DNA of 52,756 bases. It comes from a virus. Position 1 is the stretch's first letter. Every line of letters starts with the position of its first letter. The stretch lies in the IMG/VR virus record IMGVR_UViG_3300018063_000016, positions 1 through 52,756 of that record; one strand, 5' to 3'. The position numbers and the translations under genes were made by a program. Shown piece by piece: positions 1 to 52,756 of this stretch. The notes below the pieces were generated by a model. That model searched no databases and was not told the DNA's origin. It was given only the letters and a program-made list of their open reading frames with translations.

Positions 1-5
1 CGCCA

Positions 6-227
6 TTGCAACCCGTTGAATCTGATTTCAACGCCAGGCGCCCTTTGAAAGCACCTGCGTTGAAACGTCAGCAGCCCTGCGCCAGCTGCGCCGCGCGTCG
101 CGCAGCCTTCCTCGAGCGCCTGCACCGCGTCGTGCACGCAGTGCGCCACGCGCCAACGAGGGACCCCGGCCAGCCCGCGCGCCTGATCCCCTCACCCCCA
201 CCCACAACGAAAGGACCCACCCCATGA
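6..227 (+). CDS. Possible small CxxC protein at left edge
   Basis: This weakly supported reading frame opens with TTG at the window edge and may begin further left. It has one protein-like patch, CASCAARRAAFLERL at about residues 25-39, where a CxxC pair precedes a short basic helix, as in some small phage proteins. Its TGA overlaps the ATG of the next gene as ATGA, the coupling style used throughout this genome. Against it, the last third is proline-rich translation of the next gene's ribosome-binding region, so the true gene may be shorter or absent. No function is assigned. Confidence 0.25.
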   Translation: MQPVESDFNARRPLKAPALKRQQPCASCAARRAAFLERLHRVVHAVRHAPTRDPGQPARLIPSPPPTTKGPTP

Positions 228-499
228 GCAAACCCACCCCGGCGCAAGCCTTCGACCGCATCGCCGAGCTCGAATACCGCAAGCGCTGGCTCACCACCGG
301 CGAGTGCATCGTGCTGCGCGAGGAATGGTTTGAAGGCGGCCAGTTCGTGCGCGCCGTCGAGCACAACTACCTCGAAGACACCAAGCCGGCGCCCGAGCCG
401 AAGCCCGATCTGCAGACGATCAGCGCGGCCGACGTCGCCAGCGTCGAAGCCGTGCTCGGCGGCGCAGCTGCGAAGGGCCAGGCCGGCAAGCTCGGCTGA
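224..499 (+). CDS. Hypothetical small phage protein (91 aa)
   Basis: A soluble 91-residue protein of unknown function. The ATG follows a GAAAGGA ribosome-binding site at good spacing, and third codon positions are almost all G or C. The first 50 residues are predicted mostly helical with several aromatic residues (AELEYRKRWL, REEWFEGG). A proline-rich linker and a short helical tail follow. There is no membrane segment or cysteine motif. It leads a run of rightward genes upstream of the tandem virion-type genes, so a late accessory role is plausible but unproven. Confidence 0.7.
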   Translation: MSKPTPAQAFDRIAELEYRKRWLTTGECIVLREEWFEGGQFVRAVEHNYLEDTKPAPEPKPDLQTISAADVASVEAVLGGAAAKGQAGKLG

Positions 500-531
500 T
501 CCAACCACAACGAACGCGAAAACCCCAAACC

Positions 532-849
532 ATGTACCCACACCCAGTCACGCAGACCGCGCCGCGCAACGTCACGCGCAACGAAGACGAGCCGGTGCGC
601 CCCGTCAGTGAAGTCGATCGCGAGTTCGCCCGCCTGCAGGACACGCAGGAGCGCGCGAGCAACCTGCTCGACACGCTCCTCAGCCGCCTGACGCCGGTGC
701 TGGCCGACAGCTCGAGCGGCGAGACACGCGCGAAGGCCCCCGAGGAGGTTTGCAAAAGCCCGGTCGCGATGAACCTGCGCACCGCCTCGCACCGCACCGA
801 GGCGATGGTGGGCGCGCTCGAGTACCTGCACAACTCGCTATGCGTGTGA
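532..849 (+). CDS. Hypothetical helical phage protein (105 aa)
   Basis: A 105-residue protein with no recognised family. Its middle (about residues 25-58) is an amphipathic helix with heptad-like leucines (FARLQDTQERASNLLDTLLSRL), which suggests a coiled-coil or oligomerisation segment. The start is the first ATG after a weak purine stretch (AACGCGAAAA), so initiation is less certain than for neighbours. The stop lies one base before another in-frame ATG of the downstream reading frame. Function unknown; position suggests co-expression with the virion genes that follow. Confidence 0.6.
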   Translation: MYPHPVTQTAPRNVTRNEDEPVRPVSEVDREFARLQDTQERASNLLDTLLSRLTPVLADSSSGETRAKAPEEVCKSPVAMNLRTASHRTEAMVGALEYLHNSLCV

Positions 850-970
850 CATGGCCTTCGGCGACCACCGACTGCGCTGCCCGTGCGGCGCATGCCGCAG
901 GCGCAAGTACTCGCGCGCAACAGCCGCTCAGAAGCTGCGCGCGCGCATCACCCCACAAGGAACAGACCCC

Positions 971-1351
971 ATGACCATGATCGCCCCGAGCGGGCAGGAC
1001 AAGCCCGAGGTTGAGCTCAACGACGAGGAGCTCGCGCAGATGCTCGACTCGCCCGTCGCGAAGATGCAGCCGCTGATCTACACGAGCAAAGGCAACTTGC
1101 CGATCTGCATCCTGCAGCACCGCTACGGATGGCTCGTGACCGAGGACCAAACGACGTTCATCGAGCAGTACCTGCTGCGCGGGGAAATCGTCAAGCAGTC
1201 GGTGCACGTGTACCGCACGAACCAGGGCGTCGAACTGCAGGGTGTCGCGATGGCGCTCGCCGGCGGGGCACCAGCGCCAGCGCCCGAGCAAACCGAAGAA
1301 ACGCTCGCACTCGAGCCCGAGAAGCTACCGATACCGGAGATGAACGGCTGA
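971..1351 (+). CDS. Hypothetical phage protein (126 aa), start uncertain
   Basis: This is an acidic 126-residue protein ending in a proline- and glutamate-rich tail. The chosen ATG has an AAGGAACAG ribosome-binding site just upstream. The frame is open 40 codons further back to an ATG at 851, one base after the previous stop. That extension contains CPCGACRRRKY, a zinc-ribbon-like cluster, so a 166-residue product is the alternative. The core (LIYTSKGNLPICILQHRYGW onward) reads as a compact alpha/beta fold. It sits just before the 151-residue virion-type protein. No function can be assigned. Confidence 0.65.
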   Translation: MTMIAPSGQDKPEVELNDEELAQMLDSPVAKMQPLIYTSKGNLPICILQHRYGWLVTEDQTTFIEQYLLRGEIVKQSVHVYRTNQGVELQGVAMALAGGAPAPAPEQTEETLALEPEKLPIPEMNG

Positions 1352-1364
1352 CCTTTTCAGCACC

Positions 1365-1382
1365 GGGCAGTGAGGGCTGCCC
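1365..1382 (+). other. Intergenic hairpin GGGCAG/CTGCCC
   Basis: A perfect six-base-pair stem with a TGAGGG loop lies between two rightward genes. No T-run follows, so it is unlikely to be a strong intrinsic terminator. It could slow transcription or protect the downstream mRNA end. Confidence 0.3.
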
Positions 1383-1419
1383 GCAAAGAACTCTTTACTG
1401 CCTTGGGAGGGGCAAACAA

Positions 1420-1875
1420 ATGGCAAACACACAAGCGATGTGCACCAGCTTCAAGAAGGAGCTGATGCTCGCGATGCACGCGATCGGTACCACGGTCACG
1501 CGGGGAGCGACGACCAAGGACACCATCAAGGCGGCGCTGTACCTGGCCAGCGCGACCAAGGACGCGGGCACCACGGTCTACAACACGACCGGCGAAGTCA
1601 GCGGGACGAACTACACCGCCGGCGGGATCACGGTCACCAATGCGACCGAGCCCACTTCGTCGGGCACCACCGCGTACTGGACGCCGAGCGCCTCGTTCGC
1701 GTGGACCACCGTGACGCTGGCCACCGCGTTCGACTGCGTGCTCACCTACAACTCGACGCAGGCGGACAAGGCGATCAGCGTGCACACGTTCGGCTCGCAG
1801 ACGGTGACGGCGGGCAACTTCACGTTGACCATGCCCACCAACGACAGTTCGACCGCGCTGCTGCGCCTGGCGTGA
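1420..1875 (+). CDS. Small virion-type protein (151 aa)
   Basis: This 151-residue protein starts at an ATG preceded by a strong TTGGGAGGGG ribosome-binding site. It is rich in Thr, Ala, Ser and Gly, with alternating hydrophobic residues typical of beta-sheet virion proteins (GTNYTAGGITVTNATEP, ALLRLA terminus). It resembles short conserved proteins seen beside phage structural genes, although their role is not established. Its TGA overlaps the next ATG as TGATG, so translation of the two is probably coupled. A minor head or tail-appendage component is the best guess. Confidence 0.7.
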   Translation: MANTQAMCTSFKKELMLAMHAIGTTVTRGATTKDTIKAALYLASATKDAGTTVYNTTGEVSGTNYTAGGITVTNATEPTSSGTTAYWTPSASFAWTTVTLATAFDCVLTYNSTQADKAISVHTFGSQTVTAGNFTLTMPTNDSSTALLRLA

Positions 1876-3005
1876 TGCACACGCACAGTGACCGCCTCGA
1901 GCGCTGGCTCGGGGCCGATGCCGTTGCACGCGTCTCGGTTGCCATGCGCGATTGGTACGGGCCGCCCGTTGCGCTGCAGGGCGTGCCCGGGCGCGTGTAC
2001 GCCGCCCGCGGCGGGGACTTCCTGGGCCCGATCGAGGCCGGGCAGGAGATGAGCGCGCTCGACCGCGCCGACGCCATCTGGACGCGCGAGCGCGCCGCAG
2101 CCCGCCGGCGCATGTTCCTGCGCTCGAGCCGCAGCCGTCGCCAAGCCGGCATGGCCGGGTTCACGTCGCTATCGGACCTGATCGCGGAGGCGACCGCGGG
2201 CAAGAAGCGCGATTTCCTGTTCCAGAAGGTAGGCACCACGGGAGTCGCCAACGCCACCAACAGCCTATGGCGCGTGGGCAACCAGCCCGCAGCGGGAGCG
2301 GCAGCCAGCGCAGCGCCGGGTGGCCTTGCGCCAACCGACGCAACCACGGGCGCGTTCCTGTTCGGCAACCCCACGGGCGGGGACACGCAGCACTTCACGG
2401 TGGGCTACGCGCAGGCCAGCGTGGCCGCCAACACGCTGCTGCTGTACGACCGCATTTTCGGGGTCGCCAAGACCATGGCGAGCACGGCCACCGAAGCGGT
2501 GACGGGTGTTCCCAGTCGGTACCAAAGCACCACAGCGAGCGATGCGGACTACGCCGGCGGGAACTTCCTTTTCGTCGAGTGCGGATCGGCGCTGCCAGCG
2601 ACCGCACACAACTGGACCGTGTGCCAGTACACCGATCAGGACGGCAACACCGGCGCCACGCTGCCCTCGCTCACCGGCAACGCCAGCAACATCATCAACC
2701 GCCTGGACCACCCCGCGGCACAGTGGTTCGCGCCCCTCGCATCGGGCGACACCGGCATCAAAGCGCTGACGCAGATGCAGTGCAGCGCCTCGGTTGCCAG
2801 CGGCACGATTGACTTCGTGATCGGCCACCCGATTGCGTGGATGCCGTGCGTGCTCGCCAACATGGTGTGCGTGGCCGATGGCATCAACACCGCGTTCAAC
2901 CTCGTGCGCATCTTCGACGACGCCGCCCTGGCGTTCCTCGAGGTCACGAAGCCCGCGACAACCGCGACCACCTACAGCGGCATGTTCAGCAGCGTGGCGG
3001 GCTAA
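1875..3005 (+). CDS. Virion-type structural protein, paralog A (376 aa)
   Basis: First of two tandem paralogs. An N-terminal region of about 92 residues (ERWLGADAV, DWYGPPVAL, GPIEAGQ) precedes an internal Met and the motif GFTSLSDLIAEATAGKKRDF. A Gly/Ala/Thr-rich beta-type domain follows, containing LLLYDRIFGVAKTM, TEAVTGVPSRY, HNWTVCQYTDQDGNTG, LASGDTG and DFVIGHPI. This block order matches a protein type common in phage late regions and usually left as hypothetical or structural. It is coupled by TGATG to the previous gene. The internal MAGFTSLSDL could mark an ancestral fusion. A virion role is inferred, not shown. Confidence 0.75.
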   Translation: MHTHSDRLERWLGADAVARVSVAMRDWYGPPVALQGVPGRVYAARGGDFLGPIEAGQEMSALDRADAIWTRERAAARRRMFLRSSRSRRQAGMAGFTSLSDLIAEATAGKKRDFLFQKVGTTGVANATNSLWRVGNQPAAGAAASAAPGGLAPTDATTGAFLFGNPTGGDTQHFTVGYAQASVAANTLLLYDRIFGVAKTMASTATEAVTGVPSRYQSTTASDADYAGGNFLFVECGSALPATAHNWTVCQYTDQDGNTGATLPSLTGNASNIINRLDHPAAQWFAPLASGDTGIKALTQMQCSASVASGTIDFVIGHPIAWMPCVLANMVCVADGINTAFNLVRIFDDAALAFLEVTKPATTATTYSGMFSSVAG

Positions 3006-3010
3006 AGCCG

Positions 3011-4132
3011 ATGCGCAGCACCCACAGCGACCATCTCGAGCGCTGGCTCGGGACTGCGCAAGTCGCGGGCGTGAGCCGCTCGATGCGGGGCTGGTACGGG
3101 CCGCCGATCGCCGTGGGGGGCGTGCCCGGCGCCGTCTACGCAACCGCTGATGGCGACTTTGTCGGGCGCTGTGAGGCGGGGCAGTTCACGTCGGCGATGG
3201 ATCGCGTTGACGCCTACCTGGCCCGCATGCGCCGCGAGGAACAGCGCCGCGTGCTCATGCGTCGCGGGCGCAAGCAGCTCGGCATGGCGGGCTTCACGTC
3301 CCTGTCGGATCTCGTCACGCAGGGCCGCTCGGGCAACCGCACCGATCACTTGTTCTACAAAGCCACGCAGGGCAACGTCAGTTTGTTACATAGCCTGTGG
3401 GTCGACAGCGGCACGCCCGCGGCGGGCAGTGCCGGCGCAGCGGCCCCGGGCGGTACGGCCAACGATTCGAGCACCACCGGCGCGTTCCTGTTCCGCAACC
3501 CCCCGGGCGGGGACACGACGCACTTCGTTGAAAGCCTGGTGAGCTGCGCAGTGAACTTGAACACGCTGCTGCTGTACGACCGCATCTTCAGCGTCGCCAA
3601 GACGATGAGCAGCACCGCAACGGAAGCGGTGACGGGTGTTCCCACGCGGTACACGAGCACGACCCCAGGCGATCAGGACTACGCCGGCGGCAACTTCGTG
3701 TTCCCCGAGAACCGGGTGACCCTGGGCCCCACGGCGCACAACTGGACCGTGTGCCAGTACACCGATCAGGACGGCAACACGGGCGTGAACTTCCCGAGCG
3801 CAGCAGGCATAAGCGGCGGCGAGGCCGCCAGCACGATCGACCTCGGCCACTGGTTTATGCCGCTGGCAAGCGGCGACACCGGCGTGAAGGCGCTTACGCA
3901 GATGCAGTGCTCCGCGAGCGTCACGGGCACGCTGGACTTCGTCATCGGGCACCCGATCGGCTGGATGCCGTGCATCGTCGCGAACCTGATGTGTGCCTCG
4001 TCGGGGTTGCGCAGCGCTTTGTCGATGACGCGCATCTTCGATAACGCCTGCCTCGCGCTGCTCGAGCCGATGCAGCGGCAAAGCACCGCCTCGCCCAACT
4101 ACATGGGCTGCTTCACGACGGTGAGCGGCTGA
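3011..4132 (+). CDS. Virion-type structural protein, paralog B (373 aa)
   Basis: Second copy of the tandem pair. The N-terminal region again reads ERWLGTAQV, GWYGPPIAV and CEAGQ, then GMAGFTSLSDLVTQGRSGN. The C-terminal domain shares LLLYDRIFSVAKTM, STATEAVTGVP, the HNWTVCQYTDQDGNTG block, PLASGDTGVKALTQMQCSASV and DFVIGHPIGWMPC with its neighbour. The two differ most around residues 110-150 and at the C-terminus. Keeping both copies at full length suggests distinct roles or a hetero-oligomer. The next gene overlaps it as TGATG. Confidence 0.75.
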   Translation: MRSTHSDHLERWLGTAQVAGVSRSMRGWYGPPIAVGGVPGAVYATADGDFVGRCEAGQFTSAMDRVDAYLARMRREEQRRVLMRRGRKQLGMAGFTSLSDLVTQGRSGNRTDHLFYKATQGNVSLLHSLWVDSGTPAAGSAGAAAPGGTANDSSTTGAFLFRNPPGGDTTHFVESLVSCAVNLNTLLLYDRIFSVAKTMSSTATEAVTGVPTRYTSTTPGDQDYAGGNFVFPENRVTLGPTAHNWTVCQYTDQDGNTGVNFPSAAGISGGEAASTIDLGHWFMPLASGDTGVKALTQMQCSASVTGTLDFVIGHPIGWMPCIVANLMCASSGLRSALSMTRIFDNACLALLEPMQRQSTASPNYMGCFTTVSG

Positions 4133-5871
4133 TGGCGCACATTACCAACAACGGGTTCGTCGGCCGCTTCACGTACGCGCAGTGGCTGCGCGAGGACGAC
4201 GCGGGCCTGTCGCTGACGGACGGCGCGAACGTCACGATCGCGCTCACCGGGGTGTCGTCGACCACCGCGGCCGGCAGCGTCGCGGTCACGCACGACCAGG
4301 CGCTGACGGGTGCAGCCGCAACCGGCACCGTCGGCGACCTGACCGCCTCGCAGCCCACCACCGGGGTACAAGGCACTGCAGGGGTTGGAACAGTCGCCCC
4401 TGAATCGACGTTGCCCCTCACCGGCACGAGCTCGAGCAGCGCGCCCGGCACGGTCGGGCCCGACCTCACCATCGCGCTGACCGGGGTGGCAGCCACCGGC
4501 GCTGTCGGCGACGTGACCCCCGGGGCCATCACGTTGACGGGCGTGCAGGCGACGGGCGCCGCCGGCACCGTGGTCCCCGACCTGACCATCGCCCTGACCG
4601 GCGTGGCCAGCACCGCCGCGGCCGGATCTGTAACAGCCGACCTCGCAAAACCGTCTACAGGCGTCGCGGCCACCGGCGAGCCCGGTAGCACGGCCCCGTC
4701 GACGAGCGTGGCGCCTACCGGGGTTGCCGCCTCGGGATCGGCCGGGAACGTCGCTCCGGACCTGAGCGTCGCGATCGCCGGCGTGGTGACCACCACGGCG
4801 GTGGGCACCATCAGCCCCGAAGGCAGCAGCACGCAGGCCCTGACCGGCACGAGCTCGACCGGCTCGACCGGTACAGTTGCCCCCTCACGTGAGCAGCCGC
4901 TCACCGGCAACACCGCGACATCCGGGTTGAGCGCCCCGGGCGTCAGCATCGTTCTGTCACTCAGTGGTGTCCAAACCACAGCACAATCGGGCGACCTGGG
5001 CGTACAGCGCGACCAGGCGCTGGCCGGCAATGTGGCCAGCGGCAACGTGGGGGTGCCGGGTGTTCAGACGTCAGCACCGCTGACGGGTAACGTCGCGACT
5101 GGCGGCACCGGCGCCGTGACTGCAGGGTCGCCACTGACCGGGGCACAGTCCAACGGAGCGCCCGGCACCACCACTGCCAACATCACGATCGCCCTTTCGG
5201 GCGTTCAGGCTGCAGGCGAGGCAGGCGCGGTAAACGCCAGTCGCGACAAGGCTTTAGCGGGGGTTCAGGCGTCCGCGGTTCCAGGAACACTGACCGCAGC
5301 TCCGAGCCTCCCGCTCGCCGGCAATGTTGCCACCGGCAGCGTCGGCGCGGTCGACAAGAGCACGTCCGTTCCCCTGACCACCGCGTCCACGGTCGGCAGC
5401 GCGGGCAACATCGTCACCGGCAACGACCGGGCGGCCGAGCTTTCCAGTGTCACCACCGCGGGAGCGGTTGGCACTCCGACAGTGGATCGGTCGGTCCCGC
5501 TTTCGGGCGTTGCCACCACCGGCCAGGCCGGCACGCCGCAGGCCGGCACTTCCAAGGCGATCACCGGCGCGGATCCAGCCACGGGCGCCGTTGGGAACGT
5601 CACGCCGGCGCCGGCGGGCGTGCCCACGGGGGTGCAGTCCCTTGCATCCCCCGGACTCGTCGGCCCGAACATCGTCATCGCCCTGTCGGGCGTCGGCGCG
5701 ACCGTCACCGTCGGCGCGCTGGCCACCAACACGCAGACCGGCGACGCGCTCGAGCTGCGCGCGCTCGCCCTCACCGCATCCCCGCACCTGACCGCACTCG
5801 GCGCCCGAGTGCGGCCGCGCCTGGGTGCGTCCGACCTGACCGTCACCGAACACACCGAGGCGATCCCCTGA
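4132..5871 (+). CDS. LTGVxATGxxG repeat protein (579 aa)
   Basis: After about 35 ordinary residues (FVGRFTYAQWLRED) the protein consists of roughly 25 degenerate repeats of 17-20 residues, built around ALTGV-x-ATG-x-x-G-x-V. A short non-repeat tail (LELRALALTASPHLTALGAR) ends it. Such Thr/Gly/Ala repeats predict a regular beta structure such as a beta-solenoid or fibre shaft. That fits an elongated virion appendage, but function is inferred from composition and position only. Repeat number is expected to vary between relatives by slippage or recombination. It is coupled by TGATG to paralog B. Confidence 0.7.
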   Translation: MAHITNNGFVGRFTYAQWLREDDAGLSLTDGANVTIALTGVSSTTAAGSVAVTHDQALTGAAATGTVGDLTASQPTTGVQGTAGVGTVAPESTLPLTGTSSSSAPGTVGPDLTIALTGVAATGAVGDVTPGAITLTGVQATGAAGTVVPDLTIALTGVASTAAAGSVTADLAKPSTGVAATGEPGSTAPSTSVAPTGVAASGSAGNVAPDLSVAIAGVVTTTAVGTISPEGSSTQALTGTSSTGSTGTVAPSREQPLTGNTATSGLSAPGVSIVLSLSGVQTTAQSGDLGVQRDQALAGNVASGNVGVPGVQTSAPLTGNVATGGTGAVTAGSPLTGAQSNGAPGTTTANITIALSGVQAAGEAGAVNASRDKALAGVQASAVPGTLTAAPSLPLAGNVATGSVGAVDKSTSVPLTTASTVGSAGNIVTGNDRAAELSSVTTAGAVGTPTVDRSVPLSGVATTGQAGTPQAGTSKAITGADPATGAVGNVTPAPAGVPTGVQSLASPGLVGPNIVIALSGVGATVTVGALATNTQTGDALELRALALTASPHLTALGARVRPRLGASDLTVTEHTEAIP

Positions 5872-5872
5872 C

Positions 5873-6196
5873 ATGGACATCCAGCCCATTTACCGCGGCA
5901 GCGACAACGACCTCGACCTCGAGACGCTGATCGACAACACCACGGGCGCGGTCATCAACGACGCCACCGTCACCGTCACCGTCAAGGACGCAGGTACCGG
6001 CGTGGCCGTCGCCGGCGAGACCTGGCCAAAGACCATGGCCTACGTCAGCAGCACCAACGGGGTGTACCGCGCGACGCTGCCCTACACCCTCGTGCTGACC
6101 AGCAACCAGCGCCTCGTGGCCGAGATCCTCGCGATCAAGTCGGGCTTCAGGGCGTTCTGGAAGAAGGACCTCGTCGCGAAGGACCGCAGGCAATGA
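5873..6196 (+). CDS. Small beta-sandwich-like phage protein (107 aa)
   Basis: A 107-residue protein opening with MDIQPIYRGSDNDLDLETLID and followed by alternating beta-type sequence (ATVTVTVKDAGTGVAVAG, GVYRATLPYTLVL). It has the look of small immunoglobulin-like phage proteins found near fibre and structural genes. It starts one base after the previous stop, and its TGA overlaps the ATG of a 15-codon ORF as ATGA. A role as adaptor or decoration of the preceding repeat protein is possible but not demonstrated. Confidence 0.7.
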   Translation: MDIQPIYRGSDNDLDLETLIDNTTGAVINDATVTVTVKDAGTGVAVAGETWPKTMAYVSSTNGVYRATLPYTLVLTSNQRLVAEILAIKSGFRAFWKKDLVAKDRRQ

Positions 6197-6240
6197 CCGC
6201 GCTCCCCGAGTACGCCGACCTCGACGGACACCCCGAATGA
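6193..6240 (+). CDS. Candidate 15-residue coupled microprotein
   Basis: A 15-codon ORF (MTALPEYADLDGHPE) whose ATG overlaps the upstream stop as ATGA and whose TGA overlaps the downstream ATG as ATGA. It therefore fills exactly the 40-base gap between two genes. Most codons end in G or C. It may be a translated microprotein or a leader that hands ribosomes from one gene to the next. It is too short to classify. Confidence 0.4.
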   Translation: MTALPEYADLDGHPE

Positions 6241-6848
6241 GCTTCGACATCCAGAACGCGCAGCAGGTACCGCCGCACGTGATCGACGCGGCCATCCGGC
6301 ACGTGCTCGACAAGGGCGAGCGAGCGCAGTGCATCCAGAAGGTATGGGCGCAGCCCGATCGCGACTGGCTCGAAGTCGTGCGCGTCGACGGCACGCGCAA
6401 GACGTACCCGTTCCCGTTCAAGGCCGCCGCGCTCAGCGGCTTCACCACGCAGGACCTGCACGCGATCAGTGAATACGCGCGTCGGCACGACATCGACGCG
6501 CCCTACTACGCACCGGGTATGCGCCCCGTGTTCCCGATGGAGACCGTGCTGCTGCTGAACGGCATCGTGATCCACCCAACCACCAACGAGGAGACACCCC
6601 CCATGCTGAACATCACCACGCCGCACGTCGGCGACGCCGTTTGGTTCTACGAGGGACCGACGCAGGCCGTGCCGCTCGCGGCCATCGTCACGTACGTGCA
6701 CGCATCGCCCGGGCAGGCGTCGCCCGAGACGTGCGTCAACCTGCAGGTGTTCGAGCCGCACAGCGCCCGGACCACACTCCAACCCTCGGTGCAGCACGGC
6801 GACGAGAAGACCGGCGGCAGGCACTACCGCTGGCCGAGCGAGGCCTGA
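6237..6848 (+). CDS. Two-part hypothetical phage protein with internal start (203 aa)
   Basis: One open frame contains two protein-like parts. Residues 1-120 include a conserved-looking block (WLEVVRVDGTRKTYPFPFKA, ISEYARRHDID). Residues 123-203 begin at an internal Met (MLNITTPHVGDAVWFYEG) and resemble a short phage protein that is normally a separate gene of about 80 residues. A GAGGAG ribosome-binding site lies just upstream of that internal ATG at 6603. The locus could therefore make both a 203-residue and an 81-residue product, or be a recent fusion. Function unknown. It sits between the small beta protein and a zinc-ribbon-like protein. Confidence 0.65.
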   Translation: MSFDIQNAQQVPPHVIDAAIRHVLDKGERAQCIQKVWAQPDRDWLEVVRVDGTRKTYPFPFKAAALSGFTTQDLHAISEYARRHDIDAPYYAPGMRPVFPMETVLLLNGIVIHPTTNEETPPMLNITTPHVGDAVWFYEGPTQAVPLAAIVTYVHASPGQASPETCVNLQVFEPHSARTTLQPSVQHGDEKTGGRHYRWPSEA

Positions 6849-6849
6849 C

Positions 6850-7218
6850 ATGGCCGACCTCACCGAACAGCAGGAGGACGTGATCCTCGAGCAAGCGGAG
6901 AACATCCGCAACGCACGCGCCAACCGGGCCCGCGAAGCCGAGCGCAAGGTCGACGCGCGCCTCGTCGGCGGCCCCGGGTTCACGCCCGCGGAGCTCGTCT
7001 ACGCGTCGCACACGCGCTGCCGCTGCGGCGCTGGCATGGCCTACCCCAAGGGGATCGGCGGGCGCGGCATGTGGCAGTGCTCGTCCGTGCTCGAGCGCAG
7101 CCCGTCCGAGCGCGCCGCGAAGGGCCGCGACCTGCACACTGAGGCGATGCCCTTCGTGTTCTGGAGCGTGCACGCCGAGCGCAACGACGGCACCGGGCCG
7201 ACGACCAGGCCGGCATAA
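6850..7218 (+). CDS. Zinc-ribbon-like phage protein (122 aa)
   Basis: The N-terminal third is a charged helix (EQQEDVILEQAENIRNARAN). The middle has a CRCG...WQCS pattern (residues 57-76) like half of a zinc ribbon, with a possible His ligand nearby. The C-terminus contains HTEAMPFVFWSVHAER. It begins one base after the previous stop and is the last gene before the terminase block. The cysteines suggest metal binding, but there are only three, so zinc coordination would need a histidine. Function unknown. Confidence 0.65.
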   Translation: MADLTEQQEDVILEQAENIRNARANRAREAERKVDARLVGGPGFTPAELVYASHTRCRCGAGMAYPKGIGGRGMWQCSSVLERSPSERAAKGRDLHTEAMPFVFWSVHAERNDGTGPTTRPA

Positions 7219-7229
7219 CGAAAAAAGGG

Positions 7230-7277
7230 GCGGAAATTCACCCGGCAATTGCAGCGAATTAAAAGCCGAATTTCCGC
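7230..7277. repeat. Perfect 10-bp inverted repeat upstream of terminase
   Basis: GCGGAAATTC at 7230-7239 is repeated inverted as GAATTTCCGC at 7268-7277, separated by 28 bases. The stretch is clearly AT-richer than the surrounding genes, and it is the only intergenic gap between the upstream genes and the terminase small subunit. Candidate roles are an operator, an mRNA hairpin or a packaging (pac/cos) recognition site. The last is suggested because such sites often lie in or beside the small-terminase gene. Confidence 0.5.
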
Positions 7278-7307
7278 AGACGAAGTGGTGTAGAGGGGAG
7301 GGCCCGA

Positions 7308-8003
7308 ATGGGTCAACGGGGACAAAAACCGGCTGCGTCAAAGCGACGCAGTGCTGCGTCCAAGACACGCAGTGCTGCGCCGGCGCAGCCGCGCAAGCCG
7401 CGCAAGGCCGCGCAGGCCTACGACTGGGCGCGCATCGAGGCGGACTACCGCGCGGGGCTGACCAAGTCCCAGTGCGCGCGCAAGCACGGCTGCACCCCCC
7501 AGGCCGTGAGCCAGCGCGCGCAGGCCGGCGCCTGGCAGCAAGACCTCACGGGCCAAGTACGCGCCGCCACCAAGGCCGCGCTGATCGCCGATGCGGTGCA
7601 GGCCGGCGTGAGCGCGACCACCGACGCCGTCGTGGCCGCGGCCGAGGCGAACAAGTCCGTCGTGCTCGCGCACCGCTCGGACATCCGCGACGTGCGCGGC
7701 GTGGCCTTCGACATGCTCGGCGAGCTGCACGCGACGACGCACAACCGCACCGACCTCGAGGCGGTGTTCAAGCTCGTGTACGAGGACACCGAGCCGCTGC
7801 AGCGCGCATCCGTGCGCGAGGCCTTCAAGCAGCTCACGGGGTTGCACAAGCGCGTCGCCTCCGTCACGCGCCTGGCCGCAACCGTGGCCACCCTGCAGCG
7901 CCTGGAGCGCGCCGCGTTCGGGCTCGACAAGGACGACGAGCGCGAACAGGGCGAGTACGAGAAGCGCCTGCGCGAGCTCTACGACGAGGAAGTCGACGAG
8001 TGA
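7308..8003 (+). CDS. Terminase small subunit
   Basis: A 231-residue DNA-recognition subunit of the packaging motor, identified by its helix-turn-helix and its position before the large subunit. Residues 1-35 form a basic Ser/Ala/Lys/Arg tail. Residues 40-75 read WARIEADYRAGLTKSQCARKHG then CTPQAVSQRAQAGAW, a DNA-binding helix-turn-helix. A long helical region (75-200) would drive ring assembly, and the C-terminus is acidic (DDEREQGEYEKRLRELYDEE). The GTG of the large subunit overlaps its TGA. It probably selects phage DNA at a nearby pac or cos site. Confidence 0.85.
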   Translation: MGQRGQKPAASKRRSAASKTRSAAPAQPRKPRKAAQAYDWARIEADYRAGLTKSQCARKHGCTPQAVSQRAQAGAWQQDLTGQVRAATKAALIADAVQAGVSATTDAVVAAAEANKSVVLAHRSDIRDVRGVAFDMLGELHATTHNRTDLEAVFKLVYEDTEPLQRASVREAFKQLTGLHKRVASVTRLAATVATLQRLERAAFGLDKDDEREQGEYEKRLRELYDEEVDE

Positions 8004-9556
8004 GCGACCAGATCGCCATCGACGAGCCGCCCCTGTCCGACAAGGGCATGCTGCGCCGCCTGCGCAGCGACTTCGCTTTCTATGCTCCGCGCGTATTGCG
8101 CATACGCACGAAGAAAGGCGCGATCGAGCGCTTCCGCATGAACCCCGCGCAGCGGGTCATCCACAACGCGCTCGAGGAACAGCTCAAACGCATCGGCAAG
8201 GTGCGCGCCATGATCCTGAAGGGTCGGCAGCAGGGCGCCAGCACCTATGTCGGCGGGCGCTTCTACCACCGCACTTCGGGCGAAGTCGGCAAACGCACTT
8301 TCATCCTCACGCATGAGGACAAGGCGACCGCGAACCTGTTTGAGATGGTCAAGCGGTACCACGAGCATTGCCCGAAGGTACTGCAGCCGGTCACGGGTCA
8401 GGACTCGGCTAAGGAGCTCAGCTTTCCGCAGATCGACAGCAAGTACACGGTAGCCACCGCCGGCGCCCGTGCTACGGGTCGAAGCGCGACGGCGCAGTTC
8501 TTCCACGGCTCGGAGATGGCCTTCTGGCCCGATGCGTTGAACCACTTGGCGGGCATCGGCCAGACCATCCCCGACGAGCCCGGTACCGAAGTGATCTTCG
8601 AGTCGACGGCCAACGGCATCGGCAACGCCTTCCACACCAAGTGGACCAGCGCGATCGAGGGAGACGGCGAGTACATCGCCATCTTCGTGCCCTGGTTCCT
8701 GCAACCCGAGTACAGCAAACCCGCGCCGGCGGGCTTCGTGCTCGATGCGGAGGAAGCGGAGTACGCGGCGACCTTCGACCTCAGTGCCGATCAGATGTAC
8801 TGGCGGCGCTGCAAGGTCGTCGACGACTTCGCCGGCGACGCTTCGCTGTTCGACCAGGAGTACCCGGCCACGCCGACCCTCGCGTTCATGCGCGGCGCCG
8901 ACAAGGGGCTCATCGGCGTGCTCATGGTCGTCGAGTCGCGCAAGCGCAAACCGATGTTCGACCGGGGCCCGAAGATCCTGGGCGTCGACCCGGCCGAGTA
9001 CGGCGAGGACAAAACGGCGATCGCGTTCAGACAGGGGCGCAAGGTTCACTGGGTTGAGCGGCATAGCAAGAAGGGCACGATGCAAGTGGCGGGCATCGTA
9101 GCCCGTTGGATCGATGAGGTTGAGCCCGACGCCGTGTGCGTGGACGTGACGGGCGTGGGCACGGGCGTCGCCGATCGCTTGATCGAGCTCGGCTACCCGA
9201 TGATCTACCGCGTGCACTTCGGGGAGAAGGCGTACGACGCCGACAAGTACGTGAACCGGCGCGCCGAGTGTTGGGGCGACATGAACGATTGGTTCAAGGA
9301 CAAGCCCAACCTCGTACCCGACGACAACCAACTGCAGTCCGACCTGTGCAGCGTGCAGTACCACTACGACAGCAGCCGGCGCATGGTGCTGATGTCCAAG
9401 GAAAAGATGAAGCAGCTCGGCCTGCCGTCGCCCGACTCGGGCGATGCGGTGGCGCTGACCTTCGCCGAGCGCATCGTGGTGCGCGAGAAAACCAAATCGT
9501 GGCGTGACCGCCTGTCCCGCGCCAAGGGCGTCGGCACGACCGCACAAGCAGCTTGA
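8000..9556 (+). CDS. Terminase large subunit (ATPase-nuclease)
   Basis: The packaging motor of 518 residues, starting at GTG. The ATPase domain shows a Walker A variant at about residues 74-81 (KGRQQGAS), an ATAGARATGRSAT block, and a Walker B-like FFHGSEMAFW at 167-176. The C-terminal RNase H-type nuclease has acidic residues in GVDPAEYGEDKT (Asp330), VCVDVTGVG (Asp382) and DSGDAVAL (Asp482). It translocates DNA into the prohead through the portal and cuts it. Length and motif order are normal for the family. It overlaps the small subunit gene by four bases, and portal follows after 13 bases. Confidence 0.95.
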   Translation: MSDQIAIDEPPLSDKGMLRRLRSDFAFYAPRVLRIRTKKGAIERFRMNPAQRVIHNALEEQLKRIGKVRAMILKGRQQGASTYVGGRFYHRTSGEVGKRTFILTHEDKATANLFEMVKRYHEHCPKVLQPVTGQDSAKELSFPQIDSKYTVATAGARATGRSATAQFFHGSEMAFWPDALNHLAGIGQTIPDEPGTEVIFESTANGIGNAFHTKWTSAIEGDGEYIAIFVPWFLQPEYSKPAPAGFVLDAEEAEYAATFDLSADQMYWRRCKVVDDFAGDASLFDQEYPATPTLAFMRGADKGLIGVLMVVESRKRKPMFDRGPKILGVDPAEYGEDKTAIAFRQGRKVHWVERHSKKGTMQVAGIVARWIDEVEPDAVCVDVTGVGTGVADRLIELGYPMIYRVHFGEKAYDADKYVNRRAECWGDMNDWFKDKPNLVPDDNQLQSDLCSVQYHYDSSRRMVLMSKEKMKQLGLPSPDSGDAVALTFAERIVVREKTKSWRDRLSRAKGVGTTAQAA

Positions 9557-9569
9557 GAGGGAGAACACC

Positions 9570-11666
9570 ATGTCAGACCTAGTCGCAGAAGAAAACTGGC
9601 AGCGCTTCAACTACGCGCTGACCCGGGGGCATCGCAACTACACCGAGCAGGCGCAGCTATGCGAACGCATGTACCTGGGCGGGGGCCGGCAGTGGAGCCC
9701 CGAGGACAAGGCCGTGCTCGACGAGCAGAAGCGCCCGGCGTACGAGTTCAACGAGATCCTGCCGAGCATCAACAGCGCCATCGGTCACCAGCTGCACAAC
9801 CGCATGGACATCACCTTCAAGCCGCGCGGGGGCGACGCCGACCAGGCGCGCGCGGACACGTTCGCCAAGGTGACGATGCAGATCGCCGACAACACGCACC
9901 TGCACTGGAAGGAGACGGAGGTTTTCGGCGACGGGCTCATCCAGCAGCGCGGCTACTTCGACGTGCGCATGGAGTTCGACTCCAACATGCAGGGCAACCT
10001 CCAAGTAACGGTGCCCGACCCGCTCGACATCATCCCCGACCCCGACGCCAAGACGTACGAGCCCGAAGGGTGGGCCGATGTGCTGTGGACGCGCTGGCTC
10101 ACGTACGACGAGGTTGAGGGCAACTACGGCAAGAAGGCGCGCCAGGCCGTCGAGCAGCGCTACAGCAGCAACGAGGATGCGGACTGGGGCGACTCGGGCG
10201 ACGACTCGGGTGCTGCGCGCAACAAGTTCGGGGATGCCGCGTTCGCCTCGGGCGGGTTCGATGCGTTGTACCGCCAGGGCAACGTGCAGCGCGTGCGCAT
10301 CATCGACCGGCAGAAATGGGTGCGCTCGATGACGCAGTGCCTGTTCTACCCGCGCACGGGCGACCTGAAGGTTGCCGAGAACCTGTCGACGCCGGTGCTG
10401 ATGCGCGAGCTCGAGCAGGGCGCGATCCGCACGAAGGCGATGCAAAAGCGCGTGCGCTGGACCGCCTCGACGATGGACATCGCGCTGCACAACGAGTGGA
10501 GCGAGTACAACGGCTTCACGATCATTCCGTACTTCGCGCTGTTCCGCCGCGGCCAGACGATCGGACTCGTCGACAACGCGATCGGCCCGCAGCAGGCCAA
10601 CAACAAGGCGCTGAGCCAGTTCGTGCACATCGTCAACTCCGCGGCCAACAGCGGATGGATCGTCGAGGAGAACAGCCTCGTCAACATGGACAGCGCCGAG
10701 CTCGAGCACAAAGGCGCCATGACCGGGCTCGTGCTGGAGTTCAAGAAGGGCAGCGCGGCCCCGCAGAAGATCCAGCCCAACCAAGTACCGCAGGGCGTGG
10801 ACCGACTCATCGAGCTGACGCGCAACGCGCTCAAGAACGTCACCGTGCCCGATCCGATGCGCGGCATGGACGGCGCCGACACGTCGGGCGTCGCACGCCA
10901 GCACGCGCAGTTCGCCTCGCAGCAGCAGATCGGCTTGCCGCTCGACAACCTCGCGCGCACGCGCCACCTGCTGGCGGAGAAGTTCCGCGACCTGATCCAG
11001 CAGTTCTACACCGACGAGCGCGTGATCCGCATCACCGAGACGGACTTCGCCACCGGCGAGCCGATCGACGCGTCGGTCACGATCAACCAGATGGACCCCA
11101 TGACTGGGGAGTACGCCAACGACCTGACCGTGGGCGACTACGACGCCGTCGTCACCGAGCAGCCGGCCGCCGTCACCTTCGAGAACTCGCAGTTCCAGCA
11201 GGCCCTTGCGATGCGCAAGGAGGGCGTCGCGATCCCCGACTCGACCGTGGTGCAGCACAGCTCGCTCACGCGCAAGAAGGACGTGCTCGAGGAGATGGCC
11301 CGCAACGCCGCCAACAGCGGCGACCCGCTGGCCGCCGCCAAGGCCGAGCTCATCAAGGCGCAGACCGTCAAGACGCAGAACGAGTCGGTCAACGTCAGCG
11401 TCGAAGGCATGTTCAGCGCCACGCAGGCCGCCAATCAGATCGCCGCGGTGCCGCAAGTCGCACCGCTGGCCGATCAACTGCTCAAGTCGGCCGGGTTCAT
11501 CGACATGGACGGGCCGCCGATCGTGCCGACCGTGCCCGAGGGCGTCATGCCGGGCGCGATTGACGTACAGGAAAACACGTCACCGCTGTTCCCCGCGCGT
11601 ACACAAAATCCTGGTGAAGGTTTGATGCATGGCATCGAAACGATTGACCAAGGAGTGCCTCAATGA
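9570..11666 (+). CDS. Portal protein, P22 type
   Basis: A 698-residue dodecameric portal ring subunit through which DNA enters and leaves the head. The ATG follows a GAGAGGGAG ribosome-binding site. Recognisable features include an N-terminal QLCERMYLGGGRQW block, the wing/stem region DPLDIIPDPDAKTYEPEGWADVLW divided over several segments, a long helical region around VDRLIELTRNALKNV, and a helical C-terminus (DPLAAAKAELIKAQ) that could form a barrel. Size and order match P22-like portals, which suits a short-tailed phage. Its TGA overlaps the ATG of an HNH endonuclease gene. Confidence 0.9.
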   Translation: MSDLVAEENWQRFNYALTRGHRNYTEQAQLCERMYLGGGRQWSPEDKAVLDEQKRPAYEFNEILPSINSAIGHQLHNRMDITFKPRGGDADQARADTFAKVTMQIADNTHLHWKETEVFGDGLIQQRGYFDVRMEFDSNMQGNLQVTVPDPLDIIPDPDAKTYEPEGWADVLWTRWLTYDEVEGNYGKKARQAVEQRYSSNEDADWGDSGDDSGAARNKFGDAAFASGGFDALYRQGNVQRVRIIDRQKWVRSMTQCLFYPRTGDLKVAENLSTPVLMRELEQGAIRTKAMQKRVRWTASTMDIALHNEWSEYNGFTIIPYFALFRRGQTIGLVDNAIGPQQANNKALSQFVHIVNSAANSGWIVEENSLVNMDSAELEHKGAMTGLVLEFKKGSAAPQKIQPNQVPQGVDRLIELTRNALKNVTVPDPMRGMDGADTSGVARQHAQFASQQQIGLPLDNLARTRHLLAEKFRDLIQQFYTDERVIRITETDFATGEPIDASVTINQMDPMTGEYANDLTVGDYDAVVTEQPAAVTFENSQFQQALAMRKEGVAIPDSTVVQHSSLTRKKDVLEEMARNAANSGDPLAAAKAELIKAQTVKTQNESVNVSVEGMFSATQAANQIAAVPQVAPLADQLLKSAGFIDMDGPPIVPTVPEGVMPGAIDVQENTSPLFPARTQNPGEGLMHGIETIDQGVPQ

Positions 11667-12289
11667 ACGAGAAGTTCGGTCGGTACACGGTACTGGCGGA
11701 AGCCGGTTCTAAGAACGACATGCGTCAAGTACTGTGTCGATGCGAATGCGGTACCGAGCGGGTCGTCTACATGAAGAACCTTCGCTCGGGAAATTCGCAG
11801 TCGTGCGGGTGCCTGGCGTCGGAGACAACCGCCCGCCGCAACTTCAAGCACGGGCACGCCAAGACGCCAACTTGGCAGATATGGGTCGGCATGCTGCAGC
11901 GGTGCAGCGAAACGGCGACCGGCGACAACAAGGCGGCGTACTTCGATCGCGGCATTCGCGTGTGCGAGCGTTGGCAGGAGTTCGCCAACTTCCTCGCCGA
12001 CATGGGGGAGCGCCCCACAGGCATGTCGCTTGATCGTCACCCCAACGGCGAGGGCAACTACGAGCCGGGCAACTGCCGTTGGGCGACGCCTACGCAGCAG
12101 TCTCGCAATACGAGCCGAAACAAGCTGCTGACCTTCGCCGGGGAAACGCTCACGTGTGCCGAGTGGGCACAGCGCAAGGGGTGGTCGCCGGACGTCATCA
12201 AAAACAGGTTGCGCTATGGCTGGCCCGTTGAGCGAATCCTCACGACCGAGCCGCATCCAAACGACCCGGGCCTGGGAGTGACTGCGTGA
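11663..12289 (+). CDS. Free-standing HNH homing-type endonuclease
   Basis: A 208-residue mobile endonuclease inserted directly behind portal. Residues 24-50 carry a zinc-ribbon pattern (CRCECG, SCGC). The nuclease core spans about 75-150, with WVGMLQRC, GIRVCERW, SLDRHPNGEGNY, EPGNCRWAT and QQSRNTSRN; His126 and the two Asn in NGEGNY and PGNCRW fit an HNH fold. The C-terminus (LLTFAGETLTCAEWAQRKGW, NRLRYGW) resembles a NUMOD-like helix-turn-helix for target recognition. It shares this layout with the HNH gene nested in the giant gene. The ATGA and GTGA junctions show a clean insertion that kept translational coupling. Confidence 0.9.
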   Translation: MNEKFGRYTVLAEAGSKNDMRQVLCRCECGTERVVYMKNLRSGNSQSCGCLASETTARRNFKHGHAKTPTWQIWVGMLQRCSETATGDNKAAYFDRGIRVCERWQEFANFLADMGERPTGMSLDRHPNGEGNYEPGNCRWATPTQQSRNTSRNKLLTFAGETLTCAEWAQRKGWSPDVIKNRLRYGWPVERILTTEPHPNDPGLGVTA

Positions 12290-12654
12290 GCGTGGACGAG
12301 TACGTGGACGGCTGGCTGGACAACGCCATGGAACGCAACACCGCCGAGCTACTGCGCCGCCGACCGAAAGGACAACCACCCGTGATCGAGTACTTCGCAC
12401 AAATGCACCCGCAAGCCTTCGATCGCGCGAACCGCGAGCTCGCGCAGGCTGCTCCGAAGTGGATACGGCGCTTCGCCGGCGAGACGATGGCGTCGCACCT
12501 GATCGGCGTGCACACGCGCATCAAGCAGGCCGGGCTGAAACCCGTTGCGTTCCGGCTCACGCGCGAGCAGTGGGACCAACTACTCGCCGAGGTAGGCGCC
12601 GCGGCCACGTGGCACCACCGATTCGACGGCCTGCCGATCGAGTTCAAAGACTGA
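12286..12654 (+). CDS. Hypothetical head-region protein (122 aa)
   Basis: A 122-residue protein read from a GTG that overlaps the HNH stop. A second GTG two codons downstream is an alternative start. The sequence is mainly helical, with DEYVDGWLDNAMERNTAEL, MHPQAFDRANRELAQAAPKW and LTREQWDQLLAEVGAAATWH. There is no membrane segment or metal motif. If the HNH gene is a recent insertion, this gene originally followed portal directly, so a head-assembly accessory role is plausible. The family is not recognised. Confidence 0.65.
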   Translation: MSVDEYVDGWLDNAMERNTAELLRRRPKGQPPVIEYFAQMHPQAFDRANRELAQAAPKWIRRFAGETMASHLIGVHTRIKQAGLKPVAFRLTREQWDQLLAEVGAAATWHHRFDGLPIEFKD

Positions 12655-12680
12655 CAACCAACCAACTGAGGGAGACCACC

Positions 12681-12977
12681 ATGGCACGAGCAAACCCACC
12701 CGGCTTTTTCCACCACATCGCGGGCGCCGCGACCACCCTCGTGAAGGGCGGTGCCGGCGTGCTCGAGCGCGTCGTGAACAACAAGAAGGTACTGAGCGGC
12801 GTGATCACCGTGTACGACGGCGTCGACGCGACCGGCGCGGTGATCGCGATCATCACCAACCCCGCCACGCTGCTCGACAACGCGCAGACGCTCGAGTACG
12901 GGGTGAAGTTCACGACCGGCCTGTGCGTGGTGACCAGCGCGGCCGACGACCTCACCGTCGTGCATTCCAACGGTTGA
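12681..12977 (+). CDS. Small capsid-region protein (98 aa), possible decoration or fibre
   Basis: A 98-residue, mostly beta protein with a GAGGGAG ribosome-binding site. The sequence runs GFFHHIAGAATTLVKGGAGVL, then VLSGVITVYDGVDATGAVIAI, then LEYGVKFTTGLCVVTSA. This pattern is like short conserved proteins found in the head clusters of many tailed phages, sometimes proposed as capsid decorations. It is annotated from composition and location between portal and scaffold, so the role is an inference. Confidence 0.65.
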   Translation: MARANPPGFFHHIAGAATTLVKGGAGVLERVVNNKKVLSGVITVYDGVDATGAVIAIITNPATLLDNAQTLEYGVKFTTGLCVVTSAADDLTVVHSNG

Positions 12978-12991
12978 ACCGGGGATGCACC

Positions 12992-13549
12992 ATGACCGTC
13001 GTTGCCTACTGTGGTCGGACGATCGCCATCGACCGCCAGGCCACCCTTTGCGAAACGCGCAGCCGCACGAAGAAGTGGCGCCGCATGAAAAACGGCACGC
13101 TGGTGCTGCTGTCGGGAACCATCGTGCGCGCGCTCGCCATCGCACACTGGCTGGAGACCGGCGCGCGCGCCAGCCGCTGGCCGTATCAGGAGCACGAGGA
13201 GGCGGAGGAGAACTTCGCGCGCGTGCTCGTGCTCAAGCCAGGCGAGCCGCTGCTGCAGTACGAGAACGACCCGCACGCGATGGCCGTTGAGGACCCCTTC
13301 TATGCGTGGGGCAGCGGCGGCGACATCGCCATCGGTGCGCTCGCGATGGGAGCGAGTGCGACGCAGGCCGTGGAAGTCGCGAGCCAGTTCAACGTCAACT
13401 GCGGCCACGGCGTGGACGCGTTCGACATCAAAGACGGCAGCCAACTGCCCACACGAGGAGGGAAGACCCATGAAGTACACCGGATCACTGCTGCTGAGCG
13501 CAGCGCTGCTGTTCGCCGGCCTGATCGTGCTCGGTATGCCGAGTACTGA
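12992..13549 (+). CDS. HslV/proteasome-like Ntn hydrolase
   Basis: A 185-residue protein matching the HslV/20S beta fold. Removal of Met1 would expose Thr2 as the catalytic N-terminal nucleophile. Asp14 (AIDRQAT) and the lysine pair at 27-28 (TKKWRRM) match the family's catalytic Asp and Lys, and GSGGD at 107-111 is a signature block, followed by LAMGASATQAVEVA. No ATPase partner (HslU/ClpX-like) is seen nearby. It lies between portal and scaffold, where other phages keep the prohead protease, so head maturation is a reasonable hypothesis. The last 30 residues overlap the next gene and may be a non-conserved tail. Confidence 0.8.
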   Translation: MTVVAYCGRTIAIDRQATLCETRSRTKKWRRMKNGTLVLLSGTIVRALAIAHWLETGARASRWPYQEHEEAEENFARVLVLKPGEPLLQYENDPHAMAVEDPFYAWGSGGDIAIGALAMGASATQAVEVASQFNVNCGHGVDAFDIKDGSQLPTRGGKTHEVHRITAAERSAAVRRPDRARYAEY

Positions 13550-13598
13550 GCGCACGCGCCAGAACGTCGAAGCCATCTTCGCGGCGCTCGCGCCATGA
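13470..13598 (+). CDS. Single-pass membrane microprotein (42 aa)
   Basis: A 42-residue protein with a strong GAGGAGGGA ribosome-binding site and one hydrophobic segment (SLLLSAALLFAGLIVLGM, residues 5-22). A short polar C-terminus follows (STERTRQNVEAIFAAL). It overlaps the end of the Ntn hydrolase gene by 80 bases in another frame and couples to the next gene through ATGA. The helix could be a membrane anchor or an uncleaved signal. Role unknown; the paired downstream gene also encodes a membrane-plus-helix protein. Confidence 0.7.
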   Translation: MKYTGSLLLSAALLFAGLIVLGMPSTERTRQNVEAIFAALAP

Positions 13599-13807
13599 GC
13601 GACCTCGTCAAAGCCGTGGCCGGCGTGCTGGCCGGCGGGATCGTGGGCTGGAGCGCCAACGCGCTGACCCTCGTGGGCCGCGTCGACGCGATCGAGAAGT
13701 CGCAGGCGCGCGTGGAAGCACGCGTCGAGCTGCTCATCCAGCGCATCGAGCAGCAACCCCGCCTCGACTTCGGCAACCCACCCAAGCCCATCCAACCACG
13801 TAGTTGA
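13595..13807 (+). CDS. Small membrane/coiled-coil protein (70 aa)
   Basis: A 70-residue protein with a glycine-rich hydrophobic segment (AVAGVLAGGIVGWSANALTLVG, read in two blocks at residues 7-28). A charged amphipathic helix (VDAIEKSQARVEARVELLIQ) and a proline-rich tail follow. This membrane-helix-plus-coiled-coil layout recalls XhlA-like and other small phage membrane accessory proteins, but the similarity is only architectural. It is ATGA-coupled to the preceding membrane microprotein, suggesting the two act together. It is far from the lysis genes. Confidence 0.65.
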   Translation: MSDLVKAVAGVLAGGIVGWSANALTLVGRVDAIEKSQARVEARVELLIQRIEQQPRLDFGNPPKPIQPRS

Positions 13808-13870
13808 AAGCAGCCGCGCGGGCTGTCTCCCGCGCACCCCAAACCAACGACCCCAACGGGAGGAAACCCC

Positions 13871-14857
13871 ATGTCAGCAGCAGCAGCAGACCTCGAGCTC
13901 GACGACCACGTCGACACCCTCAACCTTGACGACGACGCCGGCGACGGCAACGAAGCGGAGGACCGCGGCGACGTGGTCGACCCCGATGCGGTAGCGGAAG
14001 CGGCGGCGGCAACGGCAGCCGCAGCAGCCCCGGCGGCCGCGGCACCAGCAACACCGGCGAAGGGCGCCGCCGCAGCGACCCCGGAACCCGCAGCAGGCGA
14101 GGAAGCCGATGCGGAAGGCGAGGCCGGCGGCAAGCGCGGGCAGATGATCCCACTGTCGCGCTTCAACGAGGTACTGGCCGAGCGCAATTCCCTGCGCCAG
14201 GCCGTCAGCTTGGCCGCCGGCGCGCCCGCGCAGGCCCCCGCTGTCGCTGCACCGCCGGCAGCCCCCGAGTTCGACCTCGACGCCAAGGAAGCCGCGTACA
14301 CGAAGGCGCTGGTGGACGGCGACGACGAGGCCGCGCTGAAGGTGCGCAAGGAAATCAACACGCACATCCGGCAGGAGTCGGTACGCGAAGCGGCCGACCT
14401 GATCCGCGCCGAGAACGCGACCAACGCGTTCAAAGCGGTGGGCCAGGAGATGCGCGAAACCTACCCCGACCTCGACGAAAAGAGCACAACCGCCAATTCC
14501 GACGCAATCGAGTACGTGGTTTGGAAGCGTGACCAATTGATCCAACAGGGCAAGCCACTGCACACTGCCTTGCGTGAAGCTGCCGCAGCGGCAGCGAAGA
14601 CGTTCAACCTGTCCGATACGAGGCAGGCAGCAGCGCCGGCAGCATCCCCAACGCCGGCCGCAGCACCGGGAGTGGACCCGCGCAAGGCAACGCAGCTCGC
14701 ACGCAACGCGCGCGCCGCTGCAGCTCAGCCGGCCGCTCCGACAGGGGTGGGTGACCGCTCGGCGGTACCGGCCCGTGTGGGTGATGTGAAGGACATGACG
14801 GACGACGAGTATTCGCGGTTGCCGCTTGCGGAGAAGAAGAAGCTGCGCGGCGACTGA
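13871..14857 (+). CDS. Scaffolding protein
   Basis: A 328-residue protein placed directly before the capsid gene and carrying scaffold hallmarks. The N-terminus is strongly acidic (residues 8-45), an Ala/Pro-rich low-complexity linker follows, and then come long helices (SRFNEVLAERNSLRQAV; AALKVRKEINTHIRQESVRE; ALREAAAAAAKTF). The C-terminus is short and charged (LPLAEKKKLRGD), as in scaffolds that contact the coat through a basic tail. It would guide assembly of coat subunits around the portal and then leave the prohead. Identification rests on position and composition. Confidence 0.8.
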   Translation: MSAAAADLELDDHVDTLNLDDDAGDGNEAEDRGDVVDPDAVAEAAAATAAAAAPAAAAPATPAKGAAAATPEPAAGEEADAEGEAGGKRGQMIPLSRFNEVLAERNSLRQAVSLAAGAPAQAPAVAAPPAAPEFDLDAKEAAYTKALVDGDDEAALKVRKEINTHIRQESVREAADLIRAENATNAFKAVGQEMRETYPDLDEKSTTANSDAIEYVVWKRDQLIQQGKPLHTALREAAAAAAKTFNLSDTRQAAAPAASPTPAAAPGVDPRKATQLARNARAAAAQPAAPTGVGDRSAVPARVGDVKDMTDDEYSRLPLAEKKKLRGD

Positions 14858-15121
14858 ACGAAGAACAAGCAGGGAGGAGCGCGTCGGGGGTACCTGAGTA
14901 GGTTGGTTGGCAAAGCTCGCCACGAAGGCGACTGACGCGTTGGAGGAGGTTCCCGGGTGCCTTTCACCCGGGGGACTCGCCCCCCACAAAGGGGCGTATC
15001 CGCCGAGCTTGAGGCGTTAAACAAGCGGGTCACGTGCACCCCCTTCCCGGAACGCATGACTTTCGCGCTGTGAGCGGCGTACGGCTCGCGCAAAGCCATA
15101 TCCACGTTCACAGGGAAACCC
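14858..15121 (+). promoter_or_regulatory. Structured 264-base gap before capsid gene
   Basis: This is an unusually long gap for this compact genome. It contains an 8-bp perfect hairpin (CCCGGGTG at 14952-14959 with CACCCGGG at 14965-14972), then CGCCCC at 14978-14983 pairing with GGGGCG at 14991-14996. The hairpins lack T-runs. No ORF with good codon use is seen. It may be a 5' leader, processing site or promoter region that sets the high capsid expression level. No clear -35/-10 pair was found by eye. Confidence 0.45.
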
Positions 15122-16225
15122 ATGTCATTGACCAACTTCGCTGCGCTCACGTCGCAGCAAAAACTCGTGTGGAGCCGCGACGTCTGGAGCGCCGCCCGCG
15201 ACATGATGTTCATCAAGAAGTTCACTGGTACCGACGAGAACAACGTCATCCAGCGAATCACCGAGCTCACGAAGACCGAAAAGGGCGAGCAGTGCATCAT
15301 GCACTTGGTTGCCGACCTCGTTGAAGACGGCGTCATCGGAGACAACGAGCGCGAAGGCAACGAGGAGGCGATGCAGTCGTACGCGCAGGTCATCAACATC
15401 GACCTGATCACGCACAGCGTACGCAACAAGGGCAAGCTCGCCGAGCAGAAGACGGTCATCAAGTTCCGCGAGATGGGCCGCGACCGCCTGGCCTACTGGC
15501 TCGCCAACCGCGTCGATCAGCTCGCGTTCCTGATGATGTCGGGACTCGCGTTCAGCTACAAGAACAACGGCGCCACGCGCACCGGCTCGCCGTTCCCGAA
15601 CCTGTCGTTCGCCGCCGATGTCGTCGCCCCCTCGAGCGCCCGCTCGCTGATGTGGGACGGCACCGCCCTGGCCACCAGCGCCACGGGTTCCGTCACGAGC
15701 GCCTTCGTGCCCTCGTACAAGATGATCGTCGACCTCGTCGCGTACGCCAAGGAGCACTACGTCAAGCCGCTCATGAGCGGTGGCAAGGAGTACTACTGCC
15801 TGTTCGTGCAGCCCGGTACCCTGGCCGCGCTCAAGAAGGACGCTGACTACCAGCGCGCCGTCGTGGGCGTTGCGACGAAGTCGGGCACCGACTCGCCGTG
15901 GTTCACCGGCGCCACCGTCACCATCGACGGCGTCGCGATCCACGAGCACCGCCTCGTGTTCCACACCAAGGGTGCCGCATCGGGTGCCAAGTGGGGCGCG
16001 GGCTCGGCGATCAACGGCACGCGTTCGCTGCTGTGCGGCGCGCAGGCGCTCGGACTCGCAGACCTGGGCGCTCCCGAATGGAATGAAAAGGAGTTCCAGT
16101 ACGGGAGCCAGCAGGGCATCAACATCGACAAGATGTTCGGCCTGCTGAAGTCGAAGTTCTATTCGATCTACGACGGCAGCTCGCAAGACTTCGGGATCGT
16201 CACCTGCGACCACTACCTGCAGTAA
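15122..16225 (+). CDS. Major capsid protein, N4 gp56-like family
   Basis: A 367-residue coat protein. It begins MSLTNFAALTSQQKLVWSRD and continues with KKFTGTDENNVIQRITEL, then the E-loop-like stretch KGEQCIMHLVADLVEDGVIG. Further blocks are IDLITHSVRNKGKLAEQKTV and DRLAYWLANRVDQLAFLM. This order fits the phage coat family that includes N4 gp56-like proteins (DUF4043 type, HK97 fold). It follows the scaffold gene and is followed by a strong intrinsic terminator, consistent with high separate expression. An AGGGAAA ribosome-binding site precedes the ATG. No cleavage site was recognised. Confidence 0.88.
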   Translation: MSLTNFAALTSQQKLVWSRDVWSAARDMMFIKKFTGTDENNVIQRITELTKTEKGEQCIMHLVADLVEDGVIGDNEREGNEEAMQSYAQVINIDLITHSVRNKGKLAEQKTVIKFREMGRDRLAYWLANRVDQLAFLMMSGLAFSYKNNGATRTGSPFPNLSFAADVVAPSSARSLMWDGTALATSATGSVTSAFVPSYKMIVDLVAYAKEHYVKPLMSGGKEYYCLFVQPGTLAALKKDADYQRAVVGVATKSGTDSPWFTGATVTIDGVAIHEHRLVFHTKGAASGAKWGAGSAINGTRSLLCGAQALGLADLGAPEWNEKEFQYGSQQGINIDKMFGLLKSKFYSIYDGSSQDFGIVTCDHYLQ

Positions 16226-16235
16226 TGCAGGCCAT

Positions 16236-16272
16236 GGGCTGCACCCCACGCCAAGGGGTGCGGCCCTTTTTT
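16236..16272 (+). terminator. Rho-independent terminator after capsid gene
   Basis: A 12-bp stem (GGGCTGCACCCC with GGGGTGCGGCCC, one G-T pair) and a seven-base loop run straight into six T residues. This is the strongest intrinsic terminator in the window, ten bases after the capsid stop. Confidence 0.9.
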
Positions 16273-16289
16273 GTGCCCGAAAAGGGCAC
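16273..16289 (+). other. Second hairpin GTGCCC/GGGCAC
   Basis: A six-bp perfect stem with a GAAAA loop begins immediately after the terminator T-run and lies about 30 bases before the next ATG. It may stabilise the 5' end of transcripts that read through the terminator. Confidence 0.4.
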
Positions 16290-16320
16290 GCCCTCGTGTT
16301 GCTGAAAAGGGAGACACAAC

Positions 16321-16725
16321 ATGGCAATTGCAAAAGACTCGGGCCGGCAGGAAGTCATCCACGCCGACATCCCGTTCACGTTCGCAACGCTCGGCGCCAC
16401 CGCCGTCGCGATCGAGGCGATCGATCTTCCGGTCGGCGCTGAAATCATCGGCGGTGACCTGATCGTCGACACCGCGTTCGACACCGGCACGACTGCGACG
16501 TTCAAGTTCGGCGACGCGCTCGATGACGACCGCTACACCGCGTCAGCGATCGACCTGAAGACGGCTGCGCGCACTGCGCTGACCGTCACCGGGTACCGGG
16601 CGCTGGCCACCAGCAACAAGCTGAAGATCCTGCCGACCTATGTCGGTACGGCCGCAACGGCCGGTGCTGGACGCGTGCGCATTCAGTACATCGTCGACGG
16701 TCGCGCTGCCTTCTCGCAAGGCTGA
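16321..16725 (+). CDS. Capsid decoration-like protein (134 aa)
   Basis: A 134-residue beta-rich protein lying between two terminators right after the capsid gene. Its blocks include DIPFTFATLGATAVAIEAID, LPVGAEIIGGDLIVDTAF, GTTATFKFGDALDDDRY and RVRIQYIVDGRAAF. Phages commonly place a decoration or cementing protein here, and the short all-beta composition fits, so that is the favoured role. The ATG has a GGGAG ribosome-binding site. The flanking terminators suggest its level is set by read-through from capsid transcription. Confidence 0.7.
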   Translation: MAIAKDSGRQEVIHADIPFTFATLGATAVAIEAIDLPVGAEIIGGDLIVDTAFDTGTTATFKFGDALDDDRYTASAIDLKTAARTALTVTGYRALATSNKLKILPTYVGTAATAGAGRVRIQYIVDGRAAFSQG

Positions 16726-16769
16726 TCCGCGCGCTAACAAGCTGCAAACAAGCAACTGATTGGGGTTTT

Positions 16770-16803
16770 CGCGCGCGGTCTTCACCGGCTGCGCGCGCTT
16801 TTT
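16770..16803 (+). terminator. Rho-independent terminator
   Basis: CGCGCGC and GGT pair with ACC and GCGCGCG around a CTTC loop, with a four-base bulge on the 3' side. The stem is followed by five T residues. It separates the decoration-like gene from the connector genes. Confidence 0.75.
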
Positions 16804-16826
16804 AACCCTCCCCACAAGGACCCACC

Positions 16827-17189
16827 ATGAAATTCCGTTCCCCCACCCAAGAACCCGTCTACCTCGCGCTCACCAGCAGTCACACCGCCGTCGTGGGCCC
16901 CGAGCTCGGCGAGCTCGAGCAGCGCTTTCACCGCGAGGCGATCGCCGAGGGCTGCATCCCTGAAGGGATGGACGCCGCGCCGATGCCCAAGCAGACCGAG
17001 CGCACGAAAAGCGAAGTGATCGACGACGCCATCCGCAAGATGATCGCCGACGCCAAGCCCGAGGACTTCACCCGCGACGGCAAGGTCGACGCCAACGCAC
17101 TGAGCGAGCGCGTGGGCTTCGCCGTCAGCGCCTCCGAGCGCAATGCGGCGTGGGACAAGATCTCCAACGACGAGGCTGACAAGGAGTGA
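16827..17189 (+). CDS. Hypothetical head-region protein (120 aa)
   Basis: A 120-residue protein after the second terminator, with an ACAAGGA ribosome-binding site. The first 45 residues are beta/alpha (FRSPTQEPVYLALTSSHTAV then ELGELEQRFHREAIAEGCIP). The second half is a charged helical region (SEVIDDAIRKMIADA) ending in acidic residues. The beginning resembles small phage proteins of the 'terminal motif/structural' type next to capsid genes, but no role is known. The GTG of the connector gene overlaps its stop. Confidence 0.65.
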   Translation: MKFRSPTQEPVYLALTSSHTAVVGPELGELEQRFHREAIAEGCIPEGMDAAPMPKQTERTKSEVIDDAIRKMIADAKPEDFTRDGKVDANALSERVGFAVSASERNAAWDKISNDEADKE

Positions 17190-17857
17190 AGCGCCCCGAG
17201 CTGCTCGCGGCGTGGCGCTCCCTCGTCGACGACGAGGCGCAGCCCTACCTGTGGGACGACGACGATGCGCAGCGTTACCTCGACGCTGCGCACCGCGAGG
17301 CCGCCGCGCGCGCTCGGCTTATCCGTGACTCGACCACCGCGGCCGTCTGTTCGGTCGCCGTGGTCGCCAACACCGCCGGCTACGCGCTGCACGCGTCGAT
17401 CATCGACGTGGAACGCGCGAAGCTGTCGACCGACACCGAGACGCTCGAGCTCACCAGCACCGAGGAGCTCGACCGCACCGCGCCCGGGTGGGAGTCGCTG
17501 ACCGGCTCGCCCTCGCACCTGGCGCTCGACCGCGAAGGCCTGACCTTCAAGGCGACGCTGGCCGCCAAGCCGAGCGCCGCGTCGACCATGTCGCTCGTCG
17601 TGTTCCGGCTGCCGCTCGCATCCATCAACAGCGACGACGACAGCCCCGAGTTCGCCGAGCAGTGGCACTACGGGCTCATCAAGTGGATGGCCCACCTGTC
17701 GTACTGCAAGCAGGACGCCGAGACGCGCAACGACGCCAAGGCTAAGCAGTACGCCGACGAGTTCACCGAGGAGTTCGGCCAGCGCCCCGACGCGAACGTC
17801 GCGCGCAAGCGTGCCGATCGGCGCAGCTCGCGCACCCGGTTTCGGGAGCTCGGATGA
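17186..17857 (+). CDS. Head-tail connector/adaptor protein
   Basis: A 223-residue protein read from GTG, overlapping the previous stop. It starts with a helical block (ELLAAWRSLVDDEAQPYLW then DDAQRYLDAAHREAAARARL) like phage adaptor proteins that sit under portal. A beta section (AVVANTAGYALHASIIDVER) and a segment with WHYGLIKWMAHLSYCKQDAE follow, the latter typical of DUF6682-like adaptor proteins. It probably fills the place of P22 gp4 in extending the portal channel. The ATG of the next neck-type gene overlaps its TGA. Identification is by sequence pattern and gene order. Confidence 0.7.
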   Translation: MKRPELLAAWRSLVDDEAQPYLWDDDDAQRYLDAAHREAAARARLIRDSTTAAVCSVAVVANTAGYALHASIIDVERAKLSTDTETLELTSTEELDRTAPGWESLTGSPSHLALDREGLTFKATLAAKPSAASTMSLVVFRLPLASINSDDDSPEFAEQWHYGLIKWMAHLSYCKQDAETRNDAKAKQYADEFTEEFGQRPDANVARKRADRRSSRTRFRELG

Positions 17858-19026
17858 AGCCCGGTACCGCCCGCATCGAGAAGTTCCTCGGGCTGCGCTC
17901 GGACGTGGACCCGGAGCGCATGGCGATCGGCGACCTGATCGAAGCGCTCAACGTGCGACTGGACGAAAGCGGGCGCGCGCAGCGCCGGCCTGGCCGCACG
18001 TCGGTGCTGTCGGGCGTCACGCACTCGCTGTGGGGCGACGGCGAACGAGCGTTCGGCGTGATCGGCGGGGCGCTCAGGCGCATCAATGCCGACTACACGA
18101 CCATCACGCTCCTGTCGGGCCTGCCCGGCACGCCGCTGCACTACGAGCCGCTGAACGAGCGTGTTTACTGGACAAACGGGTTGCAGCTCGGGTGCATCGA
18201 GGGCAACACCAATCGCTCGTGGGGCCTTGAAGTGCCCCCGCGCATCCAGGCCACGCGCGTCGCCGGGCTGCTGCCCGCCGGGCGCTATCAGTACACCCTG
18301 ACGTACATGCGCGCGGACGCCCAGGAGGGCGGCGCAGGCCTGTCCAACGTCATCGACCTCGCGGCCGACAGCGGCCTGCAGATCGTCGCGCCCACCGCCA
18401 CCGACGTCACGCACGCCGTGCTGTACCTGTCCAAGGCGGGCAGCGAAGTCATGTACCGCGCCGCGGTGATCGCCGCCGGCGCCACGGGCAGCTATACCAA
18501 TTCGGGTATAGACCTCGTGAGCCCGCTCGGCACGCAGCACATGAGCCCGCCGGTGCCCGCCAGCGCGATCGCGTACCACGCGGGCCGCATGTGGCTCGGC
18601 GTGGGCGACTCGGTCGTGCCGAGCGCTGCGTTCAGCCCCGAGCTGTTCGACTACCGCGCCGAGCTCCCCGTGCAGGGTGAAGTTCGCATGCTCATGCCGC
18701 TGCGCAACGGCGCCGGCATGTTCGTCGGTACCAGCACGCACACCGCATTCCTGCCCGGGGGCGACCCCGCGGCCATGGAGCTGCGCCCGCGTCACAACGA
18801 GGGCGTCGTCGCCGGCGCGCTCGTGTACGTGCCGGGGAAGTACTTCGGCGAGGGCAAGGACGAGCAGGACATCCCCGTGTGGGCATCCCCGAAGGGGCTG
18901 TACGCGGGCATGTCGGACGGCTCGGTCGCTTCGCTCACCCACAAACGCCACCCGCTCGCGCTCACCGGACACGGCGCGGGCTACTTCGACGAGGACCTGA
19001 AAACAGTCCTGTTCAGCGCCGCTTAG
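17854..19026 (+). CDS. Neck/stabilisation-type virion protein (390 aa)
   Basis: A 390-residue, beta-rich protein. It begins RIEKFLGLRSDVDPERM then LIEALNVRLDESGRAQRRPG, an opening typical of phage proteins that resemble a beta-propeller and occupy the P22 gp10 position. Later blocks include GSEVMYRAAVI, HAGRMWLGVGDSVVPSAAF, LFDYRAELPVQGEVRMLMPL, VYVPGKYFGEG and ALTGHGAGYFDED. It probably closes the connector and joins the tail hub. It is coupled by ATGA to the adaptor gene. Function is inferred from order and fold-like features; a tail-spike role is less likely. Confidence 0.65.
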   Translation: MKPGTARIEKFLGLRSDVDPERMAIGDLIEALNVRLDESGRAQRRPGRTSVLSGVTHSLWGDGERAFGVIGGALRRINADYTTITLLSGLPGTPLHYEPLNERVYWTNGLQLGCIEGNTNRSWGLEVPPRIQATRVAGLLPAGRYQYTLTYMRADAQEGGAGLSNVIDLAADSGLQIVAPTATDVTHAVLYLSKAGSEVMYRAAVIAAGATGSYTNSGIDLVSPLGTQHMSPPVPASAIAYHAGRMWLGVGDSVVPSAAFSPELFDYRAELPVQGEVRMLMPLRNGAGMFVGTSTHTAFLPGGDPAAMELRPRHNEGVVAGALVYVPGKYFGEGKDEQDIPVWASPKGLYAGMSDGSVASLTHKRHPLALTGHGAGYFDEDLKTVLFSAA

Positions 19027-19087
19027 AGCGCCAAGACAACGAGTTTTTTAACCGCGGCAACGCCGCACAACGAGGGAGGGACACGCA

Positions 19088-19876
19088 ATGACCTTGCGTT
19101 ATTCAACAGGCCTGCGCAACCACCTGGCTGCGGGCGGCTCATTCAAATCCGCGTTCCAAAACGGACGCATCGAGATCTACACGGGTAGCCAGCCGGCTAC
19201 ACCCGAGACGGCCGTCAGCGGCACGCTCCTCGTGACGGTCACCAACAACAACGGCGCGCACACCGCCGAGGTACGCGCCACCGGCACGATCGCGCTCAAC
19301 ACCGGCGCGTCGGGTTCGATCGACACCTGCACGCTGGACGGCGTTTCGCTGATCGCAGCCGCGGTGCCGTTCAACACGTCGCTCGCGCAGACCGCTGCGG
19401 ATCTGGCCACCGCCATCAACGACCACGAGACGTACCTCAACGTCAAAGCGGAAGTGCTGTCCGGCTCGACCGTCACCGTCACCGCACCGCGCGGCGCCGG
19501 CGCGACCTTCAACGCCCTGGTACTCGCCAGCACGGTCACCACGCTGACGAAGACCGACGTGAACATGGGTTCCGTGGTCGCCGGCGTGACCCCGGTGAAC
19601 GGCCTGAAGTTCGGTACCGAAGCGTCGGGCGCGATCGCCAAGCTGGCGGCGCAGACCTGGGAAGGCACCAACGCCGCCGGCGGCACCGCGGGCTGGTACC
19701 GCATGTACGGGTCGGTCGCCGACACGGGCGCAGCGGACAGCTCGGGCGTGCACATCCGCGAGGACGGCGCCATCAGCACGTCGGGCCAGCAGCTCAACCT
19801 GACGGGCTCGACCACGCTGACCGCAGCGGCCAAGACGACCCTCAACACCTGGTCGCGCACGGTACCGGCAGCCTGA
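19088..19876 (+). CDS. Virion-type beta-rich protein (262 aa)
   Basis: A 262-residue protein with a GAGGGAGGGA ribosome-binding site. The opening MTLRYSTGLRNHLAAGGSFK then FQNGRIEIYTGSQPATPETA matches a widespread phage structural protein type. The middle (TCTLDGVSLIAAAVPFNTSL, AINDHETYLNVKAEV) and the end (WYRMYGSVADTGAADSSGVH) are beta-rich. It has no transmembrane segment. The gene order suggests a tail or fibre-associated virion component, with assignment limited to 'structural'. Confidence 0.7.
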   Translation: MTLRYSTGLRNHLAAGGSFKSAFQNGRIEIYTGSQPATPETAVSGTLLVTVTNNNGAHTAEVRATGTIALNTGASGSIDTCTLDGVSLIAAAVPFNTSLAQTAADLATAINDHETYLNVKAEVLSGSTVTVTAPRGAGATFNALVLASTVTTLTKTDVNMGSVVAGVTPVNGLKFGTEASGAIAKLAAQTWEGTNAAGGTAGWYRMYGSVADTGAADSSGVHIREDGAISTSGQQLNLTGSTTLTAAAKTTLNTWSRTVPAA

Positions 19877-19888
19877 TAGGTCGGGTCG

Positions 19889-21670
19889 ATGGACTCGACG
19901 GGCGACAGCAGCCAGATCCTATCCCCCATCACGGCCGACTCCACCGGCCTGGTGGGGCACCTTGCGACGTCGTCAGTCACGACGACGCTGGCGCTGCTCG
20001 CCTCGCTCACGGACACGGGCGTCACCGGGCAACCGGGTACGAGCGGCCTGTCGCTGCCGGCCATCACCGGCAGTGGGGAATCGTGGGCCCCCGTGCCCAT
20101 CCTGATCCCTACCGCGTCGAGCACCGGCGCGGCGGGTCGGGCGGGCACGTCCACCGAAACCCTTCCTGACATCATCGCGAGCTCGAGCGGCGCCACCACG
20201 GCGCCGGCGTCGAGCATCCAGACGCTGCCGTCGATCACGGCCAGCAGCACCGGCTACAGCCAGCGCATCGGCACGTCGACGCAGACGCTTTCGCCGATCA
20301 GCGCGGCAAGTACGGGTACCGCACCCGTTGTCGTGGTCGGTGGCTCATCGGCTGAGCTACCCGTCATCACCGCGACCGGCACCGGCCGCACCAACCGCAT
20401 CGGCACGTCGAGCGACATGCTGCCGGTGATCACCGCGGCCAGCACGGGCACCGCGCAGGGCGTGCGCACGGGCGTATCGAGCGCGACGCTACCCCTGATC
20501 ACAGCGACCGGCACGGGCGGCTCGCAGCGCTTCGGCACGTCCGCGCAGACCCTTGCGCCCCTGACCGCCGTCAGCGCCGGCGTCGCGCAGGGCAAGGTCC
20601 TGGGCAACTCGGCCGAGACGCTGCCGCTCATCGTGGCGGCCGGCAACGCGCTGGCGCAGCGCTTCGGCACGTCGGCCGACACCCTGCCTGCTATCACCGG
20701 CAATAGCACCGGGCGCCTGCAGCAGTTCGGCACGTCGACGCAGGCGCTGCCATCGATCACCGCGGCGTCCACCGGCACGCCAGCGGGCGTCAACGCCGGC
20801 GCCTCCGCTGAGACGATCCCGGCCCTGACCGCAACGGGCACGGGCTATTCCAGCCGAATCGGCGCCTCGAGCGAGACGCTTCCCGCCATCAGCGGGACGG
20901 GCGTCGCCGGCGGCGCGCTGGCCAGCTCGCAGCAGACGCTCCCGCTTTTCGAGGCGGCCGGTACCGGCATCACGCACCGCGTCGGCACGTCGACGCTCAC
21001 CCTGCCCATCGTCACCGGCACGGGTGGATCCACGCAAAGCACCTACGGTGCGTCCGAGCTCGTGCTGCCCATGTGGGACAGCGCGGCCGCGGGCGCATCC
21101 CTGTCGGGCTCGTCGATCCTCACCCTGCCCGCGTGGATCGCAGTCAGCACCGCCACGCTCGAGGACCTGACGCCGCCGGCGGCGGGTGCAGCCGCGCAGC
21201 AGGGGCAGACGTTCGCGATGAACACGCGCAGCTTTGCACTCGTCGGGGACACCAACAATGCCTTCAACTCCTACGCCCGACTCGGAACCGTCACCCTGGC
21301 AGCCAATGAGGATGGACTCTTTGTCGTCGGAGTGGCCGCCGCTACCGACAACGGAGTCGCCATCGACGCACGGCTGGTGTATCCGCTGCCGGATGACAAG
21401 GATGCGCAGCTTCGCCGCTGCGCGCGATTGGTCGTCGGCTACCGAACCGCCGGAGACCTGCGGCTGGCAGTGGAGGTTGATGGTGGCGATGCTTATGAGT
21501 ACGTTCTTGAAGCCACGGGCAACGACGCCTTCCACCCCAACCGGGTCAAGATCGGCAAGGGACTGAAGGGGCGCTACTGGCGCCACACGCTCGAGAACAT
21601 CGAGGGCGTCGACTTCGGCATCGACCGTATCGATTGCGACTGGGAAGTGCTCACGAGGCGCGTGCCATGA
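19889..21670 (+). CDS. LPxITAxSTG repeat virion protein (593 aa)
   Basis: Residues 10-430 are about 17 degenerate repeats of 22-25 residues with the core TLPxITAxSTG-x-x-x-R-x-GTS, predicting a regular beta-solenoid or fibre shaft. A non-repeat C-terminal domain of about 150 residues (TRSFALVGDTNNAFNSYARL; RLVVGYRTAGDLRLAVEVDG; WEVLTRRVP) probably caps or anchors it. The C-terminal ATGA overlap with the next gene suggests co-assembly. It shares its repeat style, but not its motif, with the repeat protein at 4132-5871. A tail fibre-like role is inferred. Confidence 0.7.
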   Translation: MDSTGDSSQILSPITADSTGLVGHLATSSVTTTLALLASLTDTGVTGQPGTSGLSLPAITGSGESWAPVPILIPTASSTGAAGRAGTSTETLPDIIASSSGATTAPASSIQTLPSITASSTGYSQRIGTSTQTLSPISAASTGTAPVVVVGGSSAELPVITATGTGRTNRIGTSSDMLPVITAASTGTAQGVRTGVSSATLPLITATGTGGSQRFGTSAQTLAPLTAVSAGVAQGKVLGNSAETLPLIVAAGNALAQRFGTSADTLPAITGNSTGRLQQFGTSTQALPSITAASTGTPAGVNAGASAETIPALTATGTGYSSRIGASSETLPAISGTGVAGGALASSQQTLPLFEAAGTGITHRVGTSTLTLPIVTGTGGSTQSTYGASELVLPMWDSAAAGASLSGSSILTLPAWIAVSTATLEDLTPPAAGAAAQQGQTFAMNTRSFALVGDTNNAFNSYARLGTVTLAANEDGLFVVGVAAATDNGVAIDARLVYPLPDDKDAQLRRCARLVVGYRTAGDLRLAVEVDGGDAYEYVLEATGNDAFHPNRVKIGKGLKGRYWRHTLENIEGVDFGIDRIDCDWEVLTRRVP

Positions 21671-23466
21671 CGGACATGGCCGTGCGCAAGCGGTTTTTCA
21701 TCAACGGCGAGGCGCAGTCAGCGCAGCCGGTGCATGACCGCTACCTGAAAGCGGCGTACCTGCTGCTGGCCGACGTGAAGGCGAGCGGCGTTCCGCAGAA
21801 GGAGCGCCAGGTCGACCACAACCCGCTGGAAGTGAAGACCGAGCTGATCGGCGACACCACGCGCACGAGTTGGGTCGACGGCGCCACGTTGCGCGCGATC
21901 AGTCGCGCCGCCGGCGTCGACGAGATATGGATCGACGTGCGCTGGCACCACGTCGACACGACGCCCGGCGGCAAGGAAAAGCGCGGGCAGTACTTTTGGG
22001 TCGGCGCGCGCATCCACGAGGGCGAAGACGTCGACGACGAGCACCTGATCCTGCTCGTGTACGAGCCGGACGGCGCCAACGGCGAGCCGGGCGCGTTCCT
22101 GTCGACGTACCACTCGCACGACGCGCACCCGCCCCTGACCGGGCACACGTGGATCGGCGAGTCGAGCCGCTCCATGCCCGGCACGGGCCATTCGCAGGCG
22201 CAGTCCGCGGTCATGGTCACCGAGCACGGCATGTGGATGACCAGCGCTGACTGGGGCCGCGATCTGCACACCTGGGACGTGCCCAACTCGCACGGCAACG
22301 TCGACTGCTTCGACGCGCCGTGGATTCCCGACCCGAAGCAGACGCGCCCGCGCGAGCAGCGCTTTCGCTACGGCCTGGAGTACCCGCTGTGGACGCACAC
22401 GTGCACGGTTGATCCCGATCCGGGCGAGTGGCCCACCGACACCGGCGAGCGCAACGGCGTGGACCTGCTGCGCTTGGTGGAGATGTTCAAGTTTTTCAAC
22501 ATCGCCCCGATGGTGCTCGGCGGCAAGTACATCATCAAGGTGGGCATCGCGACCGCAGTGTGCGAGCCGACCGTCGTCGAAATCGAAGTACACGTCGGCA
22601 AAGCCCCGTGGACGATCAAGAAGCGCTGGCGTGTCACGATCGAGACGGGCAGCGACTACTTCCGGCTGCACAAGCCCTACGGCCAGCCCCCGCCCGACCC
22701 GGGGCTGCTGTACTGCCCGTTCGAAGTGGGAGCCAACCCGCACTGGCGCAATTGGTGGTCCGGTGCGATCGAGGTTGACGTTGCCGGCAGCGCGATCGTC
22801 GAGCCGGTCAAGCCGTACCTGCTGCCCTCGCACGGCTTCACGCCCGACGTGTGGCCGCGCGGGCTCGAGTGCGAAGTCAACTCGCCCGGGCAAGTCACCT
22901 TCGTGGGGCTGCTGTTCCCGACCTCGGGCGCCTACATCTCCCCGAGCATCCCGCTCAACGAAGTGATCGCGGTGGCGTCCATCACCTACGCCAACATGAC
23001 CGTGAATCAGGGCGCGCCGTACAGCATCTTCGGCGACCCGAACGAGTACCCGATCGCCGCCAACCGCGACAGCTGGGCCCCGCCGGTGGAAACCGGGTTG
23101 CCACTGCACCCCGACCTCGTCGAGCGGGCCGAGATCCTCGGTTCGGTCGGCGTCAGCGACGGCGTGCTCTACATGATCGTCACCAACTACGGCGTCGGCC
23201 CGGCGATCGTGGTCACTGCGACGGCCATCGACATGACCGACCTCGTGCTCAACGTCGGCGACTACTACGGCACGTTGTACGCGATGGGCGTGGCCGGCAT
23301 TGCTGCGGTGAACCCCGAGCTCACCAGCGCCAACCCCGAAGTCAGCCTGCGCGTGCCCGGCGCCTTCAGCGTGCTCGGCGTGATCCCCGACGAGGGGCTG
23401 CCCTGCCCCACCCCCAACGACATCGGTCAAGTGCCTTCGGCAGCCGTCGAAGTGCCCGTCACGTGA
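21667..23466 (+). CDS. Large virion-type protein of unknown fold (599 aa)
   Basis: A 599-residue protein. The first 320 residues are well-folded looking and aromatic-rich, with VRKRFFINGEAQSAQPVHDR, ELIGDTTRTSWVDGATLRAI, EIWIDVRWHHVDTTPGGKEK, YHSHDAHPPLTGHTWIGESS and WTHTCTVDPDPGEWPTDTG. The C-terminal 250 residues are beta-rich (NSPGQVTFVGLLFPTSGAYI, VYNV-type strands, PGAFSVLGV). The tryptophan- and histidine-rich first half could bind a ligand or receptor, but no catalytic motif is clear. It is coupled by ATGA to the repeat protein upstream. Host-range or tail-assembly function is a hypothesis. Confidence 0.65.
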   Translation: MTDMAVRKRFFINGEAQSAQPVHDRYLKAAYLLLADVKASGVPQKERQVDHNPLEVKTELIGDTTRTSWVDGATLRAISRAAGVDEIWIDVRWHHVDTTPGGKEKRGQYFWVGARIHEGEDVDDEHLILLVYEPDGANGEPGAFLSTYHSHDAHPPLTGHTWIGESSRSMPGTGHSQAQSAVMVTEHGMWMTSADWGRDLHTWDVPNSHGNVDCFDAPWIPDPKQTRPREQRFRYGLEYPLWTHTCTVDPDPGEWPTDTGERNGVDLLRLVEMFKFFNIAPMVLGGKYIIKVGIATAVCEPTVVEIEVHVGKAPWTIKKRWRVTIETGSDYFRLHKPYGQPPPDPGLLYCPFEVGANPHWRNWWSGAIEVDVAGSAIVEPVKPYLLPSHGFTPDVWPRGLECEVNSPGQVTFVGLLFPTSGAYISPSIPLNEVIAVASITYANMTVNQGAPYSIFGDPNEYPIAANRDSWAPPVETGLPLHPDLVERAEILGSVGVSDGVLYMIVTNYGVGPAIVVTATAIDMTDLVLNVGDYYGTLYAMGVAGIAAVNPELTSANPEVSLRVPGAFSVLGVIPDEGLPCPTPNDIGQVPSAAVEVPVT

Positions 23467-23477
23467 GTACCTGAACC

Positions 23478-26400
23478 ATGGCTATCGAAGAAACCGGCGC
23501 ACTAGAAGTCATCGACCGCACGCCTGCGGTCAGTGTCGACAGCACCGACCTTGTCACGTCGGGGTGGATCAACGCGACCGGCTACGCCGCCGCCGCGTTC
23601 GCCACCGCGCAGGACCACATCGCCAACCTGCAGGCGATCGGCACCGCGATCGCGGACGTGCCCGACGTGGAGCTCGAGCTCGAGCCGCTGACCGCCACCA
23701 TCGCCGCGTTCGTGCTGCCCGACACGCCGGTTGCGCCAGCCGACATCGCCCTGGCGGTGCCGCAGGCGCCCGTGGTGCCCACGCTCACCGCGGTCACGGC
23801 GCTCGACGCCGGCGACGCGCCCGTGTTCGACGCGGTGCTGCCCGCGATCAACCTCGACCTGCCGCGCCCCGCTGCGCTCACGCTCACGCTGCCCGCCGCG
23901 CCCGACCTGGCCGCGCCGCTCCTCGAGGAGGCGCCGGCCACTGTCGCGCTGGACGCGGTCGACGCGCTTGTCATCCCCGACGTGCCGGTGTTCGACGCGG
24001 TGCGCCCGACGATCGACCTCGACATCGCGGGCCCCGCGGCGCTGACCGCGGTCATCCCGATCGCCCCCACCATCACCGAGCTCGCGCTGCCCGACGCGCC
24101 GCCGGCGCTCGCGGTTGACGGCGTCGCCGCCCTCATAGTGGGTGACGCACCCGCTTTCACGGCAGCGCTGCCCGCCATCGACCTGAACATCGCGCGCCCG
24201 GCCGCCTTCGCCGCCCTGCTGCCGGTGGCGCCGGTGATCGCCGAGGCGGTCATGCCCGACGCGCCCGACGCGCTTGTCGTCGGCGCCGTCGACGCGCTTG
24301 TCGTCGGTACCGCGCCCGAGTTCACCGACACCCCGCCGGTGCTCGACCTGGCGATCGCGCGGCCCACGGGGCTCACGCTGACGCTGCCGGATGCCCCGGT
24401 GGTCAACGACCTCGTCATCCCGACCGCGCCGCTCGCGCCCGAGCTCGCCGACGTGTCGCCGCTGGCGATCGGCGCCGCGCCCGAGTTCACCGCCGTCGAG
24501 CCGGTGCTCAACCTCGACATCGCCGTGCCGGCCGCCCTGTCGGCGCTGGTACCGGTGGCGCCGGTGCTGGACGCGATCGTGGTACCGACAGCCGATGACC
24601 TCGTGCTGCCCGACGTGCCGACGCTGGCCGACCTCGTGATCCCGCCGGCGCCCACCCTGGCGCTGCCCGAGTTCACCGCCACGCTGGCCGACGTGCCCAC
24701 CGCGCCGGCCGTGTCGTTCGCGTTTGCCGAGGACACCTACGCGTCAACGCTGCTGACCGACTTGCGGGATCGCCTGCACGAATGGGTCAACGGGGCTGCC
24801 ACCGGGCTCGCGCCGGCGGTTGAGGACGGCATCTGGAACCGCATGCGCGACCGCGAGGAGCAAGCCGCGGCGCTCGGCACGGACGAAGTGCTGCGCCAGT
24901 TCGCGGTGCGCGGCTTCACGCGCCCGCCTGGCGCCCTGGCGATCGCGCTGCAGCGCACGCGCCAGCAGCTCAACGACAACCTCGTGAGCAGCTCGCGCGA
25001 AATCGCGATCGCGCAGGCCAACCTCGAGCAGACCAACCGGCGCTTCGCCTTCGAGCAGGCGTGGAGCGTCGAGTCGGGGCTCATCAACTACACGAGTCAG
25101 ATCGCCTCGCGCGCGCTGGACGCCGCGAAGTTCGCCGCCACCATCGGCATCGAAGTGTTCCGCGCGCAAGTGCTCGGCTACCAGGCCAGCGTGCAGGCGT
25201 TCCTCGCGCGGGCGGAAGTGTTCAAGGCGCTGGTGCAGGCCGAGCTCGCCAACCTCGAGGTTTTCAAAGCGCAGATCGAAGCGCAGCGACTCGTGGGGCA
25301 GATCAACGAGCAACAGGTCCTGCTGTACCGCGCGCGCATCGAGGCGGCCACGTCCGTCATCGAGCTGTTCAAGGCCCGCGTCGGTGCCGCACAGGCCAAC
25401 GCCGAAGTGCAGAAGACGCGCATCCAGGCGTTCGGCGAGGAAGTGCGCGCCTATGGCGAAGTGGTGAAGGCCAAGGCGAGCGAGTACGACGCCTACGCCA
25501 CCCAGGTCAAGGCCGAAGTGAGCAAAGCCGAGACGTTCAAGGTGCAGGCCGACGCCTTCAGCTCGCGCGTGCAGGGCTTCACCGCCGTGCTCAACGCCCG
25601 TTCGGAGGAGAAGAAAAGCGAAGTCGACATCCGCCAGCGCATCCCGCTGGAGCTGTTCAAGGCGCGCACCGAGGGGTTCCGCAACACGGTGCAGGCGCTG
25701 AGCGCCGCGACCGAAGTGGACCGCACCCGCGTGCAGTCCTACACCGCCCAGGTCAACGCGCAGGGCGAGCTCATCCGCGCTCGAGCGCTCGACGTGGACA
25801 TCTTCAAGGCGATCGTTGAAGCAGAACGCGCGAAGGCAGACACCTTCCGCCTGCAGGTCGACGCCTACAAGGGCCGCGTGGAGGCCTTCGTCGCCAACCT
25901 GAACGGCGCGATCGCCGCGAAGAACATCGAAGTCAAGCTCGCGACGGAAGTGCCCATCGAGGTACACAAGGCGCGCACCGCCGTGTACGAGGCGATGGTG
26001 CGCGCAGCGACCGCCGCGTCCGACCTTCAGCGCACCAAAGTGCAGGCCTACGCTGCAGAAGTTGACGCCTACGGCAAGCAGGTACAGGCCGGCACGTTGG
26101 AGATCGACGTGTTCAAGGCGCTCATCGACGCCGAGCGCGGCAAGGCCGACGTGTACCGCATCCAGACCGACGCCTACGGCAAGCAGGTCGACGCGTTCAA
26201 GGTCGTCAGCGACGTGGCGATCGCGGCCAAGAACATCGACGTGAAGCTCGCCACCGAGGTACCGATCGAAGTGAGCAAGGCGCGCACGGCGCTGTACGAG
26301 GCATCGGTACGCGCGAGCACGGCCATGGCCGAAGTGCAGCGCACGCGCGTGGAGGCCTACCGCGCCGAAGTGGGCGCGTTCGGCGAACAGGTGCGCGCGC

Positions 26401-27329
26401 GCGCCACCGACGTCGACGCCTACCGCGTGAGCGTCGAGGCGGAAGCCAAGAAGGCCGACATCTACCGCATCGACACCGAGGCCTACAAGGCGCGCGTGGA
26501 CGCGTTCGACGGGCTGGTGCGGGCGCTGGTGGCCGGCAAGACCTCGGAAATCGACGTGAAGCAGCGCATGCCGCTCGAGCTGCTCAAGGCACTCGTGGAA
26601 AGGTACCGCGCAAGCCTTGGCGGGGTCGATACCCTCGTGAAGGCCGAGGGGCTGAAGGTCGACAGGTACCGCGCCGAGCTCGAAGGGGTGGGCCGCGTGA
26701 TCCAGGCCGCCGGGGTGGACGCCGACATCTACAGGGCGTCGATCGAGGGGGAGAAGGGCAAGGCCGACGTGTACCGCGTGCAGGCGCAGGCCTACGACTC
26801 GCGCGTGCAGGCCTTCAAGGCTCAGGTCGAAGCGCTCGTCGCAGAAATCACGTCACAGATCGAAGTCAATCAACGCATGCCCATCGAGCTGTACAAGGCC
26901 CAGTCGCAGGGCTTCGAGTCGCTCGTGAAGGCCGAAACGGAGCGCGTGCGTGCCCTGGCCAACGTGTACGAAGTGGACGGCAAGGTCTTCGAGTCAATGG
27001 TGCGCGGGGAGTCGTCGCGCGTCGAATCGGAAACCGAGGTCTACAAGGCATCGGCCGACGTGTCGATGAAGACGGGGGAGCTGCGCCTGAAGGCCGCGGA
27101 AGTGAACATCGACCGGCTGCGCGCACAGATCCAGCTGCTGGTTGCCGCGGTCACCGCCGGTACCGAAGCGTCGTCGCGCGTCGCTGCGGCCGCGCTGTCG
27201 CAGATCAACCTGTCGGGCGGCATCCACCACGGCACGAGCGCGAACAACAGCACGAGCAACACGAGCAGCGTCAGCTCCTCGCACTCGGGCAACTTCAGCG
27301 TCAACCACAACTACAACCATTCGGACTGA
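23478..27329 (+). CDS. Giant repeat/coiled-coil virion protein (1283 aa)
   Basis: Residues 60-420 are a Pro/Ala/Val/Asp-rich region with repeats of about 58 residues (APxFTAxLPAIDLDIARPAA-type). Residues 430-1220 are long amphipathic helices with many Ala, Glu, Lys and Tyr and an obvious period near 109 residues, seen in repeated KARTALYEASVRA, AAKNIDVKLATEVPIEV and RTRVEAYRAEV segments. The last 40 residues are Ser/Asn/His-rich (TSNTSSVSSSHSGNFSVNHN). The layout resembles a long rod or fibre with an unstructured tip. It may be a tail needle, fibre or ejected protein. No enzymatic motif is visible. Confidence 0.7.
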   Translation: MAIEETGALEVIDRTPAVSVDSTDLVTSGWINATGYAAAAFATAQDHIANLQAIGTAIADVPDVELELEPLTATIAAFVLPDTPVAPADIALAVPQAPVVPTLTAVTALDAGDAPVFDAVLPAINLDLPRPAALTLTLPAAPDLAAPLLEEAPATVALDAVDALVIPDVPVFDAVRPTIDLDIAGPAALTAVIPIAPTITELALPDAPPALAVDGVAALIVGDAPAFTAALPAIDLNIARPAAFAALLPVAPVIAEAVMPDAPDALVVGAVDALVVGTAPEFTDTPPVLDLAIARPTGLTLTLPDAPVVNDLVIPTAPLAPELADVSPLAIGAAPEFTAVEPVLNLDIAVPAALSALVPVAPVLDAIVVPTADDLVLPDVPTLADLVIPPAPTLALPEFTATLADVPTAPAVSFAFAEDTYASTLLTDLRDRLHEWVNGAATGLAPAVEDGIWNRMRDREEQAAALGTDEVLRQFAVRGFTRPPGALAIALQRTRQQLNDNLVSSSREIAIAQANLEQTNRRFAFEQAWSVESGLINYTSQIASRALDAAKFAATIGIEVFRAQVLGYQASVQAFLARAEVFKALVQAELANLEVFKAQIEAQRLVGQINEQQVLLYRARIEAATSVIELFKARVGAAQANAEVQKTRIQAFGEEVRAYGEVVKAKASEYDAYATQVKAEVSKAETFKVQADAFSSRVQGFTAVLNARSEEKKSEVDIRQRIPLELFKARTEGFRNTVQALSAATEVDRTRVQSYTAQVNAQGELIRARALDVDIFKAIVEAERAKADTFRLQVDAYKGRVEAFVANLNGAIAAKNIEVKLATEVPIEVHKARTAVYEAMVRAATAASDLQRTKVQAYAAEVDAYGKQVQAGTLEIDVFKALIDAERGKADVYRIQTDAYGKQVDAFKVVSDVAIAAKNIDVKLATEVPIEVSKARTALYEASVRASTAMAEVQRTRVEAYRAEVGAFGEQVRARATDVDAYRVSVEAEAKKADIYRIDTEAYKARVDAFDGLVRALVAGKTSEIDVKQRMPLELLKALVERYRASLGGVDTLVKAEGLKVDRYRAELEGVGRVIQAAGVDADIYRASIEGEKGKADVYRVQAQAYDSRVQAFKAQVEALVAEITSQIEVNQRMPIELYKAQSQGFESLVKAETERVRALANVYEVDGKVFESMVRGESSRVESETEVYKASADVSMKTGELRLKAAEVNIDRLRAQIQLLVAAVTAGTEASSRVAAAALSQINLSGGIHHGTSANNSTSNTSSVSSSHSGNFSVNHNYNHSD

Positions 27330-27332
27330 GCG

Positions 27333-27560
27333 ATGTATTCGATCGACGGCTTCGACGACACGCCCCACTACGGGCAGAACAGCGACCCCAACCGGGGTTA
27401 CCCGACGCGTACCGCGTACGACCTCGCGCGAGCGCAAGCGGGGCGCCCGACGATCCGCGGCGGGCAAGCCGTGGTGCGCGCGGGCAAGACGATGCAGGAG
27501 CGCTTGGACGGCGCACTCGACCCCGTCTCGTCGATGTTCAGCTACACGATCGACCGCTGA
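27333..27560 (+). CDS. Small hypothetical virion-region protein (75 aa)
   Basis: A 75-residue protein starting three bases after the coiled-coil gene. It has no membrane segment; blocks are YSIDGFDDTPHYGQNSDPNR, TRTAYDLARAQAGRPTIRGG and KTMQERLDGALDPVSSMFSY. The codon third positions are mainly G or C, supporting translation. It sits between two large virion-type genes and may be a chaperone or small structural partner. No family is recognised. Confidence 0.65.
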   Translation: MYSIDGFDDTPHYGQNSDPNRGYPTRTAYDLARAQAGRPTIRGGQAVVRAGKTMQERLDGALDPVSSMFSYTIDR

Positions 27561-27599
27561 CGCAGCACACACAACACACACGACACACGAGGGAGCGAC

Positions 27600-29594
27600 A
27601 TGGCAACGATCGACGAGCTGCGCGACGAGATGCACCAGCGCGGCGCTGCGCGCAATCAGGAGGGGATGCGCATTCGCGCCGCGGTGGCCAACCCCCCGCC
27701 GGTAGATCCGCGCTTGCAGGCGCCGCAGGGCGACGTGCGCCAGGCGGTTGCCGCGCGCGAGCCGGTCACCGACCCGCGCCTGCAGCCGCGCCCCGCTGCG
27801 GACCCGCGCGCCGGCGTGGCTGCCAACGCAGACGCGGTGCAGCAACGCATGGCCCAGGTACGCCCCGCCGCGATCGACGCGCCGCCGGCGCGCCCGGGCG
27901 TGCAAATGCCCCCGAACGCCGGCCCGCAGCCGCGCGTCGCGCCGCAGCCGCTCGAGATCAACCGCGATCCGCGCGCAGCGTTCGCACGCCCCGCCGCTGC
28001 ACCCGCCGCGCCGCCGGCGATGCCACCCGCACCGCCGCCGCGCAACGTGGCGCCGCCCGTGGCCGCTGCCGCGCCTGCTGCCGCTGCCGCGATCGACTCG
28101 GCGCCGACGACATGGGCCGGACGCGCACGCGCCGCGATGGCGCCGATCACGCGCGCTGCCGGCCGCGCGCTCGCCCCGCTCGGGGTGGCGTATGAAGGTC
28201 TGGAGACTGCGCACGACGTCAACACGCCGGGCATGACCGACATGGACAAAGCCGGTCGCGTCGCCGAAGGCGGTGCGCGCTTGGCCGGCGCCGGCGCGGG
28301 TGCGCTGGCCGGCGCGGCGTTCGGCCCCGTGGGCTCCATCGTGGGCGGCATCGGCGGCTACTTCTCGCCCGACCTCGTCAACAAGGCATACAACTTCGGC
28401 CAGGGCGTCGTGCGCTACGCGCAGGGGGGCGACTTCCAGATGGGCGACAACCAGCTGGCCAGCGGCCGCGCGGCCGAGCTGCGCGCCAACGCCCGGCCCG
28501 CGCCGGCGGCGCCGCGGCCGGCGGCCAGGCCCGCGATCGACGCCCCACGGCCCTCCGGGGACAACAGGGCGGTATGGGACGCCATTGAACGGGACGCGCG
28601 CGCGACGGGCGTCATCGACAACTTCGCGTACGACATCGGCGGCCAGCGCGGCCGCATCGGTGGTGGCGGCCAGCAGGCTGCCGGCAACGGTGGCGACTAC
28701 GCCCCCGCCGCACCACGCCCACGCGCCGCACCGGCCGCAGCGCCGGCGCAGCCGGCCGCCATCGACCAGGGACCTCGCCCCGCTGCCCCGTTCGGGCTCA
28801 TCCCGCCCGAGAACCCCGCCGGCCTGACGGCTGATGACCTGGCCCGCCCGCGCACGCCCGTGTACGCCGTGCCCGGCGCCGATGGCAGCGTGCAGTACGT
28901 GTCGGCCGAGTTCGGCGCGGGTGAGGGCCAACCGATGCAGGCGGACCCGAACGCGGCCCTGCCGCGTCCCCGCCTGTCCCCGATGCGCGCCGAGGGCGAC
29001 GTGCAGCCGGTCTACACCAACGCCGCCAACGTGAACGCGTTCCAGGGCTCGGGCGTCGAAGTGGTGAACCCCGGCGAGCGCTACGCCGCCAACGTGCGCA
29101 GGGCGGTACCCGAGGACGTGTCCGACGCGCGTGCGCCCGAGTACGGCGCCAAGCGCCAGGGCTACGCGATCGACCGCGCCAACCCGTACGACGCCGAAGT
29201 GCGCACCACCACCGCGGTGGAGAACGTCAAGGGCGAGCAGGACGTGCGCAAGCAGCGCGTGGCCAACGAGGGCACGACCGGCGCGGCCAGCATCAACGCC
29301 GGCGAGCGCCGCTACGCCACCGACGCCACCACCGCCAACGAGAAGGCCAAGCGCGAGGAGGATCAGTACGGCCACGCCCCGGGCGGGCAGTTCATCGGTC
29401 CGGACGGCATGACCGTGCTGCAGAAGCCCGCGGTGGTCTACAACAAGAAGACGGGCGATCCCAAGGCGGACAAGGCGAAGCCGGTGGTGTCCGAGGCCGA
29501 CGCGCACACGGAGGCGAAGGCTGCGATCGCCAAGGGCGCGAACAAGGACGTGGTCAACAAGCGCCTCAAAGAAGCCGGCTTCAAGCCGCTGTGA
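27600..29594 (+). CDS. Ala/Pro/Arg-rich candidate ejection protein (664 aa)
   Basis: A 664-residue protein with a GAGGGAGCG ribosome-binding site after a CA-rich leader. Residues 30-190 are low-complexity Ala/Pro/Arg with repeated DPRLQ and DPRA motifs. Residues 200-310 include a Gly/Ala-rich hydrophobic stretch (AGAGALAGAAFGPVGSIVGG, then IGGYFSPDLVNKAYNFGQGV) like membrane-active segments of ejected proteins. Residues 330-500 are again Pro/Ala-rich. The charged C-terminus ends KGANKDVVNKRLKEAGFKPL. It lies directly before the giant polyvalent gene. An internal virion or ejected role is inferred from composition. Confidence 0.6.
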   Translation: MATIDELRDEMHQRGAARNQEGMRIRAAVANPPPVDPRLQAPQGDVRQAVAAREPVTDPRLQPRPAADPRAGVAANADAVQQRMAQVRPAAIDAPPARPGVQMPPNAGPQPRVAPQPLEINRDPRAAFARPAAAPAAPPAMPPAPPPRNVAPPVAAAAPAAAAAIDSAPTTWAGRARAAMAPITRAAGRALAPLGVAYEGLETAHDVNTPGMTDMDKAGRVAEGGARLAGAGAGALAGAAFGPVGSIVGGIGGYFSPDLVNKAYNFGQGVVRYAQGGDFQMGDNQLASGRAAELRANARPAPAAPRPAARPAIDAPRPSGDNRAVWDAIERDARATGVIDNFAYDIGGQRGRIGGGGQQAAGNGGDYAPAAPRPRAAPAAAPAQPAAIDQGPRPAAPFGLIPPENPAGLTADDLARPRTPVYAVPGADGSVQYVSAEFGAGEGQPMQADPNAALPRPRLSPMRAEGDVQPVYTNAANVNAFQGSGVEVVNPGERYAANVRRAVPEDVSDARAPEYGAKRQGYAIDRANPYDAEVRTTTAVENVKGEQDVRKQRVANEGTTGAASINAGERRYATDATTANEKAKREEDQYGHAPGGQFIGPDGMTVLQKPAVVYNKKTGDPKADKAKPVVSEADAHTEAKAAIAKGANKDVVNKRLKEAGFKPL

Positions 29595-29600
29595 CGCCCG

Positions 29601-32600
29601 ATGTTCGCTGACCTGATCCCCGGCGACGGCGAGCAGCCGTCCGGCATGTTCGACGACCTGATCCCTGGCGCGAAGGCCAAACCCGCGCCGAGCTCGGGCA
29701 TGTTCGACGACCTCGTGCCGGCCGCGGCCGAGCCGGGTTTCGTCCCGACCATCAAGCGCACCGGCGGGCAGATGCTCACCGGGGTCGCGCGCGCGATCGA
29801 CGACATCACCGGGCCGAACGTCGTCACCGAGAAGATCCGCGACACCGGGCAGGGGATCGTCGACCGCAATCCCGCCGGCATCACGAGTCTCGGCGACGTG
29901 GTCGAAAAGCCGTGGCTGACGGTCAAGGAGTCGGTCGGGCAGATGGTCCCGCAGATCGCTGCCGGCGTTCCCTCGCGCATGGCCGGCGCTGCACTGGGCG
30001 CCAAGATCGGCGGCCAGGCCGCGGGCGGGCGCGGTGCACTGATCGGCGGCGCGATCGGCGGGCTCGCCCCGATCTTCGTGCAGGAGTACGGCGGCATCCG
30101 CGACGAGCAGATCGAGGGCGGCCAGGAGTCGATCCCGCGCGCGCTCGGCGGCGCCGTCGCGGCCACCGCGCTCGAGCGCCTCGGTCCGGAAGGCCGGATC
30201 ATCTTCAAGGGACTGAACCCGGTAGCGCGCACCGGCAAGGAGATTGCCGCGCAGGCCGGGCGCGACGTGCTCGTCGAGGGCGCCACCGAAGGGGCGCAGT
30301 CGGTCATCGAGCAAGTCAGCGCGTTCAAGGACCCGCTGGACCCCGCCAGCCTCGAGGAGACGGCGCTGTCGTCGATCATGGGCGGCGTCGGCGGGGGTGT
30401 CGTGGGCGGTGCGCACGCCGCGCTCAGCTCCGCGCTGGCGCCGGCCGACGTTTCACGGGGAACGTCGGACACGCCGCCACCCGCCGCACCCGCCGCACCG
30501 GTGCCACCCGTCGAGCCCGTTGCGCCCCCCGGGGATTCAAGTTCACCAAGTTCACAACGTTCACCGGGCGATCCGCTGCGCGACCAGGCGCTGCCCCCGG
30601 CCGGGCCGCTGTCCAAGGCGGTCAACATCGGCATCGAGGGCGAGGCGCAGCAGGCCGACACCGGAGCGCCCACCCCCGCGCCGATTAGCGGGGCTATGGC
30701 GGGCGTGCCGCCGGCGCCGGTACCTGCACAGGGCGAGGGCGACGATCGTGGCAAGGCGGCCGACGTAGCCCCGCCGGCACCCGTTTTCGTGCCCCCGCAA
30801 ACCCTGCCGCCGGCGTCCATCGATCCCGACCTCGCGCTCGACCGCATGCGCCGCACCAACGCGGCGTACGAGGAGATCGTCAAGGAGCGCGATCAAGCGC
30901 AACCGCCGCCGCCCCCGCCCGGTCCCCAGGTCGCCGATGTACTCGACCCGACCGGTAAACCTTTCCGAACCCCGCTGCAGGCGCGGCGCGCGGGCGCGAA
31001 ACAGGAGTTCCCCGACGAGTGGGCCATCGCCCAGGTCGACGGCGGGTACGTGCTGCGCGCGCGCGGCGTCGACAAGGGAGTGGGCGATGTTGCTGGTGTG
31101 CCTGCAGGAGCTGGTGCAGTACGAGGCGATGACGGAGGACGAGGCGATGGTGCTCGACCACTTCGCGAGGCTCCCCAGGACCTCGCCGCAGCGCCGGCGC
31201 TGCCCGCTGGAGTTGCTGGTGAAGTTCCAGCAGTGTTGGAAGCTGGCGCAGATGGACGAGTTGCTGATGACCCGGCACTGAGCGCGCCGCCGGCGCCCGC
31301 TACGATCGACCCCGCTGCCGCCCTGGTTAGTCCCGTTTCAACCCCGCAGGGGCCACAAACGGATTTGCTGGGCCAGGACGGCAGCAACCCGCCGCCGTCA
31401 GGCCCGATCACGCGCGCCGTGGCGGCGCTGCCTGCGACCCCTGCGACCATCGCAGGTGCGACCATCGCACCCCCTGCGACCATCGCGCCCACGGTGGACG
31501 AACGTACACCGACGCCGGCGTACGACTTCGACACCACCTTCCCGACGCCGCAATTCGAGGAGTTGGCGCGCGTCGGCCGCCTGTCGGTCTTCGAGGGCAT
31601 CGACGACATAGACATGCCCGGCGCCCTGGCCGAGTGGCATCAGGATGTCGCGCAGACCATCGGCCACGGCCAGAACACCGCCCGGGCCGACCTCGACCTG
31701 GCCGACGCCGGCGCCGACGCCACCGGCAAGAAGCTGACCCCCAAGCAGATCAAGGGGCTGCGCGAGTCCGCGCGCCAGTCGATCGACATCAACCGCGGCG
31801 AGCTCGACGACTACGCCGGCGAGTTCGGGCTCGACGCGGCCGACGCGTTCACGCGCTACGTCGCCCCCGAAATCGACGCGCTCGAGCAGCGCGCCGCGCC
31901 GGCGGTCACGCTCGACGCCAACGCGCACCAGGCCGCGGCATCGCCCACCAACGGCAAGCCCGAGCCGACCCGCGGGCAGATCGAGGCCGGAAACGCGGAG
32001 TTGGGGCACGACAACACGACGTTCCCGGGGCTCGACCTGTCATTCGAGAACCCGGCCGGCTCGGTGCGCGAGGACAAGGCCAACGTTCCGCCGAAGTGGC
32101 GGACCGTCATGGAGCATCACTATGGCTTCGTGAAAGGCAGCGTCGGAGCCGACAAGGACCACGTCGATGTGTTCGCGAAACCCGGTACCCCGGAGGGACA
32201 CGCGGGCCCTGTTTTCGTCGTCGATCAACAGCACCCCGATGGGGGGTTCGACGAAGCGAAAGTGATGCTAGGCTTCAACGACGAAGCCGAGGCGCGCACC
32301 GCCTACCTGTCGAACTACGAGCCGGGCTGGCAGGGGCTTCAGTCGATCACGCCGATGGCGTTTGACGCGTTCAAGCAGTGGGTGTTCGACAAGAAGGCAA
32401 CGCGCAAGCCCGCAGCTCAGTGGAGCGGCAATGGCAGGGAAGCCCCGAACGGAACGTCACGGTCTGAGCAAGACGCCGATGTACCGTCTTTGGCAGAACG
32501 TGAAGGATCGTTGCCTCAACCCGCGCAACCCGTACTTCCACAACTACGGGGGCCGGGGAGTGCAGCTTTGCCCGGAGTGGCGGGACAGCTTTCTGGCGTT

Positions 32601-35600
32601 CCAGAAGGCAGTCGGTCCTCGACCAAGTCCACGACATACGTTGGACCGCAGGGAGAACGACGGCCACTATCAGCCGGGCAACGTGCGGTGGGCGACAAGG
32701 AAGGAACAAGCGCACAACATGCGCAAGAACCGACTGCTGACGTTCCAAGGAAGGACGCAGACACTGACGGCCTGGTCGGAGGAACTGCGCCTGCCGACCG
32801 CGACGATCTACAACCGGCTGCAGCGCAAGGGGCTGAGCGTGGAGAAAGCGCTCAGCCTGCCGCGGGGCAAGTACACCTACAGGCATCGACAACCAAAGTT
32901 CGCCCCGGCGGCAAGCGCACCCTAGCCGATCGCCGCGCCGAGGCCGCAGATCAAGCGAACGCGGAAATACAAGCAGTCAGCGCGCAGACTGCACAGTCTG
33001 CCGGCACAGCGCTTGACGCGCAGCGCGCCGCCCAGGTTGCCCCAAGTTCCGCCCAGGTTGCCCCAAGTGGCCCCATCCAGCAGGTACCGAACGAGCCGGG
33101 CGTCGGCTACGTGCTGCCGTCGTTCGTTACCGCGCAGCAGACCGGCGGCAAGCGCACCCTGCAGGACCGTCGCGACGAAGTGAAGGCCGCGCAGACCCTG
33201 CCCGCACCATCGGGCGGCCTGTTCGCCGAGTGGAACGGCCAGCGCCACGCCGTCGAGTCGATCGAGGACGCGCAGCGCAAGTGGGATGCGTTCCGGCTCG
33301 AGGCAGTCAAGCAGGGCGCTGGCGCCAGCGCTGTCGGCGATGGCGTGCGCGTGGTCGACGCGCAGGGCAAGCACGTCGCGAACATCTCCTACAACGGGCG
33401 CGCATGGACCCCCGAGGGGAAGCCGATCGAGGCACCGAATACAGGAATTCATGAAGTCACTTCCACAAAACCGGAAGTCCCCGATGCCGCGAACGAGGGT
33501 GCGAGCACTGTTGCCGCAACTCCCCCAACGGAACAAACTCCAACACCAGAGGCCCCCGCAAATGATCCCGCCGCTGCAATCCCTGCGCCTGCGCTCGATA
33601 AGCCGCTGGCTGACGGACGTGTACCCGAAGGAGTACGCGAGCTCGACCCAGTCCGAGGCGCTGCAAGCCCGCGCGACGAGCCTGGACGAGCAGATGATCG
33701 AAACCTTCGAGGAAGCGGACAGCGCGCTGATGCATCGCCTGATGCGGGCGAACAAGTGGGGGACGGAGGAAGGGCTGCAGACGTACAACACGGATCGGAT
33801 GGTCCTGTGGCAGCAGGTGTGCAGCGACTACCTGCCGACACCAAGCGAGGACGAGACTTCCGAGCCACCCCCGCCGACCTCGAGCGAAGCGGAAGCTGGT
33901 ACGACACCGCCCGACGCAACGTCGACCTGATCGACCTCGCGCGCAAGATCGACGCCGAGAAGCGCCCGGCCACGCCGGCCGAGCAGCGCGAGCTCGCCAA
34001 GTACGTGGGCTTTGGCGCCGGCGAGATCCGCAACAAGCTGTTCCCGATCCCCACCGAGTACGACCGCCAGCGCGAGCCGCAGCGCCTGGTTTGGCCCTCG
34101 CGCGTGTACGACGAGAACTGGCGCGCGCTGGCCGAGCGCATCGACGCGCTGCCGCGCGAGTGGCAGGAAACCGTCCTGCAATCGACGCAGTACGCGCACT
34201 ACACCAGCGGCAACATCGTCGCGTCCATCTGGAGCGGCGTGCAGCGCCTGGGCTTCACCGGCGGCAAGGTGTTCGAGCCCGGGCACGGCATCGGCTCGTT
34301 CGCGATGCTGATGCCCGACGCGCTGCACAAGGGCAGCAAGTACACCGGCATCGAGTTCGACGGGCCGACCGCGCTCATCAGCCGGCTGCTGTCGCCGCAG
34401 CAGAACATGCTGCACGACGACTTCACCAAGCGCCGTGTGCCCAAGGACTACTTCGACATCGCCATCGGCAACCCGCCGTTTGCGAAAACGAAGATCGTCG
34501 CCGACCCCGAGTACGCGAAGCTCAACCTGTCGCTGCACGACTACTTCTTCGCCAAGGCCATCGACCGCGTGCGTCCGGGCGGGCTGCTCGTGTTCGTCAC
34601 CAGCCACTACACGCTCGACAAGCAGACCGACAAGGCCCGCAAGTACCTCGCCGAGCGTGCCGATCTGCTCGGCGCGATCCGCCTGCCGCAGACCGCCTTC
34701 AGCGACAACGCCGGCACCAAGGTCGTGACCGACGTGATCTTCCTGCGCAAGCGCGCACCCGGGGAGGCAAGCGCGGGCCCCGCGTGGCAGGGCGTGACGA
34801 AGATCGACACCAAGGACGGCCCGGTGGGCGTCAACGAGTACTTCGCCGCGCATCCCGAGATGGTGCTCGGGCAGCAGCGCCTGTCGGGCCACCGCGACGA
34901 CCGCGACCGCTACATCAGCGGGCTGCGCAGCGACGGCGAGTACACGGTCGTCTCGTACGACGACAGCGCCGCCGAGCTCGACGCGAAGTTCGCCAAGGCC
35001 GTCGAGCAACTGCCCGCCAACGCCTACTCGCCGCTGCAGCAAGACAGCGCCACTGTGAAGCGCGAGACCGCGCGCATCGACTTCGACCCGAAGGTCAAGC
35101 GCGAGGGGGTCGTGTACCTGGCCGACGACGGCACGCTGATGCGCGTCAAGGACGGCACCGGCAAGGCGCTGGCCGACGAAGTGAAGCTGTCCGACAAGGA
35201 CGCGCAGTGGTTCAAGGGCTATGTGGGCATCCGCGAGCTCGTGCAGCAGGCGCGCGCCGCGCAGTTCGTCGACGCCGACTGGGAAGGCGCGCTGAAGAAG
35301 CTGAACAAGGCCTACGACGCGTTCCGCAAGGCGCACGGGCCGCTGCTCGACTTTCGCGTGCAGGTCCGCAAGTCCACCGACGACGAGGGCAACGTCGTCG
35401 AAACCGCGACCCGCGTCTACAAGAATCGCCGGCTGTTCCGCGAGGACTACGACGCGGCCGTCGTGACCTCGCTCGAAACCGAGACCGAGGCCGGCGACAT
35501 CGTCAAGGCGACGTTCCTGAAGGAGCGCACGATCGGCAAGCCGGTGACGCGCGACGTGAAGACCATCGGCGACGCGCTGGCGGTCTCGCTGGACGAAACC

Positions 35601-38600
35601 GGCAAGCTCGACCTCGACGACATCGGGCAGCGCCTGAACCTCACCCGCGACGACACCATCGAGGCGCTCGGCAACCAGGTCTACCGCACCCCGCAGGGGC
35701 AGTGGCAGCTCGCCGACGAGTACCTGTCGGGCAACGTGGTCGAAAAGCTCGCCGAAGCGATGGACGCTGCGGCCGCCGACCCCGCGCTCGAGCGCAACGT
35801 CGAGGCCCTGAAAGCGGTGCAGCCCGACAAGCTCGGCCCGTCGCAGATCACGGTCAAGCTCGGCACGACTTGGGTGCCCGCCAAGCACGTCGACGTGTTC
35901 GCCAAGGTGCTCGAAGCCGGGGACGTCACCTTCGACCACAAGACCGAAACCTGGCAGGTTGAGGGCTCCACGTCGCGCTGGAAGGGCGGCACGGCTTCCG
36001 AGTACGGCACTGCGCTGCGCTCGCCGTCGTGGATTCTCGAAGCGGTGCTCAACAGCCGCGTCATCAAGGTCGAAATCCTCGACAGCGACAGGAAGATCGA
36101 CCGCGAGCGCACCGAGAAGGCCACCACCGCGGCCAACGAAGTGGCGCGCAAGATGCGCGAGAAGTTCAAGTCGTGGGTGTGGACCGACACCGACCGCGCC
36201 GTCGAGCTCGTCGAGCTCTACAACGAGCAGTTCAACAACATCGCGCCGCGCGCCTTCGACGGCTCGCACCTGACGCTGCCCGGCGTGTCGCTGCGCTACA
36301 AGCTGCACCCGCACCAGCTGCGCGCCATCTGGCGGCAGATCCAGACCGGCAACGCCTACCTCGCGCACGCGGTGGGCGCCGGCAAGACACTGGAGATGAT
36401 CGCCGGCGGCATGGAGCAAAAGCGCCTCGGGCTGATCCGCAAGCCGATGTACGTGGTGCCCAACCACATGCTCGAGCAGTTCGCCAACGAGTTCATGGAC
36501 GCGTACCCGCTGGCCAACGTGATGGTCGCCGACGACGAGAACTTCTCGAAGGAACGGCGCAAGGCGTTCGTCGCCGCGGCCACGCTCAACGCACCCGACG
36601 CGATCGTCATCACGCACAGCGCATTCGAGCGCATCGGCGTGAAGGAAGAAAGCGTCAAGCCGATCCGCGACGCGATCGTCGGCGACCTGCACGCCGCGCT
36701 GCACGACACCGGCAAGGACGAGCGCGTGAAGCGCCAGCGCCTGGAGCAGCAGATCGAGCAGACCAAGCAGCGCTTCGACAAGATCGTGGGCGCTGGCACC
36801 AAGGACTCGACGACGCACTTCGAGGACATGGGCGTCGACTTCGTCTACGTCGACGAGGCGCACACGTTCCGCAAGCTCGACTTCACGACCAACCAGCAGA
36901 TCAAGGGCATCGACCCCACCGGGTCGCGCCGCGCGCTGGACCTGTACGTGAAGACACGGTTGCTCGAAGCCCGGCGCCCGGGCCGCTCGATGGCGTTCGC
37001 CTCGGGGACGGCGGTCACCAACACGATGGGCGAGCTCTACACGGTGATGCGCTTTTTCGCGCAGGCCGAGCTCGAGCGCTCGGGCATCTCGACCTTCGAC
37101 GCGTGGAGCCGGCAGTTCGCCGAGTCGGTGACGGCGCTCGAAGCCAACGCGGCCGGCGTCTACGAGCCGGTCACGCGCTTCGCGAAGTTCGTCAACATCC
37201 CCGAGCTGATGAGCCGGGTGCGCATGTTCATGGACGTGCTCAACTCGGAGCACCTGGGCGCGCTCGTCGAGCGCCCCGACCTCGAGGGCGGCAAGCCGAA
37301 CCTCGTGGTGGTGCCGGCCACCCTCGCGCTGCAGCGCTACATGAGAACGGTGCTCGAGCCGCGCGTCGCCGCGTCGCGCGCGTTCAGGCAGCGCCCGGGG
37401 CACCCCAACCCCGACCCGATGATCGCCATCATCAGCGACGGCCGCTTCGCGTCGCTCGACCCGCGGTTCTTTGGCGCCGAAGTCAAGGCGGACACGCCGA
37501 CCAAGCTGACCGAGATGGGCGATGCCGTGGCCGCCGAGTACAAGGCGACCGCCGGCAACTCCTATCAGGACGTCGACGGGCGCGACGAGCCGGTCAAGGG
37601 CTCGACGCAGATGGTGTTCTACAACCTCGGGTTCGGCCAGGCGAGCCAGACCAACCGCGGCTTCAACGCGCGCACCGCGTTCACCAAACGCCTCGTCGAG
37701 AAGGGCATCAAGCGCGAGCACATCACGTGGTTCGACGACGCCGACTCGGACGCCAAGAAGGAAGCGGTGTTCAAGGCGATGCGCGCCGGTCAGATCCGCG
37801 TGCTGATCGGCTCGGCCAAGAAGATGGGCACCGGCGTCAACGTGCAGAAGCGCCTGTCGATGCTGCACTACTTCGACGCGCCCTGGTACCCGGCCGACAT
37901 CGAGCAGCCGCACGGCCGCATCCTGCGCCAGGGCAACCAGAACCCGGTCGTGCGCATCAATTGGTACACGACCAAGGGCTCGTACGACTCGACCATGTGG
38001 GACATGGTCGCGCGCAAGCAGCGCTTCATCGATCAGGCGTTTGCCGGCGACAAGACGCTGCGCACGATGGAGGACCTGAGCGAGGCGTCGCTGTACGAGC
38101 AGGCCGCCGCACTCGCCTCGGGCGACCCGCGCGCCATCCAGCTCGCCGGGCTGAAGCAGGACGTGGAACGCCTGGAGCGCTTGCAGGCCGCGCACGCGAG
38201 CGAGCAGATCAGCGTGAAGTGGGCGGTACAGACCGAGCAGTCGCACGTCGCCTCGCACACGGCCGAGGAAAAGAAGCTCGCCGCGGCGTTCAAGGCGATC
38301 GGCGAGCGCTACGTGTCGTGGGACGGTGGCAAGGTCGGCTCGGTGCACTACGCCAAGCACGGCGAGTTCGGCGAAGCCCTCAAGCGGGCCTTCAACCGCG
38401 TCGCCCTCGAGCGCACCGGCGACGACAGCAAGGCGTGGACGCAGCTCGGCAGCATCGAGGGCATGCCGATCAAGATGCGCCCGTACATGAACAACAAGGA
38501 CAAGCCCGAGGGCTTCGTCGTCTACCTCGACCTCGGGCCGCTGAGCGAGCACATCTTCAGCTCGGACGGCCAACTGCCGCCGGACACCAACACCGTCGCC

Positions 38601-41600
38601 CTCGCGCAAAACCTGTTCCGCCCGCTCAATGCGATCGAGGGCAAATTGGCGCAGGCGCGGGCCGGCATCACGCGCGCGGACGCCGAGCTCGTGCGGCTCA
38701 ACAAGAAGCTCGGCGCCCCCTTCGAGTACACGCAGGAGCTCGTCGAGAAGTACGCCGATCTCAAGCGGCTCGAGGACTCGCTGAAGGACGACGGCGACAC
38801 GGCGAAGAAGGCGGCCGCGGGCGGCGTGCGCGAAAGCGAGGCGATCGAGAAGTGGGCGCGCGAAACGGGCGCGATCACGCCGCCGTTCCGCCGCGACGAC
38901 GAGGACGCCGGGGCCGGGCTCCCGGCCGACGTGCTGCGCAAGCACGTGCGTGCGATAGCAGCACAGTGGGCCAACGCCCCGCGCGTGTACGTCGTGGGCG
39001 GGCTCAACGACGCGATGGTCCCGCAGGCCGTGCGCGACGAGGACAAGCGCCAGCGCGAGGGCAAGGCCAAGGGCGACCCGCAGGCGTTCCAGTTCGGCGG
39101 CGCCGTGTACCTCGTGGCCCCGCAGATCGCGAACACCGACCAGGCCACGCGCGCGCTGCTGCACGAAGTGCTCGGTCACGCCGGGCTGCGCGGCACGTTC
39201 GGCAAGGACTTCGCAGTACTGCTCGACGCTATTGCGAAAATGCGAAAGGCCGACCTCGAGGCCGCAGCGCAGCATTACGGACTCGACCTTGCCAACGAGG
39301 CCGACCGGCGCATCGCTGCCGAGGAAGTGCTCGCCAAGATGGCCGAGACGCAGCCTACGCTCGGGTGGGTGCGCAAGGCGATCGCCGCCATCCGCTCCTG
39401 GCTGCGCAGCGCGGGCTTCAAGCTCGAGCTCACCGACGACGAGATTGTTCGCGAGCTGATCCTGCCGGCGCGTGCGTTCATCGAGCGCGGTACGCAGCGC
39501 CCCGACGCCACCGACACCCCGGCATTCAGCCGCAGCGGCGAGTTCCTCGACACGATGCGCCAGGCCGCCACCAAGCGCGGGCTGTCCAACCTCATCGCCG
39601 ACCTGTTCAACAAGCAGCCCGGCACCTTCAATTGGTGGCATCGGTCGGTGGGAACGCAGTTCCACAAGGCACGCGTGAATGCGGAGTTCCGCCCGGTGTA
39701 CGAGGGCGCGCAGGACTTCATGCACGACACGTCCGCGTTCGCCCAGGACGCGGCCGAGTACGCACCGAGCCTGCTCCCGCAGCTCAAGCAGTTCAGCGAC
39801 ATCTGGCGCCCGATCGCGCTGTCGGCCGCCGACGCCAAGGCGCTCGCGCCGGCGGTGTTCACCGGCACGCTGACCGACACCATCTACGGCGCCGGCGAGC
39901 TGGCCAGCCGCTTCGGGTTGAACGCCAAGCAGATCGGCCAGTACGAGCAGTTCCGCGCCGCGACCGATCGCTCGCTCGACACGCTCGTCGCGAGCGAAGT
40001 CGCGCGCTACCTCGCGGCCGACTCGAGCATCCCGCGCGCCTTCAAGGACATGGTGTCTGACGGCGACGTGGGGCGCTTCAAGGGGCTCGTGACGCTGTAC
40101 CTACAGAACAAGCTCGCCGAGGCCGACGCCGAGCTCGCGCGCGTGCGCCTGGCCAACCGGCGCGAGCTGGCGGCACTGCACGCGCGCCACCGCGAGGAGC
40201 GCGCCGCGGTGCGCGCCGGCGGCATGCTGTCGATCGAGCAGCGCCTCGAGGACGAGCTCGACGCCATGAAGGCGCAGCACGAGCAGGACCTCGGGCAAGC
40301 GCAGGCCGCGCGCGACAAGGCCGAGACGGTGCGCGCCGCGGTGGCCACCAAGTACGAGAAGGTCGACAAGCTGAAACGCGAGGGCTACGCGCCCCTGATG
40401 CGCTTCGGCAAGTACGCGGTGCACGTGACCGAGACGAACGCGGACGGCGAGGAGGAGACGATCCACTTCTCCCTGCACGAAAGCCAGCGCGAGGCCAACG
40501 CCCTGGCGCGCACGCGCCGCGAGCGGCGCACCCCCCGCGAGCACGTCTACCAGAACGAGATGCCGCAGGAGACGTACAAGCTGTTCAACGGGCTCAACCC
40601 GGAGACCGTCGCGCTGTTCGCCGAGCTGTCGGGCATGGAGCAGACCGACGCCATGCAGGAGTACTTGAAGCTCGCGATCGCCAACCGCTCGGCGCTCAAG
40701 CGCCTGATCCACCGCAAGGGCACGCCGGGCTACTCCGAGGACGCGAGCCGCGTGCTGGCCGCGTTCGTGACGTCCAACGCGCGGCAGTCCTCGCTGAACC
40801 TGCACATGCACGGGCTCGACGCGGCGATCGCCGACATGGAAAAGCGCCGCGTCACCGGCGGCGTCATCGACGAGGCGATCAAGCTGCGCGACTACATCAA
40901 GCACCCGCAGGAGGAGGCGCGCCACGTGCGCTCGCTGCTGTTCGTGCAGTACCTGGGCGGCTCGGTCGCGTCGGCGCTCGTGAACATGACGCAGCCGCTG
41001 ACCATGACGTACCCGTACCTCGCGCAGTGGGGCGGCGCGGTGAAGGCCGCGGCGCGCGTTATGCAGGCTACGAAGCAATCCCTGCATAGGCAGACCGGCG
41101 CACTGGGCGACGCACTGCACCGCGCCGAGCGCGACGGCGTCATCCAGCCGCAGGAAATCCACCAGCTGCAGGCCGAGGCAACGCGCGGGCTCGGCAGCAA
41201 CCAGGCCATACGCCGCGTGCTGTTCGCGTGGGGGAGCTTGTTCTCGCTGGCCGAGCAGTTCAACCGCCGCTCGACGTTCATCGCCGCGTGGAACACCGCC
41301 ACCGCCGAGGGCATCGCCAACCCGTTCGACTTCGCCATCGAGGCCGTCGAGCAGACGCAGGGCGTCTACAACAAGGGCAACCGCCCCAACTGGGCGCGCG
41401 GCGCGGTGGGCGCAACGATCTTCACCTTCAAGCAGTTCAGCATCAGCTACGTGGAGTTCCTCAAGCGCCTTCCGCGCAAGCAGCAGATGCTCGCGCTCGG
41501 GGTGCTGATGCTGGCCGCCGGCGTACAGGGCCTGCCCGGCGCCGACGACCTCGACGACCTGCTCGATACGCTGTGGCAGGCGCTCGGCTACGACACCAAC

Positions 41601-42296
41601 ACCAAGCTGGCCAAGCAGCGTTTCCTGACCGAAGTGTTCGGCGCTGGCGGGGCGGACTTCATCCTGCACGGCTTCAGCGCGCTTCCGGGCTTCCCGCTCG
41701 ACGTGAGCGCGCGCATGGGACTGGGCAACCTGATCCCCGGTACCAGCCTGCTGCTCAAGTCGAACATCCGCAAGCAGGACGAAGTACTCGAAGTACTCGG
41801 GCCCGCCGGCGGCATGGCGCGCGACGTGGCGCGGGGCATCAGCGACGGCACCCCGAGCAAGTTCCTGCCCACCGCGTTCCGCAACATGGGCAAGTCGGCC
41901 GACATGATCGACACCGGCTGGTACCGCGACGACCAGGGGCGCAAGGTGCGGCCCACCGACGAGACGGACGCCTTCGTCAAGTTCCTGGGCTTCCAGCCCG
42001 CGCACGTGGCGCGCGAGTCGCGCATGCTGCACCAGGCCGACCAGCAGAAGAACCTCGCCAAGGTCACCGAGGACGAGATTGCCGACAAGTGGGCGCGCGG
42101 GGTGGCCGAGAAGGACGCCGACACGGTGACCGAGGCGCGCAAGCAACTCGCCCAGTGGAACCGCGACAACCCGGGCACGCCCATCCGCATCTCGCCGCGC
42201 CAGATCCGCGGCCGGGTGCAGGACATGAACCGCACGCGTGAGCAAAGGTTCCTGCGCTCTACACCCAAGGAGTTGCGCGGCACAATCCTGCAGTGA
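29601..42296 (+). CDS. Giant DarB-like polyvalent protein: methylase, helicase, zincin
   Basis: A continuous 4231-residue frame. FDDLIP-type repeats lie at 1-7, 16-22 and 34-40. A Gly/Ala-rich hydrophobic region covers about 125-190. A pyrophosphatase-like polyvalent domain lies at about 816-935 (HYGFVKGSVGADKDHVDVF). The N6-adenine methylase has motif I FEPGHGIGSF at 1558 and GNPPF at 1623. The SF2 helicase has VGAGKT near 2258, VDEAH at 2417 and HGRILRQGNQNP at 2771. HEVLGH at 3188 is zincin-like, and PLMRFG at 3598 is the PLxRFG motif. A hydrophobic stretch lies near 3961-3975. Such proteins travel in virions and protect ejected DNA. Residues 496-560, 944-1108 and 1321-1443 overlie nested ORFs. 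Confidence 0.85.
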   Translation: MFADLIPGDGEQPSGMFDDLIPGAKAKPAPSSGMFDDLVPAAAEPGFVPTIKRTGGQMLTGVARAIDDITGPNVVTEKIRDTGQGIVDRNPAGITSLGDVVEKPWLTVKESVGQMVPQIAAGVPSRMAGAALGAKIGGQAAGGRGALIGGAIGGLAPIFVQEYGGIRDEQIEGGQESIPRALGGAVAATALERLGPEGRIIFKGLNPVARTGKEIAAQAGRDVLVEGATEGAQSVIEQVSAFKDPLDPASLEETALSSIMGGVGGGVVGGAHAALSSALAPADVSRGTSDTPPPAAPAAPVPPVEPVAPPGDSSSPSSQRSPGDPLRDQALPPAGPLSKAVNIGIEGEAQQADTGAPTPAPISGAMAGVPPAPVPAQGEGDDRGKAADVAPPAPVFVPPQTLPPASIDPDLALDRMRRTNAAYEEIVKERDQAQPPPPPPGPQVADVLDPTGKPFRTPLQARRAGAKQEFPDEWAIAQVDGGYVLRARGVDKGVGDVAGVPAGAGAVRGDDGGRGDGARPLREAPQDLAAAPALPAGVAGEVPAVLEAGADGRVADDPALSAPPAPATIDPAAALVSPVSTPQGPQTDLLGQDGSNPPPSGPITRAVAALPATPATIAGATIAPPATIAPTVDERTPTPAYDFDTTFPTPQFEELARVGRLSVFEGIDDIDMPGALAEWHQDVAQTIGHGQNTARADLDLADAGADATGKKLTPKQIKGLRESARQSIDINRGELDDYAGEFGLDAADAFTRYVAPEIDALEQRAAPAVTLDANAHQAAASPTNGKPEPTRGQIEAGNAELGHDNTTFPGLDLSFENPAGSVREDKANVPPKWRTVMEHHYGFVKGSVGADKDHVDVFAKPGTPEGHAGPVFVVDQQHPDGGFDEAKVMLGFNDEAEARTAYLSNYEPGWQGLQSITPMAFDAFKQWVFDKKATRKPAAQWSGNGREAPNGTSRSEQDADVPSLAEREGSLPQPAQPVLPQLRGPGSAALPGVAGQLSGVPEGSRSSTKSTTYVGPQGERRPLSAGQRAVGDKEGTSAQHAQEPTADVPRKDADTDGLVGGTAPADRDDLQPAAAQGAERGESAQPAAGQVHLQASTTKVRPGGKRTLADRRAEAADQANAEIQAVSAQTAQSAGTALDAQRAAQVAPSSAQVAPSGPIQQVPNEPGVGYVLPSFVTAQQTGGKRTLQDRRDEVKAAQTLPAPSGGLFAEWNGQRHAVESIEDAQRKWDAFRLEAVKQGAGASAVGDGVRVVDAQGKHVANISYNGRAWTPEGKPIEAPNTGIHEVTSTKPEVPDAANEGASTVAATPPTEQTPTPEAPANDPAAAIPAPALDKPLADGRVPEGVRELDPVRGAASPRDEPGRADDRNLRGSGQRADASPDAGEQVGDGGRAADVQHGSDGPVAAGVQRLPADTKRGRDFRATPADLERSGSWYDTARRNVDLIDLARKIDAEKRPATPAEQRELAKYVGFGAGEIRNKLFPIPTEYDRQREPQRLVWPSRVYDENWRALAERIDALPREWQETVLQSTQYAHYTSGNIVASIWSGVQRLGFTGGKVFEPGHGIGSFAMLMPDALHKGSKYTGIEFDGPTALISRLLSPQQNMLHDDFTKRRVPKDYFDIAIGNPPFAKTKIVADPEYAKLNLSLHDYFFAKAIDRVRPGGLLVFVTSHYTLDKQTDKARKYLAERADLLGAIRLPQTAFSDNAGTKVVTDVIFLRKRAPGEASAGPAWQGVTKIDTKDGPVGVNEYFAAHPEMVLGQQRLSGHRDDRDRYISGLRSDGEYTVVSYDDSAAELDAKFAKAVEQLPANAYSPLQQDSATVKRETARIDFDPKVKREGVVYLADDGTLMRVKDGTGKALADEVKLSDKDAQWFKGYVGIRELVQQARAAQFVDADWEGALKKLNKAYDAFRKAHGPLLDFRVQVRKSTDDEGNVVETATRVYKNRRLFREDYDAAVVTSLETETEAGDIVKATFLKERTIGKPVTRDVKTIGDALAVSLDETGKLDLDDIGQRLNLTRDDTIEALGNQVYRTPQGQWQLADEYLSGNVVEKLAEAMDAAAADPALERNVEALKAVQPDKLGPSQITVKLGTTWVPAKHVDVFAKVLEAGDVTFDHKTETWQVEGSTSRWKGGTASEYGTALRSPSWILEAVLNSRVIKVEILDSDRKIDRERTEKATTAANEVARKMREKFKSWVWTDTDRAVELVELYNEQFNNIAPRAFDGSHLTLPGVSLRYKLHPHQLRAIWRQIQTGNAYLAHAVGAGKTLEMIAGGMEQKRLGLIRKPMYVVPNHMLEQFANEFMDAYPLANVMVADDENFSKERRKAFVAAATLNAPDAIVITHSAFERIGVKEESVKPIRDAIVGDLHAALHDTGKDERVKRQRLEQQIEQTKQRFDKIVGAGTKDSTTHFEDMGVDFVYVDEAHTFRKLDFTTNQQIKGIDPTGSRRALDLYVKTRLLEARRPGRSMAFASGTAVTNTMGELYTVMRFFAQAELERSGISTFDAWSRQFAESVTALEANAAGVYEPVTRFAKFVNIPELMSRVRMFMDVLNSEHLGALVERPDLEGGKPNLVVVPATLALQRYMRTVLEPRVAASRAFRQRPGHPNPDPMIAIISDGRFASLDPRFFGAEVKADTPTKLTEMGDAVAAEYKATAGNSYQDVDGRDEPVKGSTQMVFYNLGFGQASQTNRGFNARTAFTKRLVEKGIKREHITWFDDADSDAKKEAVFKAMRAGQIRVLIGSAKKMGTGVNVQKRLSMLHYFDAPWYPADIEQPHGRILRQGNQNPVVRINWYTTKGSYDSTMWDMVARKQRFIDQAFAGDKTLRTMEDLSEASLYEQAAALASGDPRAIQLAGLKQDVERLERLQAAHASEQISVKWAVQTEQSHVASHTAEEKKLAAAFKAIGERYVSWDGGKVGSVHYAKHGEFGEALKRAFNRVALERTGDDSKAWTQLGSIEGMPIKMRPYMNNKDKPEGFVVYLDLGPLSEHIFSSDGQLPPDTNTVALAQNLFRPLNAIEGKLAQARAGITRADAELVRLNKKLGAPFEYTQELVEKYADLKRLEDSLKDDGDTAKKAAAGGVRESEAIEKWARETGAITPPFRRDDEDAGAGLPADVLRKHVRAIAAQWANAPRVYVVGGLNDAMVPQAVRDEDKRQREGKAKGDPQAFQFGGAVYLVAPQIANTDQATRALLHEVLGHAGLRGTFGKDFAVLLDAIAKMRKADLEAAAQHYGLDLANEADRRIAAEEVLAKMAETQPTLGWVRKAIAAIRSWLRSAGFKLELTDDEIVRELILPARAFIERGTQRPDATDTPAFSRSGEFLDTMRQAATKRGLSNLIADLFNKQPGTFNWWHRSVGTQFHKARVNAEFRPVYEGAQDFMHDTSAFAQDAAEYAPSLLPQLKQFSDIWRPIALSAADAKALAPAVFTGTLTDTIYGAGELASRFGLNAKQIGQYEQFRAATDRSLDTLVASEVARYLAADSSIPRAFKDMVSDGDVGRFKGLVTLYLQNKLAEADAELARVRLANRRELAALHARHREERAAVRAGGMLSIEQRLEDELDAMKAQHEQDLGQAQAARDKAETVRAAVATKYEKVDKLKREGYAPLMRFGKYAVHVTETNADGEEETIHFSLHESQREANALARTRRERRTPREHVYQNEMPQETYKLFNGLNPETVALFAELSGMEQTDAMQEYLKLAIANRSALKRLIHRKGTPGYSEDASRVLAAFVTSNARQSSLNLHMHGLDAAIADMEKRRVTGGVIDEAIKLRDYIKHPQEEARHVRSLLFVQYLGGSVASALVNMTQPLTMTYPYLAQWGGAVKAAARVMQATKQSLHRQTGALGDALHRAERDGVIQPQEIHQLQAEATRGLGSNQAIRRVLFAWGSLFSLAEQFNRRSTFIAAWNTATAEGIANPFDFAIEAVEQTQGVYNKGNRPNWARGAVGATIFTFKQFSISYVEFLKRLPRKQQMLALGVLMLAAGVQGLPGADDLDDLLDTLWQALGYDTNTKLAKQRFLTEVFGAGGADFILHGFSALPGFPLDVSARMGLGNLIPGTSLLLKSNIRKQDEVLEVLGPAGGMARDVARGISDGTPSKFLPTAFRNMGKSADMIDTGWYRDDQGRKVRPTDETDAFVKFLGFQPAHVARESRMLHQADQQKNLAKVTEDEIADKWARGVAEKDADTVTEARKQLAQWNRDNPGTPIRISPRQIRGRVQDMNRTREQRFLRSTPKELRGTILQ
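31087..31281 (+). CDS. Nested ORF 1 inside the giant gene (64 aa)
   Basis: A 64-codon gene entirely inside the giant gene in the +1 frame. AAGGGAG ends six bases before its ATG. Of its 64 codons, 63 end in G or C, whereas the giant frame has many A/T-ending codons here. The protein is ordinary and helical (VCLQELVQYEAMTEDEAMVL, LLVKFQQCWKLAQMDELLMT). The giant frame here encodes only Ala, Asp, Glu, Gly, Leu, Pro, Gln, Arg and Val, a sign of overprinting. Function is unknown. Expression could come from the long late transcript by internal initiation. Confidence 0.7.
   Translation: MLLVCLQELVQYEAMTEDEAMVLDHFARLPRTSPQRRRCPLELLVKFQQCWKLAQMDELLMTRH
32431..32925 (+). CDS. Nested HNH homing-type endonuclease (164 aa)
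   Basis: A complete HNH endonuclease read in the +1 frame within the giant gene. TGGAG precedes the ATG by five bases. The nuclease core at residues 18-100 has YRLWQNVKDRCLNPRN, YGGRGVQLCPEW, HTLDRRENDGHYQPGN, VRWATRKEQ and HNMRKNRLLTF. The C-terminus (TQTLTAWSEELRLPTATIYN) is a NUMOD-like helix-turn-helix. The same order occurs in the HNH gene behind portal. Its TAG at 32923-32925 touches an 18-bp direct repeat. The giant ORF is open throughout, so its protein carries about 165 extra residues here. The gene is intact, hence probably active or recently so. Confidence 0.85.
   Translation: MAGKPRTERHGLSKTPMYRLWQNVKDRCLNPRNPYFHNYGGRGVQLCPEWRDSFLAFQKAVGPRPSPRHTLDRRENDGHYQPGNVRWATRKEQAHNMRKNRLLTFQGRTQTLTAWSEELRLPTATIYNRLQRKGLSVEKALSLPRGKYTYRHRQPKFAPAASAP
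32906..33160 (+). repeat. 18-bp direct repeat pair encoding GGKRTL motif
   Basis: CGGCGGCAAGCGCACCCT occurs at 32906-32923 and again at 33143-33160. In the giant frame each copy encodes GGKRTL, followed by ADRRAE or QDRRDE, a motif found repeatedly in polyvalent phage proteins. The first copy ends on the nested HNH stop codon. A separate 21-base tandem repeat (GCCCAGGTTGCCCCAAGT at 33030-33047 and 33051-33068) lies between the copies. Confidence 0.7.
33562..33930 (+). CDS. Nested ORF 2 inside the giant gene (122 aa)
   Basis: A 122-codon ORF in the +1 frame of the giant gene. AGAGG lies nine bases before the ATG. Up to about residue 95 nearly all codons end in G or C and the protein reads naturally (LRLRSISRWLTDVYPKEYAS, SLDEQMIETFEEADSALMHR, MRANKWGTEEGLQTYNTDRM, VLWQQVCSDYLPTPSEDE). 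Over the same bases the giant frame is an Arg/Gly/Asp-rich, low-complexity stretch with many A/T-ending codons. The final 25 residues are weak and probably lie where the giant frame resumes selection. Function unknown; the helical, aromatic composition suggests a compact small protein. Confidence 0.65.
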   Translation: MIPPLQSLRLRSISRWLTDVYPKEYASSTQSEALQARATSLDEQMIETFEEADSALMHRLMRANKWGTEEGLQTYNTDRMVLWQQVCSDYLPTPSEDETSEPPPPTSSEAEAGTTPPDATST

Positions 42297-42487
42297 TCGG
42301 CACCCTCGCCATCGTTGCAGGCTACGCGTGGCTCATCGTCAGCTACGGATGGACCGGCGCCGGCCTGGCTGCCTCGCACGCGGTCATGCTGCTCGTCATC
42401 ATGTGGGCCTGCCACCATGGAAATCGGGATCGACTTCAGCGCCGGCGACGATCAGACCGTGATATGGATCAGCGGCGCCCGCCGTAG
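42293..42487 (+). CDS. Small membrane protein (64 aa)
   Basis: A 64-residue protein whose GTG overlaps the giant gene stop (GTGA). Two hydrophobic segments are visible: GTLAIVAGYAWLIVSYGW (3-20) and AGLAASHAVMLLVIMWACHH (23-42), the second ending in a His pair. The remaining 20 residues are arginine-rich and overlap the next gene by 71 bases, so this tail may not be conserved. It could be a membrane partner of the giant protein or an early lysis factor. The evidence supports only 'membrane protein'. Confidence 0.55.
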   Translation: MIGTLAIVAGYAWLIVSYGWTGAGLAASHAVMLLVIMWACHHGNRDRLQRRRRSDRDMDQRRPP

Positions 42488-42905
42488 CGGCCGCACCCAC
42501 TTCGTGAACACGCTCGCCAACTCGACGACGATCCGCACCGGCGACGCGCTGAAGGCGATCCTGAAGGTGCAGGCCGACCTCGCGCCTCGGATGTTCTTGG
42601 GCGGCCCGGTGCACTCGTGGATGGGCGTCAGCTTGCGCGAAAGCCTGCTCGCGGTGAAGGCCGTGCCGGCGCGCATCCACAAAAAACGTCGTTGGGACCG
42701 CTCAGGTGGCTACCATGCGCGCGTGCAAAAGAAGTGGCGCAAGCGCTTCGGCACTGTCGACGAGCCCTGCGTCTACAAGCTCGACATGGGCATGCTCGGC
42801 GGCCGCGGCCCGATGTTCGTGATCCACCCGGCACTGATGGACCGCCTTCGCGCGGGAGGCGTGAAGTTCCCGACCTCACGTGACCTGAGTGGAGACTTCC
42901 GATGA
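42417..42905 (+). CDS. Hypothetical protein with P-loop-like motif (162 aa)
   Basis: A 162-residue protein opening MEIGIDFSAGDDQTVIWISG, followed by GARRSGRTHFVNTLAN at about residues 20-35. That resembles a P-loop (GxxxxGKT) with Arg in place of Lys. The rest (GGPVHSWMGVSLRESLLAVK; RIHKKRRWDRSGGYHARVQK; VYKLDMGMLGGRGPMFVIHP) has a central basic region and a hydrophobic end. Without the Walker A lysine, ATPase activity is doubtful. It overlaps both neighbours, and the following gp49-like gene starts in its stop. Function unknown. Confidence 0.65.
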   Translation: MEIGIDFSAGDDQTVIWISGARRSGRTHFVNTLANSTTIRTGDALKAILKVQADLAPRMFLGGPVHSWMGVSLRESLLAVKAVPARIHKKRRWDRSGGYHARVQKKWRKRFGTVDEPCVYKLDMGMLGGRGPMFVIHPALMDRLRAGGVKFPTSRDLSGDFR

Positions 42906-43270
42906 CCGAGCAGGAGCAAGAAGACCTCATCCAAGCGGCCAAGCTGACCGCCCCGCGCCTGACGCCCACCGACATCTACGCGACGATCGTCGACGAGCAG
43001 TACTACGTGTTTCCACGTACCGCGCACACGGTGTGCTGCCTGATCTTGCGCAACGGGTTCACCGTGATCGGCGAAAGCGCGTGCGCTTCGCATCAGAACT
43101 TCAACCCCGACATCGGTCGCAAGATCGCCTTCGAGCACGCCCGGCAGAAGATTTGGCAGCTCGAGGGCTACCTGCTCGTCGACCGGCTGCACGGCCAGCA
43201 AAGGCTGGCCAACAACGTCTTCACGGACGGGCGCTCGGCCGCTGCCTTCAAGTCGGGCCAGGGCGGCTGA
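42902..43270 (+). CDS. Phage gp49-like protein (122 aa)
   Basis: A 122-residue member of the phage gp49-like family (PF13876 type). Diagnostic blocks are LTPTDIYATIVDEQYYVFPR, TVCCLILRNGFTVIGESACA, NFNPDIGRKIAFEHARQKIW and LEGYLLVDRL, covering the whole domain at normal length. The family is widespread in temperate phages and its biochemical role is not established. ATGA coupling to the upstream gene places it in the rightward late unit. The tail (ANNVFTDGRSAAAFKSGQGG) is variable. Confidence 0.85.
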   Translation: MTEQEQEDLIQAAKLTAPRLTPTDIYATIVDEQYYVFPRTAHTVCCLILRNGFTVIGESACASHQNFNPDIGRKIAFEHARQKIWQLEGYLLVDRLHGQQRLANNVFTDGRSAAAFKSGQGG

Positions 43271-43486
43271 AACGCCTCGTTGCGTGACTTCTGCCCCCGG
43301 CACCATGCCCGGGGGCCGTCAGAATGGCCTTCGCACATGGGCCTTTGCTGGCCCTCAACCGCGAGCGACCGCTAACCCGGACAATTCCGGGGCACGCACG
43401 CCCGCTACCGAACCGTCGATCCCCCGCGAGCTCTGGTTTTCGGTCGCTTGCGGGCGTGCCCTTTCGCCAAGGACCACGATCGATCG
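43271..43486 (+). promoter_or_regulatory. Intergenic region with GC hairpin before lysis genes
   Basis: A 216-base gap separates the gp49-like gene from a small lysis-region gene. It contains a strong hairpin at 43293-43316 (GCCCCCGG with CCGGGGGC, loop CACCATGC) but no T-run, and a second 5-bp stem CCGGA/TCCGG around 43378-43391. It may attenuate or process the transcript before lysis genes. No convincing promoter was recognised. Confidence 0.4.
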
Positions 43487-43612
43487 ATGGATGCCCTGAA
43501 CAGCCTTATCGGCCGCCTCGCGCGCCGGCTGCGCAAGCTGCTGGAAGCGCTCGAGCGCCACTGCGAGCGCCGCAAGCGAGGCGTGCTCGTCTTCCCGCCC
43601 CTGGACTACTGA
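43487..43612 (+). CDS. Small basic protein of lysis region (41 aa)
   Basis: A 41-residue ORF with AAGGA about 14 bases upstream of the ATG. It is an arginine- and leucine-rich amphipathic helix (SLIGRLARRLRKLLEALERH) followed by CERRKRGVLVFPPLDY. Codon ends are almost all G or C. It lies three bases before the holin candidate. A basic amphipathic helix of this kind could associate with membranes, but no role is shown. Confidence 0.5.
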   Translation: MDALNSLIGRLARRLRKLLEALERHCERRKRGVLVFPPLDY

Positions 43613-43615
43613 CGT

Positions 43616-43945
43616 ATGAGCGTCGACCTCACCATCGCGAACTCGCTGCTTAGCGCGCTGCTGATGGTGGTGGTGGGCGGGGCTGCGCTCAACCCGTGGC
43701 TGGCGCTGAGCGCCGGCATGCGCGTGGGCCTGGCCACCATGGGCGCCGGCTTCGCGATGGGCGCCGCGCCCCTGTTCGACGACCCTGACGTGGGCCTGAT
43801 GGTGGCGTCGCAGCTGCTGACGCACGCGGGCATCGTCATCGTCATCGCCCGCGTGCTGGTGCTCTACATCGAGCCCGTGCACCACGCGCCGCCGGCGTCG
43901 CGCCTGCCCTGGCCGACCACGGTGTGGGGAGGCGACAAGCGATGA
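43616..43945 (+). CDS. Holin candidate, three membrane segments
   Basis: A 109-residue protein with three predicted membrane helices: about 10-26 (SLLSALLMVVVGGAALN), 30-52 (LALSAGMRVGLATMGAGFAM) and 60-86 (LMVASQLLTHAGIVIVIARV). A charged C-terminal tail ends GGDKR. Three segments and location two genes before the endolysin fit a class I holin, which would form inner-membrane lesions to release the lysin. It is coupled through ATGA to the next small gene. It could instead be an antiholin-like or other membrane protein. Confidence 0.7.
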   Translation: MSVDLTIANSLLSALLMVVVGGAALNPWLALSAGMRVGLATMGAGFAMGAAPLFDDPDVGLMVASQLLTHAGIVIVIARVLVLYIEPVHHAPPASRLPWPTTVWGGDKR

Positions 43946-44283
43946 GCGACGACCTGCGCCACTTGCGCTTCGGCGTGGCCTGGGGCGGACACCACGGCCA
44001 TCTGTGGGGCAACGGCGTGGATTCGTACCTGCGCGATCGCCCGGTCATCCCGGGGCTGATCCCCTTCGCCGAGCTGCGCTACCAGCCCTACATGCACGCG
44101 TGGTCGGTGCTGCGCCGCAATCAGTGGATGGACCTCACGGAGGAGGAGCGCGAGTTCATCGACGTGTGGATCCACAAGGTGACGATGGACCAGCGCGACC
44201 CGCTCAAGCCGTGGGACGGCAACGACCGACGACGACGCCCGCGCAAGGACGCGGACCCGAGCGCTACAGCACTGGCCGCATAA
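43942..44283 (+). CDS. Hypothetical lysis-region protein (113 aa)
   Basis: A 113-residue protein between the holin candidate and endolysin. It is rich in Trp and His (RHLRFGVAWGGHHGHLWGNG, YQPYMHAWSVLRRNQWMDLT) and ends in a basic DRRRRPRKDADPS tail. No membrane helix is visible. Its start overlaps the holin stop, so it is translated with that cassette. It may be a regulatory partner of the holin or unrelated to lysis. The family is not recognised. Confidence 0.65.
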   Translation: MSDDLRHLRFGVAWGGHHGHLWGNGVDSYLRDRPVIPGLIPFAELRYQPYMHAWSVLRRNQWMDLTEEEREFIDVWIHKVTMDQRDPLKPWDGNDRRRRPRKDADPSATALAA

Positions 44284-44305
44284 AGAACACAAAGGGGGAG
44301 GGGAA

Positions 44306-44935
44306 ATGGTGACGATCCAGACGCTGCTTGCAGCGCACGTAGAGCCGACCATCGCGCGCGTCTTCGCGCCGCTGATGGCAGACATCCTGCCGCGCTTTCA
44401 GATCGACACGCGATCGCGTGTGGCCGCGTTCATCGCGCAGGCGACGCATGAAAGCAATTACCTGTCGCGACTCGAGGAGGGCCTGCGCTACACCACGCCC
44501 GAGCGCGTGCGCGCCATGTTCAGCTCGCGCGTGCCCTCGCTGGCCGAGGCGTCCAAGCTGCTGCGCAACGGGCCGCTGCTGGCCAACACGGTGTACTCCA
44601 ACCGCTACGGCAACGGCGACTTCGCCAGCGGCGACGGGTGGCGCTTTCGCGGCCGCGGCACCTTCCAGTTGACCTTTCGCGCGAACTACCGCGCCGCGGC
44701 CCTGGCGCTCGGCCATCCGTACGAGGAGCAGCCGGAGCTCGTGGCCACGCCGCTGCACGCGGTGCTGACCTCGGCGCACTACTTCGTGTCGCGCGGCTGC
44801 CTGGCGCTCGCGGACGCGGCGCTGATCGACGAAGTGACCCGCAAGATCAACCCGGCCATGGTGGCGGCCAACGAGCGGCGCCAGCACTACGAATCGCTGT
44901 CGCTCGAGCTCGCGACCGAAGGGGCGTTCGCATGA
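44306..44935 (+). CDS. Endolysin, GH19 chitinase-like family
   Basis: A 209-residue peptidoglycan hydrolase without a signal peptide, so it needs the holin for release. It has an AGGGGGAGGGG ribosome-binding site. GH19 features are RVAAFIAQATHESNYLSRLE (HES at 48-50, catalytic Glu49 with a second Glu near 57-58), FSSRVPSLAEASKLL, YSNRYGNGD, and GWRFRGRGTFQLTFRANY at 111-128. It would cut the glycan strands of the cell wall at the end of infection. Rz follows by ATGA overlap. Length is normal for the single-domain class. Confidence 0.92.
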   Translation: MVTIQTLLAAHVEPTIARVFAPLMADILPRFQIDTRSRVAAFIAQATHESNYLSRLEEGLRYTTPERVRAMFSSRVPSLAEASKLLRNGPLLANTVYSNRYGNGDFASGDGWRFRGRGTFQLTFRANYRAAALALGHPYEEQPELVATPLHAVLTSAHYFVSRGCLALADAALIDEVTRKINPAMVAANERRQHYESLSLELATEGAFA

Positions 44936-45294
44936 TCGGCGGCTACGGGCCGCTGATCGCGGTGGTGGCGGTGCTGCTCGGCAGCATCGGCTCGTTCGCC
45001 TACGGCATCAGCACGGGCGAGGACCGCTGCACCGCGCGCGGCACGCGCGACGAGCAGATCCGCCAGCGCACTTTCGAAGACGCACAGAAGGGAACGGCCA
45101 ATGCGATCGCGCAGATCGAAATCAAGCACACCACGATCCACGCGGCCGTCGAGCGCGAGGTTCGGACAAGGGTTGAGTACCGCACTTGCGTGCATGCTCC
45201 TGACGTCGTGCGGGGCATCAATGCCGCGCTCAGCGGACGGCCCGACGCCCCTGATCCTGGCAAGCTGCCCGCGGGAACTACCCCCGCTCGCTGA
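44932..45294 (+). CDS. Rz-like inner-membrane spanin
   Basis: A 120-residue i-spanin with an N-terminal membrane helix (LIAVVAVLLGSIGSFAYGIS, residues 8-27) and a periplasmic charged helix (RDEQIRQRTFEDAQKGTANA; REVRTRVEYRTCVHAPDVV). This matches the Rz layout. The o-spanin gene lies inside and beyond its 3' end in another frame, the standard embedded arrangement. It would join the outer-membrane lipoprotein to fuse the two membranes. Two cysteines (30s and about 86) could form disulphides. Confidence 0.82.
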   Translation: MIGGYGPLIAVVAVLLGSIGSFAYGISTGEDRCTARGTRDEQIRQRTFEDAQKGTANAIAQIEIKHTTIHAAVEREVRTRVEYRTCVHAPDVVRGINAALSGRPDAPDPGKLPAGTTPAR

Positions 45295-45382
45295 CGACAC
45301 GTTCGGGGGCACGACGCGCGCGCTGCTCGACGTCACCAGGATCTACCACCGCTGCGCGACCGCCGCGCTCGGCAAGCCCTGA
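45173..45382 (+). CDS. Rz1-like outer-membrane spanin lipoprotein
   Basis: A 69-residue lipoprotein read from TTG with AAGGG nearby, embedded in another frame in the Rz gene and extending past it. The signal sequence is short and ends in a lipobox LLTSC (Cys13), followed by a proline-containing mature segment (SADGPTPLILASCPRELPPL). The start is uncertain because the frame is open further upstream. The C-terminus ends YHRCATAALGKP, and the nine residues HRCATAALG recur in the next protein. It should pair with Rz in the final lysis step. Confidence 0.8.
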   Translation: MSTALACMLLTSCGASMPRSADGPTPLILASCPRELPPLADDTFGGTTRALLDVTRIYHRCATAALGKP

Positions 45383-45564
45383 TGCATGGGGAGCGAAACC
45401 TCCACCACTGGGAGTGGCGCGTCATCGATGGCGAGCGTCGACGCGTGCCGATCGCGTTTACGTGCCTGTGCGGCATGCCTGCCTGCTACGGCTATGGTGG
45501 GCGATGGCTGTGCACCGAGTGCTACCTCACCATCGTGCACCGATGCGCGACCGCAGCGCTTGGC
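45347..45564 (+). repeat. Duplicated 27-base HRCATAALG block
   Basis: The 27-base block at 45347-45373 (end of Rz1) recurs at 45538-45564 (end of the zinc-ribbon-like gene). The copies differ at three positions, all third codon bases, so HRCATAALG is unchanged. This pattern fits selection on the peptide in both genes. Confidence 0.6.
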
Positions 45565-45585
45565 GTTGCCCCGGCAGGAAAGTAG
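45382..45585 (+). CDS. Cys-rich zinc-ribbon-like small protein (67 aa)
   Basis: A 67-residue protein starting in the Rz1 stop (TGATG). Its cysteines CLCGMPAC...WLCTECYL (residues 28-48) form a zinc-ribbon pattern. The first part (HHWEWRVIDGERRRVPIAF) looks globular, and the tail reads VHRCATAALGVAPAGK. HRCATAALG is the same nine residues as in the Rz1 tail, differing only at synonymous sites. The last 59 bases overlap an opposite-strand gene. Function unknown. Confidence 0.6.
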   Translation: MHGERNLHHWEWRVIDGERRRVPIAFTCLCGMPACYGYGGRWLCTECYLTIVHRCATAALGVAPAGK

Positions 45586-45832
45586 GCTGCATGCGCAGCG
45601 CCAACTCGTCGTTGTCGGCGAACAGCAGCAGCTGCCCCTCGAGCAGCCCGTGCAGGCGCACGGCGTAGATCGTCAGGATCAGGGGCAGGACGGGGCGCAG
45701 TCCGTCCTCGAGCGGCGCGGGCATCGCGATGCGCACGCGGCCGTGCTGGCGCAGCATCTCCCAGGCCCACGCGTCGAGCTCGACCACGGTGATCGGCTCG
45801 GCGTCGATCGCGGAGTACAGGACGGCGCGCAT
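45527..45832 (-). CDS. Hypothetical phage protein, leftward (101 aa)
   Basis: A 101-residue protein read leftward. It has the look of a conserved phage protein: AVLYSAIDAEPITVVELDAW, WEMLRQHGRVRIAMPAP, VLPLILTIYAVRLHGLLEGQ, LLLFADNDELALRMQPTFLP and GQRQALRSRIG. Proteins like it sit near integrases or early regions in other temperate phages, with no known function. It is the only leftward gene on the lysis side of attP and converges on the zinc-ribbon-like gene with a 59-base tail-to-tail overlap. Confidence 0.7.
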   Translation of the reverse strand: MRAVLYSAIDAEPITVVELDAWAWEMLRQHGRVRIAMPAPLEDGLRPVLPLILTIYAVRLHGLLEGQLLLFADNDELALRMQPTFLPGQRQALRSRIGARW

Positions 45833-45937
45833 GGGCCGGAAGTGTGCGGGGATTTTTGACCGGCACGAAACGCCAACCGGGCAAAGCGTGAACGGCGTAC
45901 AGAGGGAAGCGCCGATGCACGGGCTGCACGCGCCGTT

Positions 45938-45997
45938 CTCGAAATCCGGTTCACGGGTTCACCCGTGACGAGGGTTCGAATCCCTCCCTTTCCGCCA
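45938..45997 (+). other. attP: attP core: 3' part of tRNA-Ser(CGA)
   Basis: The 60 bases match the 3' part of a type II tRNA: anticodon loop CTCGAAA at 45938-45944 (anticodon CGA), 3' anticodon stem TCCGG, and a perfect 7-bp variable arm (TCACGGG/CCCGTGA). The T arm is GAGGG-TTCGAAT-CCCTC, followed by acceptor strand CCTTTCC, discriminator G and CCA at 45995-45997. The 5' half is not a proper tRNA (poor D arm, only three anticodon-stem pairs). The fragment has phage genes on both sides and integrase 24 bases away. It is therefore the crossover core that rebuilds the host tRNA-Ser gene on integration. Confidence 0.85.
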
Positions 45998-46020
45998 AAT
46001 CAATGACTTAGCGTCGGTTC

Positions 46021-47016
46021 TCAGGCTGCCGCCTTCGGCTTCGTGTGCGGGACTTTTCGCCCGATCTTGCCCACGGCGTCGGCCAGTTTGCGCGCCGTGA
46101 GGTGGCTGTAGCGCTTCGTCGAGCGCGGGTCACGGTGCCCGAGTACGGTGCCGACCGTGTAGAGATCCTCGCCGGCGTTGACCATCTCCGAGGCGGCGCT
46201 GTGGCGCAGGTCGTGGATGCGCACGTGCTGCAAGCCGACCCGGCGCCGAGCTCTGTCGAACCCGTGCTCGAGCGCGTTCTTGTCGGCCGCCAGGGGCAGA
46301 TAGCGCAGCAGGGTGCGCAGCTTCGGGTGCACGGGCAGCGCGCGCACGTCGTCGTTCTTGGTGTCGCGCAGCAGTAGCAGGTCCCCGTCGACCTCGACGC
46401 GCTGCAGCTCGCCGAGCCGCATGCCGGTATAGAACGCCGCGCGGACGAGCACGCACACGTCGCGGCGATCGGCCGCGCGCGCTAGGCGCAGCATGTCGCG
46501 TCGGTCGGCGTACACGTGGCGCTCGTTGCGCACCTTCGGCAACTGCATGCGCGACGTCGGATCGTGCTTGCTGATGCCGTGGTGCTTCCACGCGTGCCTG
46601 CAGGCGGCTTTGAGACACGCGAGCCGGTTGCGGATGGTGGCCGGTGCCACCGGGCGCCCGCGTTCCCCCACGGGGTTGTCGCGCACCGCCTTCGCGACCT
46701 CGTGCAGCGCACTGAGCGGCTTGCCGAGGTACGCCCACGCGATCGCCGCAAGGTGCTCGGCCGTGGCCTTGAACGATTTGAGCTGCGTCTTGTCCTTCAG
46801 GTACAGGACAACGGCCTCGTCGATCAGTCGGTCGTCCTCTTGTACGCCAGTCGCAATGGCGTAGAGGCGTGCCGATTCGGTGCGGTCGAATTTGTCAGCC
46901 TGGGCTTGACTCCAGCCGCGCGGAAGCAGGCGGTTAGCTCGCTTCCGCTCACCTTCAATGTAGCGGTCGAACTCGTAGCGCCAGCGGTGATTCCGCTTGT
47001 CCCATCGGATCGACAT
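46021..47016 (-). CDS. int: Tyrosine-recombinase integrase
   Basis: A 331-residue phage integrase. The N-terminal 160 residues hold the arm-binding and core-binding regions (SAQADKF-like start, LACLKAACRHAWKHHGISK). The catalytic domain shows Arg200 (AAFYTGMRLGEL), Lys220 (RDTKNDD), His268-x-x-Arg271 (HDLRHSAAS), His294 (LGHRD) and the nucleophile Tyr303 (TKRYSHL). All five key residues are present. It would recombine the adjacent attP with a host tRNA-Ser gene. It is the last gene of the leftward early operon, and its start overlaps the excisionase-like gene by 193 bases. Confidence 0.95.
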   Translation of the reverse strand: MSIRWDKRNHRWRYEFDRYIEGERKRANRLLPRGWSQAQADKFDRTESARLYAIATGVQEDDRLIDEAVVLYLKDKTQLKSFKATAEHLAAIAWAYLGKPLSALHEVAKAVRDNPVGERGRPVAPATIRNRLACLKAACRHAWKHHGISKHDPTSRMQLPKVRNERHVYADRRDMLRLARAADRRDVCVLVRAAFYTGMRLGELQRVEVDGDLLLLRDTKNDDVRALPVHPKLRTLLRYLPLAADKNALEHGFDRARRRVGLQHVRIHDLRHSAASEMVNAGEDLYTVGTVLGHRDPRSTKRYSHLTARKLADAVGKIGRKVPHTKPKAAA

Positions 47017-47162
47017 GCGTTGCGGTACGCCTCCACGTCCTCAGGCGCAAAGCGTAGCGCATCGCCGTGCCGGTACCCGGGCAGCTTCCCGCGATGGTGC
47101 TCGGCGTACACCAGCGTGCGGCTGATGCCGAGCAGCTTGGCGACGGCGCGCGCGGTCAGCAT
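46824..47162 (-). CDS. Excisionase-like HTH DNA-binding protein
   Basis: The first 55 residues are a MerR/excisionase-like helix-turn-helix domain: MLTARAVAKLLGISRTLVYA, then HHRGKLPGYRHGDALRF and PEDVEAYRNAC. This would bind attachment-arm DNA and bias the integrase toward excision, or regulate int. The remaining 57 residues are read from sequence also used by the start of int in another frame and look low-complexity, so the functional part may be about 55-60 residues. One base separates its ATG from the upstream stop. A Xis role is inferred from fold and position. Confidence 0.75.
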   Translation of the reverse strand: MLTARAVAKLLGISRTLVYAEHHRGKLPGYRHGDALRFAPEDVEAYRNACRSDGTSGITAGATSSTATLKVSGSELTACFRAAGVKPRLTNSTAPNRHASTPLRLAYKRTTD

Positions 47163-47163
47163 G

Positions 47164-47382
47164 TCACTGCTTGCCTTTGTGCACCCACACTGACACGCCG
47201 GTGACGGGGTCCGTCGAGTGGATCACCGGAGCGCACCAGCACCGCGGCGACGCAATGTGCTCGGGCTGACCCTCGAGCGCGGCGCGTACCTCGTCCTCCA
47301 TCGCTTGGCTCACGACAGACTGCGGACAGTCCCGCTGATGGTCCTCGACCTCGGCCCACAGGCGGCGTAGCAGATCGATCAC
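47164..47382 (-). CDS. Small hypothetical early protein (72 aa)
   Basis: A 72-residue protein read from a GTG that overlaps the upstream stop. The first half is helical (IDLLRRLWAEVEDHQRDCPQ, MEDEVRAALEGQP). The second half contains SPRCWCAPVIHSTDPVTGVS, with a CWC pair that could bind metal together with a nearby Cys or His. It is translated one base before the excisionase-like gene. Function unknown. Confidence 0.6.
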   Translation of the reverse strand: MIDLLRRLWAEVEDHQRDCPQSVVSQAMEDEVRAALEGQPEHIASPRCWCAPVIHSTDPVTGVSVWVHKGKQ

Positions 47383-47663
47383 GGCTTTCCCCCGCTGCGC
47401 AGGTACGCGTGTATCGCGTGCTCGGCGCACAAGTGCAGATCCGGGTTGCCTTCGATCGGTTTCGCGTGCTCCTTGCACAGCGGCTTGCTGCACGTGGTGC
47501 CCTCGCCGGTCTGCCAGTCGCACGCAAAGTTGGCGAGTTGCATGCACAGCTCGGGCTTGCCGTCGATTTCGATCTTCGCGCAGCACGGGGGCGGGGCGCG
47601 CTTCTTGTCCCTGCGGCCAAGCCGCATGTGCACCATCGAGCCGTTGACGCGGTACCAGACCAT
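47379..47663 (-). CDS. Cysteine-rich zinc-finger-like early protein (94 aa)
   Basis: A 94-residue protein with many potential zinc ligands: CC at about 27-28, CMQLANFACDW, TTCSKPLCKEHA, then HLCAEHAIHAY. The spacing C-x4-C-x2-H followed by C-x2-H is like treble-clef or AN1-type fingers. The start is the ATG overlapping the upstream stop, because the open upstream extension is arginine-rich shadow. Such proteins in early phage operons often bind nucleic acids or host regulators, but the role here is unknown. Confidence 0.7.
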   Translation of the reverse strand: MVWYRVNGSMVHMRLGRRDKKRAPPPCCAKIEIDGKPELCMQLANFACDWQTGEGTTCSKPLCKEHAKPIEGNPDLHLCAEHAIHAYLRSGGKP

Positions 47664-47875
47664 CAGCGGACCTCCATGCGCCGGCGCGCTTCTTTGGTGG
47701 CGGCGCGCTCGGCGTTGCGGCGCACGATGCACGGGGCTTCGCTGTAGCATGCCTTGCAGATTTTGCGAAAGCCGTGCGGCCCGTTCTTGTCGCGGTAGAA
47801 GTACTGCGGGCCCTCGCTCACGGGGACCTCGAAGCGGCACTGCCGGTACAGGCAACGCAGCAGCGGCTCGCTCAT
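47663..47875 (-). CDS. Cys-containing early protein (70 aa)
   Basis: A 70-residue protein with LLRCLYRQCRFEVPVSEGPQ at its start and GFRKICKACYSEAPCIV near residue 40. It thus has a C-x4-C pair and a C-x2-C pair that could form one zinc site. A basic helical tail (NAERAATKEARRRMEVR) follows, suited to nucleic-acid contact. ATGA overlaps join it to both neighbours. Function unknown. Confidence 0.65.
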   Translation of the reverse strand: MSEPLLRCLYRQCRFEVPVSEGPQYFYRDKNGPHGFRKICKACYSEAPCIVRRNAERAATKEARRRMEVR

Positions 47876-48090
47876 GTGCGCCTCGGCAAGCAGCTAAAGC
47901 TCAGCCCGCAGTGCGGGCACGTGCACACCACGAGGTTAAAGAACGGCATGCCCTCCTTGGCCTCGGGGTGGTGCCAGCGGTACTTGTCCTTGTCGGCCTC
48001 GGGCATGGGCGACTCGGCCGTGCAGTTGCGGTGCTCAAGGTGCCCGAACTGCAGATCGTTGAGCGAGCGCACCAAGTCGTCGGCGTTCAT
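47872..48090 (-). CDS. Zinc-ribbon-like early protein (72 aa)
   Basis: A 72-residue protein beginning MNADDLVRSLNDLQFGHLEH. It ends in VVCTCPHCGLSFSCLPRRT, which contains C-x-C-x2-C-x5-C, a zinc-ribbon-like cluster at the C-terminus. The middle is polar (EADKDKYRWHHPEAKEGM). The start is the ATG overlapping the previous stop; the open frame further upstream is shadow. Function unknown. Confidence 0.65.
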   Translation of the reverse strand: MNADDLVRSLNDLQFGHLEHRNCTAESPMPEADKDKYRWHHPEAKEGMPFFNLVVCTCPHCGLSFSCLPRRT

Positions 48091-48308
48091 AGTGGCAGCT
48101 CCGGTTGCACCGCGCGGCGCTCGGCCTCGCGCACCTTCTCGAGCGTGGCGAGCACGGCTTCCATCTCGGCAATGCGCCGCTCGGCGCGCGCGAGCGTCAT
48201 GCCGAATTTGCCCTCGTTGGCCCACGTCGGGTACAGGTGCCGGCGCATGCGCAGTTCGTCCTTGACCGCGGCGATCTGGCGCTCAATGGGGATGGGGGTG
48301 TCGCTCAT
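48087..48308 (-). CDS. Small coiled-coil early protein (73 aa)
   Basis: A 73-residue, almost fully helical protein: IERQIAAVKDELRMRRHLYP, followed by KFGMTLARAERRIAEMEAVL and TLEKVREAERRAVQPELPL. It forms a predicted coiled coil with a central YPTWANEGKFG turn. Proteins of this look are frequent in early regions of temperate phages. ATGA overlaps on both sides place it firmly in the operon. Function unknown. Confidence 0.7.
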   Translation of the reverse strand: MSDTPIPIERQIAAVKDELRMRRHLYPTWANEGKFGMTLARAERRIAEMEAVLATLEKVREAERRAVQPELPL

Positions 48309-49273
48309 GGCGTCGGCTCGAAGTAGCGCCCGCTGTTCTTGGAAACCTCGGGGCGCAGTGTGGGCGGCGGCTTCACGGTGAACACCGTGCCGCCGAACTC
48401 GACGATTTGTGTGCCGCGCAGGAATGCGGTCACATCGACATCGGTGCCCGCCGCCATGCGGCGTTGGTGCGCCGCCACCAAGTGCAGGATCGGGCGCTTG
48501 CGCCCGGTCGCGCTCATCGGCAGCGAGCGCGCGTACAGCAGCGACTTGATTTCCTCGCGCATGCAGCCCACGTGCGCGAGCGCGCCCTTCTCGCGCGCAG
48601 TGATCGACCAGCAAAAGCGCCGGTCGGCCAGCGCCTGCAGCGTCATCGAGCCCCATACGCTCGTCTCGTGCAGCACCGGCGCGTCGGTTTCGATGACCCC
48701 GGCCGGATGGCCTGCGTTGTAGTGCGCCGACGAAACCCGCTGCACGCACGAGGCGACCTCGCCGCGGCTCGTGACCGTGAAGTAGCGCCGCTCGCCTTCG
48801 ACGCCGTCCTTCGTGGCAGCGAGCTGCAGCATTTCGTACAGCGTGCCGCCCCTGCGCTTGTTCCAGTAGCGGCCGAGCGCCGGCGCCTGCCGGATGTAGT
48901 GGGCTGCGAAATACGCGTCGGGGAACGTCTCGAAGATGCGCCCCTCGGCGCGATGCCCGGTGAGCCCCTGCTTTGGCAGCGGGTCGTTGTCCACGTCGAA
49001 AAGCCAGTCGCGCTCGGGGTCCAACACCGCCTGGAAGATGCGCGAGGGGCTGACGACGTACGGGCCGATCGAGCGCAGCATCGCGAACTGCTCGGGCGTC
49101 ATGCGGTCGGCCGGCGGCGCCCCGCGGTTCTTGTGCAGCTTCGTCTCGAAGAAGGCGATCAGCGCCGCGGCGACGACGTCCTCGAACGCCTCGCCCCAGT
49201 AGTCGCTGCGTTCCTCCTGGCGCTGTGCGATGAGTTGTTCCACCGCCGCGATGTGTTCAGCTTTGGTCTGCAT
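48305..49273 (-). CDS. Hypothetical early protein (322 aa)
   Basis: The largest early gene product apart from integrase in this window. The first 60 residues are helical (AEHIAAVEQLIAQRQEERSD). The middle contains RIFQAVLDPERDWLFDVDND and YFAAHYIRQAPALGRYWNKR. The last part has REEIKSLLYARSLPMSATGR and IVEFGGTVFTVKPPPT. No nuclease, polymerase, methylase or helix-turn-helix motif is recognisable. The N-terminal AEHIA opening resembles the protein at 49660-50037 (VAEHIATLEYF), suggesting a shared short motif. Confidence 0.6.
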   Translation of the reverse strand: MQTKAEHIAAVEQLIAQRQEERSDYWGEAFEDVVAAALIAFFETKLHKNRGAPPADRMTPEQFAMLRSIGPYVVSPSRIFQAVLDPERDWLFDVDNDPLPKQGLTGHRAEGRIFETFPDAYFAAHYIRQAPALGRYWNKRRGGTLYEMLQLAATKDGVEGERRYFTVTSRGEVASCVQRVSSAHYNAGHPAGVIETDAPVLHETSVWGSMTLQALADRRFCWSITAREKGALAHVGCMREEIKSLLYARSLPMSATGRKRPILHLVAAHQRRMAAGTDVDVTAFLRGTQIVEFGGTVFTVKPPPTLRPEVSKNSGRYFEPTP

Positions 49274-49280
49274 GGCGGCC

Positions 49281-49505
49281 TCACAGGATCATGCGCAGCG
49301 GGATCGCCACGACGTCGGCGCTCGGTGCGCGGTGCTCCTGCAGCTCACGCTGGAACTGCGACGCGTCGTGATCGTTGTGCACGGCGATGCGCGTGACGTA
49401 GCAGTGCACGGGCACGCCGGCGGCCGTGTGGCCTTCCCATATCCGCGCCTCAACGCCGCCGTTGAGCGTGACGATCTTGCTGGTGCTGTCGATCAGGATT
49501 CGCAC
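49281..49505 (-). CDS. Small early protein (74 aa), GTG start
   Basis: A 74-residue protein from GTG with an AAGGAAG ribosome-binding site. Its compact sequence (ILIDSTSKIVTLNGGVEARI, WEGHTAAGVPVHCYVTRIAV, FQRELQEHRAPSADVVAIPL) matches a small conserved protein type found in temperate phages and prophages of proteobacteria. Its role is not known; the beta-strand pattern suggests a small beta-barrel or mixed fold. Gaps of 7 and 11 bases separate it from its neighbours. Confidence 0.7.
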   Translation of the reverse strand: MRILIDSTSKIVTLNGGVEARIWEGHTAAGVPVHCYVTRIAVHNDHDASQFQRELQEHRAPSADVVAIPLRMIL

Positions 49506-49516
49506 GGTGCTTCCTT

Positions 49517-49663
49517 TCAGGCTTGGCGGATGAGTTGACGCAGCCACTGCGCGCCGCCCTTGCGCATCAGCTTGCGGCGGTCCGACTTGCTGAGCCGCAG
49601 CGCGAAGCGCTCGGTCAGGTCGTTCGGACGCGGTACGGGTTTGGGGGATTGGTACTGCCTCAT
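49517..49663 (-). CDS. Ribbon-helix-helix-like small protein (48 aa)
   Basis: A 48-residue basic protein. ERFALRLSKSDRRKLMRKGG then AQWLRQLIRQA has the strand-helix-helix layout of Arc/MetJ-like DNA-binding proteins, where the RFALRL strand would enter the major groove as a dimer. A proline-rich N-terminal arm (YQSPKPVPRPND) precedes it. It is ATGA-coupled to the upstream gene. It could be an operon regulator; no operator was identified. Confidence 0.65.
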   Translation of the reverse strand: MRQYQSPKPVPRPNDLTERFALRLSKSDRRKLMRKGGAQWLRQLIRQA

Positions 49664-50037
49664 AGCGCGTCCACGAGGGTCAGGCCCACGTGCCCGTCGA
49701 CGTAGTCCTTCTCGGTGATCGTGATGTGCGTGCCCTTGGGTAAGAACGGCAGATCGAGGACGCTGAACGCGCGCCGCTCCTGCAGGCACTCGCGCAGCGC
49801 ATCGCGCCGGATCTTGTCGACGCGCTTGGCCTCGGCAATCTCGCGCTGCACGTACGCGCGCGCCTTGGTCATCGTGCCCCGCGCCCACGCGCCGGCGGCT
49901 TCGGCGACCAAGACCAGCGCGGCGATCTCCTCCAAGTGCACGCGCGCGAACAGCTCGGACTCGTCGCGAAAGTGCTTGTCGTGGCCGTGCTCGGCGAAGT
50001 ACTCGAGCGTGGCGATGTGTTCGGCAACGGTGCTCAT
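49660..50037 (-). CDS. Hypothetical early protein (125 aa)
   Basis: A 125-residue protein with helical first two-thirds (VAEHIATLEYFAEHGHDKHF, EEIAALVLVAEAAGAWARGT, MTKARAYVQREIAEAKRV) and a short beta end (KGTHITITEKDYVDGHVGLT). The start overlaps the preceding stop as ATGA. No catalytic motif is visible. It belongs to the set of small early genes common in temperate phages without assigned roles. Confidence 0.65.
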   Translation of the reverse strand: MSTVAEHIATLEYFAEHGHDKHFRDESELFARVHLEEIAALVLVAEAAGAWARGTMTKARAYVQREIAEAKRVDKIRRDALRECLQERRAFSVLDLPFLPKGTHITITEKDYVDGHVGLTLVDAL

Positions 50038-50375
50038 CAGGGTTGCTCCTTCTCAATCTGCCGCTTGACCTCCTCGAGGCGTTTCACCCAGGCCTCGGGG
50101 CTGTCGAAGGTGTACCGGGTGCCGCCGTCGTGCATGTTCAGCAGGCTCGCGTAGTGCGACTGCAGCTTGACCGACTCGGCGAGCGCTTCGCGGCTGTTCC
50201 AGGCCTCGACGAGCCAGTGCGCGAGCTTGCCCGCGTACCCCGCCATGTGAATGACCATGGGACAGTCGCAGTGCAGCAGGTCGCCCTCCTCCTGCCACCC
50301 CGGCGGGATGACGATGTCGTAGCCCGTGACCTCGTCGTCGATGCGGTACGTTCTGATGATGGCGCGCTCGCTCAT
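50037..50375 (-). CDS. Hypothetical early protein (112 aa)
   Basis: A 112-residue protein with a beta start (IIRTYRIDDEVTGYDIVIPP), a HCDCP motif at 35-39, a middle helix (AGYAGKLAHWLVEAWNSREA) and a charged C-terminal helix (EAWVKRLEEVKRQIEKEQ). One CxC and His residues could bind metal. Start and stop overlap both neighbours. The family is not recognised. Confidence 0.65.
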   Translation of the reverse strand: MSERAIIRTYRIDDEVTGYDIVIPPGWQEEGDLLHCDCPMVIHMAGYAGKLAHWLVEAWNSREALAESVKLQSHYASLLNMHDGGTRYTFDSPEAWVKRLEEVKRQIEKEQP

Positions 50376-50737
50376 CGCTTGCTCCAGTCGTGGCGACGCC
50401 GGCGCTGCGGGGTGCGCTCGAGCGCTTCGCTGATGCGCGCCAGCGATTCGGCAGCGCGCGGGTTCTCCCGCACGAGCTGCTCGGCCTGGCGCACGTACTC
50501 GGCACGCACGTACTCGGCACCGCGGCACACGTGCGTCATGCCGGCGCGCTGCTCGTCGGTGATTTGCGAGTGGTTGATGCACTCGAAGTCGATCGTGCGC
50601 ATCAGCTTCTTGCCGTCCATGATCTGCACGGAGATGCACGTCGGCGGCGGCCAGTCGACGCCCACGTCCTTGCACGTGATGCGCTTGATGCCGAGCTCGC
50701 CAAAGTCAAACTGGCAGTAGTCGTCCTCGTACGTCAT
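50372..50737 (-). CDS. Hypothetical early protein (121 aa)
   Basis: A 121-residue protein. The first part is beta-rich (YCQFDFGELGIKRITCKDVG; CISVQIMDGKKLMRTIDFEC) and the second is a long charged helix (EQLVRENPRAAESLARISEA) with a basic end RTPQRRRRHDWSKR. It has several cysteines but no regular zinc spacing. The duplicated tract RAEYVR in AEYVRAEYVRQAE reflects a short direct repeat in the DNA. Function unknown. Confidence 0.65.
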   Translation of the reverse strand: MTYEDDYCQFDFGELGIKRITCKDVGVDWPPPTCISVQIMDGKKLMRTIDFECINHSQITDEQRAGMTHVCRGAEYVRAEYVRQAEQLVRENPRAAESLARISEALERTPQRRRRHDWSKR

Positions 50738-50922
50738 GACTGCACTCCCGCGCGCCGCAGCGCGTCGTTGAGCTTGTCGCGCAGCAGCACGATGTAGGCG
50801 TGATGCAGGCGCCCGCCGCTCAGGGCGTCGGCGAGCTTGGCCTGTAGCTCCGGGCGACTCAGCGCGCCGTTGCAGTGGCCGAGGTTGAGCAGCAGCCGCT
50901 CGAAGTCGTCGAAGTCGCTCAT
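50734..50922 (-). CDS. Small helical early protein (62 aa)
   Basis: A 62-residue helical protein: FDDFERLLLNLGHCNGALSR, LQAKLADALSGGRLHHAYIV and LLRDKLNDALRRAGVQS. ATGA overlaps occur at both ends. It has no motif suggesting a function. Its size and amphipathic helices would suit a protein-binding regulator. Confidence 0.6.
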   Translation of the reverse strand: MSDFDDFERLLLNLGHCNGALSRPELQAKLADALSGGRLHHAYIVLLRDKLNDALRRAGVQS

Positions 50923-51620
50923 GCTGCCCTCCGCATCGCCCCGGCGGGGCAGTCGGGGCACGCGATGAAGATGGGCGCGCCGCCCTCGCTGAACCCCGTC
51001 ATCACTTGGCCGACACCCTGGCACGTGCTGCAGGCCCCGTCGAACAGCGATTCGTTCTGCGACGACACGACGCCGCTGCCCTCGCCGGCGATCGCGGGCA
51101 CGGTCTGCACCGACTCGGCCGCCGGCGCGGCGTACAGCTCGCGCAGCATGACCTCGCGCGAATGCAGCATGCCCATGTGACCCATGATTTCGCGGTTGAC
51201 CTTGTTGGTGCCGATGCGCAGGGACCAGCGCGTGACGCCGTCGTTCAGGGGCTCGAAGCGCACGTTGTCGACCTTCAGCCCCTCGAGCGCGACTTGCCAC
51301 TCGTTGTCGACCCCGTAGACGATGTGCGCGCGCCAGTCGTGGACCTCGATGCCAAGGTGCATCTCGGTGACGACGCCGTTGCGCAGCTTGGGCCTGTCGA
51401 CGGCTTCGAGCCCCGGCAAGTCGCCCTGCCGCAGCGCGCCCGGCTCGGCGGGCTCGTACAGCATGTGCAGGATGCGGGGGTCGACGTCGTACAGCACCGT
51501 GTTCGGTACGTCGAACTCGAGCCCCGCGGACACAGCGGGTTCGCGCTGATCGCCGTGCTTCTCGCTGCGCACGGTCACGCTGGTGACGATGGCCCGTACG
51601 GGCTCGTAGATGCTGAACAT
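50919..51620 (-). CDS. Early protein with C-terminal zinc ribbon (233 aa)
   Basis: A 233-residue protein. Residues 1-165 are a mixed fold (FSIYEPVRAIVTSVTVRSEK; VLYDVDPRILHMLYEPAEPG; AHIVYGVDNEWQVALEGLKV; DGVTRWSLRIGTNKVN). The C-terminus has CSTCQGVG at 197-204 and CPDCPAG at 221-227, two CxxC pairs forming a zinc ribbon like those in DnaJ-type or DNA-binding phage proteins. It may contact nucleic acid through this ribbon. No enzymatic motif was identified. It is coupled to the following small gene. Confidence 0.65.
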   Translation of the reverse strand: MFSIYEPVRAIVTSVTVRSEKHGDQREPAVSAGLEFDVPNTVLYDVDPRILHMLYEPAEPGALRQGDLPGLEAVDRPKLRNGVVTEMHLGIEVHDWRAHIVYGVDNEWQVALEGLKVDNVRFEPLNDGVTRWSLRIGTNKVNREIMGHMGMLHSREVMLRELYAAPAAESVQTVPAIAGEGSGVVSSQNESLFDGACSTCQGVGQVMTGFSEGGAPIFIACPDCPAGAMRRAA

Positions 51621-51634
51621 TGGTTTCCTCGCTT

Positions 51635-52117
51635 TCAGTCGTGTGGGCCGAATGGGGTGTTGCCCCTGTCGCCCATGTAGCCGCGCACGCGCGGCGCCTG
51701 CTTGACCTTGCGCAACTCGGTGGCGAGCGCGGCGATGGTCTTGTCGCTCACGACGCCGCCGAGCAGCGCCTGCAGTACTTCCTCGGCGAGCTCGGCGCTC
51801 AGCGCGACGGTGCGCGGCCGTTCGGGCTCGCCCTCGATGAGCGGCCCTCCGTCGTGCACCGGGTAGCACGCGTACTTGCCGACCATGCGCCGGCGCTCCT
51901 CGAGCGAGAAGCCGTAGCTGTCGGGCGCCCACTGCAAGATGGGCTTGTCCTCGGCGCCGCCGACGAGCGCGATCTGCACGCAGAACTTCGGGCGGCCCGG
52001 GGGTGCCTTCGTGGCCGCGACGATCGCCGCGGTGACGCTGTCGAAGCCCGCAGCGCGCGCGACCTCGCGCATGTGCTCGTACAACTCCGCGTGGTGCTTG
52101 GTGCGGCCGAGGGTCAC
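51635..52117 (-). CDS. Hypothetical early protein (160 aa), GTG start
   Basis: A 160-residue protein read from GTG overlapping the upstream stop. It starts with a helical part (HAELYEHMREVARAAGFDSV), then FCVQIALVGGAEDKPILQWA, then SLEERRRMVGKYACYPVHDG, and ends with a helix-rich region (LAEEVLQALLGGVVSDKTIA) and a polar tail. No conserved catalytic motif is recognisable. It begins the group that contains the zinc-ribbon protein, 14 bases away. Confidence 0.6.
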   Translation of the reverse strand: MTLGRTKHHAELYEHMREVARAAGFDSVTAAIVAATKAPPGRPKFCVQIALVGGAEDKPILQWAPDSYGFSLEERRRMVGKYACYPVHDGGPLIEGEPERPRTVALSAELAEEVLQALLGGVVSDKTIAALATELRKVKQAPRVRGYMGDRGNTPFGPHD

Positions 52118-52326
52118 AGTTGCCCCCGCTCAAAGGACGCGCGAATCTCCTGCGCGCACTGCTCGAGGATCGCCGGCAGCCGGATCAAGTCCGGGCCGGT
52201 GCCCTGCACGGACATGCCGGTGCCGCGCACGCCGTCGAGCACGATCAAGATGACCGCGCGCGCCTTCGCTTCCTCGCGCACCGCGGTGCACACGTTGTCG
52301 TACTTGCCGGCTCCCATCGGCATCAC
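52114..52326 (-). CDS. Small conserved early protein (70 aa)
   Basis: A 70-residue protein with the pattern GAGKYDNVCTAVREEAKARA, VILIVLDGVRGTGMSVQGTG and LPAILEQCAQEIRASFERG. Proteins with this VLDGxxGxGxSxQ signature are common as uncharacterised small genes in temperate phage early regions. The second of two adjacent ATG codons could be the actual start. It is overlapped by both neighbours. Confidence 0.7.
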   Translation of the reverse strand: MMPMGAGKYDNVCTAVREEAKARAVILIVLDGVRGTGMSVQGTGPDLIRLPAILEQCAQEIRASFERGQL

Positions 52327-52754
52327 GCGCCCCCCTTGGGCTTGATCGCCACTTCTGCGGCAACCTTGTCGAGCAGGTGCGCAAGCTCACGCAGCCCGGC
52401 CTTGGTCGCAATCGATCCGTGCGCGAACGAGTCGTCGATGAGCGGCAAACAGCCATCGGCGAAAGCGACGCGTTGCCAACGCGTTCTCGTCCAGTCGTGC
52501 ACGCCGATGCTGCGCAGCCGCTCCTCGTCGAACACCACGCCCTCAAATTCCTCATAGCCCCGGTCCACGAGGTACCACCGACCATCCGGCCAGCGTTGAA
52601 GGTTGCGCTCGAAGACGTACGGACGCCGGCGGCCAAGCAAAGCGACCATCGGACGGGCGACGGCCAGCGGCGCGTGCGACAGCAGCAGCAGCGCGCGGCT
52701 CCATCGCACCAGCTCGATCTTCGACTCCCTGGTCGCGCATTCGCGCGGCGACAT
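52323..52754 (-). CDS. Hypothetical early protein at right edge (143 aa), may be partial
   Basis: A 143-residue frame whose ATG lies two bases from the window end, so the true start may be further upstream. Blocks include SKIELVRWSRALLLLSHAPL, RRRPYVFERNLQRWPDGRWY, LVDRGYEEFEGVVFDEERLR and AGLRELAHLLDKVAAEVAIK. It is mainly alpha/beta with no motif. Its stop overlaps the next ATG. Confidence 0.55.
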   Translation of the reverse strand: MSPRECATRESKIELVRWSRALLLLSHAPLAVARPMVALLGRRRPYVFERNLQRWPDGRWYLVDRGYEEFEGVVFDEERLRSIGVHDWTRTRWQRVAFADGCLPLIDDSFAHGSIATKAGLRELAHLLDKVAAEVAIKPKGGA

Positions 52755-52756
52755 GC

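Follow-up and report, generated by a model that had tools for sequence, protein, structure and literature searches.

How can a complete endonuclease gene sit inside another protein-coding gene that is left neither broken nor restored by splicing? On the usual view a homing gene spares the gene that it enters only by lodging between genes, in an intron or in an intein. In the window, by which we mean the whole 52,756-nucleotide stretch of viral DNA analysed here, an HNH gene lies within a giant phage gene, and such a gene seems able to invade others while leaving them unbroken, with no need for splicing to remove it. The features on which the argument draws are the following:

29601..42296, plus strand: host gene for a 4231-aa giant polyvalent (DarB-like) protein, a single ORF with Pfam domains
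31977..32384, plus strand: InPase domain (PF18823) of the host, aa 793-928, from Pfam and alignment with L002, L004, L019 and L040
32421..32892, plus strand: approximate inserted segment, from alignment to insert-free relatives and the limit of HNH similarity
32422..32425, plus strand: Shine-Dalgarno-like GGAG, with a 5-nt gap to the HNH ATG, from the sequence
32431..32925, plus strand: HNH endonuclease gene, 164 aa, from its phrog_3377 profile match and AlphaFold2 model
32907..32936, plus strand: host motif GGKRTLADRR, first copy, from the sequence
33144..33173, plus strand: host motif GGKRTLQDRR, second copy, from the sequence
33198..33430, plus strand: host domain that follows the insert and a linker, from same-frame homology to L019

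DNA-level relatives of the host phage are BcepMigl, DC1 and BcepIL02, and on sequence grounds the source phage is Bcep22/Lessievirus-like. The window is 68% GC and long spurious ORFs are plentiful in it; a 173-aa ORF on the minus strand, which we take as a chance one, runs across the insert site. Pfam recognizes InPase, Eco57I methylase and, weakly, SNF2 and Helicase_C domains in the giant protein. The insert adjoins the InPase domain, with about 12 codons between the end of the latter and the insert start, and beyond it lies a domain whose counterpart in L019 follows the InPase via a short linker, the methylase/helicase portion being situated further 3'. Comparison with insert-free relatives, which the original prediction had proposed as a check on itself, recovered the same flanking module kept in frame, and the giant gene is open and homologous to its relatives on both sides of the insert.

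The left edge of the insert comes directly after the host residues TRKPAAQ, aligned to TKKPFA(A)Q of the insert-free relatives, while the right edge is approximate, being placed where HNH similarity stops. Because the HNH stop codon (TAG, 32923-32925) falls inside the first GGKRTLADRR copy, the C-terminal ~10 codons of the HNH gene (FAPAASAP) are an out-of-frame reading of host sequence, and the inserted piece, at about 32421-32892, is consequently not exactly the ORF. The extent originally given, that of the ORF, thus stands for the gene and not for the limits of the insert. Exact borders are not fixed, since the searches gave no allele that lacks the insertion and is otherwise nearly identical to the window: neither a protein-pattern search nor megablast in phages recovered a close insert-free relative, the best otherwise being at 66-68% at the amino acid level.

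The HNH ORF is complete, from the ATG at 32431 to the TAG. Its product matches phrog_3377 among the PHROG profiles over residues 8-148 (E 1.6e-49, 169 bits), with no match in Pfam at E<=0.01 or in NCBIfam. The AlphaFold2 model has a mean pLDDT of 87.7, and its best fold match in the PDB is an HNH nickase, at a weak E of 0.82; endonuclease activity and site-specific cleavage are inferred, without cleavage data. As had been claimed, this ORF lies wholly within the ORF at 29601-42296 in another frame, offset +1 from the host, such that a host codon begins at the third (wobble) base of an HNH codon, and the host ORF is uninterrupted, with no stops across the insert in the host frame and five in the other sense frame. 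When the window HNH gene is synonymously shuffled, the host frame is open in only 0.8-0.9% of trials, which, together with recurrence in six other contigs, places the nesting beyond chance. Read in the host frame, the insert is predicted to be disordered throughout (pLDDT <50, all coil), the low pLDDT being partly due to the one-sequence alignment there, and the host-frame peptide found no match when searched against phage records.

The six recurrences are nested HNH genes in unrelated phage contigs (L123, L124, L125, L128, L109 and L245). The hosts of the nested genes are phage large polyvalent proteins (DarB-like, InPase, LPD3), and a literature search turned up no earlier description of HNH genes inside such proteins. 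Three further HNH genes of the same family lie inside DNA-polymerase inteins, in APSE-1, Shewanella phage SFCi1 and Caulobacter phage RW. The relative frame is identical in all ten genes, the host frame being HNH+2 and never +1. In the seven nested genes the HNH frame is always intact, at 50-60% identity and with core residues conserved; a Shine-Dalgarno-like sequence precedes the start codon in at least four, and a clear one is absent in three. A search for nested copies in 369 genomes, all from the class to which G001 belongs, gave five matches, none of them nested. The arrangement is neither a one-off nor an artefact of GC content.

The single frame has a property of its own. In it any host stop requires NNT followed by AA, AG or GA, and a change of NNT to NNC is always synonymous for the HNH gene; on our reading this frame is favoured because host stops there need a wobble T whose replacement by C leaves the HNH protein unchanged. 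In the seven nested genes a wobble T precedes AA/AG/GA in 0/113 cases as against 100/312 elsewhere (P 3.7e-16), the corresponding counts for free relatives being 734/1406 and 1547/2760, and that frame is interrupted by stops in 62 of the 63 relatives that are not nested, six of the seven with 60-70% GC among them. Since “nested” is partly defined by the open frame, the count of 0/113 is not an independent test; per-gene synonymous shuffles and wobble conservation are the fairer tests of frame adaptation. The shuffle P for an open host frame is 0.009-0.19 in the nested clade, with modest values for single genes (L123 0.19, L128 0.05), and <0.0002 in L109, where at 47% GC there are no stops in 266 codons, the shuffles average 7.7, and 0/5000 are open. 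The nested clade shows an excess of third-base identity of 0.107 (95% 0.055-0.158), and of 0.12 with stop-risk codons removed, versus 0.011 (sd 0.022, max 0.074 of 300) in free control quintets. This over-conservation of wobble positions is limited to the nested clade, whose members have common ancestry and are not independent. The HNH gene avoids host-frame stops via synonymous codon choice, so that host tolerance is not merely passive. The proposal that the host gene tolerates the insertion by translating it as a linker, with no splicing signal, withstood all the tests that could be applied, with the qualification that the HNH gene itself plays a part.

In the HNH tree six nested genes form one clade (support 100/92), and as L109 and the intein trio fall elsewhere, at least three nested states are implied. 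The InPase host genes that carry an HNH do not group as a clade (AU p 0.00026), DNA similarity of L125 to the other nested loci is confined to the HNH, and the HNH is missing from close relatives of L128 (about 88-96% DNA identity), in which the host frame is kept and a different in-frame module fills its place. As HNH and host-domain trees disagree, the HNH gene has moved. The criterion for a homing element is met by its presence and absence in related host genes and by a phylogeny discordant with that of the host; homing of the nested gene is an inference that has not been demonstrated.

The anatomy, the recurrence in ten genes, the one frame, the stop avoidance, the wobble conservation in the clade and the movement are computed directly. 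The interpretation that we favour, and hold to be probable in the absence of transcript, peptide or cleavage data, is that of a mobile HNH gene residing splice-free in inter-domain linkers and adapted to keep the host frame open. Such a gene would insert where long phage proteins have linkers between their domains, and would do so without intron or intein; the host ribosome would read through the insert, the giant protein thereby gaining a disordered linker of ~155 residues, and internal initiation on the same mRNA, in the +1 frame, would yield the endonuclease as a separate product. Translation of both frames is inferred and not shown. Spread would presumably proceed via cutting of insert-free alleles and copying-in during repair. 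The chances seem to us evenly balanced that these genes constitute a frame-adapted class of homing genes, with wobble T's purged by selection and the overlapping frame thus permanently free of stops and coding for a harmless disordered linker, a lineage of this sort being able to enter linkers of many genes in one fixed frame, and the rule having been reached at least three times, inteins included. An alternative route into genes is seen here, through the one relative frame in which every host stop is silently removable. This rule is simple and testable and offers a way to find hidden endonucleases overlooked by annotators; nested HNH genes would be one origin of the long disordered linkers found in giant phage proteins and supply a tidy example from nature of a mobile gene on which dual coding is maintained.

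Among the alternatives, the one that survives best, though we consider it unlikely, is that an ordinary in-frame polyvalent module was moved by homologous recombination, its peptide being a selected linker and the HNH a decaying or inactive passenger. The different in-frame module at the same place in the L128 relatives and the over-conserved host-frame wobble positions would accord with this, but the HNH frame is intact with conserved core residues in all seven genes despite their divergence, HNH codon positions 1-2 are conserved more than position 3, and the HNH moves into unrelated genes.

We regard it as very improbable that GC richness alone accounts for the open host ORF over the HNH, with the two frames functionally unlinked. 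The base composition of the window, its many spurious ORFs, the minus-strand ORF across the site and the modest shuffle values for L123 and L128 can all be cited in its favour; however, it does not sit with same-frame homologous domains on both sides of the insert, with the stops carried by nearly all non-nested relatives, even GC-rich ones, or with excess wobble conservation in the nested clade only, and for L109, which has no stops where about 8 are expected, it is refuted.

Equally hard to credit is a self-splicing group I or II intron that carries the HNH and is removed from the mRNA. Phage HNH homing genes are frequent in group I introns, a point discussed in PMC11855218, and relative to shuffles the window segment has a modest folding excess (z -2.56; -3.0 versus synonymous shuffles). 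Against this, the folding excess is inconsistent across the nested genes and is present in one free gene, only about 10 nt separate host sequence and start codon, and an intron would require neither an open host frame nor stop avoidance. Rfam introns gave no match in the window with a cutoff as lax as E<=1, nor in the six related nested loci at the gathering threshold; the original statement that no splicing signal is seen agrees with these searches and with a check for intein motifs. Least credible of all is an intein or intein remnant with an out-of-frame endonuclease, for although the same HNH family and frame occur in the intein-like polymerase inserts, the nested clade does not have that trio as its sister in the HNH tree, block A (N-terminal Cys/Ser) and block G (C-terminal HN-C/S/T) are absent by eye from the host-frame sequences of the window and of the remaining nested loci, and the InPase domain ends too close to the insert to leave room for splicing domains before the HNH.

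The closest precedent to our preferred reading of a splice-free mobile gene is the ShiLan domain (2025), an out-of-frame HNH insertion without splicing in the mycobacteriophage ShiLan gp65 methylase (PMC11855218). The two share an HNH wholly within another phage gene, out of frame, with a stop-free host frame, no detectable intron or intein and a disjunct distribution, and the window insert meets the criteria for an insertion of the ShiLan kind (open host frame, no intron/intein signature). It was nonetheless rejected as a ShiLan domain proper: the ShiLan HNH is of an unrelated type with zinc fingers and without a significant tblastn match to the window HNH, and its relative frame is opposite, the HNH starting at host codon position 3. 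Its host differs, being a mycobacteriophage methylase, and no Shine-Dalgarno sequence is reported for it; nor did we find, in the parts of that report consulted, any analysis of stop avoidance, wobble conservation or a frame rule (PMC11855218). Splice-free out-of-frame HNH insertion is thus already known, whereas the frame-adaptation rule and the wider distribution were not found described.

In APSE-1 (RefSeq NC_000935) the P46 HNH inside the P45 DNA polymerase is of the same family and in the same frame as the window HNH, with the host frame open, and the two are annotated as overlapping CDS; SFCi1 and RW share this family and frame. All three differ from the window in that the HNH lies within an insert bearing intein-like splicing motifs, by which the polymerase could be restored through protein splicing. 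As Pfam intein domains had no match in these inserts even at E<=10, the intein call rests on motifs recognized by eye. Free-standing and intron-encoded phage HNH proteins (phrog_3377; I-HmuI type) are of the same family by PHROG profile, the sequence match of the window HNH to I-HmuI (1u3e) being weak (E 0.59). The free relatives occupy their own locus, often have an N-terminal zinc-finger-like extension (e.g. L205), and carry many stops in the +2 frame.

The HNH ORF lies on the same strand as the giant gene that encloses it:

29601-42296 (+): giant polyvalent protein gene, 4231 aa, from ORF calling with Pfam and PHROG matches
32431-32925 (+): HNH endonuclease ORF, entirely within 29601-42296 in another frame

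With host codons beginning at 29601+3k, the first base of the HNH gene occupies the second position of a host codon; in other words, each host codon begins at the third (wobble) base of an HNH codon (host = HNH+2). Across the insert (approximately 32421-32892) the host frame contains no stops and the other sense frame five, in agreement with the original prediction of a complete HNH ORF in another frame of an uninterrupted giant ORF. The giant protein matches the Pfam InPase (PF18823, E 1.8e-41) and Eco57I-type methylase domains, SNF2/helicase more weakly, and a DarB-like antirestriction PHROG; the best annotated relatives of the window, an IMG/VR virus record, at the DNA level are the Burkholderia phages BcepMigl, DC1, CSP3 and BcepIL02. 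The HNH C-terminus (FAPAASAP) and stop codon fall within a host-protein motif, GGKRTLADRR (32907-32936), which recurs downstream as GGKRTLQDRR (33144-33173).

The endonuclease assignment is based on phrog_3377 (E 1.6e-49) and five more PHROGs (HNH, restriction-endonuclease or unknown), the product being unrecognised by Pfam and NCBIfam. Relatives are present in 981 phage records, and the HNH profile reached I-HmuI at E 0.59 only. A fold search with its AlphaFold2 model (pLDDT 87.7) was weak, with an HNH nickase ranked first and PacI fourth. One bacterial genome (G328) has two HNH genes of this family in tandem within a prophage-like stretch (L205, 1276-1932 and 2336-2995), both bearing zinc-finger-like N-terminal extensions.

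The original prediction had further held that no splicing signal was seen, which is supported here, and proposed comparison with insert-free relatives. Rfam gave no match at E<=1 in 31000-34500 of the window; six related loci, scanned at gathering thresholds, likewise had none. With InPase extending to about 32384 and the insert following host TRKPAAQ (32420), neither intein block A/B nor the core of an intron would fit. The TRKPAAQ peptide aligns with TKKPFA(A)Q in three insert-free loci (L002, L004 and L040), and a further one, L019, passes from InPase through a short linker to the domain that starts at about 33198 in the window, so that arrangements with and without the insert are both in frame. 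The RNA of 32385-32960 is more stably folded than shuffled sequence (z -2.56, or -3.0 when the shuffling is synonymous), a property not common to all nested genes.

The closest HNH relatives in IMG/VR (L123, L124, L125, L128 and L109, on other contigs) are likewise nested, and HNH genes of the same family lie inside DNA polymerase genes of three annotated phages:

L123 (=L041): nested HNH after InPase
L124: nested HNH after InPase, in a methylase/helicase polyprotein
L125 (=L042): nested HNH in a different gene, without InPase
L128: nested HNH in a polyprotein with SLT and LPD3
L109 (=L175): nested HNH upstream of InPase, 266 codons, 47% GC
L245: nested HNH found by host-frame peptide profile search
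L210, 825-3704: Caulobacter phage RW DNA polymerase A gene, intein-like insert with HNH out of frame in its middle
L211, 444-3743: Shewanella phage SFCi1 DNA polymerase A gene, likewise
L212, 768-3746: APSE-1 DNA polymerase A gene, likewise

In APSE-1 the HNH (P46) is annotated within P45 as an overlapping CDS. The polymerase inserts carry intein-like motifs at both ends in the host frame (e.g. CLAKGTLVLT... TADHQVLT... HNCE), without confirmation of an intein by Pfam. In the HNH tree six nested genes form one clade (100/92), with L109 and the polymerase trio elsewhere, implying at least three nested states, although bootstrapping had not fully settled and support for the placement of L109 is weak. 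Records retrieved twice were counted once.

The polymerase trio is also host = HNH+2, and none of the loci checked for frame, including the window, L123, L124, L125, L128 and L109, was nested in the other relative frame; the search that recovered L245 is biased toward host = HNH+2. In this frame only NNT before AA, AG or GA can create a host stop, and as NNT to NNC is always synonymous the frame can be cleaned with the endonuclease unaltered. Stops of the ATG|A type, in the other sense frame, are not always removable: among the five GC-rich nested genes, synonymous shuffles had a minimum of 1-3 stops there in four and of 0 in L124, and in L109 the minimum was 21. T among pyrimidine-ending codons before AA/AG/GA is absent from the seven nested genes (0/113 vs 100/312 elsewhere) and the trio (0/36 vs 59/152), as against 734/1406 vs 1547/2760 in 63 non-nested relatives. 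Just one of the 63 is stop-free in the corresponding stretch, their stops per 100 codons falling from 14.6 below 40% GC to 2.3 at 60-70%. As openness is part of the definition of nesting, per-gene synonymous shuffling is the fair test; it gave P(open) of 0.008-0.009 (window), 0.19 (L123), 0.02-0.03 (L124 and L125), 0.05 (L128), 0.015 (L245), 0/5000 (L109) and 0.004, 0.026 and 0.0016 (trio), values not all independent because six genes share ancestry.

Furthermore, third-base agreement at identical amino acids across five genes of the nested clade was 0.617 against 0.510 expected, an excess of 0.107 (column bootstrap 0.055-0.158; 0.12 without stop-risk codons), whereas random quintets of GC3-rich free relatives gave 0.011 (sd 0.022, maximum 0.074 of 300) and free pairs at equal protein identity 0.003-0.016. 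On these sequence comparisons, avoidance of stops does not appear to account for all of the constraint on the HNH wobble base (host codon position 1). Order-promoting residues are scarce in the host-frame product (0.11-0.16 vs 0.27-0.31 in the HNH frame), and in the modelled segment residues 160-322 are coil with pLDDT <50 nearly throughout (one sequence in that part). An SD-like GGAG precedes the HNH start by 5 nt in the window, as do AAAGGAG in L128, AGAGGAG in L123 and AAAGG in L125, making internal initiation a plausible inference from sequence; L124, L245 and L109 have only a weak signal of this kind or none.

The ShiLan domain of a mycobacteriophage methylase (PMC11855218) is an HNH gene inserted out of frame, without splicing and with the host frame left open, and a second announcement mentions another (PMC12613952). 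The window insertion is of this kind, but the ShiLan gp65 HNH has no significant similarity to the present family and takes the opposite relative frame. The frame rule, wobble depletion, polyvalent-protein nesting and several origins were not found described in open-access literature (preprints excluded).

The HNH-bearing host InPase domains do not group together as a clade (AU p 0.00026), their tree requiring four changes or more and containing some long branches, and the DNA similarity of L125 to other nested loci is confined to the HNH. Relatives of L128 (~88-96% DNA identity) lack the HNH, its place being taken by another in-frame module; the compared sequences show presence and absence by module swap, not a clean empty site. 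At one site, polyvalent genes of closely related phages exchange entire in-frame modules, an HNH cassette versus a ParB-like one (L235 5560-6330 against L236-L239), which suggests that this site may be a recombination hot spot.
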